This document shows, one piece after another, positions 1-64,000 of a stretch of 64,000 nt of DNA. Source of the DNA: Jiangella alkaliphila (GTDB lineage Bacteria > Actinomycetota > Actinomycetes > Jiangellales > Jiangellaceae); NCBI RefSeq assembly GCF_900105925.1, contig NZ_LT629791.1, forward strand, positions 124,001 to 188,000. The letters are read 5' to 3'. Below the pieces are notes generated by a model. The model was not told the origin of the DNA. It searched no databases and saw only the letters and a program-made list of their open reading frames with translations. A program made the position numbers and the translations under genes. Within the stretch, counting starts at the first letter, position 1; the number at the start of each line of letters is the position of its first letter.

Positions 1-326
1 AGGATGTGCTCGGTGCCGATGTAGTTGTGGCCGAGCTGCAGCGCCTCGCGCAGGCTCAGTTCCAGCACCTTCTTGGCCCGCGGCGTGAACGGGATGTGCC
101 CGCTCGGCGCCTGCTGGCCCTGGCCGATGATCTCTTCGACCTGTTGACGCACGGCCTCGAGCGAGATGCCGAGACTCTCGAGCGCCTTCGCCGCCACACC
201 CTCACCCTCGTGGATGAGCCCGAGGAGGATGTGCTCGGTGCCGATGTAGTTGTGGTTGAGCATCCGGGCCTCTTCTTGGGCCAGGACGACAACACGCCTC
301 GCGCGGTCGGTAAACCTCTCGAACAT
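1..326 (-). CDS. clpC: ClpC ATPase, N-terminal part (cut by window edge)
   Basis: N-terminal 108 residues of a ClpC-type AAA+ unfoldase, the partner of the ClpP protease in protein quality control. The protein begins [20 protein letters not shown], the classic start of ClpC. Two Clp_N repeats are visible, each with the helix [10 protein letters not shown]; the DNA for this motif is an exact direct repeat of about 28 bp at 2-29 and 228-255. The AAA modules lie beyond the window edge. The start is the ATG at 324-326. Family identity is very secure; the rest of the gene cannot be judged. Confidence 0.95.
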
Positions 327-562
327 CAGTGGCGCTCCTTGCCGAGCGGTCGGCTGTAGGGACGGGGACCCCACATCTGACCATTCGATGCTATATCCGC
401 CGGCCGCCTCTCACTCCGCGGTGGTCCTGGAACGAGACGATGGCGGCGGATCCTTCGTACTTACTGTGCCTGCAAGAACACCACGCCGGGTACCCGATGT
501 TCCACTCGATGAGCCTGTTGACCCCCGAGTTCGCTGCGGGCGAAGTTCCGTAGAGTGGCCGG

Positions 563-1645
563 ATGCGCCGCACCGCCGTCTCTCTCGCGGCGGTTCTGGC
601 CCTGGTCGCGGCCTGCGGGACGGGTGCCGCGGAGGCGCCGCCCACGTCGTCCGGCCCGACATCGACCTCGTCCAGCCCGCCGTCGAGCCCGCCGTCGAGC
701 CCGCCGTCGACGGCGCCCGCGCCGGCCGGGTCGTGGGCCGAGCTGCGCGACCGGCTGGAGGCGCTGGACGCCGACGTCGGCATGGTGGCGGCCCGCGTCG
801 GGGCGGACGGCGGCTGCGAGCCGGTGGCGGAACTCGACCCCGCGACGCCGCGGCCGATGGCGTCGATCTTCAAGCTCTACGTGCTGGGCGCCGTTGCCGC
901 CGCCGTCGACGCCGGCTCGCTGTCGTGGACCGACGTGCTGACCGTCAGCGGCGGCCTGCGCAGCCTGCCGTCCGGTGAGCTGCAGGCCGAGCCCGACGGC
1001 ACCCCGGTGACGGTCCAGCGGGCGGCGGCGGCGATGATCGCGATCAGCGACAACACCGCGTCGGAGCTGCTGATGGACCGGGTCGGGCGGGCCGCCGTCG
1101 AGGACGCGATGGCGGCGCTGGGGCACTCGCGGCCGGACCTCAACCGTCCGTTCCTCACGACGCGCGAGTTCTTCACCCTCGGCTGGGGGCCGCTGGACCT
1201 GCGCGACGACTGGGCGCGGGCGGGCGCGACGTCGCGGACCCGGATCCTGGCGGCGCTGCCCGGCGGGCCGCTGCGGGTGAGCGGCGTCGACATCGACGAC
1301 CCGGCCTGGACGTCCGGGATCGACTGGTTCGGGTCCACGCTGGACGTCTGCGCTGCGCAGGCGGCGCTGCACGCGGACCCGTCGGACGAGGTGCTGCGGT
1401 CCGTGCTCGGGCAGAGCCGCGGCGTGACCATCGACGAGGCCGCATGGCCGTACGTCAGCTTCAAGGGTGGCAGCGCGCCCGGCGTGGTGACGGCGTCGTG
1501 GTACGCCGAGCGGGCCGACGGCGAGCGCTACGTCTTCGTCATGCAGGCGGCGGCGCCGGACGCGGTCGCGCTGGCCGACCACGACGCGTTCTTCGCACTG
1601 GGCGAGGACGCGTTCGCGCTGCTCTCAGGTCACCAGGGACCGTAG
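563..1645 (+). CDS. Beta-lactamase-like serine hydrolase lipoprotein
   Basis: Predicted lipoprotein of 360 residues: a hydrophobic signal ends in the lipobox LVAAC (Cys18), followed by a Ser/Pro linker of PPSS repeats (about 25-55). The catalytic domain has all three motifs of class A beta-lactamases and related penicillin-recognising enzymes: S101-I-F-K104, S162-D-N164 and K301-G-G303. The KGG in place of KTG and the lack of a clear Glu166 loop leave open whether it hydrolyses beta-lactams or acts on cell wall or other esters. No ribosome binding site is seen; a TAGAGT hexamer ends 6 nt before the ATG, so the mRNA may be leaderless. It stands alone, convergent with the DUF2516 gene. Confidence 0.85.
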   Translation: MRRTAVSLAAVLALVAACGTGAAEAPPTSSGPTSTSSSPPSSPPSSPPSTAPAPAGSWAELRDRLEALDADVGMVAARVGADGGCEPVAELDPATPRPMASIFKLYVLGAVAAAVDAGSLSWTDVLTVSGGLRSLPSGELQAEPDGTPVTVQRAAAAMIAISDNTASELLMDRVGRAAVEDAMAALGHSRPDLNRPFLTTREFFTLGWGPLDLRDDWARAGATSRTRILAALPGGPLRVSGVDIDDPAWTSGIDWFGSTLDVCAAQAALHADPSDEVLRSVLGQSRGVTIDEAAWPYVSFKGGSAPGVVTASWYAERADGERYVFVMQAAAPDAVALADHDAFFALGEDAFALLSGHQGP

Positions 1646-1956
1646 GGCCCGTCGTGGGTGTTGCCGTTGCGGCGGCCGCCGCCGAACTGGCGCACCGCCG
1701 GGCGGACGTCGACGAGATAGACCGCGGCACCGACCACACCCAGCAGGTTCACGAAGAACAGCGGGGTGGGGAACAGGGCGATCTCGACCAGCAGCGCGAC
1801 GCCGAGAATGGACAGCCAGATCGGCTTGGACCATTTGCCCGCGGCCGGGAACGCCTGCGTGGGGACCCGGAGCGCGTCGATGAAGGCGTACCCCTTCAGC
1901 CCCAGAGCGCCGATGCCCAAGAGGATCAGGATCCAGGACTGGAAATCCCCGAACAT
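1630..1956 (-). CDS. DUF2516 membrane protein
   Basis: Small integral membrane protein of about 108 residues with two to three hydrophobic helices (residues 7-25, 45-65 and 70-87) and a Gly/Asn-rich hydrophilic tail. It matches the actinobacterial DUF2516 family; function unknown. It is the last gene of a three-gene group (XRE regulator, HbhA-like, DUF2516), the same order as Rv0474-Rv0476 in M. tuberculosis. The ATG at 1956 is preferred because GGGATGGG lies about 8 nt upstream; a GTG 15 nt further out is possible. Its 3' end overlaps the 3' end of the beta-lactamase-like gene by 16 bp. Confidence 0.75.
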   Translation of the reverse strand: MFGDFQSWILILLGIGALGLKGYAFIDALRVPTQAFPAAGKWSKPIWLSILGVALLVEIALFPTPLFFVNLLGVVGAAVYLVDVRPAVRQFGGGRRNGNTHDGPYGPW

Positions 1957-2026
1957 GTTCACCCATCCCACTGTACGTGATCGGCAGCGGCCCCAGAACG
2001 GCCGAACCGCTGCCGATCAACCCAGG

Positions 2027-2482
2027 TCAGTGCTTGGTCTTGAGGTCGTCGGCGGCCTTCTCGGTGATCTCGGCGACGTCGTCGGCGGCGTCGGCCACCC
2101 GGCCGCGCACGCCGGCGACGGCGGTCTCGACGGCCGGGCCGTACTCCTGGCGCAGCTTGGACACGACGCCCTCGCCGCGAGTGGCGAAGCCCTCGTAGGC
2201 CTTGCCGGCCTCGCGACCGGCGTCGGCCAGCAGGTCACGCACCTTCTGCGGCAGGTCGGCGGCCTTCGCCTGCGCCGACAGCAGCAGGTCGGGCAGGCCG
2301 TCACGGAACGCCCGGACGTCGGCCGGCAGGTCGTTGAAGCGAGTGCGGAACTCGGCCCGCAGCTTGTCGTCGTTGACGGCCTCGGTGACCTTGGCCGGCA
2401 GCTCGCGCAGCGCGGCCACGGCGGCGTCGGCCGCACCGGCGGCGGCGTAGAGGGGCTTGCGGTCGGTCGTGGTCTCAGGCAT
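2027..2482 (-). CDS. HbhA-like helical surface protein
   Basis: 151-residue, Ala/Lys/Asp-rich, almost entirely helical protein resembling heparin-binding hemagglutinin (HbhA, Rv0475 family), an adhesin/lipid-associated protein of mycobacteria. The long Lys-rich C-terminal repeats that bind heparin in pathogens are absent; only DDLKTKH remains, so an adhesin role is doubtful. The ATG at 2482 is chosen because AAGGG lies 8 nt upstream; the GTG at 2491 would have the same sequence touching the start. The gene follows the XRE regulator by a few bases and is surely co-transcribed with it. Confidence 0.75.
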   Translation of the reverse strand: MPETTTDRKPLYAAAGAADAAVAALRELPAKVTEAVNDDKLRAEFRTRFNDLPADVRAFRDGLPDLLLSAQAKAADLPQKVRDLLADAGREAGKAYEGFATRGEGVVSKLRQEYGPAVETAVAGVRGRVADAADDVAEITEKAADDLKTKH

Positions 2483-2487
2483 GGGGG

Positions 2488-2847
2488 TCACCCTTCTTTC
2501 TCGATGCCGCGCCGCGCGGTGTTGGCCGCACGGAACGACGCGTACACGTCGAGCAGCGCACGCTTCTGCTGCTCGACGAGGCCCGGGTCGGCCAGTATGG
2601 CGTCCTCGACACTGTGGTCGCCGCTGGGTTCGTCCAGCAGGCCGGCCCGTACGTAGAGCGCCTCGGAGGAGATGCGCAGCGCCTTGGCCAGCTGCTGCAG
2701 CACCTCGGCCGACGGCTTGCGCAGGCCGCGCTCGATCTGGCTCAGGTACGGGTTGCTGACGCCGGCGAGGTCGGACAGCTGCCTGAGCGAGAGCTGCGCG
2801 GTGCGCCGCTGCTCGCGGAGGAACTCGCCGATCCCTGCCTTCGTCAT
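2488..2847 (-). CDS. XRE-family transcriptional regulator
   Basis: 119-residue DNA-binding protein with a single helix-turn-helix of the Cro/CI (XRE) type at residues 8-62; the recognition region reads SNPYLSQIERGLRKPSAEVL. The C-terminal half is helical and acidic without a recognised sensor domain. First gene of the XRE/HbhA/DUF2516 group, homologous in position to Rv0474. A palindrome and two TTGCAAGC repeats just upstream are good candidates for its own operator, so autoregulation is likely (inference). CGAAGG precedes the ATG. Confidence 0.85.
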   Translation of the reverse strand: MTKAGIGEFLREQRRTAQLSLRQLSDLAGVSNPYLSQIERGLRKPSAEVLQQLAKALRISSEALYVRAGLLDEPSGDHSVEDAILADPGLVEQQKRALLDVYASFRAANTARRGIEKEG

Positions 2848-2855
2848 GCCTTCGA

Positions 2856-2886
2856 GGTTAGCTAACTATTGCAAGCATTTGCAAGC
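2856..2886. promoter_or_regulatory. Candidate operator of the XRE regulator
   Basis: Upstream of the XRE gene lie the dyad GGTTAGCTAAC (2856-2866) and two direct copies of TTGCAAGC (2869-2876 and 2879-2886) exactly 10 bp, one helical turn, apart. This region is much less GC-rich than its surroundings and sits where the promoter is expected. Which protein binds is inferred from position only. Confidence 0.5.
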
Positions 2887-2913
2887 GGCGGTTAGCAGTG
2901 GGCTGGTGGGCCG

Positions 2914-3510
2914 GGGGTTTGCCTAATTGGGCGTCCCCCTGCTGCCCATTGTCTTAGCCGCGCACCCGCGCCTCAAGCGGACAATTTGGGCGCTTCGCGC
3001 GACGATGACCGCTTGACCCGCGGGCCCGCGGCCTAAGAACTGGCAGCTATCAGGGGGACGGGGAAGAACCGGGCACAGCCCGTCGGATTCGTGCAGTTCG
3101 CCCGATTTGCGGCGTTGGCGTCTTGGGTGTGAGGCGCGTCCTGGGTGTGAGTCGCGCTGAAACGGCGAAACGGGCCCGGAAGCGCGCCTCACACCCAGGA
3201 CGCGCGTCAGACCCAGGTTGGTAAGGCCGGGGTCCTGGTCTGCCGTTACGTCCTGGTCCCCAGTCACGCCTCGAGCGCCGAATCCGCCGTTTCGCGTAAC
3301 GGCAGACCACGACGTAACGCCAGACCAGGACCCGCCCGTCGCCACACTCCCCCCGTCCCCCTGATAGCTGCCCGTTCTTAGACCGGGGACGTGCGGGTCA
3401 AGTCCAAGCCCCCAACACAGACCACCGCAACCAGCAGAGGCGCGGACTTGAGGCGCGCGTTCACGGCTAAGACGATGGGCAGCAGGGGGACGGCTAACTG
3501 GGCAAACCCC
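2914..3510. repeat. Nested inverted-repeat element, about 600 bp, non-coding
   Basis: The gap between the XRE gene and the GH15-like gene has no convincing gene; it is one imperfect, nested palindrome. Outer pairs: GGGGTTTGCC 2914-2923 with 3501-3510; the block 2932-2959 with 3464-3492 (one mismatch); CGCCTCAAG 2968-2976 with 3447-3455; CTTGACCCGC 3012-3021 with 3393-3402; and a 31-nt block 3033-3063 with 3351-3381 (30 of 31). Inside are two further hairpins: 3124-3138 with 3183-3197 (15 of 15), and 3237-3250 with 3295-3308 (14 of 14). Words such as TCCTGGTCTGCC and TGGGTGTGAG recur. It could encode a long structured RNA or be a mobile palindromic element. Confidence 0.8.
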
Positions 3511-3514
3511 ACGG

Positions 3515-4861
3515 CTAGCCGGCGGCGGGTACCACCGGCAACGGCTTCTCCAGCTCGGCGAGCGTGAGCAGGACCAGCGACGACGTCCAGGCGAGGGGGG
3601 CGACGGAGGCCGGGGTGGCCTCGGAGTCGACCTTCTCGGGCAGTGAGCCGAGCGGTGTGCGGTAGCTGTCGAGGAAGGTGAGCAGGCGGTCGGCGTCCTC
3701 GCGGTCGCCGTTGCCGGCCAGCGCGAGCGCCAGCAGCGCCGTCTCGGGCGTCCAGGCGACGTCGACGTCCTTGCGCCAGGCCTCGCCGGGGCGGTGGCCG
3801 CCGTTGGGGACCCGCAGCGCCAGTTCCGTCGCCCGCACCGCCTCGCTGACGTCCGGGGTCGACGGGGCGAACGGGGGCGCTAGGAAGGTCACCGCGGCGT
3901 CGGCACCGCCGTCGGGCAGGGTGCGCGGGTAGCCGTGGGCGCCGAACTCGCGCTCGACGGCCTCGTCGAGGCGGCGGGCGGCGTTGGTCCAGACGTACGG
4001 GTCCTCGACGCCGATGAGCGGCGCCAGCGCCAGGGCGGAGCGCAGGCCGAGCGAGAGCGGCGCCGCCACCCCGAGCGTCAGCTCCGTCTCCTCCTTCTCC
4101 CAGTAGTCCGACGACGGCTCAGGCAGGCCGTCGTCGCCGAGGGAGTCGACGATCGCGTTGGCCGAGGCGATGACGGCGGGACGCAGCTCCTCGAGCACCT
4201 CGGCGGCGACGTCGGGCTCGACCGTCCGCGACACCAGCCAGACCGCCCACAGCACCCAGCCGGCGCTGTCGAGCTGCTGCGGCCGGTCGTCGGGCGGGCC
4301 GGAGCCGTCGGCGAGGTACCGGGCCTCCCATTGGCCGTCGGCCGGCGCGACGCGGGCGAGGAAGCCGAGCACGTCGGCCGCCTCCTCGTCGTGCCCGGTG
4401 ACGGCGTAGGCGGCGGCCGCGAACGAGGCGTCGCGGGGCCAGACGTGCCGCCAGGCGGTGATCGGGGCGGCCATCAGCGCGCCGGTCGGCGACGTCAGCG
4501 CGCGCAGGTCGAGGAGCGCGCGCTCGGACATCGCGTGGTAGCGGGTGCCGTGGCCGGGGATGTCGCCGTCGGCCAGCCAGCGCCGATCGTCGTCGATGCG
4601 GGCGGTGACGGCGGGGTCGGACCGGTCCTCGGTGCTGAGCACGCTGGTGCCGGGGACGAACGCGGCGCCGGACGCGGCCGGCACGGTGGCGACCGCGCCG
4701 CCCGGCTCGACCGTGACGCCGTCGGCCCGGAGCGGGAGGACGGTCCCGCGCGACGGGGCCATGCTGAGTGCGGCGATGATGAGGATCACCGCCGGAAGCC
4801 CAATGCGCCACCTGAGGCGGCGGGACGATCGCACGAAACCAGCGTACGTGGTCCAGACCAT
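3515..4861 (-). CDS. GH15-like (glucoamylase-type) six-hairpin glycosidase
   Basis: 448-residue protein with an N-terminal membrane anchor or signal (residues 17-35) and an (alpha/alpha)6 barrel like glycoside hydrolase family 15. The segment RHVWPRDASFAAAAY matches the conserved substrate-binding WPRD motif, and DYWEKEE supplies a candidate catalytic acid. Likely exported and acting on alpha-glucans or small glycosides; substrate not predictable. It is divergent from the APC permease gene with a 90-bp gap, and its promoter side faces away from the palindromic element. Confidence 0.75.
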   Translation of the reverse strand: MVWTTYAGFVRSSRRLRWRIGLPAVILIIAALSMAPSRGTVLPLRADGVTVEPGGAVATVPAASGAAFVPGTSVLSTEDRSDPAVTARIDDDRRWLADGDIPGHGTRYHAMSERALLDLRALTSPTGALMAAPITAWRHVWPRDASFAAAAYAVTGHDEEAADVLGFLARVAPADGQWEARYLADGSGPPDDRPQQLDSAGWVLWAVWLVSRTVEPDVAAEVLEELRPAVIASANAIVDSLGDDGLPEPSSDYWEKEETELTLGVAAPLSLGLRSALALAPLIGVEDPYVWTNAARRLDEAVEREFGAHGYPRTLPDGGADAAVTFLAPPFAPSTPDVSEAVRATELALRVPNGGHRPGEAWRKDVDVAWTPETALLALALAGNGDREDADRLLTFLDSYRTPLGSLPEKVDSEATPASVAPLAWTSSLVLLTLAELEKPLPVVPAAG

Positions 4862-4952
4862 TCAGACGTTCCCGGCCAGGTCACGGTTCGGTCGCCACGC
4901 GTTCGCCCGCCGTTGGCGCCCGAGTCGGCGGCCGGGCGGCGAGGATGGTCGG

Positions 4953-6197
4953 GTGACCCCACCGGACTCCCGGCTCTCCCGGCGCCTCGGCACCGGCGAC
5001 GCCGTCGCTGTCGGACTCGGCGCGATGATCGGCACCGGCGTCTTCGTCGCCTGGCAGCCGGCGGCGGAGGCCGCGGGCGCCTGGCTGCTCGCCGGCCTGG
5101 CCGTCGCCGCGTTCGTCGCCTTCTGCAACGCGATGTCGACGGCCCAGCTGGCCGCCGTCCACCCGCAGGCCGGCGGCGCCTACCACTACGGCCGGCTGCG
5201 GCTGGGCGACGCGTGGGGGGCGCTGGCGGGGTACGCGTTCGTGCTCGGGAAGTCGGCGTCCTGCGCGACGGCGGCGCTGGCGGTGGGTGAGTACCTGTGG
5301 CCGTCGTGGTCGGTGCCGGTCGCGCTGGCCGCGGTCGTGGTGGTGACGGCGGTCAACCTCGCCGGGGTGACGAAGACGGCGCGGGTGGGCGCGGTGCTGG
5401 TCGCCGTGGTCGTGGCGGTCCTGGCGGCGGTCGTCGTGACGGGGCTGGGCGGGGCAGGTGTGGCGCCGTCGTGGTCGGCCGGGCCCTCGTCGGGCGGGGT
5501 GCTGGGCGTGCTCGGCTCGGCGGCCGTGCTGTTCTACGCGTTCGCCGGGTACGCGCGCATCGCGACGCTGAGCGAGGAGGTCCGCGACCCGGGGTCGATC
5601 CCGCGGGCCGTCGTGGTGTCGCTGACGGCGGCGCTGGCGCTCTACGCGGTGGTCGGGCTGACGGTGCTGCTGGTGCTCGGCGCGTCCGGCACCGCGGCGT
5701 CGTCGCAGCCGCTGCGCGACGTGGCCGCGGCGGCCGGAGCCGGCTGGCTGGAGCCGGTCGTGGCGGCCGGCGCGGCGGTGGCGGCGCTCGGGGCGCTGCT
5801 GTCCCTGCAGGCGGGGGTCGGGCGGACGGCGTTCGCCATGGCGTCGTCGGGAGACCTGCCGGCCCGCCTGGCAGCAGTCCACCCCCGCCGCCACGTCCCC
5901 CACGTCGCCGAACTGGCCTCCGCCGTCGTGACGGTCTTGTTCGTGCTGATCGGCGACCTCGCCACGACCCTCGCGGCGAGCGCGTTCGCGGTGCTCGTGT
6001 ACTACGCGGTCGCCAACGCCGCGTCGTGGCGGCTGTCGCCTGAGGAGCGCCGGTGGCCGCGCTGGCTGCCCGCGGCCGGGCTGGTGTCCTGCGTGCTGCT
6101 CGCGGTGTCGCTGCCCTGGCGCACCGTGCTGGCCGGCGCCGCCGTCCTCGCCGCCGTCATGCTGGTGCGCTGGCTGCTGCTCCGCCGCCGGGGCTAG
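4953..6197 (+). CDS. APC-family amino acid permease
   Basis: 414-residue integral membrane protein with about 12 hydrophobic segments. TM1 carries GLGAMIGTGVF, the signature of the APC superfamily (amino acid/polyamine/organocation transporters). The open frame extends to 4545, but the GTG at 4953 is the right start: GAGGA lies 7 nt upstream, the protein then opens directly into TM1, and upstream sequence is antisense to the GH15 gene. Substrate unknown; an asparaginase is encoded tail-to-tail, so an amino acid is reasonable. The stop TAG is shared with the asparaginase gene on the other strand. Confidence 0.85.
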   Translation: MTPPDSRLSRRLGTGDAVAVGLGAMIGTGVFVAWQPAAEAAGAWLLAGLAVAAFVAFCNAMSTAQLAAVHPQAGGAYHYGRLRLGDAWGALAGYAFVLGKSASCATAALAVGEYLWPSWSVPVALAAVVVVTAVNLAGVTKTARVGAVLVAVVVAVLAAVVVTGLGGAGVAPSWSAGPSSGGVLGVLGSAAVLFYAFAGYARIATLSEEVRDPGSIPRAVVVSLTAALALYAVVGLTVLLVLGASGTAASSQPLRDVAAAAGAGWLEPVVAAGAAVAALGALLSLQAGVGRTAFAMASSGDLPARLAAVHPRRHVPHVAELASAVVTVLFVLIGDLATTLAASAFAVLVYYAVANAASWRLSPEERRWPRWLPAAGLVSCVLLAVSLPWRTVLAGAAVLAAVMLVRWLLLRRRG

Positions 6198-7156
6198 GCG
6201 GGCCAGTCGATGGCGGCGCGGATCTCGCCGACCGGGTGGCCGCCGCCGAGGACGGGGGCGGAGGCGAGCTCGTCCAGCACGGGAGCGTCGACACCCAGGC
6301 GCCGGAGGGCGGCGACGAGGACGGGCATGCGGGCGCGGTAGCCGCCGTCGTCGATCTTGAGGGCGACGGCGCGGCCGTCGTCGAGGGCGGCGGCGAGGAC
6401 GGACTCGGCGCCGCCCTTGGCGAACAGGCCGGGTAGGCCGCGGATCAGCTGCGCCTCGTCGCGCGTGGTGCCGCTGGTGTACTCGGGGTGCGCCTGGATC
6501 GCCTCCACCACCCGCCGGTCAGGCGTCCCTGACGGCGCCAGCGCGAGCGACCGGAACATCCGCGCCAGCCCGGTCAGCGGCACGGCGAACAGCGGCGCGC
6601 CGCAGCCGTCGACGCCGGTGTGGGCGACGGGAGCGCCGGCCAGCGAGCCGACGGTGTCGCGGATCGCCACCTGCAGCGGATGCGCCGGGTCCAGATAGCC
6701 GTCAGTCGGCCAGGAGTTGACGACGCAGGTCAGCAGCATCGCGGCGTGCTTGCCGGAGCAGTCGGCGGTCAGCGACGACGGCTCGCCGCCCTTGCGCACA
6801 TAGTCGGCCATCGTCGTGTGGTCGATCGGGTAGCCCGGCGTGTTCCGCAGCGCCGACTCCTCCAGGCCGCCGAGCGCGAGGATGCGCCGCACACCGTCGA
6901 CGTGCAGCGGCTCGCCGGAGTGGCTGGCCGCCGCGAGCGCCAGCAGCTCACCGTCCAGCGGCAGCCCCAGCCGGAGCATCGCGGCGGCCTGCGCCGGCTT
7001 GTTCGACGAGCGCGGGTACATCGGCGCGTCCACCTGGCCGGCGGTGAACGCCACCGACCCGTCGGCCGCCAGTGCGACAACCGAGCCACGGTGCCGCGAC
7101 TCCACCAGCCCCGACCGGACCACCTCAGCCACCAGGACGGCGTCGCCCGCGTGCAT
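6194..7156 (-). CDS. Asparaginase (PF06089 type)
   Basis: 320-residue cytosolic protein matching the actinobacterial/rhizobial asparaginase II family (PF06089), which hydrolyses L-asparagine to aspartate and ammonia and is unrelated to the E. coli enzyme. Conserved stretches include [36 protein letters not shown] and [14 protein letters not shown]. The ATG at 7156 has GAGGA 5 nt upstream and is preferred over the TTG at 7180. Overlaps the permease gene tail-to-tail by 4 bp (CTAG). Confidence 0.85.
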
Positions 7157-7224
7157 GTCGTTCCTCGTTTCTCCGCGCAACAGGGTGCGACGATCCTGTC
7201 ACGAGCCGCGCGCCGCCCCGGCAG

Positions 7225-7980
7225 TCAGATGGTGAAACCACCGTCCACCAGCACCGACGTGCCGGTGATGTAGCGGCTGTCGTCGCCGGCGAGATGTGCG
7301 ACGGTGGCGGCGATCTCGGCCGGGTCGGCGTACCGGCCGAGCGCCGTGTGCGACCGGACGACGTCGGAGTACGGCCCGTCGGCCGGACTGAGGTCGGTGT
7401 CGGTGGGGCCGGGGTGCACGATGTTGGCCCGGATCCCCCGGCTGCCGAGATCGCGCGCCAGGCCCTTCGTCAGACCGGTCAGGGCGGTCTTGCTCATCGA
7501 GTACAGCCCGTAGCCGGGGAAGACGGTGCGCTCGGCGACCAGGCTGCCGATGGTCACGATGCTGCCGCCGCCGGTCATGTGCCGGGCCGCTGCCGTCGAT
7601 GCGACGAACGGCGCCCGGACGTTCACCGCGATGGTGCGGTCGAACTCGTCCAGGCCGAGCTCCTCGATCGGCCCGACGGGGTAGCGCGCGGCGTTGTTGA
7701 CCAGGATGTCGAGCCGGCCGAACCGGTCGGCGACGGTGTCGACGGCGGCCCTCAGCGCGGCCGCGTCGGCGCTGTCGACCCGCAGGGCGAGCGCGCGCCG
7801 TCCGGCCTCCTCGACCGCGGCGACCACCTTGTCGGCGGCCGCGGTGTCCGCGAGATAGGTGAAGGCGACGTCGGCACCGTCCTCGGCCAGCCGGCGGACC
7901 ACCGCCGCGCCGATGCCCCTGCTACCGCCGATGACCATGGCCGCCCTGCCGTCGAGCCCGGTTCTCGTCTGCGTGTTCAT
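7225..7980 (-). CDS. Short-chain dehydrogenase/reductase (FabG-like)
   Basis: 251-residue Rossmann-fold oxidoreductase. The NAD(P) loop is GGSRGIG (residues 18-24), NNAA stabilises the central sheet, and the active site has Ser and the YxxxK pair in [13 protein letters not shown]. The closest annotated relatives would be 3-oxoacyl-ACP reductase-like SDRs and glucose dehydrogenases, but the substrate cannot be deduced. ATG start at 7980; it is single and divergent from dtd. Confidence 0.85.
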
Positions 7981-8067
7981 GTCTCCATCGTCCGCTCGCG
8001 GGGACCGCGATGCTGGCGGCTATCGGCCGCCGCGTCGGCGCCTGGACGCGCGTGCGACGATGCGGAC

Positions 8068-8499
8068 ATGCGAGCGGTCGTGCAGCGGGTGACGTCGGCG
8101 TCGGTCTCGGTCGGCGGCGAGGTCGTCGGCGCCATCGAACCGGACGGGCAGGGGCTGCTGGTGCTCGTCGGCGTGACCCACGACGACAGCCCGGACAGCG
8201 CCGCCAAGCTGGCCCACAAGGTGTGGGGCCTGCGCATCCTCGCCGACGAGCGGTCCGCGTCCGACGCCGGCGCGCCGATCCTCGTCGTCAGCCAGTTCAC
8301 GCTCTATGCCGACACCGCGAAGGGCCGCCGCCCGTCGTGGGGCGCGGCGGCGCCGGGACCGGTGTCCGAGCCGCTCGTCGACGAGTTCGTCGCCGCGCTG
8401 CGCGAGCTCGGCGCGCCCGTCGAGACCGGCGTCTTCGGCGCGGACATGCAGGTCAGCCTGGTCAACGACGGCCCGGTGACACTCATCCTCGAGACCTGA
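8068..8499 (+). CDS. dtd: D-aminoacyl-tRNA deacylase
   Basis: 143-residue DTD enzyme that removes D-amino acids (and glycine mischarged on tRNA-Ala) from tRNA, a proofreading step. Both invariant motifs are present: SQFTLYAD and NDGPVTL (the Gly-cisPro loop that excludes L-amino acids). The open frame reads far upstream, but the ATG at 8068 gives the family-typical start [13 protein letters not shown]. Followed after 10 bp by the epimerase gene, probably an operon. Confidence 0.93.
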
Positions 8500-8509
8500 A
8501 GGGCACCCC

Positions 8510-9358
8510 ATGATCATCGTGACCGGTGGCAGCGGCCAAGCCGGCCGGGCCTGCGTCGCCGACCTGGCGGCACACGGCTACGACGTCGCCTCGGTGGACC
8601 TCGCGCCGCCGGCCGACCCGTCGGTCCGGCACAGCCGCGTCGACCTCACCGACTACGGGCAGACGGTGGCGGCGTTCGCGGGCATCGACGACCGCATCGG
8701 CGGCGTGACGGGCATCGTGCACCTGGCCGCGATCCGCGCGCCCGGGCTGGCGCCGAACCCCGTCACGTTCTCCGTCAACACGCTGAGCACCTACAACGTG
8801 TTCGAAGCGGCCCGGCAGCTGGACATCAAGAACGTCGTGTGGGCGTCCAGCGAGACGGTGCTCGGGCTGCCGTTCGACACCCCGCCGCCGTACGTGCCGG
8901 TCGACGAGGAGTACCCGGGCCGGCCGGAGTCGGCGTACTCGCTGTCGAAGCTGGTCGGCGAGACGATGGCCGAGCAGTTCTGCCGGTGGGACCCTGAGCG
9001 CAAGATCATCGGGCTGCGGCTGTCGAACGTCATGGACCCCGAGGACTACGCGCGGTTCCCGTCCTTCCAGGACGACGCGCTGAAGCGCAAGTGGAACCTG
9101 TGGGGCTACATCGACGCCCGCGACGCGGCGCAGGCGATCAGGCTGGCGCTGGAGGCGCCGCTGACCGGCGCCGACGTGTTCGTCATCGCCAACGCCGACA
9201 CCGTCATGGAGCGGCCGAACGGCGAGCTGCTCGACGAGGTCTACCCGGGCGTCCAACGGCGGCGCGACGTCGGCGAGCACGACACGCTGCTGGCGATCGA
9301 CAAGGCCCGCCGCGTGCTCGGCTACGAGCCCCAGTACAGCTGGCGTCAGCGCAGTTGA
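8510..9358 (+). CDS. NAD(P)-dependent epimerase/dehydratase family protein
   Basis: 282-residue extended SDR. It opens with MIIVTGGSGQAG (nucleotide-binding loop) and has HLAAIRAPG, ASSETVLG and the catalytic pair in YSLSKLVGE. Resembles sugar-nucleotide epimerases or uronate dehydrogenases; substrate unknown. A 10-bp gap from dtd points to co-transcription. Its end overlaps the ygfZ-like gene tail-to-tail by 13 bp. Confidence 0.85.
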   Translation: MIIVTGGSGQAGRACVADLAAHGYDVASVDLAPPADPSVRHSRVDLTDYGQTVAAFAGIDDRIGGVTGIVHLAAIRAPGLAPNPVTFSVNTLSTYNVFEAARQLDIKNVVWASSETVLGLPFDTPPPYVPVDEEYPGRPESAYSLSKLVGETMAEQFCRWDPERKIIGLRLSNVMDPEDYARFPSFQDDALKRKWNLWGYIDARDAAQAIRLALEAPLTGADVFVIANADTVMERPNGELLDEVYPGVQRRRDVGEHDTLLAIDKARRVLGYEPQYSWRQRS

Positions 9359-10320
9359 GCCCGTACGTGCAGGCCGGCCTCGGGGTCGACGACGACCTCC
9401 TGCGCCGCGGCGACCCCGCCGGCCAGCAGTTGGGCGTCGACCGGGGTGTTCCGCTTGACGACGGCGAGCGCGACGGGGCCCAGCTCGTGGTGGCGGGCGG
9501 CCGAGCCGACGGTGCCGACGGTGCGGCCGTCCAGCTCGACGGGGGCGCCGTGCTCGGGCAGCGTGTCGACGGAGCCGTCGAGGTGCAGCAGCACCAGCCG
9601 CCGCGGCGGCCGGCCGAGCGTGTGCACCCGGGCGACGGTCTCCTGGCCGCGGTAGCAGCCCTTGTCCATGTGGACGGCAGTGCCGATCCAGCCGACCTCG
9701 TGCGGGATGGTGCGGTCGTCGGTGTCGAGGCCCTGGCGGGGCTCGCGCGCCTCGATGCGCAGCGCCTCGTGGGCCCAGACGCCGGCCGGCTCGGTGACGT
9801 ACGCGGCCAGCTCGGCGCGCGGGACGAACACGTCGCGGCCGCGCACGGTGACCCGGCTCAGGTGCGCGGCCGCCGGCTCCGTCGCCGGCTCCCACACGAC
9901 GGCGTACTCGTCCGTCACGTCGGTGATCTCGACCTGGGACCAGAACTTCATCTTCTCCAGGAAGTCGCGCAGCGGTTCGGCCGACGACCGCTCCAGGTGG
10001 AACCAGAACGCCTCGCCGTCGTCGACGCCGTACAGCGCGTGCTCGACCCGGCCGTTCGCGTCGAGGAACAGAGCGGACGTGGCCCGGTGCGGCTCGAGGT
10101 GCTCGACGTGCTGGGTGAGCATCTGGTGCAGCCAGGTGAGCCGCTCAGGGCCGCTGACCCGCAGGACGCCACGGTGGGAGAGGTCGACCGCGCCCTCGCC
10201 GGCGACGAGGCGGCGCTGCTCGCGGAACGGGTCGCCGTAGTGCGCGGCGACGCCCTCGTCGGGCTCGGTGGCCTCGACGGCCCCCGGCCGGTCCAGCAGC
10301 GGGCTGCGGTAGACGTCCAT
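9346..10320 (-). CDS. YgfZ/GcvT-like folate-binding protein
   Basis: 324-residue protein of the YgfZ/CAF17 (IBA57) family, folate-dependent helpers in iron-sulfur cluster assembly or repair. The diagnostic C-terminal motif KGCYRGQE is intact, preceded by PHEVGWIGTAVHMD. The ATG at 10320 is followed by a typical N-terminus; the longer frame upstream is antisense to other genes. Lies downstream of the nitrobindin-like gene, 29 bp away on the same strand, and may share its transcript. Confidence 0.88.
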   Translation of the reverse strand: MDVYRSPLLDRPGAVEATEPDEGVAAHYGDPFREQRRLVAGEGAVDLSHRGVLRVSGPERLTWLHQMLTQHVEHLEPHRATSALFLDANGRVEHALYGVDDGEAFWFHLERSSAEPLRDFLEKMKFWSQVEITDVTDEYAVVWEPATEPAAAHLSRVTVRGRDVFVPRAELAAYVTEPAGVWAHEALRIEAREPRQGLDTDDRTIPHEVGWIGTAVHMDKGCYRGQETVARVHTLGRPPRRLVLLHLDGSVDTLPEHGAPVELDGRTVGTVGSAARHHELGPVALAVVKRNTPVDAQLLAGGVAAAQEVVVDPEAGLHVRAQLR

Positions 10321-10349
10321 ACCCCCATCCAACACCGCGAACGGGCGAA

Positions 10350-10868
10350 CTAGTCCCTCGCCTCGGTGGCGCCGGTGACCCGCTTGAGCTCGGCGGACAG
10401 GTGCGGCTGCAGCTCGTGGCCCATGGCCGACATCTCGTAGACGTACATGAGCGCGCCGTCGACCAGCCCGTACAGCCGGTGACCGGTGCGGTAGTCCTTG
10501 GCGGTCTCGGTCTTCAGGACGCCGCGCGTGGCCAGCTCGACGCGGGCCGGCTCCGTCTGCCCGATGTAGATCTCGACGAACCCGGTCGGGTGCGTGAGCA
10601 GCACCTCGATCTCGTCGTCCTGCTGCGGCCGCCAGTACCCGGTCTCGCGCGCCGCCGGCTTCACCAGGTTGCCGTCCTCGTCGAGGATCCAGCTGCGACT
10701 GCGGTACGACAGGAACGGCTTGTCCGGCACGTAGCTGAACTCGACCTCCTGGCCGAACCGGAACGCCTCGATCGTCGGGTAGTCGCCGAGGCCGGCGCCC
10801 TCCCAGCGGCCCAGCAGCCAGGCGATCGGCAGGCAGGCCGGGTGGAGGTCGTCCGGGATCTCGATCAA
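10350..10868 (-). CDS. Nitrobindin-like heme-binding beta-barrel protein (DUF1794)
   Basis: 172-residue member of the nitrobindin/FABP-like family (DUF1794, homologue of Rv2717c and human THAP4 C-terminus). The hallmark GxWxGxG appears as LLGRWEGAGLGDYP; other conserved features are the beta-strand pattern and YEMSAMGHELQPHLSAEL near the proximal His site. Known relatives bind ferric heme and isomerise peroxynitrite. The start is TTG at 10868, overlapping the stop of the small upstream gene (TTGA) with AAGGG 6 nt away, so translation is coupled. Confidence 0.85.
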   Translation of the reverse strand: MIEIPDDLHPACLPIAWLLGRWEGAGLGDYPTIEAFRFGQEVEFSYVPDKPFLSYRSRSWILDEDGNLVKPAARETGYWRPQQDDEIEVLLTHPTGFVEIYIGQTEPARVELATRGVLKTETAKDYRTGHRLYGLVDGALMYVYEMSAMGHELQPHLSAELKRVTGATEARD

Positions 10869-10966
10869 GCCTGACCCTTGAACAGCTTGTAGACCACGAG
10901 CACGCCCATGAGCCCGGCGGCGATCGTGACCAGGACGAGAATGCTGGTGAAGACGAGTTCAAGCAC
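10865..10966 (-). CDS. 33-residue single-pass membrane peptide
   Basis: Short gene read GTG to TGA, giving a peptide that begins MLELVFTSILVLV, has one continuous hydrophobic helix (about residues 4-26) and ends YKLFKGQA. It is too short for routine gene callers. Support: its stop overlaps the TTG start of the nitrobindin-like gene, its codons are strongly GC3-biased, and the translation is a clean transmembrane helix with a basic cytoplasmic tail. Possible role is anchoring or regulating the downstream protein, or simply translational coupling; no family recognised. Confidence 0.6.
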   Translation of the reverse strand: MLELVFTSILVLVTIAAGLMGVLVVYKLFKGQA

Positions 10967-10975
10967 GCGCCGAGT

Positions 10976-11404
10976 CTAGCCCGGCGGCAGCAGGTCCATT
11001 GCCGCGGTTCCGGCCGGGAACTCGACCGGCAGCGAGACGTGTTCGTGGGCGATCAGCCAGGCGCCGGACTCCCGGCGCAGGGTGTCGGTCGCGCGGACCC
11101 AGTAGCCGACCTCGGTCCCGGTCGTCAGCGTGCCGCTGGTCCGGATCAGCATGTGCGCCGCCGCGACGTCGCCGCCCGCCGCGACGTGCACGTCGCGGAC
11201 GTCCTGCCCGATCGGGCTCGACCAGCGGGTGAACCAGTCGGCGAACCGCTTCCGCAGCGCGTCGATCCCGGCGTAGTAAAGCGGCGGTACGAGGTCGAAG
11301 TAGACGACGTCCTGGCTGTAGAAGGCGAGCAGCCGGTCGAGGTCCCTCGCCGTGATGGCCTCGGAGCGGTCGTCCAGCAGCGCCCTGATCTCGGTGGTGT
11401 CCAT
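10976..11404 (-). CDS. SnoaL/NTF2-like protein
   Basis: 142-residue protein of the NTF2-like superfamily (DUF4440/SnoaL type): an N-terminal helical hairpin (MDTTEIRALLDDRSEAITA) followed by curved sheet segments ending in WLIAHEHVSLPV. Such proteins are ligand-binding or isomerase-like; no catalytic residues allow a substrate call. Divergent from the DsrE-like gene with 43 bp between starts. Confidence 0.7.
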   Translation of the reverse strand: MDTTEIRALLDDRSEAITARDLDRLLAFYSQDVVYFDLVPPLYYAGIDALRKRFADWFTRWSSPIGQDVRDVHVAAGGDVAAAHMLIRTSGTLTTGTEVGYWVRATDTLRRESGAWLIAHEHVSLPVEFPAGTAAMDLLPPG

Positions 11405-11447
11405 ACCCCTACGACGACGCGGCCCACCGGGATGTCAGGCTGAGTCC

Positions 11448-11810
11448 ATGGAGCGACGTCTCGTGGTCAAGGTCACCGCCGGATCGGACGCACCGGAACG
11501 GTGCTCGCAGGCTTTCACGGTCGCGACGACGGCGCTCGCGGCGGGCGCGACGGTGTCGCTGTGGCTGACCGGCGAGTCGGCGTGGTTCGCGCTGCCCGGC
11601 CGGGCCGCCGAGTTCGAGCTGCCGCACGCCGCGCCGCTGCCCGACCTGCTGGACGCGCTGCTGGCCGGCGGGACGGTCACGCTGTGCACCCAGTGCGCGG
11701 CCCGCCGCGGCATCGGCCCCGACGACGTCATCGACGGCGTGCGCATCGCCGGCGCCCCGACCTTCGTCGAGGAGATCATGGCCGACGGCGTCCAAGCCCT
11801 CGTCTACTGA
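11448..11810 (+). CDS. DsrE-family sulfur-relay-like protein
   Basis: 120-residue protein with the DsrE/F-like fold (MERRLVVKVTAGSDAPERC start, then alternating beta/alpha). It keeps a CxxC pair in LCTQCAARRGI, at the site where DsrE-like proteins carry a reactive cysteine. It is encoded next to, but divergent from, a cluster of thiosulfate sulfurtransferase, DUF1416, DUF4395 and thioredoxin genes, which supports a persulfide-related role (inference). The ATG at 11448 is preferred to longer in-frame starts that would overlap the divergent gene. Confidence 0.75.
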   Translation: MERRLVVKVTAGSDAPERCSQAFTVATTALAAGATVSLWLTGESAWFALPGRAAEFELPHAAPLPDLLDALLAGGTVTLCTQCAARRGIGPDDVIDGVRIAGAPTFVEEIMADGVQALVY

Positions 11811-11827
11811 AGAGCTGAGCAGCAGAA

Positions 11828-11870
11828 ACCCCGGCGCGGGAACCCAGTGAGTGAGAAAGCGCGCCGGGGT
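11828..11870 (+). terminator. Terminator hairpin after the DsrE-like gene
   Basis: Perfect 11-bp stem ACCCCGGCGCG / CGCGCCGGGGT around a 21-nt loop, 17 bp after the stop codon. No U-tract, as is usual in this GC range. Confidence 0.6.
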
Positions 11871-11880
11871 CTGGCCGGGA

Positions 11881-12063
11881 TCGACGGTGTTAGCAGCACC
11901 TTCCCCAGCCACAATCAGCGTACCGCCGTTGACGGCTGATTGACCAGCTGTCATCCTGAAAGGCTAACTACATCGGGCACCCGCCCGGCGTAGCCCCGAA
12001 GTGGGCTACCGGGCGGGCTGTTAGCAGCGGCTCACCGGTGGCTCTCGAGAGAGAGGTAACCCA
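11881..12063 (+). ncRNA. Structured leader of the 55-residue gene
   Basis: Region with two successive hairpins before a small gene: AATCAGC...GCTGATT (about 11911-11936) and a strong 15-bp stem CCCGCCCGG-GTAGCCC / GGGCTACCGGGCGGG with a 2-nt bulge (11980-12017). The word GTTAGCAG occurs at 11889 and 12020, and AACCCAGTGAGTG at 11841 and 12058, so the leader contains a partial duplication. It may be a cis-regulatory RNA, or terminator plus promoter; no known riboswitch class is recognised. Confidence 0.35.
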
Positions 12064-12231
12064 GTGAGTGGCGCTGACAGGGACGAACGCACCACGTTGG
12101 CCAGGCTTCGACAGTTGCGTCAACACACCGAGGTCATCGGCCAGATCCTGAGGGATCTTTGGCCGGGTCTCGTGGGAACGTTCTCCGTCCTGGGTGTCGC
12201 CCTGCACCAGGTCGTCGCGCTGCTGAGGTAG
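12064..12231 (+). CDS. 55-residue hypothetical membrane protein
   Basis: Small gene with GTG start and TAG stop, missed by length cut-offs. The peptide has a charged N-terminal helix (MSGADRDERTTLARLRQLRQ) and a hydrophobic C-terminal segment (about 33-54, WPGLVGTFSVLGVALHQVVA), suggesting one membrane span. Strong support: AGAGAGAGG 7 nt before the start and a perfect terminator 21 bp after the stop. No family recognised. Confidence 0.65.
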   Translation: MSGADRDERTTLARLRQLRQHTEVIGQILRDLWPGLVGTFSVLGVALHQVVALLR

Positions 12232-12252
12232 CAGGCGACCCGTAGGGAGCGA

Positions 12253-12280
12253 AACGGGGCCGGCGAGTGCCGGCCCCGTT
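12253..12280 (+). terminator. Terminator after the 55-residue gene
   Basis: Perfect 12-bp stem AACGGGGCCGGC / GCCGGCCCCGTT with a GAGT loop, in a convergent gap, so it can end transcription from both sides. Confidence 0.8.
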
Positions 12281-12309
12281 CGCGCGTGATCATTCAACCG
12301 TTGAATTCC

Positions 12310-12606
12310 TCAGCCGACGTGGACCTCGACGTCGGTGATGCCGACGTCGGCGACGACCGAGCGGTCGACCGTCGCGGCACCCGGCGCCAGCGTGCGCAGG
12401 GTCCAGGTGCCGGGCGCGGCGAAGAACCGGAACTGGCCGGTGGCGCTGGTCGGGACCTCGGCGGTGAACTCGCCGGTCGCGTCGAGCAGCCGCACGTAGG
12501 CGCCCGCGAGCGGCGCGTCGTCACGCTGGACGACGCCCTGGATGACGGTTTCCTTGGTCACGTCGACCCCTTCCAACGACACTCCGCCAGTGGTGGCTCC
12601 GCACAT
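12310..12606 (-). CDS. DUF1416 (SseC-like) protein
   Basis: 98-residue member of DUF1416, starting MCGATTGG as the family does and folding into a carboxypeptidase-regulatory-like beta sandwich (GVVQRDDAPLAGAYVRLLD, FFAAPGTWTLRTL). It is almost always encoded right after a thiosulfate sulfurtransferase in actinobacteria (sseC after cysA in mycobacteria). Here the gap is 5 bp. Function unproven; presumed accessory to sulfur transfer. Confidence 0.85.
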   Translation of the reverse strand: MCGATTGGVSLEGVDVTKETVIQGVVQRDDAPLAGAYVRLLDATGEFTAEVPTSATGQFRFFAAPGTWTLRTLAPGAATVDRSVVADVGITDVEVHVG

Positions 12607-12611
12607 GCCGC

Positions 12612-13460
12612 TCAGACCTTCCCGGGCTCGTCACCGAGGGCGACCGGGACGCCGACCAGCGAGCCGTACTCGGTCCACGAACCGTCGTAGTTCTTGACGT
12701 TCTGGATGCCGAGGATCTCGCGCAGCACGAACCACGTGTGCGACGAGCGCTCGCCGATGCGGCAGTAGGCGATGGTGTCCTTGCCGAAGTCGACGCCGAC
12801 CTCGCCGTACAGGGCGCGCAGCTCGTCGTCGGAGCGGAAGGTGCCGTCGTCGTTGGCCGCCTTGCTCCACGGGACGTTCGCCGCGGTCGGGATGTGGCCC
12901 GGGACCTGCGACACCTCCTGCGGCAGGTGGGCCGGGGCGAGCAGCCGGCCGGCGTACTCGTCGGGCGAGCGGACGTCGACCAGGTTCTGCGCGCCGATAG
13001 CGGCGACGACCTCGTCGCGGAAGGCGCGGATCGTGTTGTCCGGGGCCTGCGCCGTGTACGTCGTGCCCTGGCGGGACGGGACGGCGTCGACGAGCTCGCG
13101 GCTCTCCAGCTCCCAGATCTTCCGGCCGCCGTCGAGCAGGCGGACGTCGTTGTGCCCATAGACCTTGAAGTACCAATATGCGTATGCGGCGAACCAGTTG
13201 TTGTTGCCGCCGTACAGCACGACGGTGTCGTCGTTGGCGATGCCGAGGCCACTGAGCAGCGCCTCGAACTGCTCCTTGGTCACGAAGTCACGGCGGACCG
13301 GGTCGCGCAGGTCGGTCGACCAGTTGACCTTCACCGCACCGCGGATGTGGTTCTTGTCGTAGGCGGCGGTGTCCTCGTCGACCTCGACGAGCACCACCTT
13401 CGGGTTGTCGAGGTTCTGCTCGACCCAGTCGGCCGAGACGAGGCTGGACTCGCGGCTCAT
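12612..13460 (-). CDS. Thiosulfate sulfurtransferase (two-domain rhodanese)
   Basis: 282-residue tandem rhodanese. The N-terminal domain is structural and the C-terminal domain holds the catalytic Cys233 in AYCRIGERSSHTW, the same loop as mycobacterial CysA2. It moves sulfane sulfur from thiosulfate to thiol acceptors. ATGA overlap (4 bp) with the upstream DUF4395 gene and a 5-bp gap to DUF1416 make an operon headed by a cysteine-type leader peptide. Confidence 0.93.
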   Translation of the reverse strand: MSRESSLVSADWVEQNLDNPKVVLVEVDEDTAAYDKNHIRGAVKVNWSTDLRDPVRRDFVTKEQFEALLSGLGIANDDTVVLYGGNNNWFAAYAYWYFKVYGHNDVRLLDGGRKIWELESRELVDAVPSRQGTTYTAQAPDNTIRAFRDEVVAAIGAQNLVDVRSPDEYAGRLLAPAHLPQEVSQVPGHIPTAANVPWSKAANDDGTFRSDDELRALYGEVGVDFGKDTIAYCRIGERSSHTWFVLREILGIQNVKNYDGSWTEYGSLVGVPVALGDEPGKV

Positions 13461-13900
13461 GACGCGACCTCCGTGGTGTTGGGTTGGGATGGGAACAGAC
13501 GCCGGTAGGCGAGGTAGATCTCGCAGCCCAGGCAGAAGCCGAAGGCGGCGTTGAGGAACGCCGCGGCCAGCGCGGCCGCGACGGCGACGTACGCGACGAC
13601 GGTCAGCCCGGTGGCGAAGGCGATGACGCCGGCGACGGCGAACACCAGCCCGACGGCCTGGGCGAACCGCGGCGGCGCGGCGTCTTCGAGCTCGCCGGGC
13701 GGACCGAGCCGGGGCCGGACGAGCTTCGCGTACAGCAGCCCGTACGGCGCCCGCGGCAGCCCGAGCAGCGCTCCGGCCGCGAACACCAGGCCCTGGACGG
13801 CCAGCAGCCAGGCGCTGCCGGTGACCAGGACGACCGCGAGCACGACGGTGGTGAGCGCGGCCGCGAACCGGGGACCCCTGGGGTCGATGCGAGTCGGCAT
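13457..13900 (-). CDS. DUF4395 membrane protein
   Basis: 147-residue integral membrane protein with about four helices; DUF4395 family. A CxxC pair in GFCLGCEIYL sits near the cytoplasmic end of the last helix and could exchange electrons or sulfur with the adjacent thioredoxin-like protein or sulfurtransferase. First long gene of the leader-peptide operon; translationally coupled to the sulfurtransferase. Confidence 0.8.
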   Translation of the reverse strand: MPTRIDPRGPRFAAALTTVVLAVVLVTGSAWLLAVQGLVFAAGALLGLPRAPYGLLYAKLVRPRLGPPGELEDAAPPRFAQAVGLVFAVAGVIAFATGLTVVAYVAVAAALAAAFLNAAFGFCLGCEIYLAYRRLFPSQPNTTEVAS

Positions 13901-13981
13901 GGTCCTCCTGACGTGGACGAGACGGGATGAGTCGTCAGGAACGGCGCGGCCGAGCGAACGCGCGGGCGGGACCGTTCCCCG

Positions 13982-14056
13982 TCAGGGCAGACAGAGCATG
14001 GACGCGGCGCGACCGAAGTCGATGGCGCGGCGCTTCCAGAGCTCTGTGCGGAACAT
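13982..14056 (-). CDS. 24-residue cysteine-type leader peptide
   Basis: Short ATG-TGA frame whose product contains KRRAIDFGRAASMLC followed by LP and stop. It has the R-R-x-x-D-x-x-R-x-A-S-x-x-C pattern of actinobacterial sulfur-operon leader peptides (the Ms5788A-like group, described upstream of cysA/sse-type operons). Ribosome stalling at the C-terminal Cys codon when cysteinyl-tRNA is scarce would then control the DUF4395-sulfurtransferase-DUF1416 operon 81 bp downstream. There is no ribosome binding site; a promoter places transcription start on the ATG. Confidence 0.75.
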   Translation of the reverse strand: MFRTELWKRRAIDFGRAASMLCLP

Positions 14057-14063
14057 GGGCACG

Positions 14064-14092
14064 AGCGTACGGCCACGAAACACCGTCGTCAC
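14064..14092 (-). promoter_or_regulatory. Leaderless promoter of the sulfur operon
   Basis: On the minus strand: -35 GTGACG (14092-14087), 17-bp spacer, -10 TACGCT (14069-14064), then 7 nt to the leader-peptide ATG. The expected transcription start coincides with the A of ATG. Confidence 0.6.
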
Positions 14093-14138
14093 CGGTCGTA
14101 TCAAATAACGAGATCTGCCGTCTCGGGATCCGGCCAAA

Positions 14139-14579
14139 TCAGACAGGAAGCGCCGCACGGACGTCGGCCAGCCGCGGCGCGCCGGTGGCCCGGCGGACGA
14201 TCCGGCCGCTGCCGTCGAGCACCAGTGTGGTGGGTGTGCGCAGGATGTTCAGCCGGCGGACGAGGTCGAGGTGGTGCTCGGCGTCGATCTCGACGTGGAC
14301 GACACCGTCGGTGTCGGCGGCGACGTGCCTCAGCGTCGCCCGGGCCGCCCGGCACGGCTGGCAGAACGCCGTCGAGAACTGCACCAGCGTGGCCCGTTCG
14401 CCCAGCGCCGCGCCCAGTTCGTCGGGGCCCAGCAGGTCGTCCACCCTCGCCTCCGTCACCCGGCCGTCGCGGGCCCGCCGCCACAGCCCGAACGCCGTGG
14501 CGGCCGCGAGCACGGCGACGACGACCACCAGTCCTGTCACACCGGGGACAACGCGCCCGCCACGCCGGTCGATTCCCAC
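14139..14579 (-). CDS. Membrane-anchored thioredoxin-like protein
   Basis: About 146 residues: an N-terminal transmembrane helix (VTGLVVVVAVLAAATAFGLW) and a thioredoxin fold with the active-site pair in FCQPC and cis-Pro in LRTPTTLVL. Related to the ThiX-type thioredoxins found next to CysA2 in mycobacteria; probably a membrane-bound thiol-disulfide or persulfide reductant for the sulfur enzymes. The start is uncertain: GTG at 14579 or GTG at 14540. It precedes the leader-peptide promoter, so it belongs to a separate transcript. Confidence 0.8.
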   Translation of the reverse strand: MGIDRRGGRVVPGVTGLVVVVAVLAAATAFGLWRRARDGRVTEARVDDLLGPDELGAALGERATLVQFSTAFCQPCRAARATLRHVAADTDGVVHVEIDAEHHLDLVRRLNILRTPTTLVLDGSGRIVRRATGAPRLADVRAALPV

Positions 14580-14593
14580 CGGAACGGACTGAT

Positions 14594-15448
14594 TCAGCTG
14601 ACGAAGATGCGGCCCAGCACGTAGGCGACCGGCGCGGCCGCGACGAACGGCAGGCTGACCCGCAGCGGCAGGAACGCACTGGCGCCGCGCGGCAGCGGCG
14701 CGGGCTCGGCGCCGGCACCTGGGCCGGCCTCGGCCCCCGGGCCGGCCGCAGGGTCGCCGCCCACGCGCACCGCGACCGGTGCGGGCTGCGGCGTGAACTC
14801 GTCGGCCAGCCGGTCGACGGCGGCGAACGCGACGGCCGCCAGCAGGCCGGCGAACGTGGCGACGACGACGGCGCTGACGGCGGGCACGGCCTCGCTCACC
14901 CAGTCGGTGGTGAGCACCAGCGCACCGGCGCCCAGCGCGGCCAGCAGCACGCCGACGAGCCGGCCGACCGCCCGCGACATCGGCAGCGACTCGGCCAGCC
15001 CGACCGCGCCGACGCCCAGCAGCGCCAGGCCGACCGGGTACTCGCCGTCGTGGGACTCGCGCAGCGCCAGCAACGCGACCGGCAGCACCGCCAGTACGCA
15101 CGCGGTGACCGACAGGGCCAGCGACGTCGTCAGCCCGGCCCGGCCGTCGCGCCGCAGCAACTGGACCACGATGGACGCCACCAGCGTCGGGCCCAGCAGC
15201 GCCGCCATGGGCGTGAGGTCGGAGCTGCCCTCGGACCACGTCCACCCGAGCGCGCCCAGCCCGGCCATCAGCGCGATTCCGGCCGACCAGCGCGCCGCAC
15301 CGGCCCGCGCCGCGGCCACGCCGCCGAGCGTGAAGATCACGATGACCAGGGCGAGGCCACCGGCCAGGAGGGTGCTCCCCGATGCCGAGGCGAGCGCCAG
15401 CACACCGGCAAGGGCGGCGACGGCCAGCGAGGCATGAACGGAGGGCAC
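14594..15448 (-). CDS. Hypothetical multi-pass membrane protein
   Basis: About 284 residues with eight or so hydrophobic helices and a Pro/Ala/Gly-rich loop before the last helix (about 235-260). No family recognised and no catalytic motif. The GTG at 15448 is the first start that puts a transmembrane helix at the N-terminus; it lacks a good ribosome binding site and upstream in-frame starts cannot be excluded. It lies 14 bp before the thioredoxin gene on the same strand and is probably co-transcribed. Confidence 0.55.
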   Translation of the reverse strand: MPSVHASLAVAALAGVLALASASGSTLLAGGLALVIVIFTLGGVAAARAGAARWSAGIALMAGLGALGWTWSEGSSDLTPMAALLGPTLVASIVVQLLRRDGRAGLTTSLALSVTACVLAVLPVALLALRESHDGEYPVGLALLGVGAVGLAESLPMSRAVGRLVGVLLAALGAGALVLTTDWVSEAVPAVSAVVVATFAGLLAAVAFAAVDRLADEFTPQPAPVAVRVGGDPAAGPGAEAGPGAGAEPAPLPRGASAFLPLRVSLPFVAAAPVAYVLGRIFVS

Positions 15449-15640
15449 CTTTGAATGCTTGCAGACGCGGACCGCCCACCCACGCCGAAATGACAACAAC
15501 TCCACAACAGTCCGGCCGACCCCGAGGCACGGCGTGATCTCGGTCTCGCCCACTGGACGCGGCCCCGTCCCCTACGGTATATGGCACATCGTTCCACGTG
15601 AACGGGCACACCGCGCAGGTCATAGAGAGGACCCTTGGAT

Positions 15641-17065
15641 ATGAGCAACACACGCGGCCGCCGCCTCGCGGCGCTGCTGGCCGTCGCCGCGGTCGCCCTG
15701 ACGGCGTGCGGCGACGACTCGGATCCGTCGGCTGAGGAGACCAGCACCGAGGCTGCGAGCGAGGCGCCGACGGACGAACCGTCCACCCCGGAGGAGACCA
15801 CGCCGGAGTTCAGCTGCCCGCCGGAGCTCGGCGAGCGGCTGCCCGAGGGCCTGGACCCGGACGCGTGCTGGTCCCACCCCGACCTGGAGCGCCCGGCGCT
15901 GATCGACGGCACCGTGTTCGCCCTCGAGCCCGACGCCTCCGACCCCACGACGGATCGCCACATCATCGCGCTCGACGCCGAGACCGGTGAGCGGCTGTGG
16001 AAGTCCGAGGTGCTGCCCGGCGAGGTGTCGGCGCTGCGGGCCACCGAGGTCGACGGCGCGCCCGGCGTCGCCGTCGTGGTCACCGAGAACGACTCCGGCG
16101 ACGCGCTGACCGAGGCGTCGGCGGCCTGGGGCTACCTGGCCTGGCCGGCCGACGCGGGTGGCGACGAGGGCGGCGACGCCGGCAGCGCGGATCCCGGCTT
16201 CGAGGCCGAGGTGCACATCACCGCGCCTCAGTCCGAGGTCGCGGCGACGGACGTCTACTGGACCGACCAGGGTGTTCTGGCCGGTGACCAGTTCCTCGCG
16301 CCGGACGCCAGCGAGTTCACCACGGTGAACCGCGACCCGGAGCCGATGCTCGTGGGCGACTACGACCTGGAGGAGACCTTCACCGGGGCGTCCGGCGACC
16401 TGCTGCTCTCCTACGTCCGCGGCGTCGCCTGGCTGCCCGACGGCCCGTCGGACGGCGAGACCTACGTCGGCTGGCTGGCCCGCACCGCCGACGGCGCCGA
16501 GGCATGGAACGCGGTGACGTCGACCCCCAACGAGGAGGACAGCCTGTTCGGCGAGGGCCCCAGCCAGTTCGCCATCATCGTCGGGTCGTATCTGCTCACC
16601 ATCACCCCGACCGACGAAAACTACACGGCGTTCGAGCTGAGCTGGCTCGACGCCGCCACGCACGCGCCCGCCACGCCGGCCCCGGCCGACCTCGAAGGCG
16701 CCGAGCCGACCGTCGTCGTGACCGACATCATGGCCGACCCCACCGCACTGCTGTCGCCTGACGGGCGCCACCTGTTCGCCTCGTGGTCGACGCTGGCGCT
16801 GGTCATCGACATCGAGTCCGGAGCGGTCACGCGCGTGCCGACCGACTTCGACGTCTACGGCACGGCGATCGACGACCAGACGTTCTTCGGCTCGACCGAG
16901 AACGGGTCGCTGACGATCGACCTGGCCAGCGGCGAGGCGGCGGCGATCGAGGCGCCGCGGCAGCCCTTCGACGCCGTCGACGGCGACTACGGAATAGCGG
17001 TCCTGGAGGGCGCGGTGGGCGAGACGTACTACCTGGTCGGCGGCCGCCGCACGGCCGCGGAATAG
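15641..17065 (+). CDS. Hypothetical lipoprotein with PQQ-like beta-propeller character
   Basis: 474-residue lipoprotein: signal with lipobox ALTAC (Cys23), then a Glu/Thr/Ser-rich linker (to about 60) and a beta-rich domain with repeats such as HIIALDAETGERLWKSE, typical of PQQ-like propeller blades. No catalytic site seen; perhaps a scaffold or binding protein on the outer face of the membrane. ATG at 15641 has AGAGAGG 10 nt upstream. The 3' end overlaps the 3' end of the MoaD-like gene. Confidence 0.7.
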   Translation: MSNTRGRRLAALLAVAAVALTACGDDSDPSAEETSTEAASEAPTDEPSTPEETTPEFSCPPELGERLPEGLDPDACWSHPDLERPALIDGTVFALEPDASDPTTDRHIIALDAETGERLWKSEVLPGEVSALRATEVDGAPGVAVVVTENDSGDALTEASAAWGYLAWPADAGGDEGGDAGSADPGFEAEVHITAPQSEVAATDVYWTDQGVLAGDQFLAPDASEFTTVNRDPEPMLVGDYDLEETFTGASGDLLLSYVRGVAWLPDGPSDGETYVGWLARTADGAEAWNAVTSTPNEEDSLFGEGPSQFAIIVGSYLLTITPTDENYTAFELSWLDAATHAPATPAPADLEGAEPTVVVTDIMADPTALLSPDGRHLFASWSTLALVIDIESGAVTRVPTDFDVYGTAIDDQTFFGSTENGSLTIDLASGEAAAIEAPRQPFDAVDGDYGIAVLEGAVGETYYLVGGRRTAAE

Positions 17066-17340
17066 AACGGCAGCGGGCTGCTCCCGCCGGCGAACGGCGG
17101 GAGCAGCTCGATCGCCGCGCCCTCGCGCAGGACGACGGTGGCGGGGTCGCGCGACCCAGCGGGGGTGCCGTCGACGACGACGGCGCAGATGTCCAGGACG
17201 GCGGCGAAGCGGGGGCTGTCGCGGTGCGCCGAGCGGGCCTCCGCCAGTGCTTCGGCGAGCGTGCCGGCGTCGACGACCTCCGCGGGGATGCCCGCCGCCG
17301 CGCGGATGGCGGCCCAGTACCTCAGCGTCACCTTCGCCAT
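17029..17340 (-). CDS. MoaD/ThiS-like ubiquitin-fold sulfur carrier with C-terminal extension
   Basis: 103-residue beta-grasp protein starting MAKVTLRYWAAIRAAAG, typical of actinobacterial MoaD-like sulfur carriers. Carriers normally end in Gly-Gly, which is activated as thiocarboxylate. Here LLPPFAGG is present but is followed by 17 more residues (SSPLPFYSAAVRRPPTR) before the stop. Either the tail must be cleaved or the protein is not a carrier. The codons for the GG lie in a hairpin that also serves as terminator for the convergent lipoprotein gene, and the gene overlaps that gene by 37 bp. Confidence 0.75.
   Translation of the reverse strand: MAKVTLRYWAAIRAAAGIPAEVVDAGTLAEALAEARSAHRDSPRFAAVLDICAVVVDGTPAGSRDPATVVLREGAAIELLPPFAGGSSPLPFYSAAVRRPPTR
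17077..17107 (+). terminator. Terminator hairpin inside the MoaD-like gene
   Basis: Perfect 13-bp stem GCTGCTCCCGCCG / CGGCGGGAGCAGC with a GCGAA loop, 12 bp after the lipoprotein stop codon. It lies within the coding region of the convergent MoaD-like gene. Confidence 0.65.
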
Positions 17341-17393
17341 GAGAACCTCATCGCGGCGCCATTTTCAGGGGACCGCAGCGTCACCTTCGCCAT
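17323..17393. repeat. Duplicated 5' end of the MoaD-like gene
   Basis: The 18 bp at 17323-17340, which encode the start MAKVTL, recur exactly at 17376-17393, and similarity continues weakly into the upstream flank. The outer copy starts an ATG frame that stops after about 21 codons. It looks like a small tandem duplication of the translation start region. Confidence 0.7.
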
Positions 17394-17400
17394 CAGGACA

Positions 17401-18231
17401 TCATGCCCGCACGGGCTCGACCGCGAGAGTGTGCTCGTCGAGCCAGGCGCCGATGCGCGTCACCAGTCCTTCGGTGGCGCCGGCCTCGGCGTGCCCGAAA
17501 CCGCGCTCCAGCCAGAGCGTCGCCTCAGGCGCGGCGGCGTGCACCTGCCAGGCGTGGTGCACCGGGAAGTAGTCGTCCTTGTCGCCGTGCACCACCAGCA
17601 GCGGGACGTCCAGCTCGGCCGCCGCCGCCCGCGCGTCGATCGGGTCGGGCGTCGACCAGCCGGACGGCGAGACCCGGGTGCGGCGCAGCAGCCGCAGCAG
17701 CATGCGGCCCGGCTTGGTGAGGATCAGCTTGAGCAGCGTCCGCATAGCGGCCGTGCCGCGGTAGTGCCACTCGCCCGGGACGCTGACGGCGGCCACCGCG
17801 CCGACGCCGCGGTGCAGCGCGCCGTGCCGGACCGCGACCGCGGAGCCCAGCGAGAACCCGAGCGTCGCGACCCGCCGGTAGCCGAGGGCGCGCGCCCAGC
17901 TCACCGCGGCGTCCATGTCGAGCACCTCGCGCCAGCCCAGCGTCGAGTGGCCGTGGGACCGGCCGTGCCCGCGCAGGTCGAGCAGGACGACCGACGTGTG
18001 TTCGCTCAGCCAGCCGCAGATGCGCTTCATCTGCGGGCTGCGCGAGCTCTGGGTGAAGCCGTGCGCGACGACGACCGCGAGGTCGCCGCTGCCGCCGTCG
18101 CGGCGCGGGAAGTAGCGGGCATGCAGCAGCGTCCCGTCGGCCGCCTGCAGGCGGCGCGAGTGTCCGGAACGTTTCGGCGAAGCGTCCGGTCGGGGTTCTG
18201 TGTCTGCCCCAGACATGTCGAGGTCCGGCAT
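17401..18231 (-). CDS. Alpha/beta hydrolase
   Basis: 276-residue alpha/beta hydrolase. The nucleophile elbow is GFSLGS, the oxyanion region VVAHGFTQ, and candidate acid and His are in VVHGDKDDYFP and RGFGHAEAG. Substrate unknown. Precedes the MoaD-like gene by about 60 bp and is divergent from glnR; this block resembles the conserved glnR neighbourhood of other actinobacteria (from memory). Confidence 0.8.
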   Translation of the reverse strand: MPDLDMSGADTEPRPDASPKRSGHSRRLQAADGTLLHARYFPRRDGGSGDLAVVVAHGFTQSSRSPQMKRICGWLSEHTSVVLLDLRGHGRSHGHSTLGWREVLDMDAAVSWARALGYRRVATLGFSLGSAVAVRHGALHRGVGAVAAVSVPGEWHYRGTAAMRTLLKLILTKPGRMLLRLLRRTRVSPSGWSTPDPIDARAAAAELDVPLLVVHGDKDDYFPVHHAWQVHAAAPEATLWLERGFGHAEAGATEGLVTRIGAWLDEHTLAVEPVRA

Positions 18232-18251
18232 ATCAGCTATTCTCTCTCACC

Positions 18252-18285
18252 AAGGGACCTGGGCGATGATGCCGGCAGGTCCCTT
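18252..18285 (+). promoter_or_regulatory. Hairpin in the glnR leader
   Basis: 10-bp inverted repeat AAGGGACCTG / CAGGTCCCTT with a 14-nt loop, 47 bp before the glnR ATG. It may be part of the 5' leader, or a terminator for transcripts coming from upstream. Confidence 0.45.
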
Positions 18286-18332
18286 CTGCGTTCGCGGGAC
18301 CCGCGGGATCCCGGCCGACTGGAGGTCGCGAC

Positions 18333-19118
18333 ATGGCAACCATCGTCCTGCTGACCAACTCGCTGCAGCCCTCGGCGGAGGTGCTGCCAGCCCTCGGGTT
18401 CCTGCTGCACGACGTCCGGGTGCTCCCGGCTGAGGCGTCCGCGCTGGTCGACGCGCCCACCGGCGACGTCGTGGCGGTCGACGCGCGCCGCGACCTCTCC
18501 CAGGCTCGCGGCCTCACCCGGCTCATCCGCACCACCGGAATCGACGTCCCGCTGATGGCGATCGTCACCGAGGGCGGGCTGGCCGCCGTCACCGCCGAGT
18601 GGGGCATCGACGACGTCCTGCTCGACTCCGCCGGCCCGGCCGAGGTCGAGGCGCGGCTGCGGCTCGCGCAGGGCCGGCTGGCCGCGGCCGGCGACGACGC
18701 GCCCGACGAGATCCGCTCTGGCGACCTCGTCATCGACGAGGCCACGTACACCGCGAAGGTGGCCCGGCGCACGCTCGACCTCACGTACAAGGAGTTCGAG
18801 CTGCTCAAGTTCCTCGCGCAGCATCCGGGCCGGGTGTTCACCCGCGCTCAGCTCCTTCAAGAGGTCTGGGGTTACGACTACTTCGGTGGTACCCGCACGG
18901 TCGACGTCCATGTGCGGCGGCTGCGGGCCAAGCTCGGCGCCGACCACGAGTCGCTGATCGGCACGGTCCGCAACGTCGGCTATCGGTTCGTCCCTCCTCA
19001 GCAGGGCCGCTCGGGGCGCCCGGCGGCCAGCGTTCCGTTTCCTGAGGCCGACGTCCCCGCCGACGTCCCCACCCGGGTCGTCGACCGCGACGGCATGAGC
19101 ATCACGCTGTCCGACTGA
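18333..19118 (+). CDS. glnR: GlnR, global nitrogen regulator (atypical response regulator)
   Basis: 261-residue OmpR-family regulator almost identical in pattern to Streptomyces Gln[21 protein letters not shown] at the start, [19 protein letters not shown] in the receiver and [20 protein letters not shown] in the winged helix (residues about 130-230). The receiver domain lacks the usual Asp pocket, as in all GlnR proteins, and there is no kinase partner. Controls glnA, amtB and nitrate genes. TGGAGG lies 7 nt before the ATG. The C-terminal tail (about 232-261) is variable. Confidence 0.95.
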
Positions 19119-19135
19119 GCCGATAGGGTCGGCGG

Positions 19136-19909
19136 ATGGCCGACTATGTGACCGTAGGACCCGCCCGCACCTGGTACGACCGGCGGGGTGACGGCGCTCC
19201 CCTCGTGCTGCTGCACGGCGGCCTGGTCGACGCGCGCTGGTTCGAGCCCAACCTCGACGCGCTGGCCGAGCGGTTCACCGTCTACACGCCCGACCTGCGT
19301 GGCCACGGCCACACCGCCGACGTCGACGGCCCGCTGACGTTCCAGGCCTTCACCGACGACATGATCACGTTCCTCGAGCAGGTCGTCGACGGCCCGGCCG
19401 ACGTGCTCGGGCACAGCATGGGCGCGTTCGTGTGGCTGCAGGTCGCGCTGCAGCGGCCCGACCTGGTTAACCGGCTGGTGCTGATCAGCGGCGGGTTCAG
19501 CAAAGAGGGCGAAGCCGTCCCCGACGCCCCCTGGGACGTCGACCTGCTCGAGCAGTTCCTCGGCCCGGCCTACGCCGAGATCTCCCCCGACGGCGCCGAG
19601 CACTTCCGTGTCGTCGCCACCAAGGTGGGCGAGCTGGCGCAGCGCGAGCCGCACCTGCCGGTCGGCGAGGTGGCGAAGGTCCCGCACCGCACCCTGCTCA
19701 TGCTCGCCGACGACGACATCGTCACGCTGCCGCACCTGGTCCAGATGTACGGCGCGATGCCCAACGCCGAGCTGGCGGTCGTGCCGGGCACGTCGCACTT
19801 CCTGACGCAGGAGAAGCCCGAGCTCGTCAACGCACTGGTACTGGACTTCCTCACGAAGGACCCGGTGCCCACGGTCGCGCCGGTCCGCCGCGCCCCGGTC
19901 GCCGGCTGA
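19136..19909 (+). CDS. Alpha/beta hydrolase
   Basis: 257-residue alpha/beta hydrolase with LLHGGLVDARWF (oxyanion loop), nucleophile elbow GHSMGA, and a His near the C-terminus in PGTSHFLTQEKPE. Substrate unknown. Located between glnR and mshD. A TAGGGT hexamer ends 6 nt before the ATG with no ribosome binding site, so it may have its own leaderless promoter within the glnR-mshD block. Confidence 0.82.
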   Translation: MADYVTVGPARTWYDRRGDGAPLVLLHGGLVDARWFEPNLDALAERFTVYTPDLRGHGHTADVDGPLTFQAFTDDMITFLEQVVDGPADVLGHSMGAFVWLQVALQRPDLVNRLVLISGGFSKEGEAVPDAPWDVDLLEQFLGPAYAEISPDGAEHFRVVATKVGELAQREPHLPVGEVAKVPHRTLLMLADDDIVTLPHLVQMYGAMPNAELAVVPGTSHFLTQEKPELVNALVLDFLTKDPVPTVAPVRRAPVAG

Positions 19910-19926
19910 CCTGGTCGCCGGCTGAC
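19897..19926. repeat. Tandem 14-bp repeat at the hydrolase-mshD junction
   Basis: GGTCGCCGGCTGAC occurs at 19897-19910 and 19913-19926. The first copy contains the hydrolase stop codon and the second touches the mshD ATG. Probably a small slippage duplication. Confidence 0.8.
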
Positions 19927-20889
19927 ATGGCCGCCACCTTCACCCCGGCCGAGATCGCCGAGGTCACGGCGCTGGCCGACCGCGCCCGCGCCTCCGACGG
20001 CGTCGCCCCCTTCTCCGACGACCTGTTCCCCGCCGCACGCTCCGGCGAGACGACGGTCGCGCTCACCGTCCACGCCGACGCCGACTCAGGCTCCGGTGGC
20101 GGTGCGTTGACGGGTGCTGCGTACGCGGCCCGGCAGGGCGACCGGCTGGCCGCCGAGCTGGTCGTGGACCCCGCCCGGCGTCGGCGCGGGCTGGGCGGCG
20201 CGCTACTGGCGGAGCTGCTGGCCGCCGCACCCGGCGAGCTGTGGCTGTGGTCGCACGGCGATCATCCGGCGGCCGCGGCACTGGCCCGGCGGCACGGGCT
20301 GGTGCGGGCTCGCGAGCTGCTCCAGTTGCGCCGCCGGATCGCTCCCGGGGCGCTGCCCGAGCCGCGGCTGCCCGACGGCGTCCGGCTGCGGCCGTTCCAG
20401 CCCGGCCGCGACGAGGCGGCATGGCTCGAGGTCAACAACGCCGCGTTCTCCTGGCACCCCGAGCAGGGCGGCCAGACCCTCGACGACATCCGGTCCGCGG
20501 AAGCGGCGCCCGACTTCGACCCGGCCGGCTTCCTGCTCGCCGTCGACGCCGACGACCGAGTGCTCGGGTTCCACTGGACCAAGGTGCACCCGCACGACCC
20601 GAACCCCGGCCGAGACACGCTTTCCAGTCGAGGACGCGAGTCGAATGGTCCTGGCGGCTCGGCGGACGAGCCGCTCGGCGAGGTGTACGTGCTCGGTGTC
20701 GCGCCCGCGGCGCACGGACGCGGGCTCGGCGGCGCATTGACCACCGCCGGGCTGCGATACCTGGCCGACGTCGCCGGCGTCCGGACCGTCACCCTGTACG
20801 TCGAGGGCGACAACACCGCCGCGGTCCGCCTGTACGAACGCGAGGGCTTCACCCGCCACGCCGTGGATGTCGCCTACCGCCGCGACTGA
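19927..20889 (+). CDS. mshD: Mycothiol synthase
   Basis: 320-residue tandem GNAT protein that acetylates Cys-GlcN-Ins with acetyl-CoA, the last step of mycothiol synthesis. The C-terminal GNAT is the active half: VYVLGVAPAAHGRGLGGAL binds acetyl-CoA and VEGDNTAAVRLYEREGF closes the site. The N-terminal GNAT (LVVDPARRRRGLGGALLAEL) is also recognisable. The window otherwise shows the mycothiol-producing phylum, which fits. Confidence 0.92.
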   Translation: MAATFTPAEIAEVTALADRARASDGVAPFSDDLFPAARSGETTVALTVHADADSGSGGGALTGAAYAARQGDRLAAELVVDPARRRRGLGGALLAELLAAAPGELWLWSHGDHPAAAALARRHGLVRARELLQLRRRIAPGALPEPRLPDGVRLRPFQPGRDEAAWLEVNNAAFSWHPEQGGQTLDDIRSAEAAPDFDPAGFLLAVDADDRVLGFHWTKVHPHDPNPGRDTLSSRGRESNGPGGSADEPLGEVYVLGVAPAAHGRGLGGALTTAGLRYLADVAGVRTVTLYVEGDNTAAVRLYEREGFTRHAVDVAYRRD

Positions 20890-20908
20890 CCGCGTCTGCG
20901 TCCAGCTC

Positions 20909-20960
20909 GTGATCATCCAGGTTCTGGGGTGTGATCACGCCCCGAAACCTGGATGATCAT
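20909..20960. terminator. Long hairpin between convergent genes
   Basis: Imperfect 21-bp inverted repeat (20909-20929 with 20940-20960) built on GATCATCCAGGTTC; its loop is itself the palindrome GTGATCAC. It sits between the stops of mshD and the ABC permease and can act as a bidirectional terminator. The ATGATCAT core recurs in the palindrome at 40241-40264. Confidence 0.65.
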
Positions 20961-20990
20961 GGGGCCGTCGCGCCAGCGCGCGGCGGGCGG

Positions 20991-23561
20991 CTACTCGCGC
21001 AGGCCGATGGCGTCGACCGGACGGAGGCGCATGGCGGCGCGGGCCGGGACGCCGATGGCGAGGAAGCCGAGCAGCGCGGTCCCGAGCACGATGCCGGCGA
21101 AGCCGGCCGGCGAGATCGACGGCAGCGGCGACTCGGTGAGGCCGATGCTGACGCCGACCAGCGGCGGCAGTGCGACCAGCAGGCCGACCGCGACCGACAC
21201 CACGACGATGACGGCCGCCTCGACCCGCATCATCGCGAGCACGTGCCGCCGGCCGGCGCCGGCCAGGCGGAGCAGGGCGAACTCGCGGGTCCGCTCGGCC
21301 GTGGCCATGACCAGCGTGTTCACCACCGACACCGCCAGGTAGGCGAGCAGCGCGAGGATCGCGACCAGCGTGGTGGACGACTCCGTCGCCCGCTCCGCCG
21401 AGCCGGCCGCGCTCAGGTCGGCGCCGGTGCCGGCGACCAGTCCCGGGTGCTCCGCGGCCACCTGCGCGACCGTGTCGGCGTCGCCGCCGCCGATCAGCAC
21501 CCAGCTGTCCTGTCCGGTCGTGGTGTGCGCCGCCAGCTGGTCGTGCGGCAGCGTGACGTCGCCGAAGCCCAGGCCGCGGCCGTAGATGGCGACCACCGTC
21601 GGCGAGATCTCGGTGCCGTCGCCGAGCACGAGGTCGACCGTCTCGCCGACGGACGCGCCGAACGTCGCGGAGCCGGTGCGGCTCAGCGCCACCGTGCCGT
21701 CGCGCAGCTCGCCGAGGTCGCCCTCGCGCACCTCGAGGTCGAGGGTGCGCTCCAGCCCGCGGGGGTCGAGCCCCTGGGCGGCGTACGCCTCCTGGGTCGG
21801 CTCGCCGAGCTCGTCGTAGCGGACGACGATCTCGCTGTGCACGACCGGCGTGACGGTGGCGTCGTCGCCGAGCTCGGAGCGCAGCTCGTCGGTCACCGCC
21901 GCGCCCACTCCGCCGTCCTGACCGGTGACCACGTGGTCGGCCACGACGCCGTCGACCGCCTGGCGGCCGGCCGCGGCCGCCAGCGTGCTCTGGCTGAACA
22001 CCTGGACGGACACGAACGCGACCGCGAGCACGATGGGGGTGACGGCGGCGGCGAGCCGGCGCGAGTTGGCCCGCATGTTCGCCGTGGCGAGGTAGCCGTG
22101 CACCGGCGACAGCCGCCGCACCGGCCCGCCCAGCAACCCGGCCGCGGCGCCCAGCACCCGCGGCCCGAGCAGCGCCACGCCGACGGCCAGCAGGAGGGCG
22201 CCCATGACCGCGCCGGCCACCCCCACCATGCCCGGCACCAGCAGCGGGATGCCCGACGACGCGAACCCGAGCAGGATCAGCAGCACGCCGGAGATGACCC
22301 GGCCGGCACCCAGCCGCGGCTCCTCGACGGCGCTCTCGCCCAGCGCCTCGACCGGGTTGAGCCGAGCCGGTCGCCTGGCCGCCACCCACCCCGCCAGCCG
22401 CGCAGTGACCAGGCACAGTACGACGGCGGCCAGACCCGGCACCGGGCTCATGGCCAGCTGGAAGTCGGCGGGCAACAGCCCGGACCCGGCGAACGCCCGG
22501 CCCAGCGCCACCGCCGCCAAATACCCGGGCACGGCGCCGAGCACCGCGGCGGTCGTCGAGATGAGCATGACCTCGGCGCCGACCAGGCGCCGGACCTGTT
22601 TGCGCGTGGCGCCGACGGCCCGCAGCAGGGCGAACTCGCGCCGCCGCTGCTGGATGGACAGCGCCAAGGTGCCGGCCACGACGAACATCGCGATCAGCAC
22701 CGTCGTGCCGGCCAGCGACGCCGCCAGGACCGTCAGCTCGCCGCGGGCCTGGCCGATGTCGAAGAACTCGACGTGGCCGCGGGCGTCGCCGGTGTACGTA
22801 CGCAGGTCGGGCACAGCCTCGGCGATGCGGTCGGCCAGCGCCGACGCGGACTCGCCGTCGGCGGCGACCACGCCGACCGCGTCCCACCGGTCCGGAGCCC
22901 CGGCCAGCTCGCCGGCCCGCTCGTCGGTCAAGAAGACCGCCAACTCGCGGGCGTCGTCGCCGTCGGCCCGCGACACCAGGCCGGTGACCGTGTAGTCAGC
23001 CGCGACCCCGCCGACGGCCAGCTCGACGTGGTCGCCGGCGCCGAGGCCGAGATCGGCCGCGAGGTCCTGCTCGAGCGCCACCTCGTCAGAACGCCCCGGC
23101 GCGGCGCCGCCCTCGGCGACCGTGAACGGCGTCAGCGCCGCCGCCGACCAGCCGTGCCCGGCCACCGGCCGCGACGAGTCGGCCACCGCGCCGTCGGCGA
23201 CCACGCTCACCGGCACGCCGATGTCGCCGGCCGCGGACTCGACCCCGGGCACGTCGGCGACCGCACCCACGACGTCACCAGGCAGCCGGACCCGCTCGGA
23301 CAGCGCGAAGTCGGTGTCCTCGACGACCGGCAGCGCCTGCACGCCGCTGACCACGACGTCGGCGCCGGCGTAGCGCTGCGGCGGCAGCCCGCCGCGGACC
23401 CCGGACTCGACCAGCACGCCCAGCGCCGTCACCAGCACCGAGGCGAGCAGCACGGCGAGGAACGCGCCCACGAACCCGGCCTTGCGCCCCTTGATGGTCT
23501 TGCGGGCGATGTCGCGCAGACTTCCCGTCGCGCTGCCGCACTGCGCGGGCCCGCTCACCAC
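20991..23561 (-). CDS. FtsX/MacB-type ABC transporter permease
   Basis: 856-residue permease with a first helix near residues 27-52, a large extracytoplasmic domain, and two FtsX cores (three helices around 260-400 and three near 750-850) separated by helices at about 430-500. Typical motifs are EFALLRAVGATRKQVRRLV and EFALLRLAGAGRRHVLAMM. Works with the ATPase encoded upstream (7-bp overlap) as an exporter or mechanosignal module for lipids, peptides or antibiotics. Confidence 0.9.
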   Translation of the reverse strand: MVSGPAQCGSATGSLRDIARKTIKGRKAGFVGAFLAVLLASVLVTALGVLVESGVRGGLPPQRYAGADVVVSGVQALPVVEDTDFALSERVRLPGDVVGAVADVPGVESAAGDIGVPVSVVADGAVADSSRPVAGHGWSAAALTPFTVAEGGAAPGRSDEVALEQDLAADLGLGAGDHVELAVGGVAADYTVTGLVSRADGDDARELAVFLTDERAGELAGAPDRWDAVGVVAADGESASALADRIAEAVPDLRTYTGDARGHVEFFDIGQARGELTVLAASLAGTTVLIAMFVVAGTLALSIQQRRREFALLRAVGATRKQVRRLVGAEVMLISTTAAVLGAVPGYLAAVALGRAFAGSGLLPADFQLAMSPVPGLAAVVLCLVTARLAGWVAARRPARLNPVEALGESAVEEPRLGAGRVISGVLLILLGFASSGIPLLVPGMVGVAGAVMGALLLAVGVALLGPRVLGAAAGLLGGPVRRLSPVHGYLATANMRANSRRLAAAVTPIVLAVAFVSVQVFSQSTLAAAAGRQAVDGVVADHVVTGQDGGVGAAVTDELRSELGDDATVTPVVHSEIVVRYDELGEPTQEAYAAQGLDPRGLERTLDLEVREGDLGELRDGTVALSRTGSATFGASVGETVDLVLGDGTEISPTVVAIYGRGLGFGDVTLPHDQLAAHTTTGQDSWVLIGGGDADTVAQVAAEHPGLVAGTGADLSAAGSAERATESSTTLVAILALLAYLAVSVVNTLVMATAERTREFALLRLAGAGRRHVLAMMRVEAAVIVVVSVAVGLLVALPPLVGVSIGLTESPLPSISPAGFAGIVLGTALLGFLAIGVPARAAMRLRPVDAIGLRE

Positions 23562-24295
23562 GCCCCCAGCCTCGTCATGCGCTCGGCGACCAGCTCGGCC
23601 GTCGGCGCCTCCATGACACCGGTGAGCCGGCCGTCGGCCAGGAACAGCACGCGGTCGGCGAACGACGCCGCGACCGGGTCGTGCGTGACCATGATGACCG
23701 TCTGACCGCCCTCGACGACGATCTGGCGCATCAGTTCGAGCACCTGGCGCCCGGTGCGGGTGTCGAGCGCGCCGGTGGGCTCGTCGGCGAACACCGCGTC
23801 GGGCTGCGTGACCAGCGCCCGGGCGATGGCGACGCGTTGCTGCTGACCGCCGGAGAGCTGGGCCGGACGGCGCTGCAGGTACTCGCCCAGCCCGACCGAC
23901 CCGGCCACCCGGGCGATCCAGTCGCGGTCGATCGCGCGACCGGCCAGCCGCAGCGGCAGCGACACGTTGTCCTCGACCGTCAGCGACGACAGCAGGTTGT
24001 AGGCCTGGAAGACGAAGCCGATGCGGTCGCGGCGGACGACGGTCAGCTCGTCGTCGGACAGCGCGGACAGCTCGGTGTCGCCCAGCCGGACCGTGCCGGA
24101 CGTCGGGCGGTCGAGGCCGGCCGCGCAGTGCAGGAACGTGCTCTTGCCGGACCCGGACGGGCCCATGACCGCGGTGAAGCTGCCGGTGGCGAGGTCGACC
24201 CCGACCTCGCGCAGCGCCGTCACGCGGTTCTCGCCGGTGCCGTAGACCTTGGTCACGGCGTCGAGCCGGATCGCGGGAGCCGTCATGGTGTGCAC
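23555..24295 (-). CDS. ABC transporter ATP-binding protein (MacB/LolD type)
   Basis: 246-residue ATPase with Walker [11 protein letters not shown]-loop VFQAYNLL, signature LSGGQQQR, Walker [13 protein letters not shown] and H-loop MVTHDP, all typical of the MacB/LolD/FtsE subfamily. The start is the GTG at 24295, because AGGAGGA ends 6 nt upstream; the ATG at 24310 would bury that site inside the gene. Operon with the FtsX-type permease; divergent from a two-component system that probably controls it. Confidence 0.93.
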
Positions 24296-24489
24296 GTCGT
24301 TCCTCCTCATCAGGACCTGTGAACGACGCTATTGAGCGGGGAGCGCTGGAACGATCCCGCTGACTCCCGGATCGATGGTGGTGCTGGGTATACCGCGTCG
24401 CGGCGGCCGCTCAGGCATGCTGAATGCCAGGCCAATGCCCACCGGCGAGGTCCAAGGCAGCGGAGAGTCCCACGAGCAAGGGAACCAAG

Positions 24490-25785
24490 ATGATCGGCAG
24501 AGTGCGCGCGGCGGCCGGTGACACCCGGCGTGCATTGCCGTTCCTGCTGCGCGGCCTGGCCAGCTCCGCGGTGGCACTGGTCCTGCTGATCCGGGTGCTG
24601 CTGGTGGCCGTGTTCACGATGATCGGCGTGGGCTGGCTGGCCATCCCGTCGACAGTGCGGTCGGTGCGCCGCTGGGCCGCCGGCGAGCGCCGCCGGGTCG
24701 CCGGCTACACCGGCCGCCCGGTCCCGCCGCCGTACGACCCGCCGGCCGAACCCGACGCGCTCGGCGCGCACGGCGCGCCCGGCGGGCCCGCCGTCCCGGC
24801 CAGGGAGCTGCTGGCCGAGCCGGCCACCCGGCGCGACCTCGGCTGGCTCGCGTTCCACGGTCTCACCGGCCTGGTCGTCGGCCTCCTGGCGCTGCTCCTG
24901 CCGCTGAGCGTGGTCAACGCCGCCGTGGTCCCGGTGTACTGGTGGGCGGTGCCCAGCGACGAGCCGGTCCAGTCGCCCTACCCTGTGACCTCCTGGCTCG
25001 GCGCGCTCGGCATGCTGCCGCTCGGCCTCGGCTGGCTCGTGCTGACCCTGCTGCTGGTGCCGCTGATGGCCCGGTGGCAGGCCGGCGCGGCCCGCGGGTT
25101 GCTGCGGCCGACCCGCGACGCCAGGCTGAGCGAGCGGGTCACCGAGCTGACGGCCACTCGTGCGGCCGCGCTGGAGGCGCACGGCGCGGAGCTGCGGCGC
25201 ATCGAGCGCGACCTGCACGACGGCACCCAGAACCGCCTGGTCGGCGTCATCATGCACCTGGGCATCGCCGAGCGGGCGCTGCGCCGCGACCCGCAGTCCG
25301 CGCTCCCGCTGCTGCTCAAGGCGCAGAACCAGGCCGCCGACGCGCTGGGCGAGCTGCGCGACGTCGTCCGCAGCATCTACCCGCCGGTGCTGGCCGAGCG
25401 GGGGCTCGACGGCGCGCTGGCGGCGTTGGCCGCCCGCTGCCCGGTACCGTGCACGCTGCGCGCCGGCGGGCTGCGCCGGCTGCCCGCGGCGCTCGAGGCC
25501 GCCGCGTACTTCGTCGTCGCCGAGGCGCTGACCAACACCGCGAAGCACAGCGGCGCCGAGCAGGTCGAGGTGACGGTGACGCTGCGGCCACCGCCCGAGC
25601 CGGGTGACGAGGAGGCAGTGGTGATCGAGGTCCGCGACGACGGCCACGGCGGCGCCGACGAGTCCGGCGGCAGCGGGCTGGCCGGCATCCGCCGCCGGGT
25701 CGCCGCGTTCGACGGCAGCACCGAGGTGACCAGCCCCGCCGGCGGGCCGACGGTCGTGCGGGCGGTGATCCCGTGCGCGTCGTGA
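24490..25785 (+). CDS. Sensor histidine kinase (NarL/LiaS type)
   Basis: 431-residue membrane kinase: N-terminal helices at about 20-50, two more at about 125-150 and 175-200, then a HisKA_3 domain with His243 in ERDLHDGTQNRLV and a HATPase_c domain (EALTNTAKHSGA, DDGHGGADESGGSGLAGI). The dimerisation motif has GTQNR where most relatives have GAQQR. ATG at 24490 has AAGGGA upstream. Its 3' end overlaps the response-regulator gene by 13 bp. Likely senses envelope stress and tunes the divergent ABC exporter. Confidence 0.9.
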   Translation: MIGRVRAAAGDTRRALPFLLRGLASSAVALVLLIRVLLVAVFTMIGVGWLAIPSTVRSVRRWAAGERRRVAGYTGRPVPPPYDPPAEPDALGAHGAPGGPAVPARELLAEPATRRDLGWLAFHGLTGLVVGLLALLLPLSVVNAAVVPVYWWAVPSDEPVQSPYPVTSWLGALGMLPLGLGWLVLTLLLVPLMARWQAGAARGLLRPTRDARLSERVTELTATRAAALEAHGAELRRIERDLHDGTQNRLVGVIMHLGIAERALRRDPQSALPLLLKAQNQAADALGELRDVVRSIYPPVLAERGLDGALAALAARCPVPCTLRAGGLRRLPAALEAAAYFVVAEALTNTAKHSGAEQVEVTVTLRPPPEPGDEEAVVIEVRDDGHGGADESGGSGLAGIRRRVAAFDGSTEVTSPAGGPTVVRAVIPCAS

Positions 25786-26417
25786 TCGCCGAGGACGACA
25801 CCCTGCTCCGCGAGGGTCTGGTGCTGCTGCTGGGCACCGAGGGCATCGAGGTGGCTGCCGCCGTCGACAACGCCGACGACTTCCTCGCCGCCGTGAGCGC
25901 CGAGCGGCCCGACGCCGCCGTCGTCGACGTCCGCCTGCCGCCCGGCTTCACCGACGAGGGCATCGCCGCGGCCGCGGCCGCCCGGCGCGAACGGCCCGGC
26001 CTGCCCGTCCTCGTGCTGTCCGCGTACGTCGAGGACAGCTACGCCACCGAGCTGCTGGCCGGCGGCGCCGACGGCGTCGGCTACCTGCTCAAGGAGCGCG
26101 TCGGCAAGGTCGAGCAGTTCCTCGACGCGCTGCACCGGGTGGTCGCCGGCGGCACCGTCATGGACCCCGAAGTGGTGTCGCAGCTCATGGTCCGGCGCCG
26201 CTCCGACGACCCCGTCCGCACCCTCACCCCGCGCGAGCGCGAGGTACTGGCGCTGATGGCCGAGGGCCTGGCCAACCCCGACATCGCCGACCGGCTCGTC
26301 GTCACCGAGACCGCGGTCAGCAAGCACATCCGCAACATCTTCGCCAAGCTCGGCCTGGCCCAGGGCGACACCGGCCACCGCCGCGTCCTCGCCGTGCTCG
26401 CCTACCTGCGGTCCTGA
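25773..26417 (+). CDS. LuxR/NarL-type response regulator
   Basis: 214-residue regulator with a receiver domain (phospho-acceptor Asp52 in [10 protein letters not shown], acidic pocket EDD, Lys in GYLLKERV) and a C-terminal LuxR helix-turn-helix ([32 protein letters not shown]). GTG start inside the kinase gene, so translation is coupled. Confidence 0.93.
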
Positions 26418-26502
26418 CGGCGGTCGCCCTCGCGGCGAATCCGAGCAGGCCCGGCCGCTCCCTTGCTACCCAGTGTTCACTCGCGCGTGTCAGCATGGGG
26501 AC

Positions 26503-28578
26503 ATGGCGGAGCCGACGAAGCCGGAAGAGCGCTACCTCGACCGCGAGTTGTCGTGGCTCGCCTTCAACACCCGGGTGCTCGAGCTGGCCGAGGATCCCGA
26601 TGTGCCGCTGCTGGAACGGGCCCGGTTCCTGGCGATCTTCTCCAGCAACCTCGACGAGTTCTACATGATCCGCGTCGCCGGGCTGAAGCGGCGCATCGCG
26701 GCCGGCGTCGCATTCCCGTCCGTCAGCGGCATGATGCCCCGCGAGGTGCTGGAGCGCACGCTCGAGCGCACCCGCGAGCTGATGGCCCAGCAGACCCAGT
26801 GCTTCCGCAGCGACGTCCTGCCCGGGCTGGTCAAAGAGGGCATCGACATCGCCCGCTGGGACGACCTCGACGACGCCGAGCACGGCCGGCTGCGGCGGCT
26901 GTTCAGCGAGCGGATCTTCCCGGTGCTGACGCCGCTGGCGGTCGACCCCGCGCACCCGTTCCCGTACATCTCCGGGCTGTCGCTGAACCTCGCCGTCGTG
27001 GTACGTAACCCGCGCAACGGCACCGAGCACTTCGCCCGGGTCAAGGTGCCGCCGAACTTCCCGCGCTTCCTGCCGGTCGCCGAACAGCGGTTCGTGCCGC
27101 TCGAGGACGTCATCGCCGCGCACCTGTCGCAGCTGTTCCCTGGCATGGACGTCCTGCAGCACCACATGTTCCGGGTCACCCGCAACGAGGACGTCGAGGT
27201 CGAGGAGGACGACGCCGAGAACCTGCTGACCGCCATGGAGCGCGAGCTCATGCGGCGGCGGTTCGGCCCGGCGGTCCGGCTCGAGGTCGAGGAGACCGTC
27301 GACCCGCACGTGCTCGACCTGCTGCAGCGCGAGCTCGGCGTCAGCAACGGCGAGACGTTCTCGCTGCCCGGCCCGCTCGACCTCACCGGCCTCACCGCCA
27401 TCGCCGACCTCGATCGCGCCGAGCTGCGCTACCGGCCGTTCCTGCCGGCCACCCACCGCGATCTCCGCGACGTCGAGTCCGCCTCGCCGGCGGACATGTT
27501 CGCCGCCATCTCCAAGGCCGACGTGCTGGTGCACCACCCGTACGACTCCTTCTCGACCAGCGTGCAGCGCTTCGTCGAGCAGGCCGCGGCCGACCCGCGG
27601 GTGCTGGCCATCAAGCAGACGCTGTACCGCACCAGCGGCGACTCCCCCATCGTCGACGCGCTCATCGACGCCGCCGAGGCGGGCAAGCAGGTACTCGCCG
27701 TCGTCGAGATCAAGGCCCGGTTCGACGAGCAGGCCAACATCTCCTGGGCGCGCAAGCTGGAGCAGTCGGGCGTGCACGTCGTCTACGGCCTGGTCGGGCT
27801 GAAGACGCACTGCAAGCTGTGCCTGGTGGTGCGCGACGAGTCCGGCGGCATCCGGCGCTACAGCCACATCGGCACCGGCAACTACCACCCGCGCACGGCC
27901 CGCATCTACGAGGACATGGGGCTGCTCACCGCCGACCCCGACGTCGCCGAGGACCTCAACCACCTGTTCAACACGCTGTCGGGCTACTCGCTGGAGTCCG
28001 ACTACCGGCGGCTGCTGGTGGCGCCGCACTCGCTGCGCACCGGCATCATCGAGCGCATCCAGAGCGAGATCGAGCACCACCGCGCGGGCCGCCCCGCCCG
28101 CATCCGGTTCAAGATGAACAGCATCGTCGACGAGGCGATCATCGACGCGCTGTACGAGGCGTCCGGCGCCGGCGTGCCGATCGACATCTGGGTGCGCGGC
28201 ATCTGCAGCATCCGGGCCGGCGTGCCGGGGCTGTCCGAGAACGTCCGCGTGCGCAGCATCCTCGGCCGGTTCCTCGAGCACTCGCGCATCTACTCGTTCG
28301 AGAACGGCGGCGACGCGCAGCACTGGATCGGCTCCGGCGACCTCATGCACCGCAACCTCGACCGCCGGGTCGAGGCGCTGGTGCTGCTGCGCCGGCCGGA
28401 GCACCGGCAGGAGGTCGAGGGCCTGTACGACCTCGCCTTCGACCCCGGCACCGCGTCCTGGCACCTGCGCCCCGACGGCACGTGGGACCGCGTGTACACG
28501 GGGCCCGACGGCGAACCGCTGACCGACATGCAACAGGTGCTCATCGAACGCAAGCAGCGCCGGAGGTCCACCACGTGA
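26503..28578 (+). CDS. ppk: Polyphosphate kinase 1
   Basis: 691-residue PPK1, which builds polyphosphate from ATP at the membrane. Starts [19 protein letters not shown] (N domain); the autophosphorylated histidine is His455 in [14 protein letters not shown], and the second conserved His/Arg region [12 protein letters not shown] is present near the C-terminus. ATG at 26503 is used because it gives the family start; a GTG 30 bp upstream is in frame. Head of an operon with CYTH-CHAD and NUDIX genes, followed by pst genes. Confidence 0.95.
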
Positions 28579-30113
28579 GCCGTGCGGAGCAGGCCGCCCG
28601 ACCACACAGCGCCCGTGAGGTCGAGCAGAAGTTCCGCGTGCACGGACTGTTCCGCATCCCCGACCTCTCCACACTCGCGGGGGTGTCCGCCGTCGACGAC
28701 CTGGGCGTCGTCGAGCTCGAGTCGGCCTACTACGACACCGAGGACCTCCGGCTGGCCCGCGAGGGCATCACGCTGCGCCGGCGCACCGGCGACGATGAGG
28801 GCTGGCATTTGAAGCTCCCGGCCGGCGCCGTCGGCACCCGCGACGAGCTGCGGCTGCCGCTGGACGACCGCGACGCGCCGCCGGCGGCGCTGGCGGTGCT
28901 GGTCCGGGTGATCACGCGGACGCAGCCGCTGCGGCTGGTCTCGACGCTGCGCACCACCCGGGCCCGGCAGCTGATCCGGTCCGACGGCAAGGACGCCGGC
29001 GAGCTGGTCGACGACACCGTGCACGTCGTCGGCTCCGACGGCGCCGTGGCCGCCCGGTTTCGCGAACTGGAGCTCGAGGAGCGCGACGGCGGCCCGCTGA
29101 TCGGCACGGTGGCCACGGCGCTGACCGAGGCCGGCGCGGTCGGCGGTGAGTTCGTCGCCAAGGTGGTCCGCGCGCTCGGGCCCAACGCCGCGGCCCCGCC
29201 GGAGGTGCCGGAGCTGCCGGTGCCCAAGCCGAAGGACCCGGCCCACGACACGCTGGTCGCCTACCTGTCGCTGCATGTGCGGGCGCTGCGGGCGGCCGAC
29301 GTCGCGTTCCGCCGCGAGCCGGCCGACCCCGAGGCCGTCCACCAGCTGCGGGTGGCGGCGCGCCGGCTGCGCAGCGGGCTGCGCACGTTCCGGCCGCTGC
29401 TGGACCGGCCCTGGGCCGAGGAGCTGCGCGCCGAGCTGGCCTGGTTCGCCCGCGCGCTCGGCGAGCTGCGCGAGGGCGACGTGCTGCGCGAGCGGCTGGA
29501 CCGCCACTGCGCCGACCTGCCGCCGGACCTGCCGGCCGCCGAGGTGAAGCAGCTGCTCGCCGACGTGCTGGGCGGCACGGTCGCCGACGCCCGGACCCGG
29601 GTCGGCGAGCTGCTCGACGACGACCGCTACCTCGCCCTGCACGACCGCCTGGTCCGCGCCGTCGCCAGGCCGAGGACCGCCCCCGACGCCGAGCGGCCGG
29701 CCCGCGACGTCCTGCCCGCGCTGGTCGAGAAGGCCTGGGCGAAGCTCGACGGCGCCGCCGACGACCTCACCGACGACGCGCCCGACGACGAGTGGCACGC
29801 CGCCCGCCTGGCCGCGAAGCGCACCCGCTACGCCGCCGAGGCGGTCGCCCCGGTGCTCGGCGGCGACGCGAAGGCGTTCGCCAAGCAGGTCGAGAAGGTC
29901 ACCGAGATCCTGGGCGAGCACCAGGACGCCGCCATGGCCGCCGCGAAGGCCCGCGAGCTGGCCAACGCCGAGCCGGCCTCCACCGACGTCGCGTTCGCGC
30001 TCGGTGTGCTGGCCTCCAACGAGCGCGCGTACGTGCACGCGGCGCGGGCCGCGTTCGCCGATACCTGGCCGCATGTGCGACGGGCGAAGTGGCGCCGATG
30101 GATGGAGACGTGA
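28575..30113 (+). CDS. CYTH and CHAD domain protein
   Basis: 512-residue protein: an N-terminal CYTH tunnel domain (residues about 12-205, EVEQKFRV as the ExExK signature) that binds or hydrolyses triphosphate, and a C-terminal CHAD domain (about 225-510) of basic helices with conserved His ([18 protein letters not shown]) that binds polyphosphate granules. The start overlaps the ppk stop (GTGA), GGAGG 8 nt upstream. Its job is probably polyphosphate binding or triphosphate hydrolysis linked to PPK. Confidence 0.92.
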
Positions 30114-31030
30114 GGTCCAGACGTGGCCCGGTCCTCGCCGCCGGCGCCGTCCTATGGCGCCAGCAGCCGGACGCTCCGGACGGCCGGGTCGAGCTCTGCC
30201 TGGTGCACCGGCCCCGGTACGACGACTGGTCGCTGCCCAAGGGCAAGCTGGAGGACGGCGAGTCGCTGCTGGTCTGCGCGGTGCGCGAGGTGTTCGAGGA
30301 GACCGGGCACCGGGTGACGCTCGGCCGGCCGCTGCAGCCGCAGCACTACACCGTCGCCGGCCGCCCCAAGATCGTGCGCTACTGGCTGGCCGAGGCCGAC
30401 CCGCACGCGGCCGAGCGGGTGCCCGACCACGAGGTCGACGAGGTGGTCTTCCTGCCGGCCGGCGAGGCGGTCCGGCAGCTGAGCTACGAGCGCGACGCCG
30501 AACTGGTCCGCGAGGCGCTGCGCGGACCGCTGCGCACCACCCCGCTGGCGCTGCTGCGCCACGCCAAGGCGGTGTCGCGGGCGGCCTGGCCCGGCCCGGA
30601 CGTCGAGCGGCCGCTGACGCCCGAGGGCGCCGCCGACCTCGAACCGCTCGGCGAGGCGCTCGGCACGCTCGGCCTGCGGCGCGTGCTGTCCAGCGACTCC
30701 GTCCGGTGCGCCGAGACCGTGCGCGTGTTCGCCGGCAAGCAGGGGCTGGTGGCCGAGCTGGAGCCGCACCTGTCCGAGGAGAGCATGCGGGTGCCCCACG
30801 ACCGCCACCCGGCCGAGGCGATCATCCGGTCGCTGCTGCGTGACGGTCCCGCCATGGTGTGCTCGCACCGCCTGGTGCTTCCGCTCCTGTTCCGGGCGGC
30901 CGGCGCCGACCCCGGCCGCGGGCTGGAGCCGGGCGGTTTCGCCGTCCTGCACCACGATCAGGGCCACGTCGTGGCGGTCGAGCGGCACCGGCCGCGCGGG
31001 GCGGGTCCGGCCCCGGTTATCGACCTGTGA
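30098..31030 (+). CDS. NUDIX hydrolase fused to histidine phosphatase (MutT1-like)
   Basis: 310 residues: a NUDIX domain with the complete box from GKLEDGESLL to REVFEETGH (about 50-72), and a C-terminal SixA-type histidine phosphatase with LLRHAKA in place of RHG. This layout equals mycobacterial MutT1, which cleans oxidised nucleotides and diadenosine polyphosphates. The start could be ATG 30098 or the GTG at 30110 that overlaps the CHAD stop. Third gene of the ppk operon. Confidence 0.88.
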   Translation: MDGDVRSRRGPVLAAGAVLWRQQPDAPDGRVELCLVHRPRYDDWSLPKGKLEDGESLLVCAVREVFEETGHRVTLGRPLQPQHYTVAGRPKIVRYWLAEADPHAAERVPDHEVDEVVFLPAGEAVRQLSYERDAELVREALRGPLRTTPLALLRHAKAVSRAAWPGPDVERPLTPEGAADLEPLGEALGTLGLRRVLSSDSVRCAETVRVFAGKQGLVAELEPHLSEESMRVPHDRHPAEAIIRSLLRDGPAMVCSHRLVLPLLFRAAGADPGRGLEPGGFAVLHHDQGHVVAVERHRPRGAGPAPVIDL

Positions 31031-31134
31031 CCGCCCTCAACGGCGGGTCGTGATCGTCCCGCAATCGGCCACGCGGCCCGTTCACGTGACGGCCATCACA
31101 AGGTCAGCGATCTGACGCCTTCTCTGCGCCAGGC

Positions 31135-31156
31135 GTTCATTCCCCGTTCACTCTCA
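31135..31156 (+). promoter_or_regulatory. PHO-box-like direct repeats upstream of pstS
   Basis: Two 11-bp units in tandem, GTTCATTCCCC and GTTCACTCTCA, match the direct-repeat units bound by PhoP in Streptomyces. A further GTTCA lies at 31080-31084. Placed 80 bp before the pstS start. PhoP control is inferred. Confidence 0.7.
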
Positions 31157-31235
31157 GCGGGGAACGGCGTCACCTCCGAAACCTACCTTCGAGGCGATAC
31201 GCAAGGACGAGAAATGTCCAGGAAGGACACCAGAC

Positions 31236-32384
31236 GTGAACCTCAGCATCGTGCGCCGCACGCTGGCACCAGTAGCCGTCGCCAGCGCGGCCGCCCTCGT
31301 GCTGGCAGCCTGCGGCTCTGACCCCGACACCGACGACGCCTCCGACGAGGAGACCTCGGGCAGCGAGAGCGGCTCGGACTCCGAGGAGCCCGACGGTGGC
31401 GAGTCCCTGTCCGGCACGCTGAACGGCGCGGGCGCCAGCTCGCAGGAGTCCGCGGTTCAGGCGTGGATCGCCGGGTTCCAGCAGGAGAACCCCGACGTCA
31501 CCATCAACTACTCGCCCGAGGGCTCCGGCGCCGGCCGCGAGCAGTTCGCCTCCGGCGCGGTCGCGTTCGCCGGCTCCGACGCCGCCCTCGACGAGGAGGA
31601 GCTGGCCGCCGCCGAGACCGCGTGTGGCTCCCCGGCTGTCGACCTGCCGCTGTTCATCGACCCCATCGCCGTCGCGTACAACCTGCCGGGCGTCGACGGG
31701 CTGCAGCTCGGTCCGGTGACGCTGGCGAACATCTTCAACGGCACCATCACCACGTGGAACGACCCGGCCATCGCCGCGGACAACCCCGACGCCGAGCTGC
31801 CGGACACCACGATCACGCCGGTGCACCGCTCGGACGACTCCGGCACCACGGAGAACTTCACCGAGTACCTGGTCGCCGTCGCGCCGGCGGAGTGGCCGTA
31901 CGAGCCCGACGGTGTCTTCCCGCCCGAGCTCGGTGGTGAGGCGGGCGCCCAGACCTCCGGCCTGATCGCCGCGGTCCAGGCCGCCGAGGGCACCATCGGC
32001 TACGCCAGCGCCGCCGCGGTCGGCGAGCTCCAGACCGCCGCCATCGGCGTCGGCGCCGAGTTCGTCGAATACTCCGCCGAGGCCGCCGCCGCGGTCGTCG
32101 ACGCCTCGCCGCGCGCCGAGGGCCGGGCCGAGAACGACATCGCGCTCGAGCTGGCCCGCGACACCACCGAGTCGGGCTCCTACCCGATCGTGCTGGTCTC
32201 GTACACCATCGTCTGCACCGCGTACTCCGACGCGGCGGTCGGCGACCTGGTGAAGGCCTACGTCGGCTACGTCGCCAGCAGCGAGGGCCAGCAGGCCGCG
32301 GCCGACGCCGCGGGCTCCGCGCCGATCTCGCCGGACCTGCAGGCCGAGGTCCAGGCCGTGGTCGAGGCCATCGAGGTCGGCTGA
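31236..32384 (+). CDS. pstS: Phosphate-binding lipoprotein PstS
   Basis: 382-residue lipoprotein (lipobox VLAAC, Cys26) with an acidic Ser/Glu/Asp linker and a periplasmic-type binding fold. Phosphate ligands are recognised in NGAGASSQESAVQAW, SGAVAFAGSDAAL and HRSDDSGTTENFTEY. Delivers phosphate to PstCA. GTG start with AAGGAC upstream. Followed by a hairpin that probably lets pstS be expressed more than pstCAB. Confidence 0.96.
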   Translation: MNLSIVRRTLAPVAVASAAALVLAACGSDPDTDDASDEETSGSESGSDSEEPDGGESLSGTLNGAGASSQESAVQAWIAGFQQENPDVTINYSPEGSGAGREQFASGAVAFAGSDAALDEEELAAAETACGSPAVDLPLFIDPIAVAYNLPGVDGLQLGPVTLANIFNGTITTWNDPAIAADNPDAELPDTTITPVHRSDDSGTTENFTEYLVAVAPAEWPYEPDGVFPPELGGEAGAQTSGLIAAVQAAEGTIGYASAAAVGELQTAAIGVGAEFVEYSAEAAAAVVDASPRAEGRAENDIALELARDTTESGSYPIVLVSYTIVCTAYSDAAVGDLVKAYVGYVASSEGQQAAADAAGSAPISPDLQAEVQAVVEAIEVG

Positions 32385-32412
32385 GTCCTATCCTGTGCAC
32401 GAAGTTCCACGT

Positions 32413-32452
32413 CGCCGGGCGGCTCGTCCCCATCAGGACGGACCGCCCGGCG
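32413..32452 (+). terminator. Hairpin between pstS and pstC
   Basis: 10-bp stem CGCCGGGCGG / CCGCCCGGCG with an inner CGTCC/GGACG pairing. Probably a partial terminator or mRNA stabiliser that raises pstS over the transporter genes. Confidence 0.6.
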
Positions 32453-32506
32453 TCCGCACGACCCGCCGGTTGACCCGCGAGACCTCCACGAGCCGGAGCT
32501 GACCCC

Positions 32507-33463
32507 GTGACCACCACCGCGAAACCGCCGCCGACCCCACCCGCACCAGTCACGCCGCGGGCGAAGGCTCGCCCCGGCGACCGCATCTTCTCCAGGTCCG
32601 CGCAGCTCGCCGGCATCCTCATCCTGGTCATCCTGGCCGGGGTCGCCGCGTTCCTGGTCGTCGAGGCCGCGCCGACGTTCTCCGCCGACCCGTCCGAGAT
32701 CGACGGCGGCGAGGGCTTCTTCTCCTACGTCTGGCCGCTGGTCTTCGGCACGCTCGCCGCGGCGATCATCGCCCTGGTCGTGGCGACGCCGCTGGCGCTG
32801 GGCATCGCACTGTTCATCTCGCACTACGCGCCGCGCCGCCTGGCGCAGGGTCTCGGCTACATCGTCGACCTGCTCGCCGCCATCCCCAGCGTCGTCTTCG
32901 GCCTGTGGGGCATCCAGTGGCTGGCGCCGCAGGTGCAGCCGGCCTGGACGTGGCTGGCCGACAACCTCGGCTTCATCCCGATCTTCTCCGGCCCCGCGTC
33001 GGCCACCGGCCGCACGATGATGACCGCCGGCCTGGTGCTCGCCGTCATGGTCCTGCCGATCATCACCGCGATCTCCCGCGAGGTGTTCCTGCAGACGCCG
33101 ACGCTGCACGAGGAGGCCGCGCTGGCGCTGGGCGCCACGCGCTGGGAGATGATCCGCATGGCGGTCATCCCGTTCGGCCGGCCCGGCATCATCTCCGGCA
33201 TCATGCTCGGCCTCGGCCGCGCGCTGGGCGAGACGATGGCCGTCGCCATGGTGCTCTCCACCGGCGGCTTCACCTGGTCGATGGTCACCAGCGGCAACAG
33301 CACCATCGCCGCGGAGATCGCGCTGGACTTTCCCGACTCGTCGGGGCTCAAGACCAACACGCTCATCGCCGCCGGACTGGTGCTGTTCGCCATCACGCTG
33401 GCCGTCAACATGTTCGCCCGGTGGATCGTCTCGCGCCGCAGTGAGTTCTCGGGGGCCAACTGA
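32507..33463 (+). CDS. pstC: Phosphate ABC transporter permease PstC
   Basis: 318-residue permease with six helices and the BPD loop (EEAALALGATRWEMIRMAVIP) that docks to PstB. A short Pro-rich cytoplasmic N-terminus precedes TM1. GTG start. The stop overlaps the pstA start (TGATG). Confidence 0.95.
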   Translation: MTTTAKPPPTPPAPVTPRAKARPGDRIFSRSAQLAGILILVILAGVAAFLVVEAAPTFSADPSEIDGGEGFFSYVWPLVFGTLAAAIIALVVATPLALGIALFISHYAPRRLAQGLGYIVDLLAAIPSVVFGLWGIQWLAPQVQPAWTWLADNLGFIPIFSGPASATGRTMMTAGLVLAVMVLPIITAISREVFLQTPTLHEEAALALGATRWEMIRMAVIPFGRPGIISGIMLGLGRALGETMAVAMVLSTGGFTWSMVTSGNSTIAAEIALDFPDSSGLKTNTLIAAGLVLFAITLAVNMFARWIVSRRSEFSGAN

Positions 33464-34578
33464 TGTCCGTCGACACCTTGCCGCCGGCCGGCAGCCCGGC
33501 CCCGAGCACCCTGGCCCAGAACCAGCTGCCGCGCTTCACCACGCAGATCGTGCTGGTCGCCTCCATCGCGGTCGGCGCCGGCCTGTCCGCCCTGTGGGGC
33601 GGGTTCTCGGTCGTGTCGTTCGCCGTCCTGTCGGTGCTGGTCTTCGTGGTCGTCAACGCGGTGCTGTCCGCCGTGGTCGAGGGCCGCCGCAAGGCCGTCG
33701 ACAAGCTGGTCACCAGCCTCGTCTACACCGCGTTCGGCATCGCCCTGGTCCCGCTGATCTCGGTCATCTGGTCGGTCCTCGACAACGGCCTCGACCGGTT
33801 CAGCATCGACTTCCTGACGACGTCCATGCGCAACGTCACCGGCCTCAACGACCAGGAGGCGCTCGAGGGCACCGCGCCGTTCATCGGCGGCGCGTACCAC
33901 GCCATCCTCGGCACCTTCCTCATCACCGGCCTTGCCACCATCATCTCCGTGCCGATCGGCCTGATGACCTCGGTCTACCTGGTCGAGTACGGCCGCGGCC
34001 GGCTGGCCCGGTCCATCACGTTCTTCGTCGACGTCATGACCGGCATCCCGTCCATCGTGGCCGGCCTGTTCGCCGCCGCGCTGTTCGCGGTGCTGTTCGG
34101 CGTCGGCACCCGCAACGGGTTCGCCGGCGCCGTCGCGCTGTCGGTGCTGATGATCCCGGTGGTCGTGCGGTCCAGCGAAGAGATGCTGAAGATCGTCCCG
34201 AACGAGCTGCGCGAGGCGGCCTACGCCCTAGGCGTGCCGAAGTGGCGCACCATCGTCCGGGTGGTCATCCCGACGGCGATCTCCGGCATCGCGTCCGGCG
34301 TCACGCTGGCCATCGCCCGCGTCGTCGGCGAGACCGCGCCGCTGATCGTCACCGCAGGCTTCACGGCGTCGATCAACAGCAACCCGTTCTCCGACTGGAT
34401 GATGTCGCTACCCGCATACGTTTACAGTCAAGCGATGCGTCCGCTGTCGGGTTCGTCGCCACAGCCGAGCTTCGACCGGGCCTGGGCCGCGGCGCTGACG
34501 CTCATCCTGATCGTCATGCTGCTCAACCTGGTCGCCCGACTCATCGCCCGCCTGTTCGCCCCGAAGACCGGCCGCTAG
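33463..34578 (+). CDS. pstA: Phosphate ABC transporter permease PstA
   Basis: 371-residue permease; an N-terminal pair of helices (about 28-70) not found in short PstA proteins precedes the usual six-helix core, with the EAA loop LREAAYALGVPKWRTIVRVV. Forms the phosphate channel with PstC. Confidence 0.95.
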   Translation: MSVDTLPPAGSPAPSTLAQNQLPRFTTQIVLVASIAVGAGLSALWGGFSVVSFAVLSVLVFVVVNAVLSAVVEGRRKAVDKLVTSLVYTAFGIALVPLISVIWSVLDNGLDRFSIDFLTTSMRNVTGLNDQEALEGTAPFIGGAYHAILGTFLITGLATIISVPIGLMTSVYLVEYGRGRLARSITFFVDVMTGIPSIVAGLFAAALFAVLFGVGTRNGFAGAVALSVLMIPVVVRSSEEMLKIVPNELREAAYALGVPKWRTIVRVVIPTAISGIASGVTLAIARVVGETAPLIVTAGFTASINSNPFSDWMMSLPAYVYSQAMRPLSGSSPQPSFDRAWAAALTLILIVMLLNLVARLIARLFAPKTGR

Positions 34579-34596
34579 AGCAAGGGAACCGCCACC

Positions 34597-35376
34597 ATGT
34601 CCAAGCGCATCGACGTCGGCGATCTGAACGTCTACTACAGCAGCTTCCTGGCCGTCGAGGGTGTCTCGATGGCCATCGAGCCCCGCTCGGTCACGGCCTT
34701 CATCGGCCCGTCCGGCTGCGGGAAGTCCACCTTCATCCGCACCCTCAACCGCATGCACGAGGTCATCCCCGGCGCGCGGGTGCAGGGCAAGGTGCTGCTC
34801 GACGGTGAGGACCTCTACGGCTCCAGCGTCGACCCCGTCACCGTCCGCCGCCAGGTCGGCATGGTCTTCCAGCGGCCCAACCCGTTCCCGACGATGTCCA
34901 TCCGCGACAACGTCCTGGCCGGCATGAAGCTCAACAGCAACCGCATGAGCAAGTCCACGGCGAACGAGGTCGTCGAGCGGTCGCTGCAGGGCGCGAACCT
35001 GTGGAACGAGGTCAAGGACCGCCTTGACAAGCCCGGCTCCGGCCTGTCCGGCGGTCAGCAGCAGCGGCTGTGCATCGCCCGGGCCATCGCCGTGCAGCCC
35101 GACGTGCTGCTGATGGACGAGCCCTGCTCCGCGCTCGACCCGATCTCGACGCTGGCCATCGAGGACCTCATCGCCGAGCTGAAGCAGAGCTACACGATCG
35201 TCATCGTCACCCACAACATGCAGCAGGCTGCCCGGGTCAGCGACCGCACGGCGTTCTTCAACATCGCCGGCACCGGCAAGCCCGGCAAGCTGATCGAGAT
35301 GGACGAGACCACGAAGATCTTCACCAACCCGAGCGTGAAGGCCACCGAGGACTACGTCTCCGGCCGCTTCGGCTGA
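34597..35376 (+). CDS. pstB: Phosphate ABC transporter ATPase PstB
   Basis: 259-residue ATPase with Walker [11 protein letters not shown]-loop VFQRPNPFP, signature LSGGQQQRL, Walker [14 protein letters not shown] and H-loop IVTHNMQQA, all PstB-specific in wording. Last gene of pstSCAB; a strong terminator follows. AAGGGA lies 9 nt before the ATG. Confidence 0.97.
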
Positions 35377-35393
35377 CTCTCCGGCACAGCAGA

Positions 35394-35427
35394 CCGCGCC
35401 CGCCACGAGGTTCCGTGGCGGGCGCGG
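35394..35427 (+). terminator. Terminator of the pst operon
   Basis: Perfect 14-bp stem CCGCGCCCGCCACG / CGTGGCGGGCGCGG with an AGGTTC loop, 17 bp after pstB and before the convergent ThuA fusion gene. Confidence 0.85.
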
Positions 35428-35444
35428 CTCGCGTCGGCAGGGCG

Positions 35445-38400
35445 TCAGCGCATGGCGACCGCTCCTGCCCGCCCGACGCCTGACTGCATCGCGGCCAGGC
35501 GGATCGCGGCGGCCTCCCGGGCGTCGACGACCCCCTCGGCCTCCAGCCGGTCCAGCACCTCACCGACGTGACGGAGGAACGCGCCGGTCGAACCCCAGTC
35601 CCGGTCCTCCTCGATGAGGTCGTTGACGGTGCACCCGTCGGCGGCCGCGCGGTTCGCCACCCCGCTGTCCACCGCCCCGACGACGACCGTCGCCCGCGGG
35701 TCCGGCTGCGGGCAGGCCGCCTCCACCGGCGCGATCCACACGTCGCGGATCTCGACGTCGGAGCCGTCGTGGTGGTTCTGGAACCCGATATGGCCCTCGA
35801 GCGCCCGGCTGCCGTCGCCGGTATAGGTGTTCACCAGCTCGCCGTTCAGCCAGACCGTGTAGGTCTGCCCGACGGCCCGGATCTCGTAGGTGTTCCACTC
35901 GCCGATCGGGTTCGCCAGCAGGTCGGTGATGGTGGCGAAGTTGTAGATCGACCCGGTCTTCTGCGGGTCGCCGCCACCCGGGTCGTCGTGCAGCTGCGCC
36001 TCGTAGCCCCGCACGCTGTCGTCGGGCTGACGGACCCACGGGCCCTCCCAGTCCAGCGGCGCCGGGAAGCGCATGAACACCCCGGAGTTGTCGGCCGGGT
36101 TGTTCATCTTGTACTGCAGCCGCAGGTGGAAGTCGCCGAAGGCCTGCGGCGTGTACCACAGCAGGCCGCCGGAGCCGCGGCTGAGCAGCGTGCAGTCCGA
36201 CGTGACGGTGAACGACCCGTTGCCCACCATCTCCCAGCCGTCCAGCGTCTCGCCGTCCCAGAGGGCGGTGAAGCCCGCGTCGGGCTCCGGGTCCGGGCAC
36301 ACCTGCGGCTCGGTCTCGGTCAGCTCGAACCGGTCGAACGCGACGTCGACCACCGGGATGTTCGGGTCGCCGTTGCCGCCGGACAGCGCCGCCACGCCGA
36401 CGTTCCACGACGACGCCGTGCCCAGGCCGTACGGACGGCCCACCGGCAGCCACTGCCCGCCGTCGGCCGAGTACTGCGCCGTCACCTCCAGCCCGTCGCT
36501 GACCAGCCGCAGCTCGAACGTGTCGGGGAAGTCGGCCGGTAGCGCGACGTAGTCGGCGGCGGTGTTGCGCTCCTGCCCGCCGGCGACGGTGAAGAACGAC
36601 ATCCGCCGGCTACCGTCCGGCCTTGCCATGACGACCGCCTTGGCGAAGTCGTCGTCGCCGGCGTGCAACAGCAGACCGGCCTGCTGGAACGCGGTGCTGA
36701 CGTCGGCGGTGACCCGGGTGGTGGCGGTCCAGCCGCCGTCCGGCGCCGGCCGCATGACCAGGTTGGTCGCGTCGGACTGGGCGGCGGTCAGCTCGCCGTG
36801 CGCCGTCGGCAGCACGAGGTGCCCGTCGGCGACGTGGTAGTCGTCCGGGTGGTGGCGGACGATCGACGGCCAGCAGGACAGGTCCAGCGCGTCGCCGTCG
36901 AACTCGTCCACCCCGCCGTCCTCGCACGGCGGCGCCGGGACGCTGACGCCGTCGCCGTTGAACCGCAGCCAGTCGAACGCCATCAGGTCCGGCCCGCCGG
37001 CCCCGACGTCGTCGTTGCGGAAGACCAGGTAGACGTCGAACGTCTCGCCCGGGTCGGCCAGGTCGGTGGTCCGCTCGACGACGGTGTCGACGCCACCGGT
37101 CACCGGCACGTCCACCGAGCCCAGCAGCTCGCCGTCGGGCGCGTCGCGGCGCACCTCGATGGTGCCGCCGTGCGCGGCCGACGAGGCGCCGACGGTGAGC
37201 GACTCGATGTTGGTCAGGTTCACCGTGTCGAACCTGATCCAGTCGCCGTGCGAGATGCTGCCGACCCGCGCCCGCGCGCTGGCCAGTGGCCGTTCGAAGA
37301 TCTGGACGCCCTCGCTCGCGGCGTAGTGCTCGGCCTCGCGCCGCTTCGGGTTGAGCCTGACCGCGTCGCCGCCGGTGAGCGGCTCGACGCCCGGTGCGCC
37401 CGCGTCGGTGAAGCTGGCCTCCAGCACGTAGTACAGGTTGGTCTCCTGGCCGTGCCCGCCGTCGGTGATGGTCGGGATCGTCCCGGTGCAGTGCGGATAG
37501 TTGTCCAGCGGGTGCGCGTGCTGGTCGTGGCCGAGCAGCGCCCCGACGGTCACCGCGTCGCACTCGATCTCGCCGCCGGCGATGCTGCCGTCCTCGACGT
37601 CGGCGACCGCCACGTCGTAGGCGACCTCGTCACCCCAGTCGAAAAAGCCGCCGTGCGGTGGCCAGCTGAATCCGACCTCCGGCCGGGTGTTGCCGGCGGA
37701 GATCCGCACCGCGGCCACCGAGCTGCGGTCCCGGCTGTCGGTGACGGTGAGCAGCGCGGTGTAGTTGCCCGCCTCGGTGTAGGTGTGCGACGGGTTCGGC
37801 TCGTCCGAGGTGGCGCCGTCGCCGAACGACCAGTGGAAGGTCATCGGCAGGCCGGCGGAGTGCTCGGTGCCCTCGCTGGAGAACTGCACGGTGAGCGGCA
37901 GCTGCCCCGAGGTCGGGGTGCCGGACGCCTTCGGGGTCGGCGGCCGGTCGCCGCCCACGTAGTCGATGCGGTAGATGCCGGCGCCCTCGTTGACGTCGCC
38001 GCGCCCGGCGCCGCTGCCGGAGCCGAAGTCGACGACGTACAGCGAGCCGTCCGGCCCGAACGTCGCGTCGAACGGTCCCCGGAACGTGGTGTCGCCGAAC
38101 ACCGGGTTGATCGACATCAGGTCGCCGGCCGCCACCGGGTCGAACCGCTCGTCCTCGAACGACTGGTCCGCGTCGACCCTGGTGATGGTCTTGTACCAGT
38201 TCCGGGCGTACTCGAACACGAACCACTTGCCGTCGTAGTACTCGGGGAACTTGGTGTCCGACTCCAGGTCCGGGTCGTAGTCGTAGACCGGGCCGCTCAT
38301 CGGTGCCGCGCCGCCGCTGCCCAGTTCGGGGAAGTTCGGCGATGTGCCGTAGCCGTACCAGACGAACGCCTCCTGCACGGGCGGCAGCTGCTGCAGCCCG

Positions 38401-40154
38401 GTGTTGTGCGGCGAGTCGTTGACCGGGCCGCCGGCGCAGTCGAACGGCTCGCCGGACGTGCCGGTGGCGAAGTCGAAGTCGATGTAGGGGATGTTGTTCC
38501 CGACGCAGTGCGGCCAGCCGTAGTTGCCGGCCTCGCTGACGACGTTCCACTCCACCAGGCCCTCGGGCCCGCGCGCCGGGTTGGCCTGGGTGGCGTCCGG
38601 CCCGTAGTCAGCCACCAGCACGTCGCCGGTCTGCTGGTCGACGGTCATCCGGAACGGGTTGCGGAAGCCCATCGCGTAGATCTCCGGCCGCGTCCGATCC
38701 GTGCCCGGCGGGAACAGGTTGCCCTCCGGGATGCTGTAGCCGCCGTCGTCGGTCGGGACGATCCGGATCACCTTGCCGCGCAGGTCGTTGGTGTTGGCCG
38801 ACGTCGCCTGCGCGTCCCAGGCGGCGCGGTCGGGCCGCTCGTCGATCGGCGCGTAGTTGTTCGACTGCGAGAAGTCGGTGTTGTCACCCATCGAGGCATA
38901 GAGGCTGCCGTCCGGCCCGAACTCGACCGCGCCGCCCATGTGCACGTTGGCCAGGCCGATGTCGCGCCAGGTCGGGAAGTCCAGCAGCCGGCTCTCGGAC
39001 TCGATGTCCAGCAGCGACGTCTCGAAGTCGAAGGTGAACCGCGAGATGTTGATCCGCGCGACCTCCGGGTCGGAGTACATCGCGTAGACCCAGCCGTTCT
39101 CGCCGAAGTCCGGGTCCAGCGCGAAGCCGGTCAGCCCGTCGGAGTGCCGGGCGGTGCTGAGGCCGAGCTCCAGGTCGCCGACGGTCGTGACCTCGAGCGT
39201 CGTCTGGTCGATCAGCTTGAACTGCCCGGTGCGCTGGATGTACATCACCCGGCGATCGGGCAGTACCTCGATCTCGAACGGGTCGGCGAGCTCGTCGGTG
39301 AGCTGCGTGACGGCGAAGCTCTCGGCGTCGGTGGCGCCGCAGTCGCCCGGCACCGCGCCGGCCGCCCAGGTGAGGCCGCCGAGCAGGTGCCCGGCGAACT
39401 CCGGTTCGGCGAACGCGGCGGCGTCGTGCCCGCCGGCGGTGTACCAGGACCGGCCGCCGTCGTAGACCTGGCACCACGAGAACGGATGGTTCAGCCCGGA
39501 GTCCAGGCCCGGGATGCCGTCGCGCAGCTTCAGCTCGGCCAGCACGTGCACGTCACCGGTCGGGTCGGCGTCGAGGTTGACCCAGCCCTCCGAGCGCTCC
39601 CACAGCTGCGGCAGCTCGCTGGTCGACGGGTGCACCCGGTCCAGCACCTCGATGCGGCCGGGCAGCGTCTCGCCGGCCGCGCCGAGGTCGGGGTGGCCGG
39701 AGACGCGGGCGCCGACGAGGCCGCCGTACCACTCCCAGTCCGGCTCGGACTCGGCCGCGGCGTGCAGGCCGACGTAGCCGCCGCCGTTCTGGATGTAGCG
39801 GGTGAACGCGGCCCGCTCCTCCTCGTCGAGCAGCGCGGCGTCGGCCGTCGACGAGGTGTTGTTGAAGACGACGACGTCGAACCCGGCCAGGTCAGCGTCG
39901 GTGAACAGCGTGGTGGAGTCGTCGACGACCACCTCGAAGTCGTGCTCCGCCCCGAGCTCCTGGATGAGCGCCGCACCCGCGGCGACCGACGCGTGCGGCT
40001 CACCGGTCACCTTGGAGAACACGAGGGCGCGGAACTGCGGGTCCGCGTCCACGGCGGGTGGCGGATCGGGTGCGGCCGCCGTCGGCGGCGCGCCGGCGAG
40101 AGCGGCCGTCAGAACAACGGCGGACAGGGCTGAGAGCAGGCTGGATCGGCGCAT
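35445..40154 (-). CDS. Secreted ThuA / sugar dehydrogenase / PKD / CBM6 / DUF1080 fusion
   Basis: 1569-residue exported protein. Signal peptide 1-28; ThuA domain about 41-263 (GGGYVGLHAAAESEPDW, GGHDAAAFAEPEFAGHLLGG); soluble glucose/sorbosone dehydrogenase propeller about 276-738; PKD domain about 741-825 (FHWSFGDGATSDEPNPSHTY); CBM6-like about 936-1061; concanavalin-like sandwich about 1078-1281; DUF1080 (3-keto-disaccharide hydrolase-like) about 1290-1480; C-terminal helical FIMAH-like domain about 1488-1568. Predicted to bind, oxidise and cleave glycosides outside the cell. ATG 40154 is used (GGAG 7 nt upstream, followed by a signal peptide). A LacI-type operator precedes it. Confidence 0.85.
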   Translation of the reverse strand: MRRSSLLSALSAVVLTAALAGAPPTAAAPDPPPAVDADPQFRALVFSKVTGEPHASVAAGAALIQELGAEHDFEVVVDDSTTLFTDADLAGFDVVVFNNTSSTADAALLDEEERAAFTRYIQNGGGYVGLHAAAESEPDWEWYGGLVGARVSGHPDLGAAGETLPGRIEVLDRVHPSTSELPQLWERSEGWVNLDADPTGDVHVLAELKLRDGIPGLDSGLNHPFSWCQVYDGGRSWYTAGGHDAAAFAEPEFAGHLLGGLTWAAGAVPGDCGATDAESFAVTQLTDELADPFEIEVLPDRRVMYIQRTGQFKLIDQTTLEVTTVGDLELGLSTARHSDGLTGFALDPDFGENGWVYAMYSDPEVARINISRFTFDFETSLLDIESESRLLDFPTWRDIGLANVHMGGAVEFGPDGSLYASMGDNTDFSQSNNYAPIDERPDRAAWDAQATSANTNDLRGKVIRIVPTDDGGYSIPEGNLFPPGTDRTRPEIYAMGFRNPFRMTVDQQTGDVLVADYGPDATQANPARGPEGLVEWNVVSEAGNYGWPHCVGNNIPYIDFDFATGTSGEPFDCAGGPVNDSPHNTGLQQLPPVQEAFVWYGYGTSPNFPELGSGGAAPMSGPVYDYDPDLESDTKFPEYYDGKWFVFEYARNWYKTITRVDADQSFEDERFDPVAAGDLMSINPVFGDTTFRGPFDATFGPDGSLYVVDFGSGSGAGRGDVNEGAGIYRIDYVGGDRPPTPKASGTPTSGQLPLTVQFSSEGTEHSAGLPMTFHWSFGDGATSDEPNPSHTYTEAGNYTALLTVTDSRDRSSVAAVRISAGNTRPEVGFSWPPHGGFFDWGDEVAYDVAVADVEDGSIAGGEIECDAVTVGALLGHDQHAHPLDNYPHCTGTIPTITDGGHGQETNLYYVLEASFTDAGAPGVEPLTGGDAVRLNPKRREAEHYAASEGVQIFERPLASARARVGSISHGDWIRFDTVNLTNIESLTVGASSAAHGGTIEVRRDAPDGELLGSVDVPVTGGVDTVVERTTDLADPGETFDVYLVFRNDDVGAGGPDLMAFDWLRFNGDGVSVPAPPCEDGGVDEFDGDALDLSCWPSIVRHHPDDYHVADGHLVLPTAHGELTAAQSDATNLVMRPAPDGGWTATTRVTADVSTAFQQAGLLLHAGDDDFAKAVVMARPDGSRRMSFFTVAGGQERNTAADYVALPADFPDTFELRLVSDGLEVTAQYSADGGQWLPVGRPYGLGTASSWNVGVAALSGGNGDPNIPVVDVAFDRFELTETEPQVCPDPEPDAGFTALWDGETLDGWEMVGNGSFTVTSDCTLLSRGSGGLLWYTPQAFGDFHLRLQYKMNNPADNSGVFMRFPAPLDWEGPWVRQPDDSVRGYEAQLHDDPGGGDPQKTGSIYNFATITDLLANPIGEWNTYEIRAVGQTYTVWLNGELVNTYTGDGSRALEGHIGFQNHHDGSDVEIRDVWIAPVEAACPQPDPRATVVVGAVDSGVANRAAADGCTVNDLIEEDRDWGSTGAFLRHVGEVLDRLEAEGVVDAREAAAIRLAAMQSGVGRAGAVAMR

Positions 40155-40188
40155 TCGGGACTCCGTCCATGCGGGGGTCAGGACGATC

Positions 40189-40202
40189 GGAAAGCGCTTA
40201 CC
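40189..40202. promoter_or_regulatory. LacI-type operator upstream of the ThuA fusion
   Basis: Near-perfect dyad GGAAAGCGCTTACC with the central AGCGCT typical of LacI/GalR family sites, 35 bp upstream of the ThuA-fusion ATG. The regulator is not in the window. Confidence 0.6.
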
Positions 40203-40240
40203 GCGACAAGAGTGTCGGTGCCGGCCCAGTGCTGTCAAGC

Positions 40241-40264
40241 CCCGCCCCATGATCATGGGGCGGG
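40241..40264. repeat. Perfect 24-bp palindrome
   Basis: Core GCCCCATGATCATGGGGC extended to a perfect 24-bp dyad, a few bases past the pit stop codon. Likely a terminator stem for pit; shares the ATGATCAT core with the hairpin at 20909-20960. Confidence 0.75.
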
Positions 40265-40266
40265 CG

Positions 40267-41274
40267 TCAGAGTGAGCGGAGGCCCGGCAGGAGGTGGAGG
40301 ACGCCGTAGCTGAGGGCGGCCGCGAGACCGGCCATCGGAATCGTCAGCACCCAGGCGCTGAGGATGTTGCCGGCGACGCCCCAGCGGACCGCCGACAGCC
40401 GCTTGGTCGAGCCGACACCGATGACGGCGGACGTGATGGTCTGGGTGGTCGAGATCGGGGCGTGGTAGGCGAACGCCGTCGTGTAGAGCACGCTGGCCGC
40501 CACCGACTCCGCGGCGAAGCCCATCGGCGGGTCGAGGTGCACGATCCGGCGGCCCAGCGTCCGCATGATCCGCCAGCCGCCGGCGTACGTGCCCGCCGCG
40601 AGCGCCGTCGCGGCCAGCACGATCACCCACCACTGCACCTCGAAGCCCGACTGGTACTCGCCGACCACCAGCGCCAGCGTGATGACGCCCATGGTCTTCT
40701 GCGCGTCCTGCAGGCCGTGGCCGAGCGCCATGGCGGCCGCGCTGAGCGTCTGGGCCATCCGGAAGCCGCGGTTCACCCGGCCCGGATGGGCCCGGCGGAA
40801 GATCCACTGGATCGCCGTCATCACGAGGAACGCCAGCCCGAACCCGACCAGCGGCGACACCACCATCGGGATGACGACGCTCTCGAACACGCCGGACCAG
40901 TGCACGGTGTTGGCCGACGCGATGGCCGCGCCGACCAGCCCGCCGATGAGCGCGTGCGTCGACGACGACGGCAGTCCGAGCCACCAGGTGAGGATGTTCC
41001 AGACGATCGCGCCGACGAGCGCGGCCAGCACGACCAGCAGGCCGCTGTCGCCGTCGGGCGGCGCGATGATGCCGGAGCCGACGGTCTGCGCGACGCCGGT
41101 ACCGAGGAACGCGCCGACCAGGTTCATCGACGCGGCCAGCATGAGGGCGACGCGAGGGGTCAGCGCCCGGGTCGAGACCGACGTGGCGATGGCGTTCGCC
41201 GCGTCGTGGAACCCGTTGGTGTAGTCGAACGACAACGCGACGACGATCACCGTCAGGATCAGGGCGAGCTCCAC
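40267..41274 (-). CDS. pit: Low-affinity phosphate transporter Pit
   Basis: 335-residue inorganic phosphate/cation symporter with about 10 helices and the inverted-repeat signatures SFDYTNGFHDAANAIATS near the start and TTAFAYHAPISTTQTIT near the end. Imports metal-phosphate when phosphate is plentiful. GTG start 4 bp after the upstream PhoU-like gene; a two-gene operon. Confidence 0.92.
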   Translation of the reverse strand: MELALILTVIVVALSFDYTNGFHDAANAIATSVSTRALTPRVALMLAASMNLVGAFLGTGVAQTVGSGIIAPPDGDSGLLVVLAALVGAIVWNILTWWLGLPSSSTHALIGGLVGAAIASANTVHWSGVFESVVIPMVVSPLVGFGLAFLVMTAIQWIFRRAHPGRVNRGFRMAQTLSAAAMALGHGLQDAQKTMGVITLALVVGEYQSGFEVQWWVIVLAATALAAGTYAGGWRIMRTLGRRIVHLDPPMGFAAESVAASVLYTTAFAYHAPISTTQTITSAVIGVGSTKRLSAVRWGVAGNILSAWVLTIPMAGLAAALSYGVLHLLPGLRSL

Positions 41275-41278
41275 CCGC

Positions 41279-41890
41279 TCACGACTCCTTGACGGCGATC
41301 TGCTCGATGATGTTGGCGACGGTCTCGAACCCGTCGACCGCCGACTCCAGCGTGTCGACGACGTCCTTGAGCTTGTGCACCGTCAGGGCGTCGTACTCGC
41401 CGGAGAAGATGCGCGCCAGCAGCCGCCGGTAGTCCTGGTCGGCCTGGTTCTCCAGCCGGTTGACCTCGATCCAGTAGTCGGCGAGCTCCGACGGGGTCCG
41501 CAGCCGCGGCATCGCGTCGGCGGTCAGCTCGGCCGCGCGGTCCAAGACGTCGACGAGGTCGCCCACGCCGTGCGGCAGGTCGCCCACCCGGTACAGGACC
41601 ATGAGGTCCAGCGCCGCCTCGACGTCGTCGAGCACGTCGTCGAGCGCGCCGGCCAGCCGGTAGATGTCCTCGCGGTCGAACGGCGTGACGAACGTGGAGT
41701 TGACCCGTCGGACGATCTCGTGGGTGTGCTCGTCGCCCTGGTGCTCGACCTCCTTGAGGCGGACGGCGAGGCCGGCCCGGTCGGCGTCGGACGCGAGCGC
41801 CTCGGACAGCAGCCGCACGCCTTCGCGCAGGTTACGAGCGGAGGCGGCGAACAGGTCGAAGAAGGCGTTGTCTCGTGGGGATAAGCGCAC
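41279..41890 (-). CDS. PhoU-like Pit accessory protein (DUF47)
   Basis: 203-residue all-helical protein of the DUF47/YkaA group, regularly paired with Pit (first gene of the operon). Acidic residues such as EVEHQGDEHTHEI and LENQADQDYRRLL recall metal-cluster motifs of PhoU. Role: regulating Pit. GTG start with GAGGAG 5 nt upstream. Confidence 0.9.
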   Translation of the reverse strand: MRLSPRDNAFFDLFAASARNLREGVRLLSEALASDADRAGLAVRLKEVEHQGDEHTHEIVRRVNSTFVTPFDREDIYRLAGALDDVLDDVEAALDLMVLYRVGDLPHGVGDLVDVLDRAAELTADAMPRLRTPSELADYWIEVNRLENQADQDYRRLLARIFSGEYDALTVHKLKDVVDTLESAVDGFETVANIIEQIAVKES

Positions 41891-41933
41891 GAAACTCCTC
41901 TGTCGGACGGAGGCGAACGGTGGAATGCTAAAC

Positions 41934-41975
41934 GGTGAACAGTCTGTGACGTGTCACACGTCCCCGCTGTTCACC
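41934..41975. promoter_or_regulatory. Dyad and GTTCACC sites upstream of the Pit operon
   Basis: Two GTTCACC heptamers face each other (41934-41940 on the minus strand, 41969-41975 on plus) around the dyad TGTGA-CGTG-TCACA (41945-41958). GTTCACC resembles half of a PHO box. It lies between the Pit operon start and the kinase gene stop; binding protein unknown. Confidence 0.4.
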
Positions 41976-41984
41976 TGTGGATCT

Positions 41985-43589
41985 TCAGTCGGTCCACCGA
42001 TTGAGGTCGTTCAACGAGAGGTCGCCCGGCCACCAGCCGCCGCCGAACGAGTCGAAGATCAGCACCGCTCCGCAGGCCAGGAGGAACAGCGCGCCGAGCA
42101 CCACCCACGCGAGGTCGCGGGACCGGTCCAGCGGCGCCAGGATCGCCCGGATGCCGTGCCGGCTGCGCACCGTGCCGGGGCCGCGCCACACCAGCCACGT
42201 CGCCACCACGGCGGCCGCGATGGACGGCGTGCGCGTGCCGCCGACGTCCATGAGGTCCAGCAGGCCGCCGACCAGCAGTGCGCCGAGCGCCGCCACCAGC
42301 AGCTGGGCCAGGCACGGCACCGCCGCGGCCACGACGTCCCACGGCGCGGCCAGCGCCGCCACCACGGAGTCGTTGCGCTGGGCGCCGCGCACCTCGCGCC
42401 GCTCGAACAGCCGCCGCTGGATGCGCCAGACGATGCGGCCGGTCAGCAGGATCAGCAGCGCCGCGGCACCGCCGGCCCACGGCGCGGCCGCGATGAGGAA
42501 CACCAGCAGCAGCCCGCCCAGGCCGATGGCCAGCCGGGACCGCCAACTGCCCGGCGCCAGCGACTCACCGCCCGGCCGCGGCGGCGGGACGGCCAGCGGC
42601 GACGGCTTCGGCGGCGGCTGCTGGGGGCGCTGCTGGCGCCGGTCGTGGACCGGCAGCGGCGGCGGCTGCACCTGGGTCGGCGGGACGTACGGCGGCGGCG
42701 CGGGCGTGACCGGCAGCGGGGGCGGCGCCGGCACCGGCGCGATGACCGCGGTGTCGTCGAGCGCCGGCGGTGGGACGGCGACAGTGGGCGGCTCGGCCGA
42801 GCCGAGCGCGTGCACCAGGGCCGGGACGCCGGGGCGGCGGGCGGGGTCGGGGTGCAGCGCGGCGTCGAGCACCGTCGCGAGCCACGGCTCGACGCCGGAG
42901 AGGTCGTGCTCGCCGCGCCGGATGCGGTCGACGACGGCGAGGTCGGGGCCGCCGCCGTACGGAGCCCGGCCGGCCGCGGCGTAGGTCAGCGTCGCCGCCC
43001 AGGCGTGCACGTCGGTGGCCGGCGTCGGGTCGCGGCCGAGGACGGTCTCGGGCGCGAAGTAGCCCGGCGTGCCGGAGATGAGGCCGGTGGCGGTGAGCCG
43101 GGTGTCGTCGGTGGCGTGCGCGATGCCGAAGTCGATGAGCACCGGCCCGCCGGCAGCCAGCATGACGTTGCCCGGCTTGATGTCGCGGTGCACGACCCCG
43201 GCGGCGTGCACGGAGGTCAGCGCCTCGAGCAGACCGCGCGCCAGGATGCGCAGATCGGCGGCGGCCAGCGGGCCGTGCTCGGCCACCCACGCGCTCAGCG
43301 GGACGCCGTCGACGAACCGGGTGACGATGTACGGCGGCTCCGCGGACACGTCGGCGTCGAGCACCTCGGCCACGCGGTCGCCGCGCACCCGGACCAGCGT
43401 GGCGACCTCGCGCTCGAACCGGCGGCGGCCGTCGGTGCCGCCGACCAGCCACGGGCGCAGGGTCTTCACCGCGACCGGGCGGCCGTCAGGAGCGGTCGCC
43501 AGGTACACGACCCCCATGCCGCCCTCACCGAGCTGACGGACCACCCGGTACGGGCCGATGTGGGTGAGTTCGGCCGGCCTCGCATCCAC
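41985..43589 (-). CDS. Membrane Ser/Thr protein kinase (PknB-like)
   Basis: 534-residue Hanks-type kinase. Kinase domain about 13-260 with GEGGMG, Lys42 in PVAVKTL, Asp136 in HRDIKPGNVML, Asp153 in DFGIAH and GTPGYFAPE. A Pro-rich linker (about 275-345) leads to four or five membrane helices with no extracellular sensor such as PASTA. Substrate and signal unknown. The GTG at 43589 gives the usual distance to the P-loop; an ATG at about 43625 is possible. Confidence 0.88.
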   Translation of the reverse strand: MDARPAELTHIGPYRVVRQLGEGGMGVVYLATAPDGRPVAVKTLRPWLVGGTDGRRRFEREVATLVRVRGDRVAEVLDADVSAEPPYIVTRFVDGVPLSAWVAEHGPLAAADLRILARGLLEALTSVHAAGVVHRDIKPGNVMLAAGGPVLIDFGIAHATDDTRLTATGLISGTPGYFAPETVLGRDPTPATDVHAWAATLTYAAAGRAPYGGGPDLAVVDRIRRGEHDLSGVEPWLATVLDAALHPDPARRPGVPALVHALGSAEPPTVAVPPPALDDTAVIAPVPAPPPLPVTPAPPPYVPPTQVQPPPLPVHDRRQQRPQQPPPKPSPLAVPPPRPGGESLAPGSWRSRLAIGLGGLLLVFLIAAAPWAGGAAALLILLTGRIVWRIQRRLFERREVRGAQRNDSVVAALAAPWDVVAAAVPCLAQLLVAALGALLVGGLLDLMDVGGTRTPSIAAAVVATWLVWRGPGTVRSRHGIRAILAPLDRSRDLAWVVLGALFLLACGAVLIFDSFGGGWWPGDLSLNDLNRWTD

Positions 43590-43745
43590 AGGTAGACGGT
43601 AACCGACCGGACCCCGGCGAGGCATTCCCGAGCCACGCCGGGCGAGCGCCACGCCTGCGGGGCCGCAGCGTGCTTTGCTATGACAACACGATCGATCATG
43701 GGGGTGCGGCCGGGCCGAAGGAGTCCGGCTCGGGGAGGACCGGCG

Positions 43746-44621
43746 ATGGGCAGCCAGGGCCAGGCGACGGCTCAGCACGAGACCACCGACGCACCGACCC
43801 GGCTGCCGCGCATGCGCCGGCCGGCGGACACCCCGTCGGCGCCCCGGCGCGCGCCCGGTGGCCCGCGGCCGTCCGGCGGCGACGTCCGGCCCGGCTCCGG
43901 CGACGCCACCGGCCGGGCCAGCCGCAGCACCCGCCTCGACAGCCTGGCCCGCGAGCTGCACGCCGCCGGCCGCCAGGGCCGCACGTCGTCGTGGCTGGCC
44001 GAGCGGCTGGGCGTCTCCGCCCGCACGGTGAAGCGCGACGTCATCGCGCTGCAGCAGGCCGGCATCCCGATCCGCGCGTCCAGCGGCCCGCAGGGCGGCT
44101 ACGTCATCGACCAGGCCGGGCAGCGCACGCTCAGCCTCACCCCCGACGAGGCGCTGGCCATCGTCGTCGGGCTGCAGTCAGTGCCCGACCAGCCGTTCGC
44201 CGCCGCCGCTTCGGCCGCCGCGGCCAAGGTGCTGCGCGCGGTCGCGCCCGACCGCCGCGCCGACGTCACCGCCGTCGCCGAGCGCATCTGGATCCGCCCC
44301 GGCGAGCCCGAGCCGCCGCACGACGACGCCGTCCGCCCCGTCCTCACCGACGCCATCCGCGACCACCGCGTCGTCCTCCTCGACCACACGCCCGCCGCCA
44401 CCACCGAGACGCTGACCGAGCAGGTCGAGCCGCTCGGGTTCGCGCACTCGCGCGGCGCCTGGTTCGTGCTGGCCTGGAGCCGCGAGGCCGACGCCGGCCG
44501 CTGGTTCCAGCTCGACCACGTCTCCGCCGCGCAGCCGACGCACGAGACGTTCGAGCCGCGCGACGTGCGCGAGATCTTCCGCCCGGTCCAGGCCGAGCCC
44601 GAGCCCGAGGCCGACGGCTAG
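43746..44621 (+). CDS. DeoR-type HTH and WYL-like transcriptional regulator
   Basis: 291-residue regulator: disordered Arg/Pro-rich N-terminus (1-70), an HTH_11 winged helix (AERLGVSARTVKRDVIALQ, about 88-125) and a C-terminal WYL-like ligand domain (TLTEQVEPLGFAHSRGAWFVLAW, about 215-270). The first ATG of the frame is at 43680, but GGGGAGG sits 7 nt before the ATG at 43746. Convergent with a SnoaL-like gene and shares its TAG stop with it. Confidence 0.8.
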   Translation: MGSQGQATAQHETTDAPTRLPRMRRPADTPSAPRRAPGGPRPSGGDVRPGSGDATGRASRSTRLDSLARELHAAGRQGRTSSWLAERLGVSARTVKRDVIALQQAGIPIRASSGPQGGYVIDQAGQRTLSLTPDEALAIVVGLQSVPDQPFAAAASAAAAKVLRAVAPDRRADVTAVAERIWIRPGEPEPPHDDAVRPVLTDAIRDHRVVLLDHTPAATTETLTEQVEPLGFAHSRGAWFVLAWSREADAGRWFQLDHVSAAQPTHETFEPRDVREIFRPVQAEPEPEADG

Positions 44622-44998
44622 GCCATGGCCCGCCGGCCGGGTGGGGCGAACGGCCACTCCTCGAACCAGGTGCAGCGCCCGTCGTCGTCGAGGCGGACGA
44701 CCCACAGGTCGCGGAACTCCTCGGTGACCGGGTCGCCGTACCAGACCTCGGCCCGCACGACCGCGGTGTCGCCGTCGACCGCGACGACCTCGGTGACCAT
44801 GCGGAACACCTCGTCCGGGCCGTCGCGCTGGGCCTCCCACATCCGCTCGATGGCCGTCAGGCCGACGACCGGGTCCTGGTAGGGACTCTGCTGGTAGGTC
44901 GCGCCGGCGGCGAACACCTCGTCGAGCGACTCGACGCCCGGCGTGCGCCAGGCGCGCTCGTAGGACTCGATCCAGGCTGTGACCCGAGCACTGTCCAT
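44618..44998 (-). CDS. SnoaL/NTF2-like protein
   Basis: 126-residue NTF2-fold protein: MDSARVTAWIESYERAWRTP helix, then QQSPYQDPVVGLTAIERMWEAQ and a sheet ending CTWFEEWPFAPPG. Small-molecule binding or isomerase-like; function unknown. Ends at a CTAG shared with the WYL regulator gene. Its start is 4 bp from the isochorismatase-like gene, which lies upstream on the same strand. Confidence 0.7.
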   Translation of the reverse strand: MDSARVTAWIESYERAWRTPGVESLDEVFAAGATYQQSPYQDPVVGLTAIERMWEAQRDGPDEVFRMVTEVVAVDGDTAVVRAEVWYGDPVTEEFRDLWVVRLDDDGRCTWFEEWPFAPPGRRAMA

Positions 44999-45002
44999 GC
45001 CC

Positions 45003-45602
45003 CTAGCCTGCCAGCGTCGGCGCCCCCACCACCTCGTCGACGCGCACCACGGTGGCGAACCGGCGGGCCAGCGCGTACTCCGTCCGGGTCAGGATCTCGT
45101 CGACGCCGAGCGTGCGCGGGTCGGCCAGGATCTCCGCGTTGCTCCGCCCGGCCGGCGCCTCCGGGTGCTCGATCGGGTTCGTCGCCGTCGCGTCGATGAC
45201 GAACGTCACCCGGTAGCCCAGGTCGGACGCCAGCCGGGCCGTCGTCTCGCAGCACTGCTCGGTGCGCAGGCCGCTGACCACCACCTCGCTGACACCGCGC
45301 TCGGTCAGCAGCTGCTGCAGGCCGGTCGTCGTGAACGCGTTGTGCGACGTCTTCGTCAGCACCGGCTCACCGGGCCTTGGGTCCAGGCCGGGCAGCAGCC
45401 GGACGTGCCCCAGCTCCGGGTCGAAGGCGCCGCCGCTGCCCGGCTCGGTGTGCAGCACCCAGACGACGAGGTCGCCCTGGTCGCGGGCGTGCTCGACCAG
45501 CCGGGCGACCTTGCCGGCCACGTCCGGGTCGGAGATCAGCTCCCAGAGTGGGCGCTGCCGGAACGACTCCTGGACGTCGATGACGAGAAGTGCTCTGCTC
45601 AT
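45003..45602 (-). CDS. Isochorismatase-like cysteine hydrolase
   Basis: 199-residue member of the isochorismatase/nicotinamidase fold. Catalytic Asp in ALLVIDVQESF, Lys in VLTKTSHNAF and Cys in SGLRTEQCCETTARLA form the triad; two adjacent Cys are present. Substrate unknown (an amide or imide). Followed directly by the SnoaL-like gene; divergent from prfC. Confidence 0.85.
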   Translation of the reverse strand: MSRALLVIDVQESFRQRPLWELISDPDVAGKVARLVEHARDQGDLVVWVLHTEPGSGGAFDPELGHVRLLPGLDPRPGEPVLTKTSHNAFTTTGLQQLLTERGVSEVVVSGLRTEQCCETTARLASDLGYRVTFVIDATATNPIEHPEAPAGRSNAEILADPRTLGVDEILTRTEYALARRFATVVRVDEVVGAPTLAG

Positions 45603-45676
45603 GCCTCGATCGTCCGGCCGGCGGGCCGCCTGCGCCCAGCGCGATCACGCCGACCTACCGCGACATCCGGCCACCG

Positions 45677-45682
45677 TAGACT
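45677..45682 (+). promoter_or_regulatory. -10 hexamer of a leaderless prfC transcript
   Basis: TAGACT ends exactly 7 nt before the prfC ATG and there is no ribosome binding site, as expected for a leaderless mRNA. No good -35 is seen. Confidence 0.45.
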
Positions 45683-45689
45683 TGATGCC

Positions 45690-47291
45690 ATGCCCCCCAC
45701 CTCCGCCGCGTCGCCGGCTGCTGCCTCCGGCGTCGCCGCCGAGGCGGCCAGGCGCCGCACGTTCGCCGTCATCAGCCACCCCGACGCCGGCAAGTCGACG
45801 CTCACCGAGGCGCTGGCGCTGCACGCGCGCGTCATCGGCGAGGCCGGCGCGGTGCACGGGAAGTCGGGCCGGCGGGCGGTCATCTCCGACTGGATGGAGA
45901 TGGAGCAGGCCCGCGGCATCTCCGTCACGTCGGCGGCGCTGCAGTTCGAGTACCAGGGACACGTCGTCAACCTGCTCGACACCCCGGGGCACGCCGACTT
46001 CTCCGAGGACACCTACCGGGTGCTGGCCGCCGTCGACTGCGCGGTCATGCTGCTCGACGCCGCGAAGGGCCTCGAGCCGCAGACGCTGAAGCTGTTCGAC
46101 GTCTGCCGGCACCGCGGCGTCCCGGTGGTCACGTTCGTCAACAAGTGGGACCGGCCGGGCATGCACGTGCTCGACCTCGTCGACGAGCTGGACCAGCGCA
46201 TCGGGCTCACGGCCACGCCGCTGAACTGGCCGGTCGGCGAGGCCGGCACCTTCCACGGCCTGCTCGACCGCGACGACGAGACCATGACGACGTTCGAGCG
46301 GGCGCCCGGCGGCGCGCGCATCGCCGAGGAGCAGCTCCTGAGCGCGGCCGAGGCGAAGGAGCGCTACGCCGACGCGTGGGGCACCGCACTCGACGAGGTG
46401 TCGCTGCTCGACACCCTGGACCTCGAGACGTTCCACGCCGGCACCTCGACGCCCATGCTGTTCGGCGCCGCCGTGGTGAACGTCGGCGTGCGCCAGCTGC
46501 TCGACGCGCTGGTGGAACTGGCCCCGCCGCCCAGCGCCCGGCCCGACGCCGAGGGCACGCCGCGGCCGGTCGAGGCGCCGTTCTCCGGGCTGGTGTTCAA
46601 GGTGCAGGCCGGCATGGACAAGGCGCACCGCGACCGCCTGGCCTTCGTCCGGGTCTGCTCCGGACGGTTCGAGCGCGGCGCCGTCGTCACGCACGCCGCC
46701 ACCGGCCGGCCGTTCGCCACCAAGTACGCCCGCACCATGCTCGGCCGCGAGCGCGAGACCATCGACATCGCCTTCCCGGGCGACATCGTCGGCCTGGTCA
46801 ACGCGAACGCGCTGACCGTCGGCGACACCCTGTACGCCGAGGGCTCCCCCGTCGCGTTCCCGCCGATGCCGTCGTTCGCCCCTGAGCACTTCGTCACCGC
46901 GCGGACCACCGACACCAGCAAGGCCAAGCAGTTCCGCCGCGGCATCGAGCAGCTGGCCGAGGAGGGCGTCGTGCAGATCCTCACCTCGAACCGGCGCGGC
47001 GACGGCGCGCCGATCCTGGCCGCCGTCGGGCCGCTGCAGTTCGAGGTCGCCACCGCCCGGCTCGGCCAGGAGTTCGGCGTGCCGATCGCGCTCGACTCGC
47101 TGCCCTACGGCCTGGCCCGGCGCACCGACGCCGACGGCGTCGCGTTGCTGAACGCCGAGGCCGGCGTCGAGGTGGCCGAGCGGCGCGACGGCGCCCTGCT
47201 GGCGCTGTTCCCGGACAAGTGGCGGCTGGCGTCGGTGCAGCGCCGGCACCCCGACGTCGCGCTCGAACCGCTGGTCGCCGGGGCGGACTGA
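45690..47291 (+). CDS. prfC: Peptide chain release factor 3
   Basis: 533-residue GTPase that recycles RF1/RF2 from the ribosome. G1 SHPDAGKSTLTEAL, G3 DTPGHADFSEDTYR, G4 NKWDR; the RF3-specific WMEMEQARGISVTSAA switch region and C-terminal domain (PLQFEVATARLGQEF) are intact. Starts at the ATG 45690; a short Ala/Ser-rich N-terminus precedes the G domain. Confidence 0.95.
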   Translation: MPPTSAASPAAASGVAAEAARRRTFAVISHPDAGKSTLTEALALHARVIGEAGAVHGKSGRRAVISDWMEMEQARGISVTSAALQFEYQGHVVNLLDTPGHADFSEDTYRVLAAVDCAVMLLDAAKGLEPQTLKLFDVCRHRGVPVVTFVNKWDRPGMHVLDLVDELDQRIGLTATPLNWPVGEAGTFHGLLDRDDETMTTFERAPGGARIAEEQLLSAAEAKERYADAWGTALDEVSLLDTLDLETFHAGTSTPMLFGAAVVNVGVRQLLDALVELAPPPSARPDAEGTPRPVEAPFSGLVFKVQAGMDKAHRDRLAFVRVCSGRFERGAVVTHAATGRPFATKYARTMLGRERETIDIAFPGDIVGLVNANALTVGDTLYAEGSPVAFPPMPSFAPEHFVTARTTDTSKAKQFRRGIEQLAEEGVVQILTSNRRGDGAPILAAVGPLQFEVATARLGQEFGVPIALDSLPYGLARRTDADGVALLNAEAGVEVAERRDGALLALFPDKWRLASVQRRHPDVALEPLVAGAD

Positions 47292-47316
47292 CGCCGGCGC
47301 ACCGCTTCTCTACACT
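47288..47316 (+). promoter_or_regulatory. Leaderless promoter of ung
   Basis: -35 CTGACG (47288-47293, overlapping the prfC stop codon), 17-bp spacer, -10 TACACT (47311-47316), then 8 nt to the ATG of ung. Confidence 0.5.
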
Positions 47317-47324
47317 TGGCCGCA

Positions 47325-48002
47325 ATGACCGCTCGGCCGCTCTCCGAACTCGTCGATCCCGGCTGGGCGCGCGCCCTCGAGCCGGTCGCCCCGCGCATCG
47401 CCGCCATGGGCGAGTTCCTGCGCGCCGAACTGGCCGCCGGACGCACGTACCTGCCGGCCGGGCAGAACGTGCTGCGCGCTTTCACCCAGCCGTTCGACGA
47501 CGTCCGGGTGCTCATCGTGGGCCAGGACCCGTACCCGACGCCGGGTCACGCGGTCGGGCTGAGCTTCTCGGTGGCGCCCGACGTCCGGCCGCTGCCGCCG
47601 AGCCTGGTCAACATCTTCCAGGAGTACGGCGCCGACCTCGGCCACCCGCCGCCCGCCACCGGCGACCTCACGCCGTGGGCCGAACACGGCGTGCTGCTGC
47701 TCAACCGGGCTCTGACGGTGGCGCCGAGAAATCCCGGCGCGCACAGGGGAAAGGGCTGGGAAGAAGTCACCGAGCAAGCCATCCGGGCGCTCGCCGGACG
47801 TGGAACGCCTATCGTCGCCATCTTGTGGGGTCGCGATGCGAGAAATCTCCGGCCACTACTTGGTAACGTTCCATGTATTGAGTCGGCCCACCCGAGCCCC
47901 ATGTCTGCGCGCAACGGTTTCTTCGGCTCACGGCCGTTCAGTAGGGCAAACGAGCTCCTGCAGGGCCTGGGCGCAGCGCCGGTCGACTGGAAGCTCCCCT
48001 GA
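47325..48002 (+). CDS. ung: Uracil-DNA glycosylase
   Basis: 225-residue family 1 UDG that removes uracil from DNA. Water-activating loop [17 protein letters not shown] and Leu-intercalation loop [18 protein letters not shown] are canonical. The 3' third (from about 47720) uses many codons rare in this region (AGA, AAT, TTG, GTA, AGT, ATT), unlike the 5' part, which may mark recombination. Start is the ATG at 47325 (possibly leaderless). Confidence 0.95.
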
Positions 48003-48263
48003 TACGCCGCGTTCACAAAGTGGGATACACACTTGTGCAACTAGCGTTCGATCATCGTATGCTTCCCGGCGCGGGCCCAAGGTGGTACTGTTTCCGCGGT
48101 TGCAGTAACAGTTCCTCGCACGTCCTTGAACGCCCGTGGGATGTTATCGCGGGCGTTTTTCGCTTCTCTGTGCCTCCAGCACTGTGGTAGCGGGAGACGG
48201 CGGCAGCAACCCGGAGGTCGCACGGTGCGGCCTTCGTCACCGTCCCGTAGGAGGACACGGCAC
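48003..48263 (+). ncRNA. Structured leader of the cold-shock gene
   Basis: 260-nt gap, AT-richer than its neighbours. It holds a TATGCT (48058-48063) as a possible -10 and a hairpin AACGCCCG / CGGGCGTT (48129-48157) followed by TTT, resembling an intrinsic terminator, about 100 nt before the gene. AGGAGG sits 9 nt before the ATG. This could be a cold-sensing or attenuating 5' UTR, or the terminator of ung. Confidence 0.4.
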
Positions 48264-48467
48264 ATGGCACAGGGAACCGTCAAGTGGTTCAACGCTGAGA
48301 AGGGCTTCGGCTTCATCGCACAGGACAACGGCGAGCCGGACGTCTTCGTGCACTACTCGGCGATTCAGGCCGACGGCTACCGCACGCTGGACGAGAACCA
48401 GCGGGTGGAGTTCGAGATCACCCAGGGCCCGAAGGGCCCGCAGGCTGACGCGGTCCGTCCGGTCTGA
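48264..48467 (+). CDS. cspA: Cold-shock protein (CspA family)
   Basis: 67-residue OB-fold RNA chaperone starting [18 protein letters not shown] with RNP1 KGFGFI and RNP2 DVFVHYSAI. Binds single-stranded RNA and DNA. The family in actinobacteria has many paralogues, so the symbol is generic. Strong AGGAGG upstream and a perfect terminator downstream mark it as a monocistronic gene. Confidence 0.95.
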
Positions 48468-48480
48468 TCAACCTGTCACA

Positions 48481-48519
48481 CCGCGGCCCCCGTACCTCCC
48501 GCAGGTACGGGGGCCGCGG
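48481..48519 (+). terminator. Terminator of the cold-shock gene
   Basis: Perfect 17-bp stem CCGCGGCCCCCGTACCT / AGGTACGGGGGCCGCGG with a CCCGC loop, 13 bp after the stop codon. Confidence 0.9.
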
Positions 48520-48726
48520 CGCGTCCAGAGCAGTATTCCAGGTGGTCCGGACCTCGCTCAAACGGCCGTTCGCGCTGCTCAGCGACCCTGCGACGGCCGC
48601 CGGCCAGGGGGCAGACGGACCGTTCTGTTCAGAAGGGGCTTGATAACGAACAGGTTACTGTGGTTCGGTGTATGGCACGTGGTCAAGCAATCGCCACTTC
48701 CGCTTCATTCTGGAGAGGTGTAGGCC

Positions 48727-49536
48727 GTGCAGACCCACGTACTCGCGTCGACGGACGACCATCAGCACCAGCACCAGAACACTGAGCGTCACGAACTCAC
48801 CCACGACCTTCTTCGCCGGGCGGCGCGCAGTACCGGCATGCAGCGCCAGCGGCTCCTCGACGAGGTCGTTCTCATTCATCTACGGCTCGCCGAGTCGATC
48901 GCCCGGCGCTACTACGGGCGCGGCATCGAGCGCGACGACCTGCTGCAGGTCGCCAACCTCGGCCTGGTCAACGCCGCACAGCGGTTCGACCCCGACCGCG
49001 GCAAGGACTTCGTCTCCTTCGCCGTCCCCACCATCACCGGTGAGGTCAAGCGCTACTTCCGCGACCACGGCTGGACGGTCCGCCCGCCGCGCCGGGTCCA
49101 GGAGCTGCACGCCCGGGTCACCGCCGCCACGGCGGAGATCTCGCAGGCCAAGGGTGCGGCGCCGACGCCGGCCGACCTCGCCGAGCACCTCGGCGTCGAG
49201 GTCGACGACGTCCTCGAGGCCAGCGCCTCGCACGAGTGCTTCACGGTGGCCTCGATCGACTACCGCGGCAGCGGTGGCGAGGAGACCCCGCTCGCCGAGA
49301 CGCTCGGCGAGGACGACGACGGCTTCGGCCGCGCCGAGGCCGTGGTCGCACTGGCCCCGGCCTGCCGGGAGCTCAAGGCCCGCGACCGGCAGATCCTCTA
49401 CCTGCGCTTCTTCAAGGGCTGGACGCAGCAGGAGATCGCCAAGGAGCTGGGCGTCACCCAGATGCAGGTGTCGCGCCTGCTGGCCCGCATCCTGGGCCAG
49501 TTGCGCACCCGTGTCGGCGCCAGCGTCGCCGCCTAG
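48727..49536 (+). CDS. SigB/SigF-type alternative sigma factor
   Basis: 269-residue sigma-70 group 3 protein. Region 2 is RLAESIARRYYGRGIERDDL...QVANLGLVNAAQRFD, region 3 GEVKRYFRDHGWTVRPPRRV, region 4 GWTQQEIAKELGVTQMQVSRLL. This is the SigB/F/G stress/development type of actinobacteria. GTG start; GGAGAGG upstream. Ends in CTAG shared with the convergent LysR gene. No anti-sigma gene adjoins, though an STAS protein is encoded 1.9 kb away. Confidence 0.9.
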   Translation: MQTHVLASTDDHQHQHQNTERHELTHDLLRRAARSTGMQRQRLLDEVVLIHLRLAESIARRYYGRGIERDDLLQVANLGLVNAAQRFDPDRGKDFVSFAVPTITGEVKRYFRDHGWTVRPPRRVQELHARVTAATAEISQAKGAAPTPADLAEHLGVEVDDVLEASASHECFTVASIDYRGSGGEETPLAETLGEDDDGFGRAEAVVALAPACRELKARDRQILYLRFFKGWTQQEIAKELGVTQMQVSRLLARILGQLRTRVGASVAA

Positions 49537-50414
49537 GAGTGGCCGCTGAGCAGCTCGAGCAGCCGGTCGACGGCCACCCCGCGGCGCTGGGCGGCCGGTA
49601 GCGCGACGGAGACCGCCCAGCGCGGCAGGGTGTCGTCGATCATGACGACGTCCAGCCCCTGGGCGGCCCGTTTGCGGCTGACGTGCTCGGGCACCAGCGC
49701 GACTCCGAGGCCGTGCCCCACGAGGTCGAGCAGCGTGTGGACGTCGTTGACCTCCATCGTCACCTGGCGGTCCAGGCCGGCCGCGGCGAACGCGGCGTCG
49801 GTCAGCTGCCGGGCGCCCCACTCCTCCTGGAAGTCGACGAACGCCGTGCCGTGCAGCTGGCTCAGCGCGATGCTGCCGCGCCCGGCCAGCCGGTGGTCGG
49901 GCCGGCACAGCATGACCATCGCCTCGGTGTTCAGCGGGACGAGGTCGACGTCGTCAGGCGGCGGCGCGACGACCGGCACGAACGCGACGTCGAGCACGCC
50001 GGCCCGGACGTCGGCCAGCAGCCGGGCCGAGCCGGCCTGGTCCAGCCGCACCTCGACACCGGCGTGCGCGGCCCGGAACCGGGCCAGCAGGCCGGGGACG
50101 TCGACGGCGCCCAGGCACTGCTCGGCGCCGATGCGCACCGTCCCGCGCAGCAGCCCGTTGACCGCGGCCACCGCCTCTCGCGCCGCCTCGACCGACGCCA
50201 GCGCCCGCCGCGACTCCGCCAGCAGCGCCCGGCCGGCCTCGGTGAGGCTGACCTGCCGGGTGTTGCGGTGGAACAGCGCCGCGCCCAGCTCGCGCTCCAG
50301 CGTCCGGATCGAGGCCGACAGCCCCGACTGGCTGATGATCAGCCGCTGCGCCGCCCGGGTGAAGTGCCCCTCTTCGGCGACGGCGACGAAATGCTCCAAG
50401 TGCCGCAGTTCCAC
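49533..50414 (-). CDS. LysR-family transcriptional regulator
   Basis: 293-residue regulator: winged helix at 1-60 (MELRHLEHFVAVAEEGHFTRA, SQSGLSASIRTLEREL) and a substrate-binding domain. Divergent from an aldo-keto reductase gene, which it most likely controls. The GTG at 50414 is 8 nt after a TACGAT hexamer, suggesting a leaderless mRNA; the upstream part of the long frame is antisense to the reductase region. Confidence 0.9.
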   Translation of the reverse strand: MELRHLEHFVAVAEEGHFTRAAQRLIISQSGLSASIRTLERELGAALFHRNTRQVSLTEAGRALLAESRRALASVEAAREAVAAVNGLLRGTVRIGAEQCLGAVDVPGLLARFRAAHAGVEVRLDQAGSARLLADVRAGVLDVAFVPVVAPPPDDVDLVPLNTEAMVMLCRPDHRLAGRGSIALSQLHGTAFVDFQEEWGARQLTDAAFAAAGLDRQVTMEVNDVHTLLDLVGHGLGVALVPEHVSRKRAAQGLDVVMIDDTLPRWAVSVALPAAQRRGVAVDRLLELLSGHS

Positions 50415-50415
50415 G

Positions 50416-50438
50416 ATTGAGAATCGTAGCTTCTGAAT
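50416..50438. promoter_or_regulatory. LysR-type operator dyad
   Basis: ATTGAGAA-N7-TTCTGAAT (7 of 8 paired) is a T-N11-A type site covering the -10 of the LysR gene and lying upstream of the reductase, the usual place for autoregulation and divergent activation. Confidence 0.6.
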
Positions 50439-50526
50439 TCGTTCGGGTTCTCCTGTTGGACACACCGTGGACGCCGCGCCGAGACTGGAGGCGCAGCACC
50501 GATCCGATCCCCGGAGGTCACGTCCC

Positions 50527-51381
50527 ATGCAGTTCCGCCACATCGGCGACGTCCAGGTCAGCGCCATCGGGCTGGGCGGCATGCCCATGTCCATCGAAGG
50601 CCGGCCGGACGAAGCCCGATCGATCGCCACGATCCACGCGGCGCTCGACGCGGGTATCACGTTCATCGACACCGCCGACTCGTACCACCTGCTGGCCGGC
50701 GAGGTCGGCCACAACGAGACGCTCATCGCCAAGGCGCTGGCCGCGTACGGCGGCGACACGTCCGGCGTCCTGGTCGCCACCAAGGGCGGCCACCTGCGCC
50801 CCGGCGACGGGTCATGGACGAAGAACGGCTCGCCCGACTACCTGAAGGCGGCCTGCGAGGCGTCGTTGAAGCGCCTCGGCGTCGACGCGATCGGCCTCTA
50901 TCAGTTCCACCGGTCCGACCCGGCGGTGCCGTACGCGGACTCCGTCGGCGCCATCCGCGACCTGCTCGACGAGGGCAAGATCCGGATGGCCGGCATCTCC
51001 AACGCGAACCCTGAGCAGATCGAGCTGGCCAACGAGATCCTGGGCGGCCGCCTGGCGTCGGTGCAGAACCAGTTCTCGCCGCGGTTCCGCACCAGCGAGC
51101 CGGAGCTGGAGCTGTGCGACCGCCTCGGCATCGCGTTCCTGCCGTGGAGCCCGCTCGGCGGCATCACCCGCGCCGGCGGGCTCGGCTCGGCGCACGAGCC
51201 GTTCGCCCGTGTGGCCGCCGCGCACGGCGTCAGCCCGCAGCAGGTGTGCCTCGCCTGGATGCTGGCGAAGAGCGAGCGCGTGGTCCCGATCCCCGGCTCG
51301 AGCCGGCCCGAGACCATCCGCGACTCGGCCGCTGCGGTGGAGCTGGTGCTCACGCCGGAGGAACTGGCCTCGCTCGGCTGA
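50527..51381 (+). CDS. Aldo/keto reductase
   Basis: 284-residue TIM-barrel NADP-dependent oxidoreductase. Catalytic Asp and Tyr in FIDTADSYHLL, Lys in VLVATKGGH, His in IGLYQFHRSDP; NADP loop near VVPIPGSSRPETI. Substrate unknown. GGAGG 9 nt before the ATG. Divergent from a LysR regulator. Confidence 0.88.
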   Translation: MQFRHIGDVQVSAIGLGGMPMSIEGRPDEARSIATIHAALDAGITFIDTADSYHLLAGEVGHNETLIAKALAAYGGDTSGVLVATKGGHLRPGDGSWTKNGSPDYLKAACEASLKRLGVDAIGLYQFHRSDPAVPYADSVGAIRDLLDEGKIRMAGISNANPEQIELANEILGGRLASVQNQFSPRFRTSEPELELCDRLGIAFLPWSPLGGITRAGGLGSAHEPFARVAAAHGVSPQQVCLAWMLAKSERVVPIPGSSRPETIRDSAAAVELVLTPEELASLG

Positions 51382-51436
51382 GCGACACCTCTGGACCGGT
51401 GGGCGGCGTGCTGGCGCCGCCCACCACTTCTCTCCG

Positions 51437-51805
51437 TTACGCGCGGGCCAGGCCCGCCTGGCGCTCGGACATGGACGCCTCGAGGGCGTCGCCGATCTCG
51501 GTGTAGCAGCGCAGCCCCAGGTCGGCCGCGAGCCGCTCCAGCTGGGCTCGCACACCGTGGTCGCGGGTGACCACGCAGACGCCACCGCCCCTGGCGCGGA
51601 TACGCTCATGCAGGCCGGCCAGCACCGACGCCGCCGACGGGTCGACGGAGCCGGCTCGGCCCAGGTCGACCACGACATGACGGCTGTCGGCGGCGTTGGC
51701 GGCCCACCGGACCTCGTCGGCCAGTGCGGCGTCGAGATCGCCGGGAACGGTCAGGATCGTGCAGCCACCGAAGTCGCGGGCCTGCACGGCGACGTCGTTG
51801 CTCAC
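51437..51805 (-). CDS. STAS-domain anti-sigma factor antagonist
   Basis: 122-residue STAS protein (MSNDVAVQARDFGGCTILTV start). The phosphorylation site region is VDPSAASVLAGLHERI; the usual DSSG reads DPSAA, but a Ser is retained. Probably binds an anti-sigma kinase in partner switching; none is encoded nearby. Confidence 0.75.
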   Translation of the reverse strand: MSNDVAVQARDFGGCTILTVPGDLDAALADEVRWAANAADSRHVVVDLGRAGSVDPSAASVLAGLHERIRARGGGVCVVTRDHGVRAQLERLAADLGLRCYTEIGDALEASMSERQAGLARA

Positions 51806-52199
51806 GGACGCTTCACCACCATCGGTTCGGGAGGCCTGGACTCCACCCCGAGTCCTGCCAAGCCTCCAGTGGTCGGCACCCGGCGAGGGGAACGTTCGCC
51901 CCGTCCGGTGCCGATTTCACCCGACGCCTACCTTTACTGAGCGTCGTGTGAACTGTCAAGGTCTCCATGGATCATCGCGAGGACGTCACTCTGGCACGGC
52001 GGCCGCCCGGAATCAAGATCCTTTGCGCCGTCAACCTCACGTGCCGCGCCGGATGCAACCGTGCGCCCTGGTCGGGCGTCATCTCGAGTGGCGGGCCGGC
52101 GAGCCCGCCACGGGGGTGCCCGCGCCGTTCGCGGCGCACCGGGTGGCCGGGTCCGTGCCCTGAGCGCGGACCCGGACCCCCGGAGCGGGGCCCTGGCCG
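51806..52199. other. 394-bp intergenic region without a convincing gene
   Basis: Between the STAS and cutA genes, both on the minus strand. It holds one perfect 9-bp stem GTGGCGGGC / GCCCGCCAC (about 52090-52111) and the terminator at 52147-52175. A plus-strand open frame from 51967 has a poor start, unusual composition and runs antisense into cutA, so it is not counted. The part next to the STAS gene should carry its promoter; no clear hexamers were found. Confidence 0.6.
52147..52175 (-). terminator. Terminator hairpin after cutA
   Basis: 9-bp stem CCGGGTCCG / CGGACCCGG with an 11-nt loop, 25 bp beyond the cutA stop codon. Confidence 0.55.
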
Positions 52200-52517
52200 T
52201 CAGCCGGTTTCGGTGCTCACCCAGGCGAGATACTCGCCGCTGCCGCCCACGATCGGCGTCACCACGATCTCCGGCAGGTCGTACGGATGCACCTCGCGCA
52301 GGTGTGCCGTCAGCGCCTCGGCCCGGGCCGCCGTGGTCTTCACCTCGACCCGCCACTCGGGCTCGGTCCGCACCTCACCGCCCCACCGGTAGACGGTGGT
52401 GATCGGGACGAGCTGCGCGCAGGCGCCGAGCCGGGCCGCCACGACGCCGGCGGCCAGCTCGCGCGCCGCCGCCTCGCTGCCCGCCGTCGTGGTGACGATG
52501 ACGCATGCCTCGGACAT
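52200..52517 (-). CDS. cutA: CutA1 divalent cation tolerance protein
   Basis: 105-residue trimeric ferredoxin-like protein, MSEACVIVTTTAGSEAAARE start, with the conserved RLGACAQLVPITTVYRW and HPYDLPEIVVTPI. Linked to copper/divalent metal tolerance in E. coli, molecular role unclear. No ribosome binding site is seen: only 9 bp separate the ATG from the end of the MITE-like element, which therefore supplies its 5' region. Confidence 0.93.
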   Translation of the reverse strand: MSEACVIVTTTAGSEAAARELAAGVVAARLGACAQLVPITTVYRWGGEVRTEPEWRVEVKTTAARAEALTAHLREVHPYDLPEIVVTPIVGGSGEYLAWVSTETG

Positions 52518-52526
52518 GGCCGCAGA

Positions 52527-52692
52527 CTAGGGGGTGTCTGATGGATCTTCGGCGGCGCGGATCGACGCCCAGACGCCGACCAGCTGCGTTGTGTCATCAC
52601 CCGATGGCGCGGCATCGAGCTACTTCGACGCCTTGCTGGACCGACGCCTGAACGCCGCCCGCATCCACCAAGATCCATCAGACACCCCCTAG
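52527..52692. mobile_element. MITE-like element, 166 bp, perfect 23-bp terminal repeats
   Basis: Ends are perfect inverted repeats of 23 bp (52527-52549 and 52670-52692), reading CTAG then GGGGTGTCTGATGGATCTT inward. The outer CTAG may be a 4-bp target duplication (YTAR/CTAG-preferring IS families) or part of the repeat. The interior has weaker inverted similarity and no transposase. It lies in the cutA-padR gap, touching the padR -35 on one side and 9 bp from the cutA start on the other. Confidence 0.85.
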
Positions 52693-52736
52693 TTGACAAG
52701 CCTCGCTCGGCGGCGAATACTCGAAGTCGAGTATTC
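52693..52736 (+). promoter_or_regulatory. padR promoter with overlapping operator
   Basis: -35 TTGACA (52693-52698) begins at the base after the MITE end; 17-bp spacer; -10 AATACT (52716-52721). The perfect 22-bp dyad GAATACTCGA-AG-TCGAGTATTC (52715-52736) covers the -10 and the start site, the classic form of a PadR autoregulatory operator. Confidence 0.8.
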
Positions 52737-52753
52737 GAGCTGGAGGAGTTGCC

Positions 52754-53440
52754 GTGGCCGCCACCCGTCCGTCCAATCCGCTGGCACTGGCCGTGCTCGT
52801 GCTGCTGTGGGAACGGCCCATGCACCCCTACGAGATGTCGAGCACCCTGCGCGAGCGGCGCAAGGAGGACAGCATCAAGCTCAACTACGGCTCGCTGTAC
52901 TCCGTCGTCGAGTCGCTGCAGAAGCGCGGTCTGATCGAGGTGGGCGCGACGGTGCGCGAGGGGCGGCGGCCGGAGCGCACGGTCTACGCCATCACCGAGA
53001 CCGGCGGCCAGATCATGGTCGACTGGCTGGTCGAGCTGCTGAGCACGCCGAAGAAGGAGTTCACCCAGTTCGAGGCGGCGCTGTCGCTGGCCGGCGCGCT
53101 GCCGCCGGACGAGGTCATCGAGCTGCTCGGCCAGCGGCTGCGCAACCTGCGCTTCCAGCAGAAGGCCGTCGAGGCGATGTTCGAGGAGGCACGGTCGGTC
53201 AACCTGCCGCGGCTGTTCATGATCGAGGCCGAGTTCTCCGCCGCGCTGCTGACGGCCGAGACCGCGTTCGTCGAGCAGCTGCTGACGGAGTTGCGCGCCG
53301 GCAGCCTCGGCGGATTCGCCATGTGGCAGCGCATGCACGAGCTGCGTCAGGACGGCGTGCCGCCCGACGAGATCGAGGCAAAGCTCAGCGTCGAGTTCGC
53401 CGACGACCTCGCCTTCGCCCAGCCCTACGAGAAGACCTAG
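52754..53440 (+). CDS. PadR-family transcriptional regulator
   Basis: 228-residue repressor with an N-terminal winged helix (residues 8-85: LALAVLVLLWERPMHPYEM, LNYGSLYSVVESLQKRGLIE) and a long C-terminal helical dimerisation domain (PadR subfamily 2). GTG start with GGAGGAG 5 nt upstream. Upstream of a DrrAB-like exporter that it probably represses, alongside itself. Confidence 0.92.
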   Translation: MAATRPSNPLALAVLVLLWERPMHPYEMSSTLRERRKEDSIKLNYGSLYSVVESLQKRGLIEVGATVREGRRPERTVYAITETGGQIMVDWLVELLSTPKKEFTQFEAALSLAGALPPDEVIELLGQRLRNLRFQQKAVEAMFEEARSVNLPRLFMIEAEFSAALLTAETAFVEQLLTELRAGSLGGFAMWQRMHELRQDGVPPDEIEAKLSVEFADDLAFAQPYEKT

Positions 53441-53447
53441 ACGAGCA

Positions 53448-53489
53448 CGGCTCCCGGCCGCGGTGCTGCAACACCACGACCGGGAGCCG
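53448..53489 (+). terminator. Hairpin between padR and the exporter genes
   Basis: 10-bp stem CGGCTCCCGG / CCGGGAGCCG, with an inner GGTG/CACC pairing; 8 bp after the padR stop. May attenuate read-through into the exporter genes. Confidence 0.6.
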
Positions 53490-53611
53490 ATCGGAAAACC
53501 AGGAGCCGGAGACTCACCGCGAGGATCGCCCCGATCCCAGGTTCTGCACCTTCAAGGATACGGGCGACGCCGTGCGGCACCGGTTCCTTCCATCGGAAGG
53601 AGATCCGCACC

Positions 53612-54616
53612 ATGGAGCACGCCATCGAGGCCGACGGTCTGGTGAAGACCTACGGCAAGGGGGCCAAGGCCGTCCGGGCGCTGTCCGGCGTCGGCTTCGC
53701 GGTCCCCCGCGGCACCGTGTTCGGGCTGCTCGGGCCGAACGGGGCCGGCAAGTCCACCACCACCAAGATCCTCACCACGCTCTCCACGCCTGACAGCGGC
53801 ACCGCCGTCGTCGCCGGCCTGGACGTCGCGAAGGAGCCCGGCCGGGTCCGGCACGCGATCGGCTACGTGCCGCAGCGGCCGTGCTTCGACCCGACCGCGA
53901 CCGGGCGCGAGAACCTCACCCTGCAGGGCCACGTCTACGGGCTGCCGCGCGCGGACATCCGCAGCCGCGGCGACCAGCTGCTGGAGCGGTTCGGGCTGGC
54001 CGAGGCCGCGAACCGGATCACCAAGACGTGGTCCGGCGGCATGCAGCGCAAGCTCGACGTCGCGCTGGCGCTGATGCACCGGCCGCAGGTGCTGTTCCTC
54101 GACGAGCCGACCACCGGCCTGGACCCGGAGGCTCGCGCGGACATGTGGGCGGAGATCTCCGGCGTCACGCGGGCCGACGGCGTCACCGTCCTGCTCACGA
54201 CCCACTATCTGGAGGAGGCCGACCAGCTGGCCGACCGCCTCGTCATCATCGACCGCGGCCAGGTCGTCGCCGAGGGCACGCCGGAGGAGCTGAAGGGCGG
54301 CCTCGACGGCGACACCGTCCAGGTCGAGCTGGCCGACCCGGGCCAGCAGGCGGCCGCCCGGCGGGCCATCGACACGGTCCACGGGGTCGGCGACGTCGGC
54401 GTCGACGGCGCGCGGCTGCACGCCCGCGTCGGCAACGGCGCGGCGACGCTGCCCGGCCTGCTCGCCGCGCTCGAGGGCGCCGGCGTCCCGCTCGCCTCGG
54501 TGACCGTCGCCCGTCCGTCCCTCGACGACGTGTACCTGCGCCACGCCGGCCGGTCCTTCCACAGCGCCGACCGCGCGGGCCTGACCGACCGGGCCGCGAC
54601 GGAGGTGGCGGCATGA
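53612..54616 (+). CDS. DrrA-like ABC exporter ATPase
   Basis: 334-residue ATPase of the daunorubicin-resistance (DrrA/CcmA) group: Walker A GPNGAGKST, signature WSGGMQRKLDVALAL, Walker B VLFLDEPTTGLDPEAR, H-loop LLTTHYLEEADQLADR, and the C-terminal extension ending SLDDVYLRHAGR. AAGGAG 8 nt before the ATG. Stop overlaps the permease start (ATGA). Confidence 0.93.
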   Translation: MEHAIEADGLVKTYGKGAKAVRALSGVGFAVPRGTVFGLLGPNGAGKSTTTKILTTLSTPDSGTAVVAGLDVAKEPGRVRHAIGYVPQRPCFDPTATGRENLTLQGHVYGLPRADIRSRGDQLLERFGLAEAANRITKTWSGGMQRKLDVALALMHRPQVLFLDEPTTGLDPEARADMWAEISGVTRADGVTVLLTTHYLEEADQLADRLVIIDRGQVVAEGTPEELKGGLDGDTVQVELADPGQQAAARRAIDTVHGVGDVGVDGARLHARVGNGAATLPGLLAALEGAGVPLASVTVARPSLDDVYLRHAGRSFHSADRAGLTDRAATEVAA

Positions 54617-55437
54617 GCGCGACCCTCGCACCCGTGGCGCCGGCCCGGCCCGACGTCCAGCGCGGCCTCGCGCTGCGGCACTCGGTCTACCTCATCGGGC
54701 GCTCGCTGCGGATCCTGCGCCGCGAGCCCGTGTACCTGGCGTTCACCCTGATCCAGCCGATGGTGTGGCTGCTGCTGTTCGGCGCCCTGTTCGAGCGGGT
54801 CGCCGACCTGCCCGGCTTCGGCGACATCTCCTACCTGGAGTACCTCACCCCCGGCGTCGTCGTCATGACCGCGATGATGTCGGCCGGGTGGGCCGGCACC
54901 GGCTTCATCGACGACATGCAACGCGGCGTCATGGACCGCAACCTCACCTCGCCGGTCAGCCGCGGCGCCCTGATCACCGGCGTGCTGGCGTACCAGGCGG
55001 TCGTGACGGTCGTGCAGTCGCTGATCGTGTTCGGGGTCGGCCTGCTGGCCGGCGCCCGGTACGACGGCGGCGTGGCCGGCGTGCTCGTTGTGCTCCTCTG
55101 CGCCACGCTGCTCGCGGTGATCTTCGCGGCGCTGTCCTGCGCGGTGGCGCTGTCGCTGCGGTCGCAGGAGTCGCTGATCGGGGTGTCGCAGTTCCTGACG
55201 CTGCCGCTGGCGTTCACGTCGACGGTGATGATGGCGCCGGCGCTGCTGCCCGACTGGGTCGGCACCGTCGCCCGCTACAACCCGGTCGACTGGGCCGCAC
55301 GGGCCAGCCGTGACGCACTGCTCGGCGACCCCGACTGGTCCGCCGTCCTCGGCCGGGCCGGGCTGCTGGCCGCGCTGACGCTCGTCATGGCCTGGCTCGC
55401 GACCCGGGCGTTCCGCGCCTACCAGCGATCCGTCTGA
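54613..55437 (+). CDS. DrrB-like ABC-2 exporter permease
   Basis: 274-residue ABC-2 permease with six helices; conserved LEYLTPGVVVMTAMMSAGW and MDRNLTSPVSRGALITG, and the C-terminal YNPVDWAARASRDAL. Pumps out lipophilic drugs or lipids with the adjacent ATPase. The cargo cannot be deduced. Confidence 0.92.
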   Translation: MSATLAPVAPARPDVQRGLALRHSVYLIGRSLRILRREPVYLAFTLIQPMVWLLLFGALFERVADLPGFGDISYLEYLTPGVVVMTAMMSAGWAGTGFIDDMQRGVMDRNLTSPVSRGALITGVLAYQAVVTVVQSLIVFGVGLLAGARYDGGVAGVLVVLLCATLLAVIFAALSCAVALSLRSQESLIGVSQFLTLPLAFTSTVMMAPALLPDWVGTVARYNPVDWAARASRDALLGDPDWSAVLGRAGLLAALTLVMAWLATRAFRAYQRSV

Positions 55438-55455
55438 CCCGTCCGACGCCCGCGT

Positions 55456-55977
55456 TCAGGCCGCGACGCCGAACACCCGCGCCGCGGCCCGGACGCGAAG
55501 CGTCTCGATCAGGGCCGCCTGCTCGGTCGCCCGCTCGATGAGCCGGTCGACGCGGCCGACGTCCGGCCGCCCGCGGGCCGCGCCGACCGTGCGTAACGTG
55601 CGCCAGCCGCTGGCCTTGCCCTCGATGCCCAGCCGCAGCATCTCCAGCTCCACGATGACGCTCAGCGGCGAGCGGGTCAGCAGGTGGCCGTTGAACTTCA
55701 GCCGGCCGGCCAGTTCCGCGGCGGCCGCGGTGTAGAGCTTGTAGCGCCGGATCGGCACCTCGAGCTCGTCCATGATGGCGAGCAGCTCCTCGCGGTCGGC
55801 GCCGATCTCGTCGGCCAGGCCGCTCAGCGGCTCCCCCACAGGCGTGCCACGCATGCTGCGCGCGAGCCGGCGGACCAACTGCACACCGGCCGTCGAGCCG
55901 GCCAGGTGGTCGTTGAGGTAGATGCCGAGCAGCTGTGGCTCCGGCCGAATGGTCAGGTCTGCTGCGGGCTTCGACAC
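55456..55977 (-). CDS. Conserved hypothetical actinobacterial protein
   Basis: 173-residue, largely helical protein; LLGIYLNDHLAGSTAGVQLV, YKLYTAAAAELAGRLKFNGH and LEMLRLGIEGKASGWRTLR are conserved in unnamed actinobacterial homologues (from memory). No catalytic motif. The GTG at 55977 is preferred, with GGAGGAG 5-6 nt upstream; an in-frame ATG at 56001 sits outside it. Confidence 0.7.
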   Translation of the reverse strand: MSKPAADLTIRPEPQLLGIYLNDHLAGSTAGVQLVRRLARSMRGTPVGEPLSGLADEIGADREELLAIMDELEVPIRRYKLYTAAAAELAGRLKFNGHLLTRSPLSVIVELEMLRLGIEGKASGWRTLRTVGAARGRPDVGRVDRLIERATEQAALIETLRVRAAARVFGVAA

Positions 55978-56044
55978 CGCGACTCCTCCCGATGGGGACA
56001 TGCGTCTGCTTACCCCGGTCCGGTGGCAGACATTCGGGAGTAGA

Positions 56045-56115
56045 AGGTTGCGACCCCGGCCTCCGCAGCGAACCGGGGCCGCAACCTGCACCCGACGTCT
56101 TCGTGGTACGTCGGG
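56045..56115 (-). terminator. Two hairpins after the anti-sigma-like gene
   Basis: 15-bp stem at 56045-56059 with 56073-56087 (14 of 15 paired) and a second, CCCGACGT / ACGTCGGG, at 56091-56098 with 56108-56115. Together they follow the minus-strand gene 56129-56878. Confidence 0.65.
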
Positions 56116-56128
56116 CGTTCTCGGGGCC

Positions 56129-56878
56129 CTAAGGGCCGTTTCCGTTGCCGTTACCGTTGTTGCCGTTTCCGGAATTGCCGTTGCCTTGGCCATTCCCGTT
56201 GTTCCCGGAATTGCCGTCACCGGAGTTGCCGTTACCGTTGCCCTGGTTCTCGGGCTTCTCCGGCTTCTCCGGCTTCTCTGGTTTGCCCGGTGGCGACTCC
56301 GGCTTGTTCGGGTTGTCCGGCTTCTCAGGCGGCTTACCCGGCGGCGTCTCGGGCTTGTTCGGGTTGCCCGGAGTTTCGGGCTTCCCGGGCGGGGTCTCCG
56401 GCTTGCCGGGTGGACGCACCGACTCGCCGGAGTCATCGGGCCGGCCCGTGTCACTGACGTCCTCGACGACGTCGGCGTCGGGCTCGTCGGGCTGGAAGCT
56501 GATCGGCGTCACCGTCTCGATGAACGACTGCATGTGCGCCTGAGCGGCGCCGGGGAGCGCGCCCGTGGCGGTGGCGGCGGTGAGGCCGGTGAACACGACG
56601 ACCGCACCCGTGACCGCGCGGACCCGGGGGCTGACGCCGGCCAGCCAGGACCGCAGCCGGCGCCCGTCCGGCTGCGGGGTCAGCGGGGCGGGAGCGATGC
56701 CGCTGAAGTCGCCGGCGGCCATCCGCTGCGCCAGCTCGGCCGACGGCCGCGCGGGCTGCCGCGCGGCAGCCCGGAGCTCCCCGACGGCGCCGGCCAGCGG
56801 CGCGAGTCCGGGCGTGACCGGGCGGCCGGTCAGCAGGGCCTCGACGGCGTCCTCGTCGAGCAGGTGCAGTGGAAGCAT
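56129..56878 (-). CDS. Probable anti-sigma factor with low-complexity tail
   Basis: 249-residue protein: a soluble N-terminus (1-75), one transmembrane helix (about 85-108) and an extracytoplasmic tail of PGKPE/PEKP repeats (about 150-210) ending in NGN/GNG repeats. It lies 42 bp after an ECF sigma gene on the same strand, the usual site of the anti-sigma factor, though no zinc-binding HxxxCxxC is present. Pro/Glu/Lys and Asn/Gly tails suggest reach into the wall. Function inferred from context. Confidence 0.6.
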   Translation of the reverse strand: MLPLHLLDEDAVEALLTGRPVTPGLAPLAGAVGELRAAARQPARPSAELAQRMAAGDFSGIAPAPLTPQPDGRRLRSWLAGVSPRVRAVTGAVVVFTGLTAATATGALPGAAQAHMQSFIETVTPISFQPDEPDADVVEDVSDTGRPDDSGESVRPPGKPETPPGKPETPGNPNKPETPPGKPPEKPDNPNKPESPPGKPEKPEKPEKPENQGNGNGNSGDGNSGNNGNGQGNGNSGNGNNGNGNGNGP

Positions 56879-56920
56879 CTCGTCACTGTGATCGCCGCGG
56901 GGGCGCCCAGGGGTACGGGG

Positions 56921-57430
56921 TCACTCGACTTTTTTTCGTAGCGCCGTGAGCCCGCGCCGTTGCAGCGCCTTCACGGCACCCACGGACCGGCCGACGGCGC
57001 GGGCGACCTGCTCGACGGTGAGGTCGCCGACGACGCGCAGCAGCACCACCTCGCGCTGCTCGGCCGAGAGCGTCGCGCAAAGCTCGTACACCCGCCGCAG
57101 CCCCAACGCGTCGAGCGCCTCCGCCTCGGCGTCGCCGGCCGGCCCGTCCAGCGTCGCAGGGTCGTCGGTGGGCTCGCTGGGACGGCGAACGGCCCGCCGC
57201 CGCTCGTCGATCAACCGCCGGTGCGCGATGGTGAAGACCCACGACCGGAACTGCGGCTCCGTCCCCTCGAACGTGGGCAGTCCGGCGAACACGCCGAGGA
57301 AGACCTCGCTGGTCAGATCGTCGGGTTCGGCCGCGCCCTGGAGCCGGAGATAGCCCGTGACGACGGGCGCGAGGTCGTTGTACAGGCGCTCGAACGCCCA
57401 CGGCGCACCCGCGCGCGCCGCGTCGAGCAC
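56921..57430 (-). CDS. ECF-subfamily RNA polymerase sigma factor
   Basis: 169-residue sigma factor: region 2 (FERLYNDLAPVVTGYLRLQG, DLTSEVFLGVF, FRSWVFTIAHRRLIDERRR) and region 4 (LSAEQREVVLLRVVGDLTV, GRSVGAVKALQRRGLTAL). Followed by a probable anti-sigma gene. The GTG at 57430 is the only standard start; upstream, GGAGG lies 6 nt before an in-frame ATC pair (57457), raising the chance of a non-standard start 8-9 codons earlier. Confidence 0.88.
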   Translation of the reverse strand: MLDAARAGAPWAFERLYNDLAPVVTGYLRLQGAAEPDDLTSEVFLGVFAGLPTFEGTEPQFRSWVFTIAHRRLIDERRRAVRRPSEPTDDPATLDGPAGDAEAEALDALGLRRVYELCATLSAEQREVVLLRVVGDLTVEQVARAVGRSVGAVKALQRRGLTALRKKVE

Positions 57431-57569
57431 GACCCCGAAGTCTTCCCCGATGATCGCTCGCCTCCCGTCGGCGCCTGCCTCACAGTGTGATCACCTCGCT
57501 GGCCAGAAGGTTACGGGCAGACGTCGGCATCCCGGAACGTACGTGCACAACAGCAGCCAGAATGGACCC

Positions 57570-57971
57570 GTGGACAGCCTGCTCATCGACCTGCGCACCG
57601 GCACCGATCTCGTGACCGACGTGACGCGCGACGTGCTCGACTTCTGCCGCGGCCGCGGCGACGGCCTGTGTCAGTTGTTCGTGCCGCACGCCACGGCCGG
57701 GCTGGCGCTGATCGAGACCGGCTCCGGCACCGAGCCCGACCTCGCCGACGCCGTCGACCGGCTGCTCCCGCGCCAGGACGTCTACCGGCACCGCCACGGC
57801 AGCCTCGGCCACGGACGCGACCACGTCCTGCCCGCCTTCATCGCGCCGTCGCTGACGCTGCCCGTGCTGGGCGGCTCGCCGGCGCTGGGCACCTGGCAGA
57901 GCGTTGTCGTCGTCGACTCCAACGTCGACAACCGCGACCGGAAGCTGCGGTTGTCGTTCCTCGCCGGCTGA
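57570..57971 (+). CDS. YjbQ/UPF0047 family protein
   Basis: 133-residue trimeric beta protein; HRHGSLGHGRDHVLPAFIAPSL holds the conserved His/Asp/Glu-type metal site of the family. Some members show weak thiamin-phosphate synthase activity; true role unknown. The GTG at 57570 is the likely start; no strong ribosome binding site. Divergent from the ECF sigma gene. Confidence 0.85.
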   Translation: MDSLLIDLRTGTDLVTDVTRDVLDFCRGRGDGLCQLFVPHATAGLALIETGSGTEPDLADAVDRLLPRQDVYRHRHGSLGHGRDHVLPAFIAPSLTLPVLGGSPALGTWQSVVVVDSNVDNRDRKLRLSFLAG

Positions 57972-57973
57972 GC

Positions 57974-58165
57974 TCAGCCGCCGTCGCCGTCCTCGGGCTC
58001 CGGCTCGGGCTCGGGCGTCCGCAGGTCGCCGCCGGCGCCCATGACCTGCTCGGTCTCGTCGGGATCGCCGTGTACGCGCGTCTCGTCGTCGACGGAGTGG
58101 ACGGCCATCGCGCGGTCCCGATCCTCCTGGGTGGTGTGGTGCACACCGTCGCGGTGCTCGCTCAT
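57974..58165 (-). CDS. 63-residue acidic hypothetical protein
   Basis: Small gene starting MSEHRDGVHHTTQEDRD and ending in PEPEPEPEDGDGG; very acidic and probably disordered. GGAGG lies 5 nt before the ATG, supporting translation. Located after the HrdB-like sigma gene, past its terminator. No family recognised. Confidence 0.6.
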   Translation of the reverse strand: MSEHRDGVHHTTQEDRDRAMAVHSVDDETRVHGDPDETEQVMGAGGDLRTPEPEPEPEDGDGG

Positions 58166-58187
58166 GACAGCCTCCGAATACGCCGAA

Positions 58188-58210
58188 GGGCCCAGGTTAA
58201 CCCTGGGCCC
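58188..58210 (-). terminator. Terminator of the HrdB-like sigma gene
   Basis: 9-bp stem GGGCCCAGG / CCTGGGCCC with a TTAAC loop, 18 bp after the stop codon. Confidence 0.75.
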
Positions 58211-58227
58211 TCCGTGCGGTTCGGGAC

Positions 58228-59181
58228 TCAGCCGGCCCACTCGATCAGCGGCTGGTGCCGCGCGGGGTCGCGGAGCTCGGCCAGCGCCAGCTTCTCCAGC
58301 TGCCGCACCCGCTCCTTCGTCAGGCCGACCCGCTCGGCGACCTCCTGGAGGGTGTGCTGCTCGCCGTCCTCGAGGCCGAAGCGCATCGAGACGATCAGCG
58401 CCTCGCGCGGGGCCAGCGTGTTGACGAGGTCGCGGACCTGCTCGCCGAGCGCCTGGAACTCGACGACGTCGGTGGCCTGCGGGGTCTCGGTGTCCTCGAT
58501 GAGGTCGCCGATGCTCGCGCTGCCCTGCTCGCCGACCGGGGTGTCGAGGCTGAGGGTGTCGCGCGAAATGCGACGCAGCTCGACCACCCGGGCGGGCGTG
58601 AGGTCGGTCTCGGCGGCCAGCTCCTCCGGCGTCGGGTCGCGGCCCAGCGAGACGGTCAGCTTGCGCTCGGCCTTGCCCACCTTGGACAGCGTCTCGAGCA
58701 CGTGCACCGGCAGCCGGATCGTGCGGGCGCGCTCGGCCTTGCCGCGCTCGATGGCCTGCCGAATCCACCACATCGCGTAGGTCGAGAACTTGAAGCCCTT
58801 CGAGTAGTCGAACTTCTCGACCGCCCGGATCAGGCCCAGGTTCCCCTCCTGCACGACGTCCAGGAACGGCAGCCCGCTGTTGCGGTAGTACCTGCGCGCC
58901 GCCGACACGACCAGCCGCAGGTTGGCCCGGATCATGTGGTCCCTGGCCTGCTCGCCGTCGCGGACCAGCGCCGCCAGCTCGTCGCGCCGCCGGCCGGGAC
59001 CCTCGGTCTCCAGCAGCGACGCCGCGTAGACGCCCGCCTCGATGCGGCGCGCCAGCTCGACCTCCTCGGCCGCCGACAGCAGCGGCGTCGTGCCGATCTG
59101 CTTGAGGTACTGGCCGACCAGGTCGTAGTCCTCACCCGCCCCCCGGTTCGGGGCGCGGACCTGCTCCTCCACCATCGTCAT
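58228..59181 (-). CDS. HrdB-like group 2 sigma factor
   Basis: 317-residue sigma-70. Region 1.2 [20 protein letters not shown]; region 2 [48 protein letters not shown]; region 3 [17 protein letters not shown]; region 4.2 [20 protein letters not shown]. It lacks the long N-terminus of the principal sigma factor, so it is group 2 (HrdA/C/D or SigB-like), non-essential and active in stationary phase or stress. Confidence 0.93.
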
Positions 59182-59240
59182 GCGTTTCTGTCTCCCTTGC
59201 TCGTCTCAACGTCGTCGTGGCGGCCACGGCACGCCCAGGC

Positions 59241-59260
59241 CGCGCGCCCATGGGCGCGCG
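59241..59260. repeat. Perfect 20-bp palindrome upstream of the sigma gene
   Basis: CGCGCGCCCATGGGCGCGCG is a perfect dyad about 60 bp upstream of the sigma ATG in the 265-bp gap to the ligase. Could be an operator or a cruciform-prone element. Confidence 0.6.
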
Positions 59261-59348
59261 AACCGTCGGTGGTTGCGTCTGGTGGGTTGCCCTGCGGGAG
59301 CCCGCGAATCTCTCGATCCGGCTCCCGAAGCCCCGGGCCGATCGCGGC

Positions 59349-59395
59349 CTATCGGGGACTTCCAGCAATGGGAACGTCCCGATAGAGCCGGGTAT
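59349..59395 (+). promoter_or_regulatory. Hairpin and possible ECF-type promoter of the ligase
   Basis: Dyad CTATCGGG (59349-59356) with CCCGATAG (59378-59385) and inner TTCC/GGAA. Overlapping it, GGGAAC-N16-GTAT (59370-59395) resembles an ECF-sigma promoter for the plus-strand ligase gene. Confidence 0.35.
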
Positions 59396-59446
59396 TCCGG
59401 CGTTCGCGCTTGTCGGCAGAGTGCTACCCCAGCGACGATGGAACGG

Positions 59447-60826
59447 ATGAGCGAGGACGATGGTTCCCGCGGACGGTTCGTCGTGCAGGAGCACCACGCC
59501 CGCCGGCTGCACTGGGACCTGCGGCTCGAGCACGACGGCGTGCTGGCGTCGTGGGCGCTGCCCCGCGGCTTCCCGCGCACGCCCGACGAGAACCGGCTCG
59601 CCGTCCGCACCGACGACCACCCGCTGGAGTTCCTGACCTTCGACGGCGACATCCCGGCCGGCCAGTACGGCGGCGGCGCCCTGACCATCTGGGACAGCGG
59701 CACCTACGAGGCGGAGAAGTTCCGCGACGACAAGGTCGTGGCCCGGCTGTTCGGCGAGCGGGTCCGGGGCCGGTTCGCGCTGTTCCGCACCCGCGGCGAC
59801 GACTGGATGATCCACCGCATGGACGGCCCGGCCGACGACGGCGAGCCGATGCCGGAGTCGCTGGTGCCGATGGCCGCCACGCTGTCGACGCTGCCGCCCG
59901 ACCAGGACGGCTGGGGCTTCGAGATCAAGTGGGACGGCGTCCGCGCGCTCGCGTTCGGCGAGCCCGGCCGGCTCCGTCTGGTCGGGCGCAACGGCCGCGA
60001 GTTCACCCGGCAGTACCCCGAGCTGCGGTCGCTGACGAACGCCGTCGGCGCGCACCGGCTGGTGCTCGATGGCGAAATAGTCGCGTTCGACGACGCCGGG
60101 CGGCCCAGCTTCCAGCGCATCCAGCCGCGCATCCACCTCGCCTCCGATGCCGACATCCGCCGCCATGCGGAGACCACACCGGTGGTCTACGTCGTCTTCG
60201 ACCTGCTCTACCTCGACGGCGAGTCGCTGCTGGACCGGCCCTACGAGGAGCGACGGCGCGCGCTGGCGGCGCTCGAGCTGGCCGGCCCGCACTGGCAGGC
60301 GCCTGACTACCAACGCGGCGACGGCGACGTCCTGCTCGACGCCACGCGGCGGCAGGGCCTGGAGGGCGTCGTCGCCAAGCGGCTGGACAGCCCGTACCGG
60401 CCGGGACGGCGCAGCCGCGACTGGCTGAAGATCAAGAACGTGCGCCGCCAGGAGGTCGTCATCGGCGGCTGGGTGCCGGGCCAGGGCCGGCTGGCGGGGT
60501 CGCTCGGCGCGCTCCTGGCCGGCTATCACGACGACGACGGCGCTCTGCGGTTCGCCGGCAAGGTCGGCACCGGCTTCGACGACGCCACCCGCGCCCGGCT
60601 GCTGCGCCGGTTGAAGGCGCTGCGTATCGGCGAGAGCCCGTTCACCGGCCGCCAGCCGCAGCGCGACGCCGTCTTCGTCCGGCCCGAGCTGGTCGCCGAG
60701 GTCGAGTTCGCCGAGTGGACCGGCGCCGGCACGCTGCGGCATCCGTCCTTCGAGGGGCTGCGCGACGACAAGCCGGCCGGCGATGTATCCATGGGTCCTG
60801 GCCCGGTCCCGCCGCCGGACCACTGA
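59447..60826 (+). CDS. ATP-dependent DNA ligase with 3'-phosphoesterase domain (LigD-like)
   Basis: 459-residue protein: N-terminal phosphoesterase domain (about 10-130, FVVQEHHARRLHWDLRLE) that trims 3' ends, then an ATP-dependent ligase with the nucleotidylated Lys161 in FEIKWDG and motifs VLDGEIVAFD, VYVVFDLLYLDG, EGVVAKRLDSPY and DWLKIKN. The polymerase/primase domain of full LigD is missing and no ku gene is in the window. Used in NHEJ or stationary-phase repair. ATG 59447 or 59438. Confidence 0.9.
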   Translation: MSEDDGSRGRFVVQEHHARRLHWDLRLEHDGVLASWALPRGFPRTPDENRLAVRTDDHPLEFLTFDGDIPAGQYGGGALTIWDSGTYEAEKFRDDKVVARLFGERVRGRFALFRTRGDDWMIHRMDGPADDGEPMPESLVPMAATLSTLPPDQDGWGFEIKWDGVRALAFGEPGRLRLVGRNGREFTRQYPELRSLTNAVGAHRLVLDGEIVAFDDAGRPSFQRIQPRIHLASDADIRRHAETTPVVYVVFDLLYLDGESLLDRPYEERRRALAALELAGPHWQAPDYQRGDGDVLLDATRRQGLEGVVAKRLDSPYRPGRRSRDWLKIKNVRRQEVVIGGWVPGQGRLAGSLGALLAGYHDDDGALRFAGKVGTGFDDATRARLLRRLKALRIGESPFTGRQPQRDAVFVRPELVAEVEFAEWTGAGTLRHPSFEGLRDDKPAGDVSMGPGPVPPPDH

Positions 60827-60857
60827 ACCGGGACATATCGGGTACGGATCCCCTGTG

Positions 60858-60878
60858 CCGCGGTCACCGTGACCGCGG
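60858..60878 (+). terminator. Hairpin after the ligase gene
   Basis: 9-bp stem CCGCGGTCA / TGACCGCGG with a 3-nt centre, 31 bp after the ligase stop. Confidence 0.55.
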
Positions 60879-60898
60879 CGAAGGGAAGGTGCCCTGAC

Positions 60899-61390
60899 AT
60901 GAGTACCGAGCTGATCATCGTGTTGATCGTGCTCGTGGTGCTGATCGCCGTGGCCGCCTGGCTGTACACCCGCCGGCGCACGCACGACACGGCGGCGCGC
61001 CGCGAGGCCGCCCTCCAGGAGCACAAGGAGGCGGCCGCCACGGAACGGACGGCCGAACGGCACCACGCCGAGGCCGAGGAGCTGGCCGCCCGGGCCCGCC
61101 GGGAGCGGGCCGAGGCCGCGGAACGCGAGGCCGAGGCCGAGCGGCTGCGGGTCACCGCCGGCGAGGAGGCCGAGACGGCAGCGGAACGGCGCCGCAAGGC
61201 CGACGCGCTGCACCCCGACCGGCCGGATCCGGCCACCACGCTGCCGCCGCGGCGAGACGCCGACGGCCCGGACGCCGACGGCCGGACCACCAACGACCGC
61301 GACACCAACGGTCGCGACACCAACGGCCGGGATCCCGACGGCCACGACGTCGTCGCGGACGACGGCGACCGCGGGCGTCAGGGCTGGTAG
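60899..61390 (+). CDS. Membrane-anchored coiled-coil protein
   Basis: 163 residues: one N-terminal transmembrane helix (ELIIVLIVLVVLIAVAAWLY), then a long charged helix rich in Glu/Ala/Arg (about 30-105), and a disordered tail with repeats DTNGRDTNGRDPDGHD. Likely a membrane-tethered scaffold; no enzymatic motif. Convergent with the whiB gene. Confidence 0.7.
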   Translation: MSTELIIVLIVLVVLIAVAAWLYTRRRTHDTAARREAALQEHKEAAATERTAERHHAEAEELAARARRERAEAAEREAEAERLRVTAGEEAETAAERRRKADALHPDRPDPATTLPPRRDADGPDADGRTTNDRDTNGRDTNGRDPDGHDVVADDGDRGRQGW

Positions 61391-61406
61391 ACCCGGCCGC
61401 AGGCGG

Positions 61407-61763
61407 TCAGCTGGAGCGGCGCAGCCCCCGTCGCCGTCGCTCCAGCTGCCGCCGTTCGTCGGTGTCCAGCCCACCCCATACGCCGTACTGCTCGTCGCGG
61501 TCCATCGCCTCGGCGAGGCAGCGTTCGCGGACCGGGCAGGTCTCGCAGATCCGCTTGGCCCGGGTCTCCTGGGCGCGCTTGCGACTCGGCGTCACGCCCT
61601 CGGGGACGCAGAACAGGTCCGCGTCCCACGCCCGGCACAGCCCGTACTCCCACCACGACGCCGAGTCGGCGCGCGCGCCGGGCTCGTCCGGGCTCGGCAC
61701 CACCACATCGCTGCGGCGGCCGGCCTCGGTCCGCGGCACGATCCGCATCACACCGACATCCAT
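61407..61763 (-). CDS. WhiB-family iron-sulfur regulator
   Basis: About 118 residues with the Wbl pattern: Cys in YGLCRAWDADLFC, CxxC and a fourth Cys in ICETCPVRERCLAEAM, followed by the turn GVWGGLDTDERR and a basic C-terminus. Binds a [4Fe-4S] cluster and sigma region 4. Start may be ATG 61763 or 61748; neither has a strong ribosome binding site. Subclass not assigned. Confidence 0.9.
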   Translation of the reverse strand: MDVGVMRIVPRTEAGRRSDVVVPSPDEPGARADSASWWEYGLCRAWDADLFCVPEGVTPSRKRAQETRAKRICETCPVRERCLAEAMDRDEQYGVWGGLDTDERRQLERRRRGLRRSS

Positions 61764-61815
61764 CACCCCCGGATACCCAGGGGCTCCCGGGTCAAACCGG
61801 GCGATGGCCCGACGA

Positions 61816-62499
61816 TCAGGGCTCGTCGGGCAGCCGTCCGGTGGCGATGACCCGCTCGGCGACGACGCGCAGCTTGACGTTGGAGTTGCGGGAGTAGCGG
61901 CGCAGGACGGCGAAGGCGCGGTCGGCGTCGACGCCGTAGCGCTCCATGAGGATGCCTTGGGCCAGCCCGATGACGTGCCGGGCGCCGATGGCCTGCCGCA
62001 GGCCGTCCTCTTCACGCGCGGACGCGAGCGCGATGGAGGCGTGCCGGCCGAAGATCTCCGCGACGTCGGTGTCGTCGTCGTCGAACATGCCGGGCCGGTG
62101 GCCGTAGAGGTTCAGCGTGCCGAGCGTGGTCCTGCCGGTGTGCAGCCGCACCGACAGCGCGCTGCGCAGGCCCAGGTCAGCGACCTGCGGACCCCACGCC
62201 GGCCAGCGCGGGTCGGTCGCGGTGTCCTCGACCAGGACCGACGCCCGGGTCTCTATGGCGGCCCGGCCCGGCCCCTCCTCGAGCGTGGTCTGCAGCTCGT
62301 CGGCCTTGCCCACGCGCGGGTCGGTGGCGCCGGTGGTCTCGATGCGACCGCCGCCGTGCAGCAGCATCAGCCCGGCGTCGTCGCAGACGGTGGCCTGCTG
62401 CGCGTACTCGACCACGCGTTCCAGCGTCTGTTCGACGTCGGGCTCTTCGTGCAGCACGAGCGCCATGTCGGCGAAGTCGCCCGCATCAGGTTCGCTCAC
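61816..62499 (-). CDS. GAF and ANTAR domain antiterminator
   Basis: 227 residues: GAF domain (about 15-160) and C-terminal ANTAR helices with HVIGLAQGILMERYGVDADR, which bind dual hexaloop RNA hairpins to prevent termination. Ligand unknown. GTG at 62499 with GGAGG 6 nt upstream. Confidence 0.9.
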   Translation of the reverse strand: MSEPDAGDFADMALVLHEEPDVEQTLERVVEYAQQATVCDDAGLMLLHGGGRIETTGATDPRVGKADELQTTLEEGPGRAAIETRASVLVEDTATDPRWPAWGPQVADLGLRSALSVRLHTGRTTLGTLNLYGHRPGMFDDDDTDVAEIFGRHASIALASAREEDGLRQAIGARHVIGLAQGILMERYGVDADRAFAVLRRYSRNSNVKLRVVAERVIATGRLPDEP

Positions 62500-62590
62500 G
62501 CCCGTCCTCCGCCACGTCGAGCTCCATGGTCCATTCTTCCCGACCCGGGTCGGCGGTGTCGATCCTCCCCCATCGGGTACGCACCTGAAC

Positions 62591-63562
62591 ATGGTGGGTA
62601 ACGGCGCTGAACCGCATGCGGTGGTGACCGGAGGAGCCGGTTTCCTCGGCTCGCACCTGTGCGACGCGCTCATCGCGTCCGGCCACCGGGTGACCTGCGT
62701 CGACAACTTCGAGACCGGCCGGGCGGCGAACGTCCGGCATCTGGACGACGAGCCCCGTTTCGCGCTGCTGCGGCGCGACCTCAACGTGTACGAGGGCGCC
62801 GACCTCGCCGGGCCGGTCGATGTCGTCTACCACCTGGCGGCGCCGGCGGCGCCGAGCGACTACCTGCTCGACCCGGTCGCGACGATGCGCAGCGCCAGCT
62901 CCGGCACGCTGAACGCCCTGGACCTCGCCCGCGCCCGGTCGGCCCGGTTCGTGCTGGCGTCGACGTCGGAGGTGTACGGACCGGCCGGCGACGAGCCCAG
63001 CCGCGAGGACCAGGTCGGTCAGGTCGACCCGGCCGACGGCTACGGCGCGTACTACGAGTCGCGCCGGTTCGCCGAGGCGCTGACGACCGCGTACCGGTCG
63101 ACGTACGCCCTGCGCACGGCGATCGCGCGGATCTTCAGCACGTACGGGCCGCGGATGCGCCTGGACGACGGCCGCGTGCTGTCGCGGTTCATCCGGCAGG
63201 CGCTGGCCGGGGCGCCGCTGACGGTGCCCGGTCCCGGCACCCAGACCCGCTCCCTCTGCTACGTCGACGACGCGGTGGCCGGGCTGCTGGCGCTGGGCCG
63301 CGGCGGCTACCCGGGGCCGGTGAACATCGGCAGCCCGGAGACGGTGTCGGTGTTCACGATCGCCCGTACAGTGGCCGAGATCGCCGGCCCGGACGCCGAG
63401 GTCGTCTTCGTCGAGCCCCCGGCCGTCGACGTCCACGCCCGCCGGCCCGACATCACACTCGCCAGCCAGCTACTGGACTGGCGGCCGCGGACCTCCGTGC
63501 GCGCGGGGCTGACGGCCACGCTCGCCTGGTTCCAGCGGGCGGTCGCGCGCGAGCTGTCGTGA
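62591..63562 (+). CDS. UDP-glucuronate decarboxylase-like epimerase with substituted catalytic Lys
   Basis: 323-residue extended SDR close to UXS1/dTDP-glucose dehydratase-like proteins: nucleotide loop TGGAGFLGS, SVDNFETG-like CVDNFETGRAANV, YHLAAPAAPSDYLLDP, ASTSEVYG, and RIFSTYGPRM. The active-site YxxxK (YDEGK in UXS) reads Y154-Y-E-S-R158, so the catalytic Lys is Arg. Activity may be reduced or altered. Single gene, no obvious operon. Confidence 0.85.
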   Translation: MVGNGAEPHAVVTGGAGFLGSHLCDALIASGHRVTCVDNFETGRAANVRHLDDEPRFALLRRDLNVYEGADLAGPVDVVYHLAAPAAPSDYLLDPVATMRSASSGTLNALDLARARSARFVLASTSEVYGPAGDEPSREDQVGQVDPADGYGAYYESRRFAEALTTAYRSTYALRTAIARIFSTYGPRMRLDDGRVLSRFIRQALAGAPLTVPGPGTQTRSLCYVDDAVAGLLALGRGGYPGPVNIGSPETVSVFTIARTVAEIAGPDAEVVFVEPPAVDVHARRPDITLASQLLDWRPRTSVRAGLTATLAWFQRAVARELS

Positions 63563-63565
63563 GCC

Positions 63566-63829
63566 TCAGGTGCCGCGCTTGGTCCTCATGCTGGTCGCCA
63601 GCAGGACGCCGACGGCGGCGAGTCCCACCTGGACGATGATCTCGATCCAGTCGACGCCGTCGGTGTCGCGCAATGGGCCGACGATCGCGGTGCCGATGAG
63701 CGCGGCCACGATGCCGATGACCACGGTCAGCCAGATCGGGATGGACTGCTTCCCGGGGATCACGAGCCGGCCCAGCGCACCGATGATCGCGCCGATGACG
63801 ATGGCCGAGATGATGCCGGTGACGTCCAC
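63566..63829 (-). CDS. GlsB/YeaQ/YmgE-family small membrane protein
   Basis: 87-residue protein with three hydrophobic helices and the signature IIGALGRLVIPGKQ; transglycosylase-associated family, linked to general stress. It lies 3 bp from the stop of the convergent epimerase gene. Confidence 0.88.
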   Translation of the reverse strand: MDVTGIISAIVIGAIIGALGRLVIPGKQSIPIWLTVVIGIVAALIGTAIVGPLRDTDGVDWIEIIVQVGLAAVGVLLATSMRTKRGT

Positions 63830-63936
63830 GAGCCCTCCCGAGGTAGGTGTGTCTCAATCCTGCCCGATGGCATACCCCGATGGCGTGGATTCATCGCGCC
63901 GTGGGTACGTCGCCGGGAACCAACCGAAGGAGCCCC

Positions 63937-64000
63937 ATGGCGCACAGCCAGGTCGTGTTGTTCGCCCCGTCGCCGGTGCTGACGCTCACCATCGAGGATC
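63937..64000 (+). CDS. Start of a gene, perhaps a PfkB-type kinase (cut by window edge)
   Basis: ATG with GAAGGAG 4 nt upstream opens a frame starting MAHSQVVLFAPSPVLTLTIE that runs off the window. The first strand resembles N-termini of some actinobacterial 1-phosphofructokinase-like (PfkB) proteins, but only 21 codons are visible, so the identity is a guess. Confidence 0.45.
   Translation, partial: MAHSQVVLFAPSPVLTLTIED

Follow-up and report, generated by a model that had tools for sequence, protein, structure and literature searches.

Mycobacterial leaders of the Ms5788A type, which are polycysteine and leaderless, reportedly act as cysteine-responsive attenuators (Canestrari et al. 2020, Mol Microbiol 114:93-108). 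A study of 2005 predicted cysteine leaders in front of mycobacterial sulfur operons (PMC1262725), ribosome profiling showed in 2015 a leader before the cysA2/Msmeg_5788 genes which was first noted there (PMC4633059), and several cysteine biosynthetic genes of M. smegmatis are under translation attenuation (PMC13236596). As leaders of this kind have already been described in mycobacteria, the one in the window is not new in itself.

The leader locus and its promoter

The window, that is the whole stretch of 64,000 nucleotides of Jiangella alkaliphila DNA that was analysed, contains on its minus strand a short frame of 24 codons starting with the ATG at 14056, with a TGA stop ending at 13982. 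The frame carries the pattern RRxxDxxRxASxxC, the Cys of which is codon 22. From its stop there are 81 nt to the ATG of the DUF4395 gene at 13900, which is preceded by AGGAGG, and the gene order after the leader is DUF4395, a two-domain sulfurtransferase and DUF1416. The frame with its near-terminal Cys and its place 81 bp before these three genes had been proposed in the preliminary description; the frame and the distance are found as such in the minus-strand sequence, and Pfam backs the three genes. The features of the locus are:

14087..14092, minus strand: -35 element GTGACG; NTGACN 17-18 nt before the -10 element in 21/21 family loci
14064..14069, minus strand: -10 element TACGCT; TANNNT 6-7 nt before the ATG or GTG in 21/21 family loci
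13982..14056, minus strand: leader peptide frame, MFRTELWKRRAIDFGRAASMLCLP plus stop; read as an open reading frame, conserved in 21/22 family genomes
13991..13993, minus strand: UGU, codon of the sensor Cys, nine codons downstream of the conserved Asp
13457..13900, minus strand: DUF4395 gene (Pfam PF14340, E 1.7e-46)
12612..13460, minus strand: sulfurtransferase gene with rhodanese domains (Pfam PF00581 Rhodanese, E 1.3e-32)
12310..12606, minus strand: DUF1416 gene (Pfam PF07210, E 3.2e-38)

The promoter elements GTGACG and TACGCT are separated in the window by a spacer of 17 nt, as had been described, and the -10 element sits 7 nt before the leader ATG. From this geometry the start of transcription is expected on the ATG or within about one base of it. 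The combination of TANNNT (5-8 nt before the leader start) with NTGACN (16-19 nt further up) occurs in 21/21 loci of the window's family and at 0/6841 positions of upstream background regions. Because of this difference we consider it likely that the transcript starts on the leader AUG, and the leaderless start that had been predicted fits this conserved promoter geometry. In the wider set TANNNT precedes one or more of the possible leader starts by 5-8 nt in 76/77 loci, a count for which several starts were tried per locus and which stands without a background run.

A search of the region 13800-14300 revealed no intrinsic terminator between the leader and DUF4395. The sole terminator-like site of this region, at 14125-14109, is located upstream of the leader promoter. 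This hairpin comes after a thioredoxin-like gene (14142-14591) and is consistent with a separate transcript beginning at the leader. Rfam covariance models gave no match up to E 1 in 13800-14300. Near the operon the window also holds a small MoaD-like gene (17032-17340, weak matches).

Leader peptide and sensor codon

The sulfurtransferase was found in 22/22 genomes of the window's family, and DUF4395 together with the leader in 21 of them, in which the peptide is nearly unchanged. In the 22nd genome (L025), the sulfurtransferase of which is 53% identical, neither DUF4395 nor the leader was found. For a wider comparison contigs were scanned for the sulfurtransferase and the best 80 of 575 loci were kept, among them loci of Nocardioides, Micromonospora, Streptomyces, Nonomuraea and others. 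A related leader is present in all of these 80 loci, the first pattern detecting 78 of them and a looser one the remaining two, L067 and L100, which both have Leu in place of the last Arg; directly 5′ of the leader of L067 lies, judged by eye, a frame whose C terminus (LPPFAGG) resembles that of the MoaD-like gene in the window. L041, taken as a duplicate of the family locus L010, does not enter the codon counts.

The common form of the leader among these best 80 of 575 loci is LTKRRAVDxCRVxxxLCR. A Cys follows VDx in 77/77 of the wider leaders, taken from the same 80 loci, whereas in the window's family this position (VDx+1) is occupied by Gly (15) or Arg (6) and the terminal Cys alone remains. 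Each of the 21 family leaders has a single Cys and there is no cysteine run, so that they are not "Cys-rich" in the sense of the Ms5788A family. For 74 distinct leaders pN/pS is 0.385. The Arg, Arg, Asp and Arg residues of RR.VD..R are unchanged in these 74 leaders and their synonymous sites vary (pS 0.20-1.16); the selection pattern demands these Arg and Asp, and their invariance is partly by choice. Judged from these substitutions the leader is under constraint at the peptide level.

Such a constraint brings up the possibility of a nascent-chain arrest. In TnaC-type arrest peptides the nascent chain stalls the ribosome from the exit tunnel, and RR.VD..R could act there likewise and help to stall the ribosome at the cysteine codon, in which case the sensing of cysteine, or of a related thiol, could take place at the ribosome itself and not only via tRNA charging. 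We regard this explanation as possible, though rather doubtful. It agrees with the 78/80 contig-scan loci (best 80 of 575) that fit the Arg/Asp pattern while the codons there vary synonymously (pS 0.2-1.2, 74 leaders), and with the distance from Asp to Cys, which is nine codons in 98/98 leaders even though the pattern permitted other spacings. The Leu found in L067 and L100 shows on the other hand that the last Arg is not strictly required. The motif is moreover common to leaders before many different genes, and arrest would also suit those leaders that precede cysteine dioxygenase.

Several such leaders are present in the window's own genome, where four more were found which have the same motif and a Cys nine codons after the Asp. 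By eye the frames chosen as following them resemble a symporter of the dicarboxylate type, a cysteine dioxygenase (L029, G000:C1:4501685-4501738) and two solute-binding proteins, the assignment of one of which is uncertain since it lies 435 nt from its leader. In a sample of the whole phylum the leader model matches 16/296 genomes, all 16 within the window's class. Class-wide, Pfam analysis of 111 downstream frames gave DUF4395 (29), sulfite or nitrite reductase domains (18), rhodanese (15), cysteine dioxygenase (8, preceded by the same UGU leader motif as L029), PALP (7, by eye cysteine synthase-like), PAPS reductase (6), luciferase-like monooxygenase (5), family-5 binding proteins (5) and others. 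At Micromonospora loci such as L053 and L056 the leader lies about 200 nt before the sulfurtransferase; no DUF4395 gene was found between the two, and no leader-end pairing. Loci without DUF4395 often have spacers of 150-250 nt.

The leader in the window scores 19.9 bits (E 0.00043) with NF042933, the Ms5788A family Cys-rich leader peptide, which has a cut-off of 45, and as a protein 17 bits (15 bits in the genome search) with NF042934, a putative leader peptide with a cut-off of 27. The preliminary description had placed this leader outside the gene lengths that callers report. Leaders of this sort are not missed entirely by annotation, since these two NCBIfam models exist for the kind, but the leader in the window stays under both cut-offs. 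Its position before DUF4395, rhodanese and DUF1416, the Ms5788A operon type, is that of the NF042933 kind.

The most regular element of the leaders is the spelling of the terminal cysteine codon. It is TGT in 98/98 sulfurtransferase-operon leaders (21 family, 77 wider) and likewise in L067 and L100, which were missed by the pattern, stand outside the 98 and were added separately, giving 100/100. At other places cysteine is spelled differently: the inner Cys of the 77 wider leaders is TGC in 74, a Cys two codons before the sensor is TGC in 30/30 cases where it is present, and 104/105 cysteine codons in the sulfurtransferase genes that follow these 98 leaders are TGC. The four other leaders of the own genome have TGT at the sensor (4/4).

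The rule was followed through the class by seeking NF042934 matches in 197 genomes, 143 of which had a match, and by examining 130 leaders from 88 genomes among the matches listed (30 returned and 100 further ones, roughly in listed order). Among these listed matches the codon nine after the Asp is TGT in 129/130 leaders; the sole exception, L216, has AGC (Ser) at the sensor place and the same leader motif. At Asp+2 the cysteines of the class-wide leaders are TGC 57 times and TGT 3 times, and the other cysteines between Asp+1 and Asp+15 of the 130 leaders are TGC 153 times and TGT 30 times (153/183 UGC). Near parity is observed only just after the sensor, with TGC 8 and TGT 5 at Asp+10 and 7 and 6 at Asp+11. 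Two of the 130 loci had no downstream frame, and 17 of the remaining 128 frames were removed by eye as wrong-frame or unclear, leaving 111; cysteines are TGC 209 and TGT 21 in these 111 frames, and 244 and 36 over all 128. Fisher tests, in which relatedness is ignored, gave 3e-45 for the sensor against Asp+2 and 1e-73 against the 128 downstream frames. Even in six leaders with a cysteine run (L121, L122, L124, L125, L128, L150), which from their look only we take for mycobacterial, the sensor is TGT in 6/6 and the preceding codon is TGC in 5/6. A pure arrest peptide would be indifferent to UGU or UGC, yet no UGC is seen at the sensor, which speaks against an explanation by the nascent chain alone.

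The base following UGU is also biased, being C in 101, T in 23, A in 4 and G in 1 of 129 leaders. This is a pyrimidine in 124/129, and in 57/62 when the next residue is not Arg. The bases after the cysteine codons of the 111 downstream frames are G 101, C 77, A 34 and T 18 (pyrimidine 95/230); these frames served as background, the sulfurtransferase genes having been dropped for their few cysteine sites with a fixed neighbour. Searches with one exact pattern each revealed a single tRNA-Cys with the anticodon GCA and none with ACA, and for this reason UGU would be decoded by wobble. The 3′ neighbour base affects the reading of a codon, and a wobble-read UGU followed by a pyrimidine could be the weakest cysteine signal that is available. 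The simplest reading of the codon counts is that UGU is kept by selection for a weakly read codon.

One could instead argue that UGU is retained for a reason at the RNA level, for example a helix that GCUCUGU and ACAGAGC form within the leader, and not for decoding. The cysteine codon of the family indeed sits in an almost invariant internal helix. However, ACC replaces ACA in 4/21 family loci, and in the wider set the codons flanking UGU vary synonymously while UGU stays, a comparison that covers the possible partners in part. Over 74 distinct leaders pS and pN are both 0 at the sensor codon, and the other codons have pS values of 0.2-1.2. Since the codons on either side of UGU vary at synonymous sites, an RNA helix common to all leaders is unlikely, and altogether we think it quite improbable that UGU is kept for pairing.

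No statement of the UGU rule was found in the literature searched, though Canestrari et al. 2020 may contain one. The rule is not general to cysteine attenuators, since the cysteine uORF of the Rhodobacterales has mostly UGC (PMC8632094).

Pairing of the leader end with the Shine-Dalgarno region

The end of the leader can base-pair with the Shine-Dalgarno region of DUF4395, and additional helices can form in the space between them. The RNA elements in the window, as obtained from the sequence and from folding, are:

13980..13986, minus strand: P1 5′ arm CCUGACG; leader end, stop codon and two bases, complementary to the Shine-Dalgarno region
13971..13979, minus strand: P2 5′ arm GGGAACGGU; from the minimum free energy structure, directly after the P1 arm
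13937..13945, minus strand: P2 3′ arm GCCGUUCCU; pairs with GGGAACGGU; relatives have variants altered in both arms
13933..13940, minus strand: second anti-Shine-Dalgarno copy UCCUGACG (P3 arm); four bases shared with the P2 3′ arm
13904..13913, minus strand: Shine-Dalgarno AGGAGG of DUF4395 and target of P1 and P3, CGUCAGGAGG; from the sequence

In the window the leader-end sequence CCUGACG has its partner, CGUCAGG, at the Shine-Dalgarno sequence. Leader end and Shine-Dalgarno region can form an uninterrupted run of at least 7 Watson-Crick pairs in 21/21 family loci, compared with 33/812 random windows of the same loci, and folding gave a P1 pairing probability of 0.93-1.0 in 20 of these loci and of 0.69 in L018. 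Thus by pairing as well as by folding the leader region is able to mask the ribosome-binding site of the next gene, as an attenuator would. The six core pairs of P1 are invariant and consequently there is no covariation. In the window's genus the second copy UCCUGACG is present, which by its sequence would be able to mask the Shine-Dalgarno sequence too. The leader RNA of the window folds with a z of -2.44, 2/200 shuffles being equally stable.

Of P2 at least 8 bp (G-U allowed) can form in 18/21 family loci, and 7, 6 and 5 bp in L016, L023 and L024, respectively. Forms altered on both sides are GGGAACGG/CCGUUCC(U), GGGAGCGG/CCGCUCCC and CGGAGCGG/CCGCUCCG, and further ones are GGGAGCCG/CGGCUCCC and GGGAACGCC/GGCGUUCCC. 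For the single locus P2 is weak, its own score being reached by 0.3-43% of the shuffled spacers. Own against swapped arms score 21.3 vs 16.9 in genus g5 and 21.7 vs 22.0 in genus g1, where the arms are nearly identical. The RNAalifold consensus on the MAFFT alignment recovered P1 and the internal leader helix, but not P2.

Outside the family a leader-end pairing of at least 7 bp is found in 7/77 loci (from the best 80 of 575), compared with 168/2974 random windows. As a rule for the whole class the pairing thus failed, being no commoner there than by chance, and because it is at the random level in the non-family loci the leaders outside the family must, by these counts, use another switch or a weaker form of the same one. 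Possibly the stalled or terminating ribosome alters a Rho-dependent termination in the spacer and not the access to the Shine-Dalgarno sequence. Such transcriptional attenuation or polarity would accord with the random level of pairing and with the long spacers of the loci without DUF4395, and Rho-dependent termination was suggested for the mycobacterial cys leaders (PMC1262725). The missing intrinsic terminator after the leader in the window argues against transcriptional attenuation, with no bearing on Rho. For the family, however, this reading leaves aside the pairing of the leader end with the Shine-Dalgarno sequence in 21/21 loci, and we consider it unlikely as an account of the operon.

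Returning to the masking of the Shine-Dalgarno sequence, its accessibility was modelled with ribosomes at different positions, the temperature being either 37 C, with 40 nt of the gene included, or 30 C, with 20 nt included. When UGU is in the A site, the leading edge of the ribosome lies at about 12-13 nt. With this edge no more than 6 nt beyond the first base of UGU, the 30 C scan gave a mean accessibility over the 21 loci of 0.15-0.20; the value rose to 0.26 at 8 nt and to 0.33-0.35 at 10-14 nt, and was again 0.26 at 16 nt. With the edge at 20 nt or more, corresponding to a ribosome at the stop codon, it was 0.03-0.04 in the window's genus and 0.25-0.30 outside of it. For the genus the modelled accessibility is 0.17 in the free RNA, 0.35 with the ribosome stalled at Cys and 0.03 with the ribosome at the stop codon; after shuffling of the spacer (12 shuffles per locus) the respective values are 0.17, 0.28 and 0.28. 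As shuffling lifts the accessibility at the stop codon from 0.03 to 0.28, the spacer seems, in these models, to be shaped for closing the Shine-Dalgarno site when the ribosome is at the stop.

The opening in the Cys-stalled state varies with the settings. In the model at 30 C, which includes 20 nt of the gene, this state was more open than the free RNA in 17/21 loci, with L012 being opposite. In the one at 37 C, which includes 40 nt, it was more open by over 0.05 in 11/21 loci (4/12 in the window's genus) and less open by at least 0.1 in several, e.g., L007, L009 and L013. In the models the opening of the Shine-Dalgarno site is thus modest (0.15 to 0.34) and setting-dependent.

Proposed mechanism and relation to known leaders

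We think it probable, going by the sequences and the folding models, that a cysteine-responsive translational attenuator which masks the Shine-Dalgarno sequence controls DUF4395, the sulfurtransferase and DUF1416. The transcript would begin on the leader AUG. With ample Cys-tRNA the ribosome would pass the single UGU, terminate two codons later and depart, whereupon the released leader end CCUGACG would pair with the Shine-Dalgarno region of DUF4395 and keep the operon low; while the ribosome is still at the stop codon, the second anti-Shine-Dalgarno copy would, in the window's genus, hold the site closed. If Cys-tRNA runs short, the ribosome would wait with UGU in the A site, its edge covering the P1 arm and leaving the P2 arm free. 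P2 could then sequester the second copy, so that the Shine-Dalgarno sequence would be open and DUF4395, sulfurtransferase and DUF1416 would be made. UGU with the following pyrimidine would be kept as a poorly read cysteine codon which tRNA-Cys(GCA) reads by a G-U wobble. Because RR.VD..R and UGU are in a fixed register, the nascent chain would seem to help in stalling.

That a cysteine-type leader attenuates the sulfurtransferase operon, as had been proposed from the single sequence, fits the conserved leader with its Cys, the complementarity to the Shine-Dalgarno sequence in 21/21 family loci and the operon type, which is that of cysA2/Msmeg_5788 (PMC4633059). The RNA argues for an attenuation that in the family would be translational, by masking of the Shine-Dalgarno sequence. 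A point against the attenuator are the same-motif leaders preceding cysteine dioxygenase, where induction by cysteine shortage is not expected; this enzyme consumes cysteine and the direction of control at its leaders may differ.

For the class as a whole we tentatively put forward, with somewhat less than even confidence, that the leaders before many sulfur genes share one sensor site, a UGU followed by a pyrimidine nine codons after the Asp of RR.VD..R from which UGC is excluded, and that the synonymous spelling is a part of the sensor. This site might read the wobble decoding by tRNA-Cys, i.e., its charging and possibly a sulfur-dependent tRNA modification, the nascent peptide might deepen the pause, and the single codon might do the work of the mycobacterial cysteine runs. 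With this locus the cysteine-responsive leaders, described in mycobacteria in a polycysteine form, would gain a form that has one codon and a legible RNA gate. The sensor position also follows a strict rule on synonymous codons, observed for leaders from 88 genomes of one class. If this rule is functional, one silent change from UGU to UGC would show whether the attenuator uses wobble decoding to sense shortage, with one tRNA reading both codons. A UGU followed by a pyrimidine nine codons after the Asp is in addition a simple handle for finding unannotated cysteine-controlled operons.

Several described leaders can be set beside the one in the window. The uORFC-8-2 before cysS of the Rhodobacterales also has cysteine codons in a leader frame and a proposed ribosome-mediated control, but its cysteine codons are in tandem (PMC8632094), UGC is dominant and there is an intrinsic terminator. 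The candidate cys leaders of Mycobacterium, P. acnes and B. longum (PMC1262725) are closer, being short frames that have their cysteine codons close to the stop, precede actinobacterial sulfur genes and lack a terminator; they differ in their runs of cysteine codons, and the mode of regulation is left open in that paper. With NF042934, a putative leader peptide classed as cis_reg_atten, the leader shares the motif in a match that ends on the Cys (E 0.0033, profile positions 3-19 of 19), although its 17 bits do not reach the cut-off of 27. The closest likeness is to the mycobacterial leaders of the Ms5788A type, with which it has in common the operon type, the leaderless frame (here predicted), a related peptide motif and a cysteine codon near the stop. 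Unlike these it carries a single cysteine codon and no run, scores under the NF042933 cut-off and has, in the window's genus, a second anti-Shine-Dalgarno copy, and unlike its relatives with an internal Cys (VDxC) the window's family has Gly or Arg at this place. By position and motif, the leader of the window is a divergent relative of the mycobacterial Ms5788A-type leaders.
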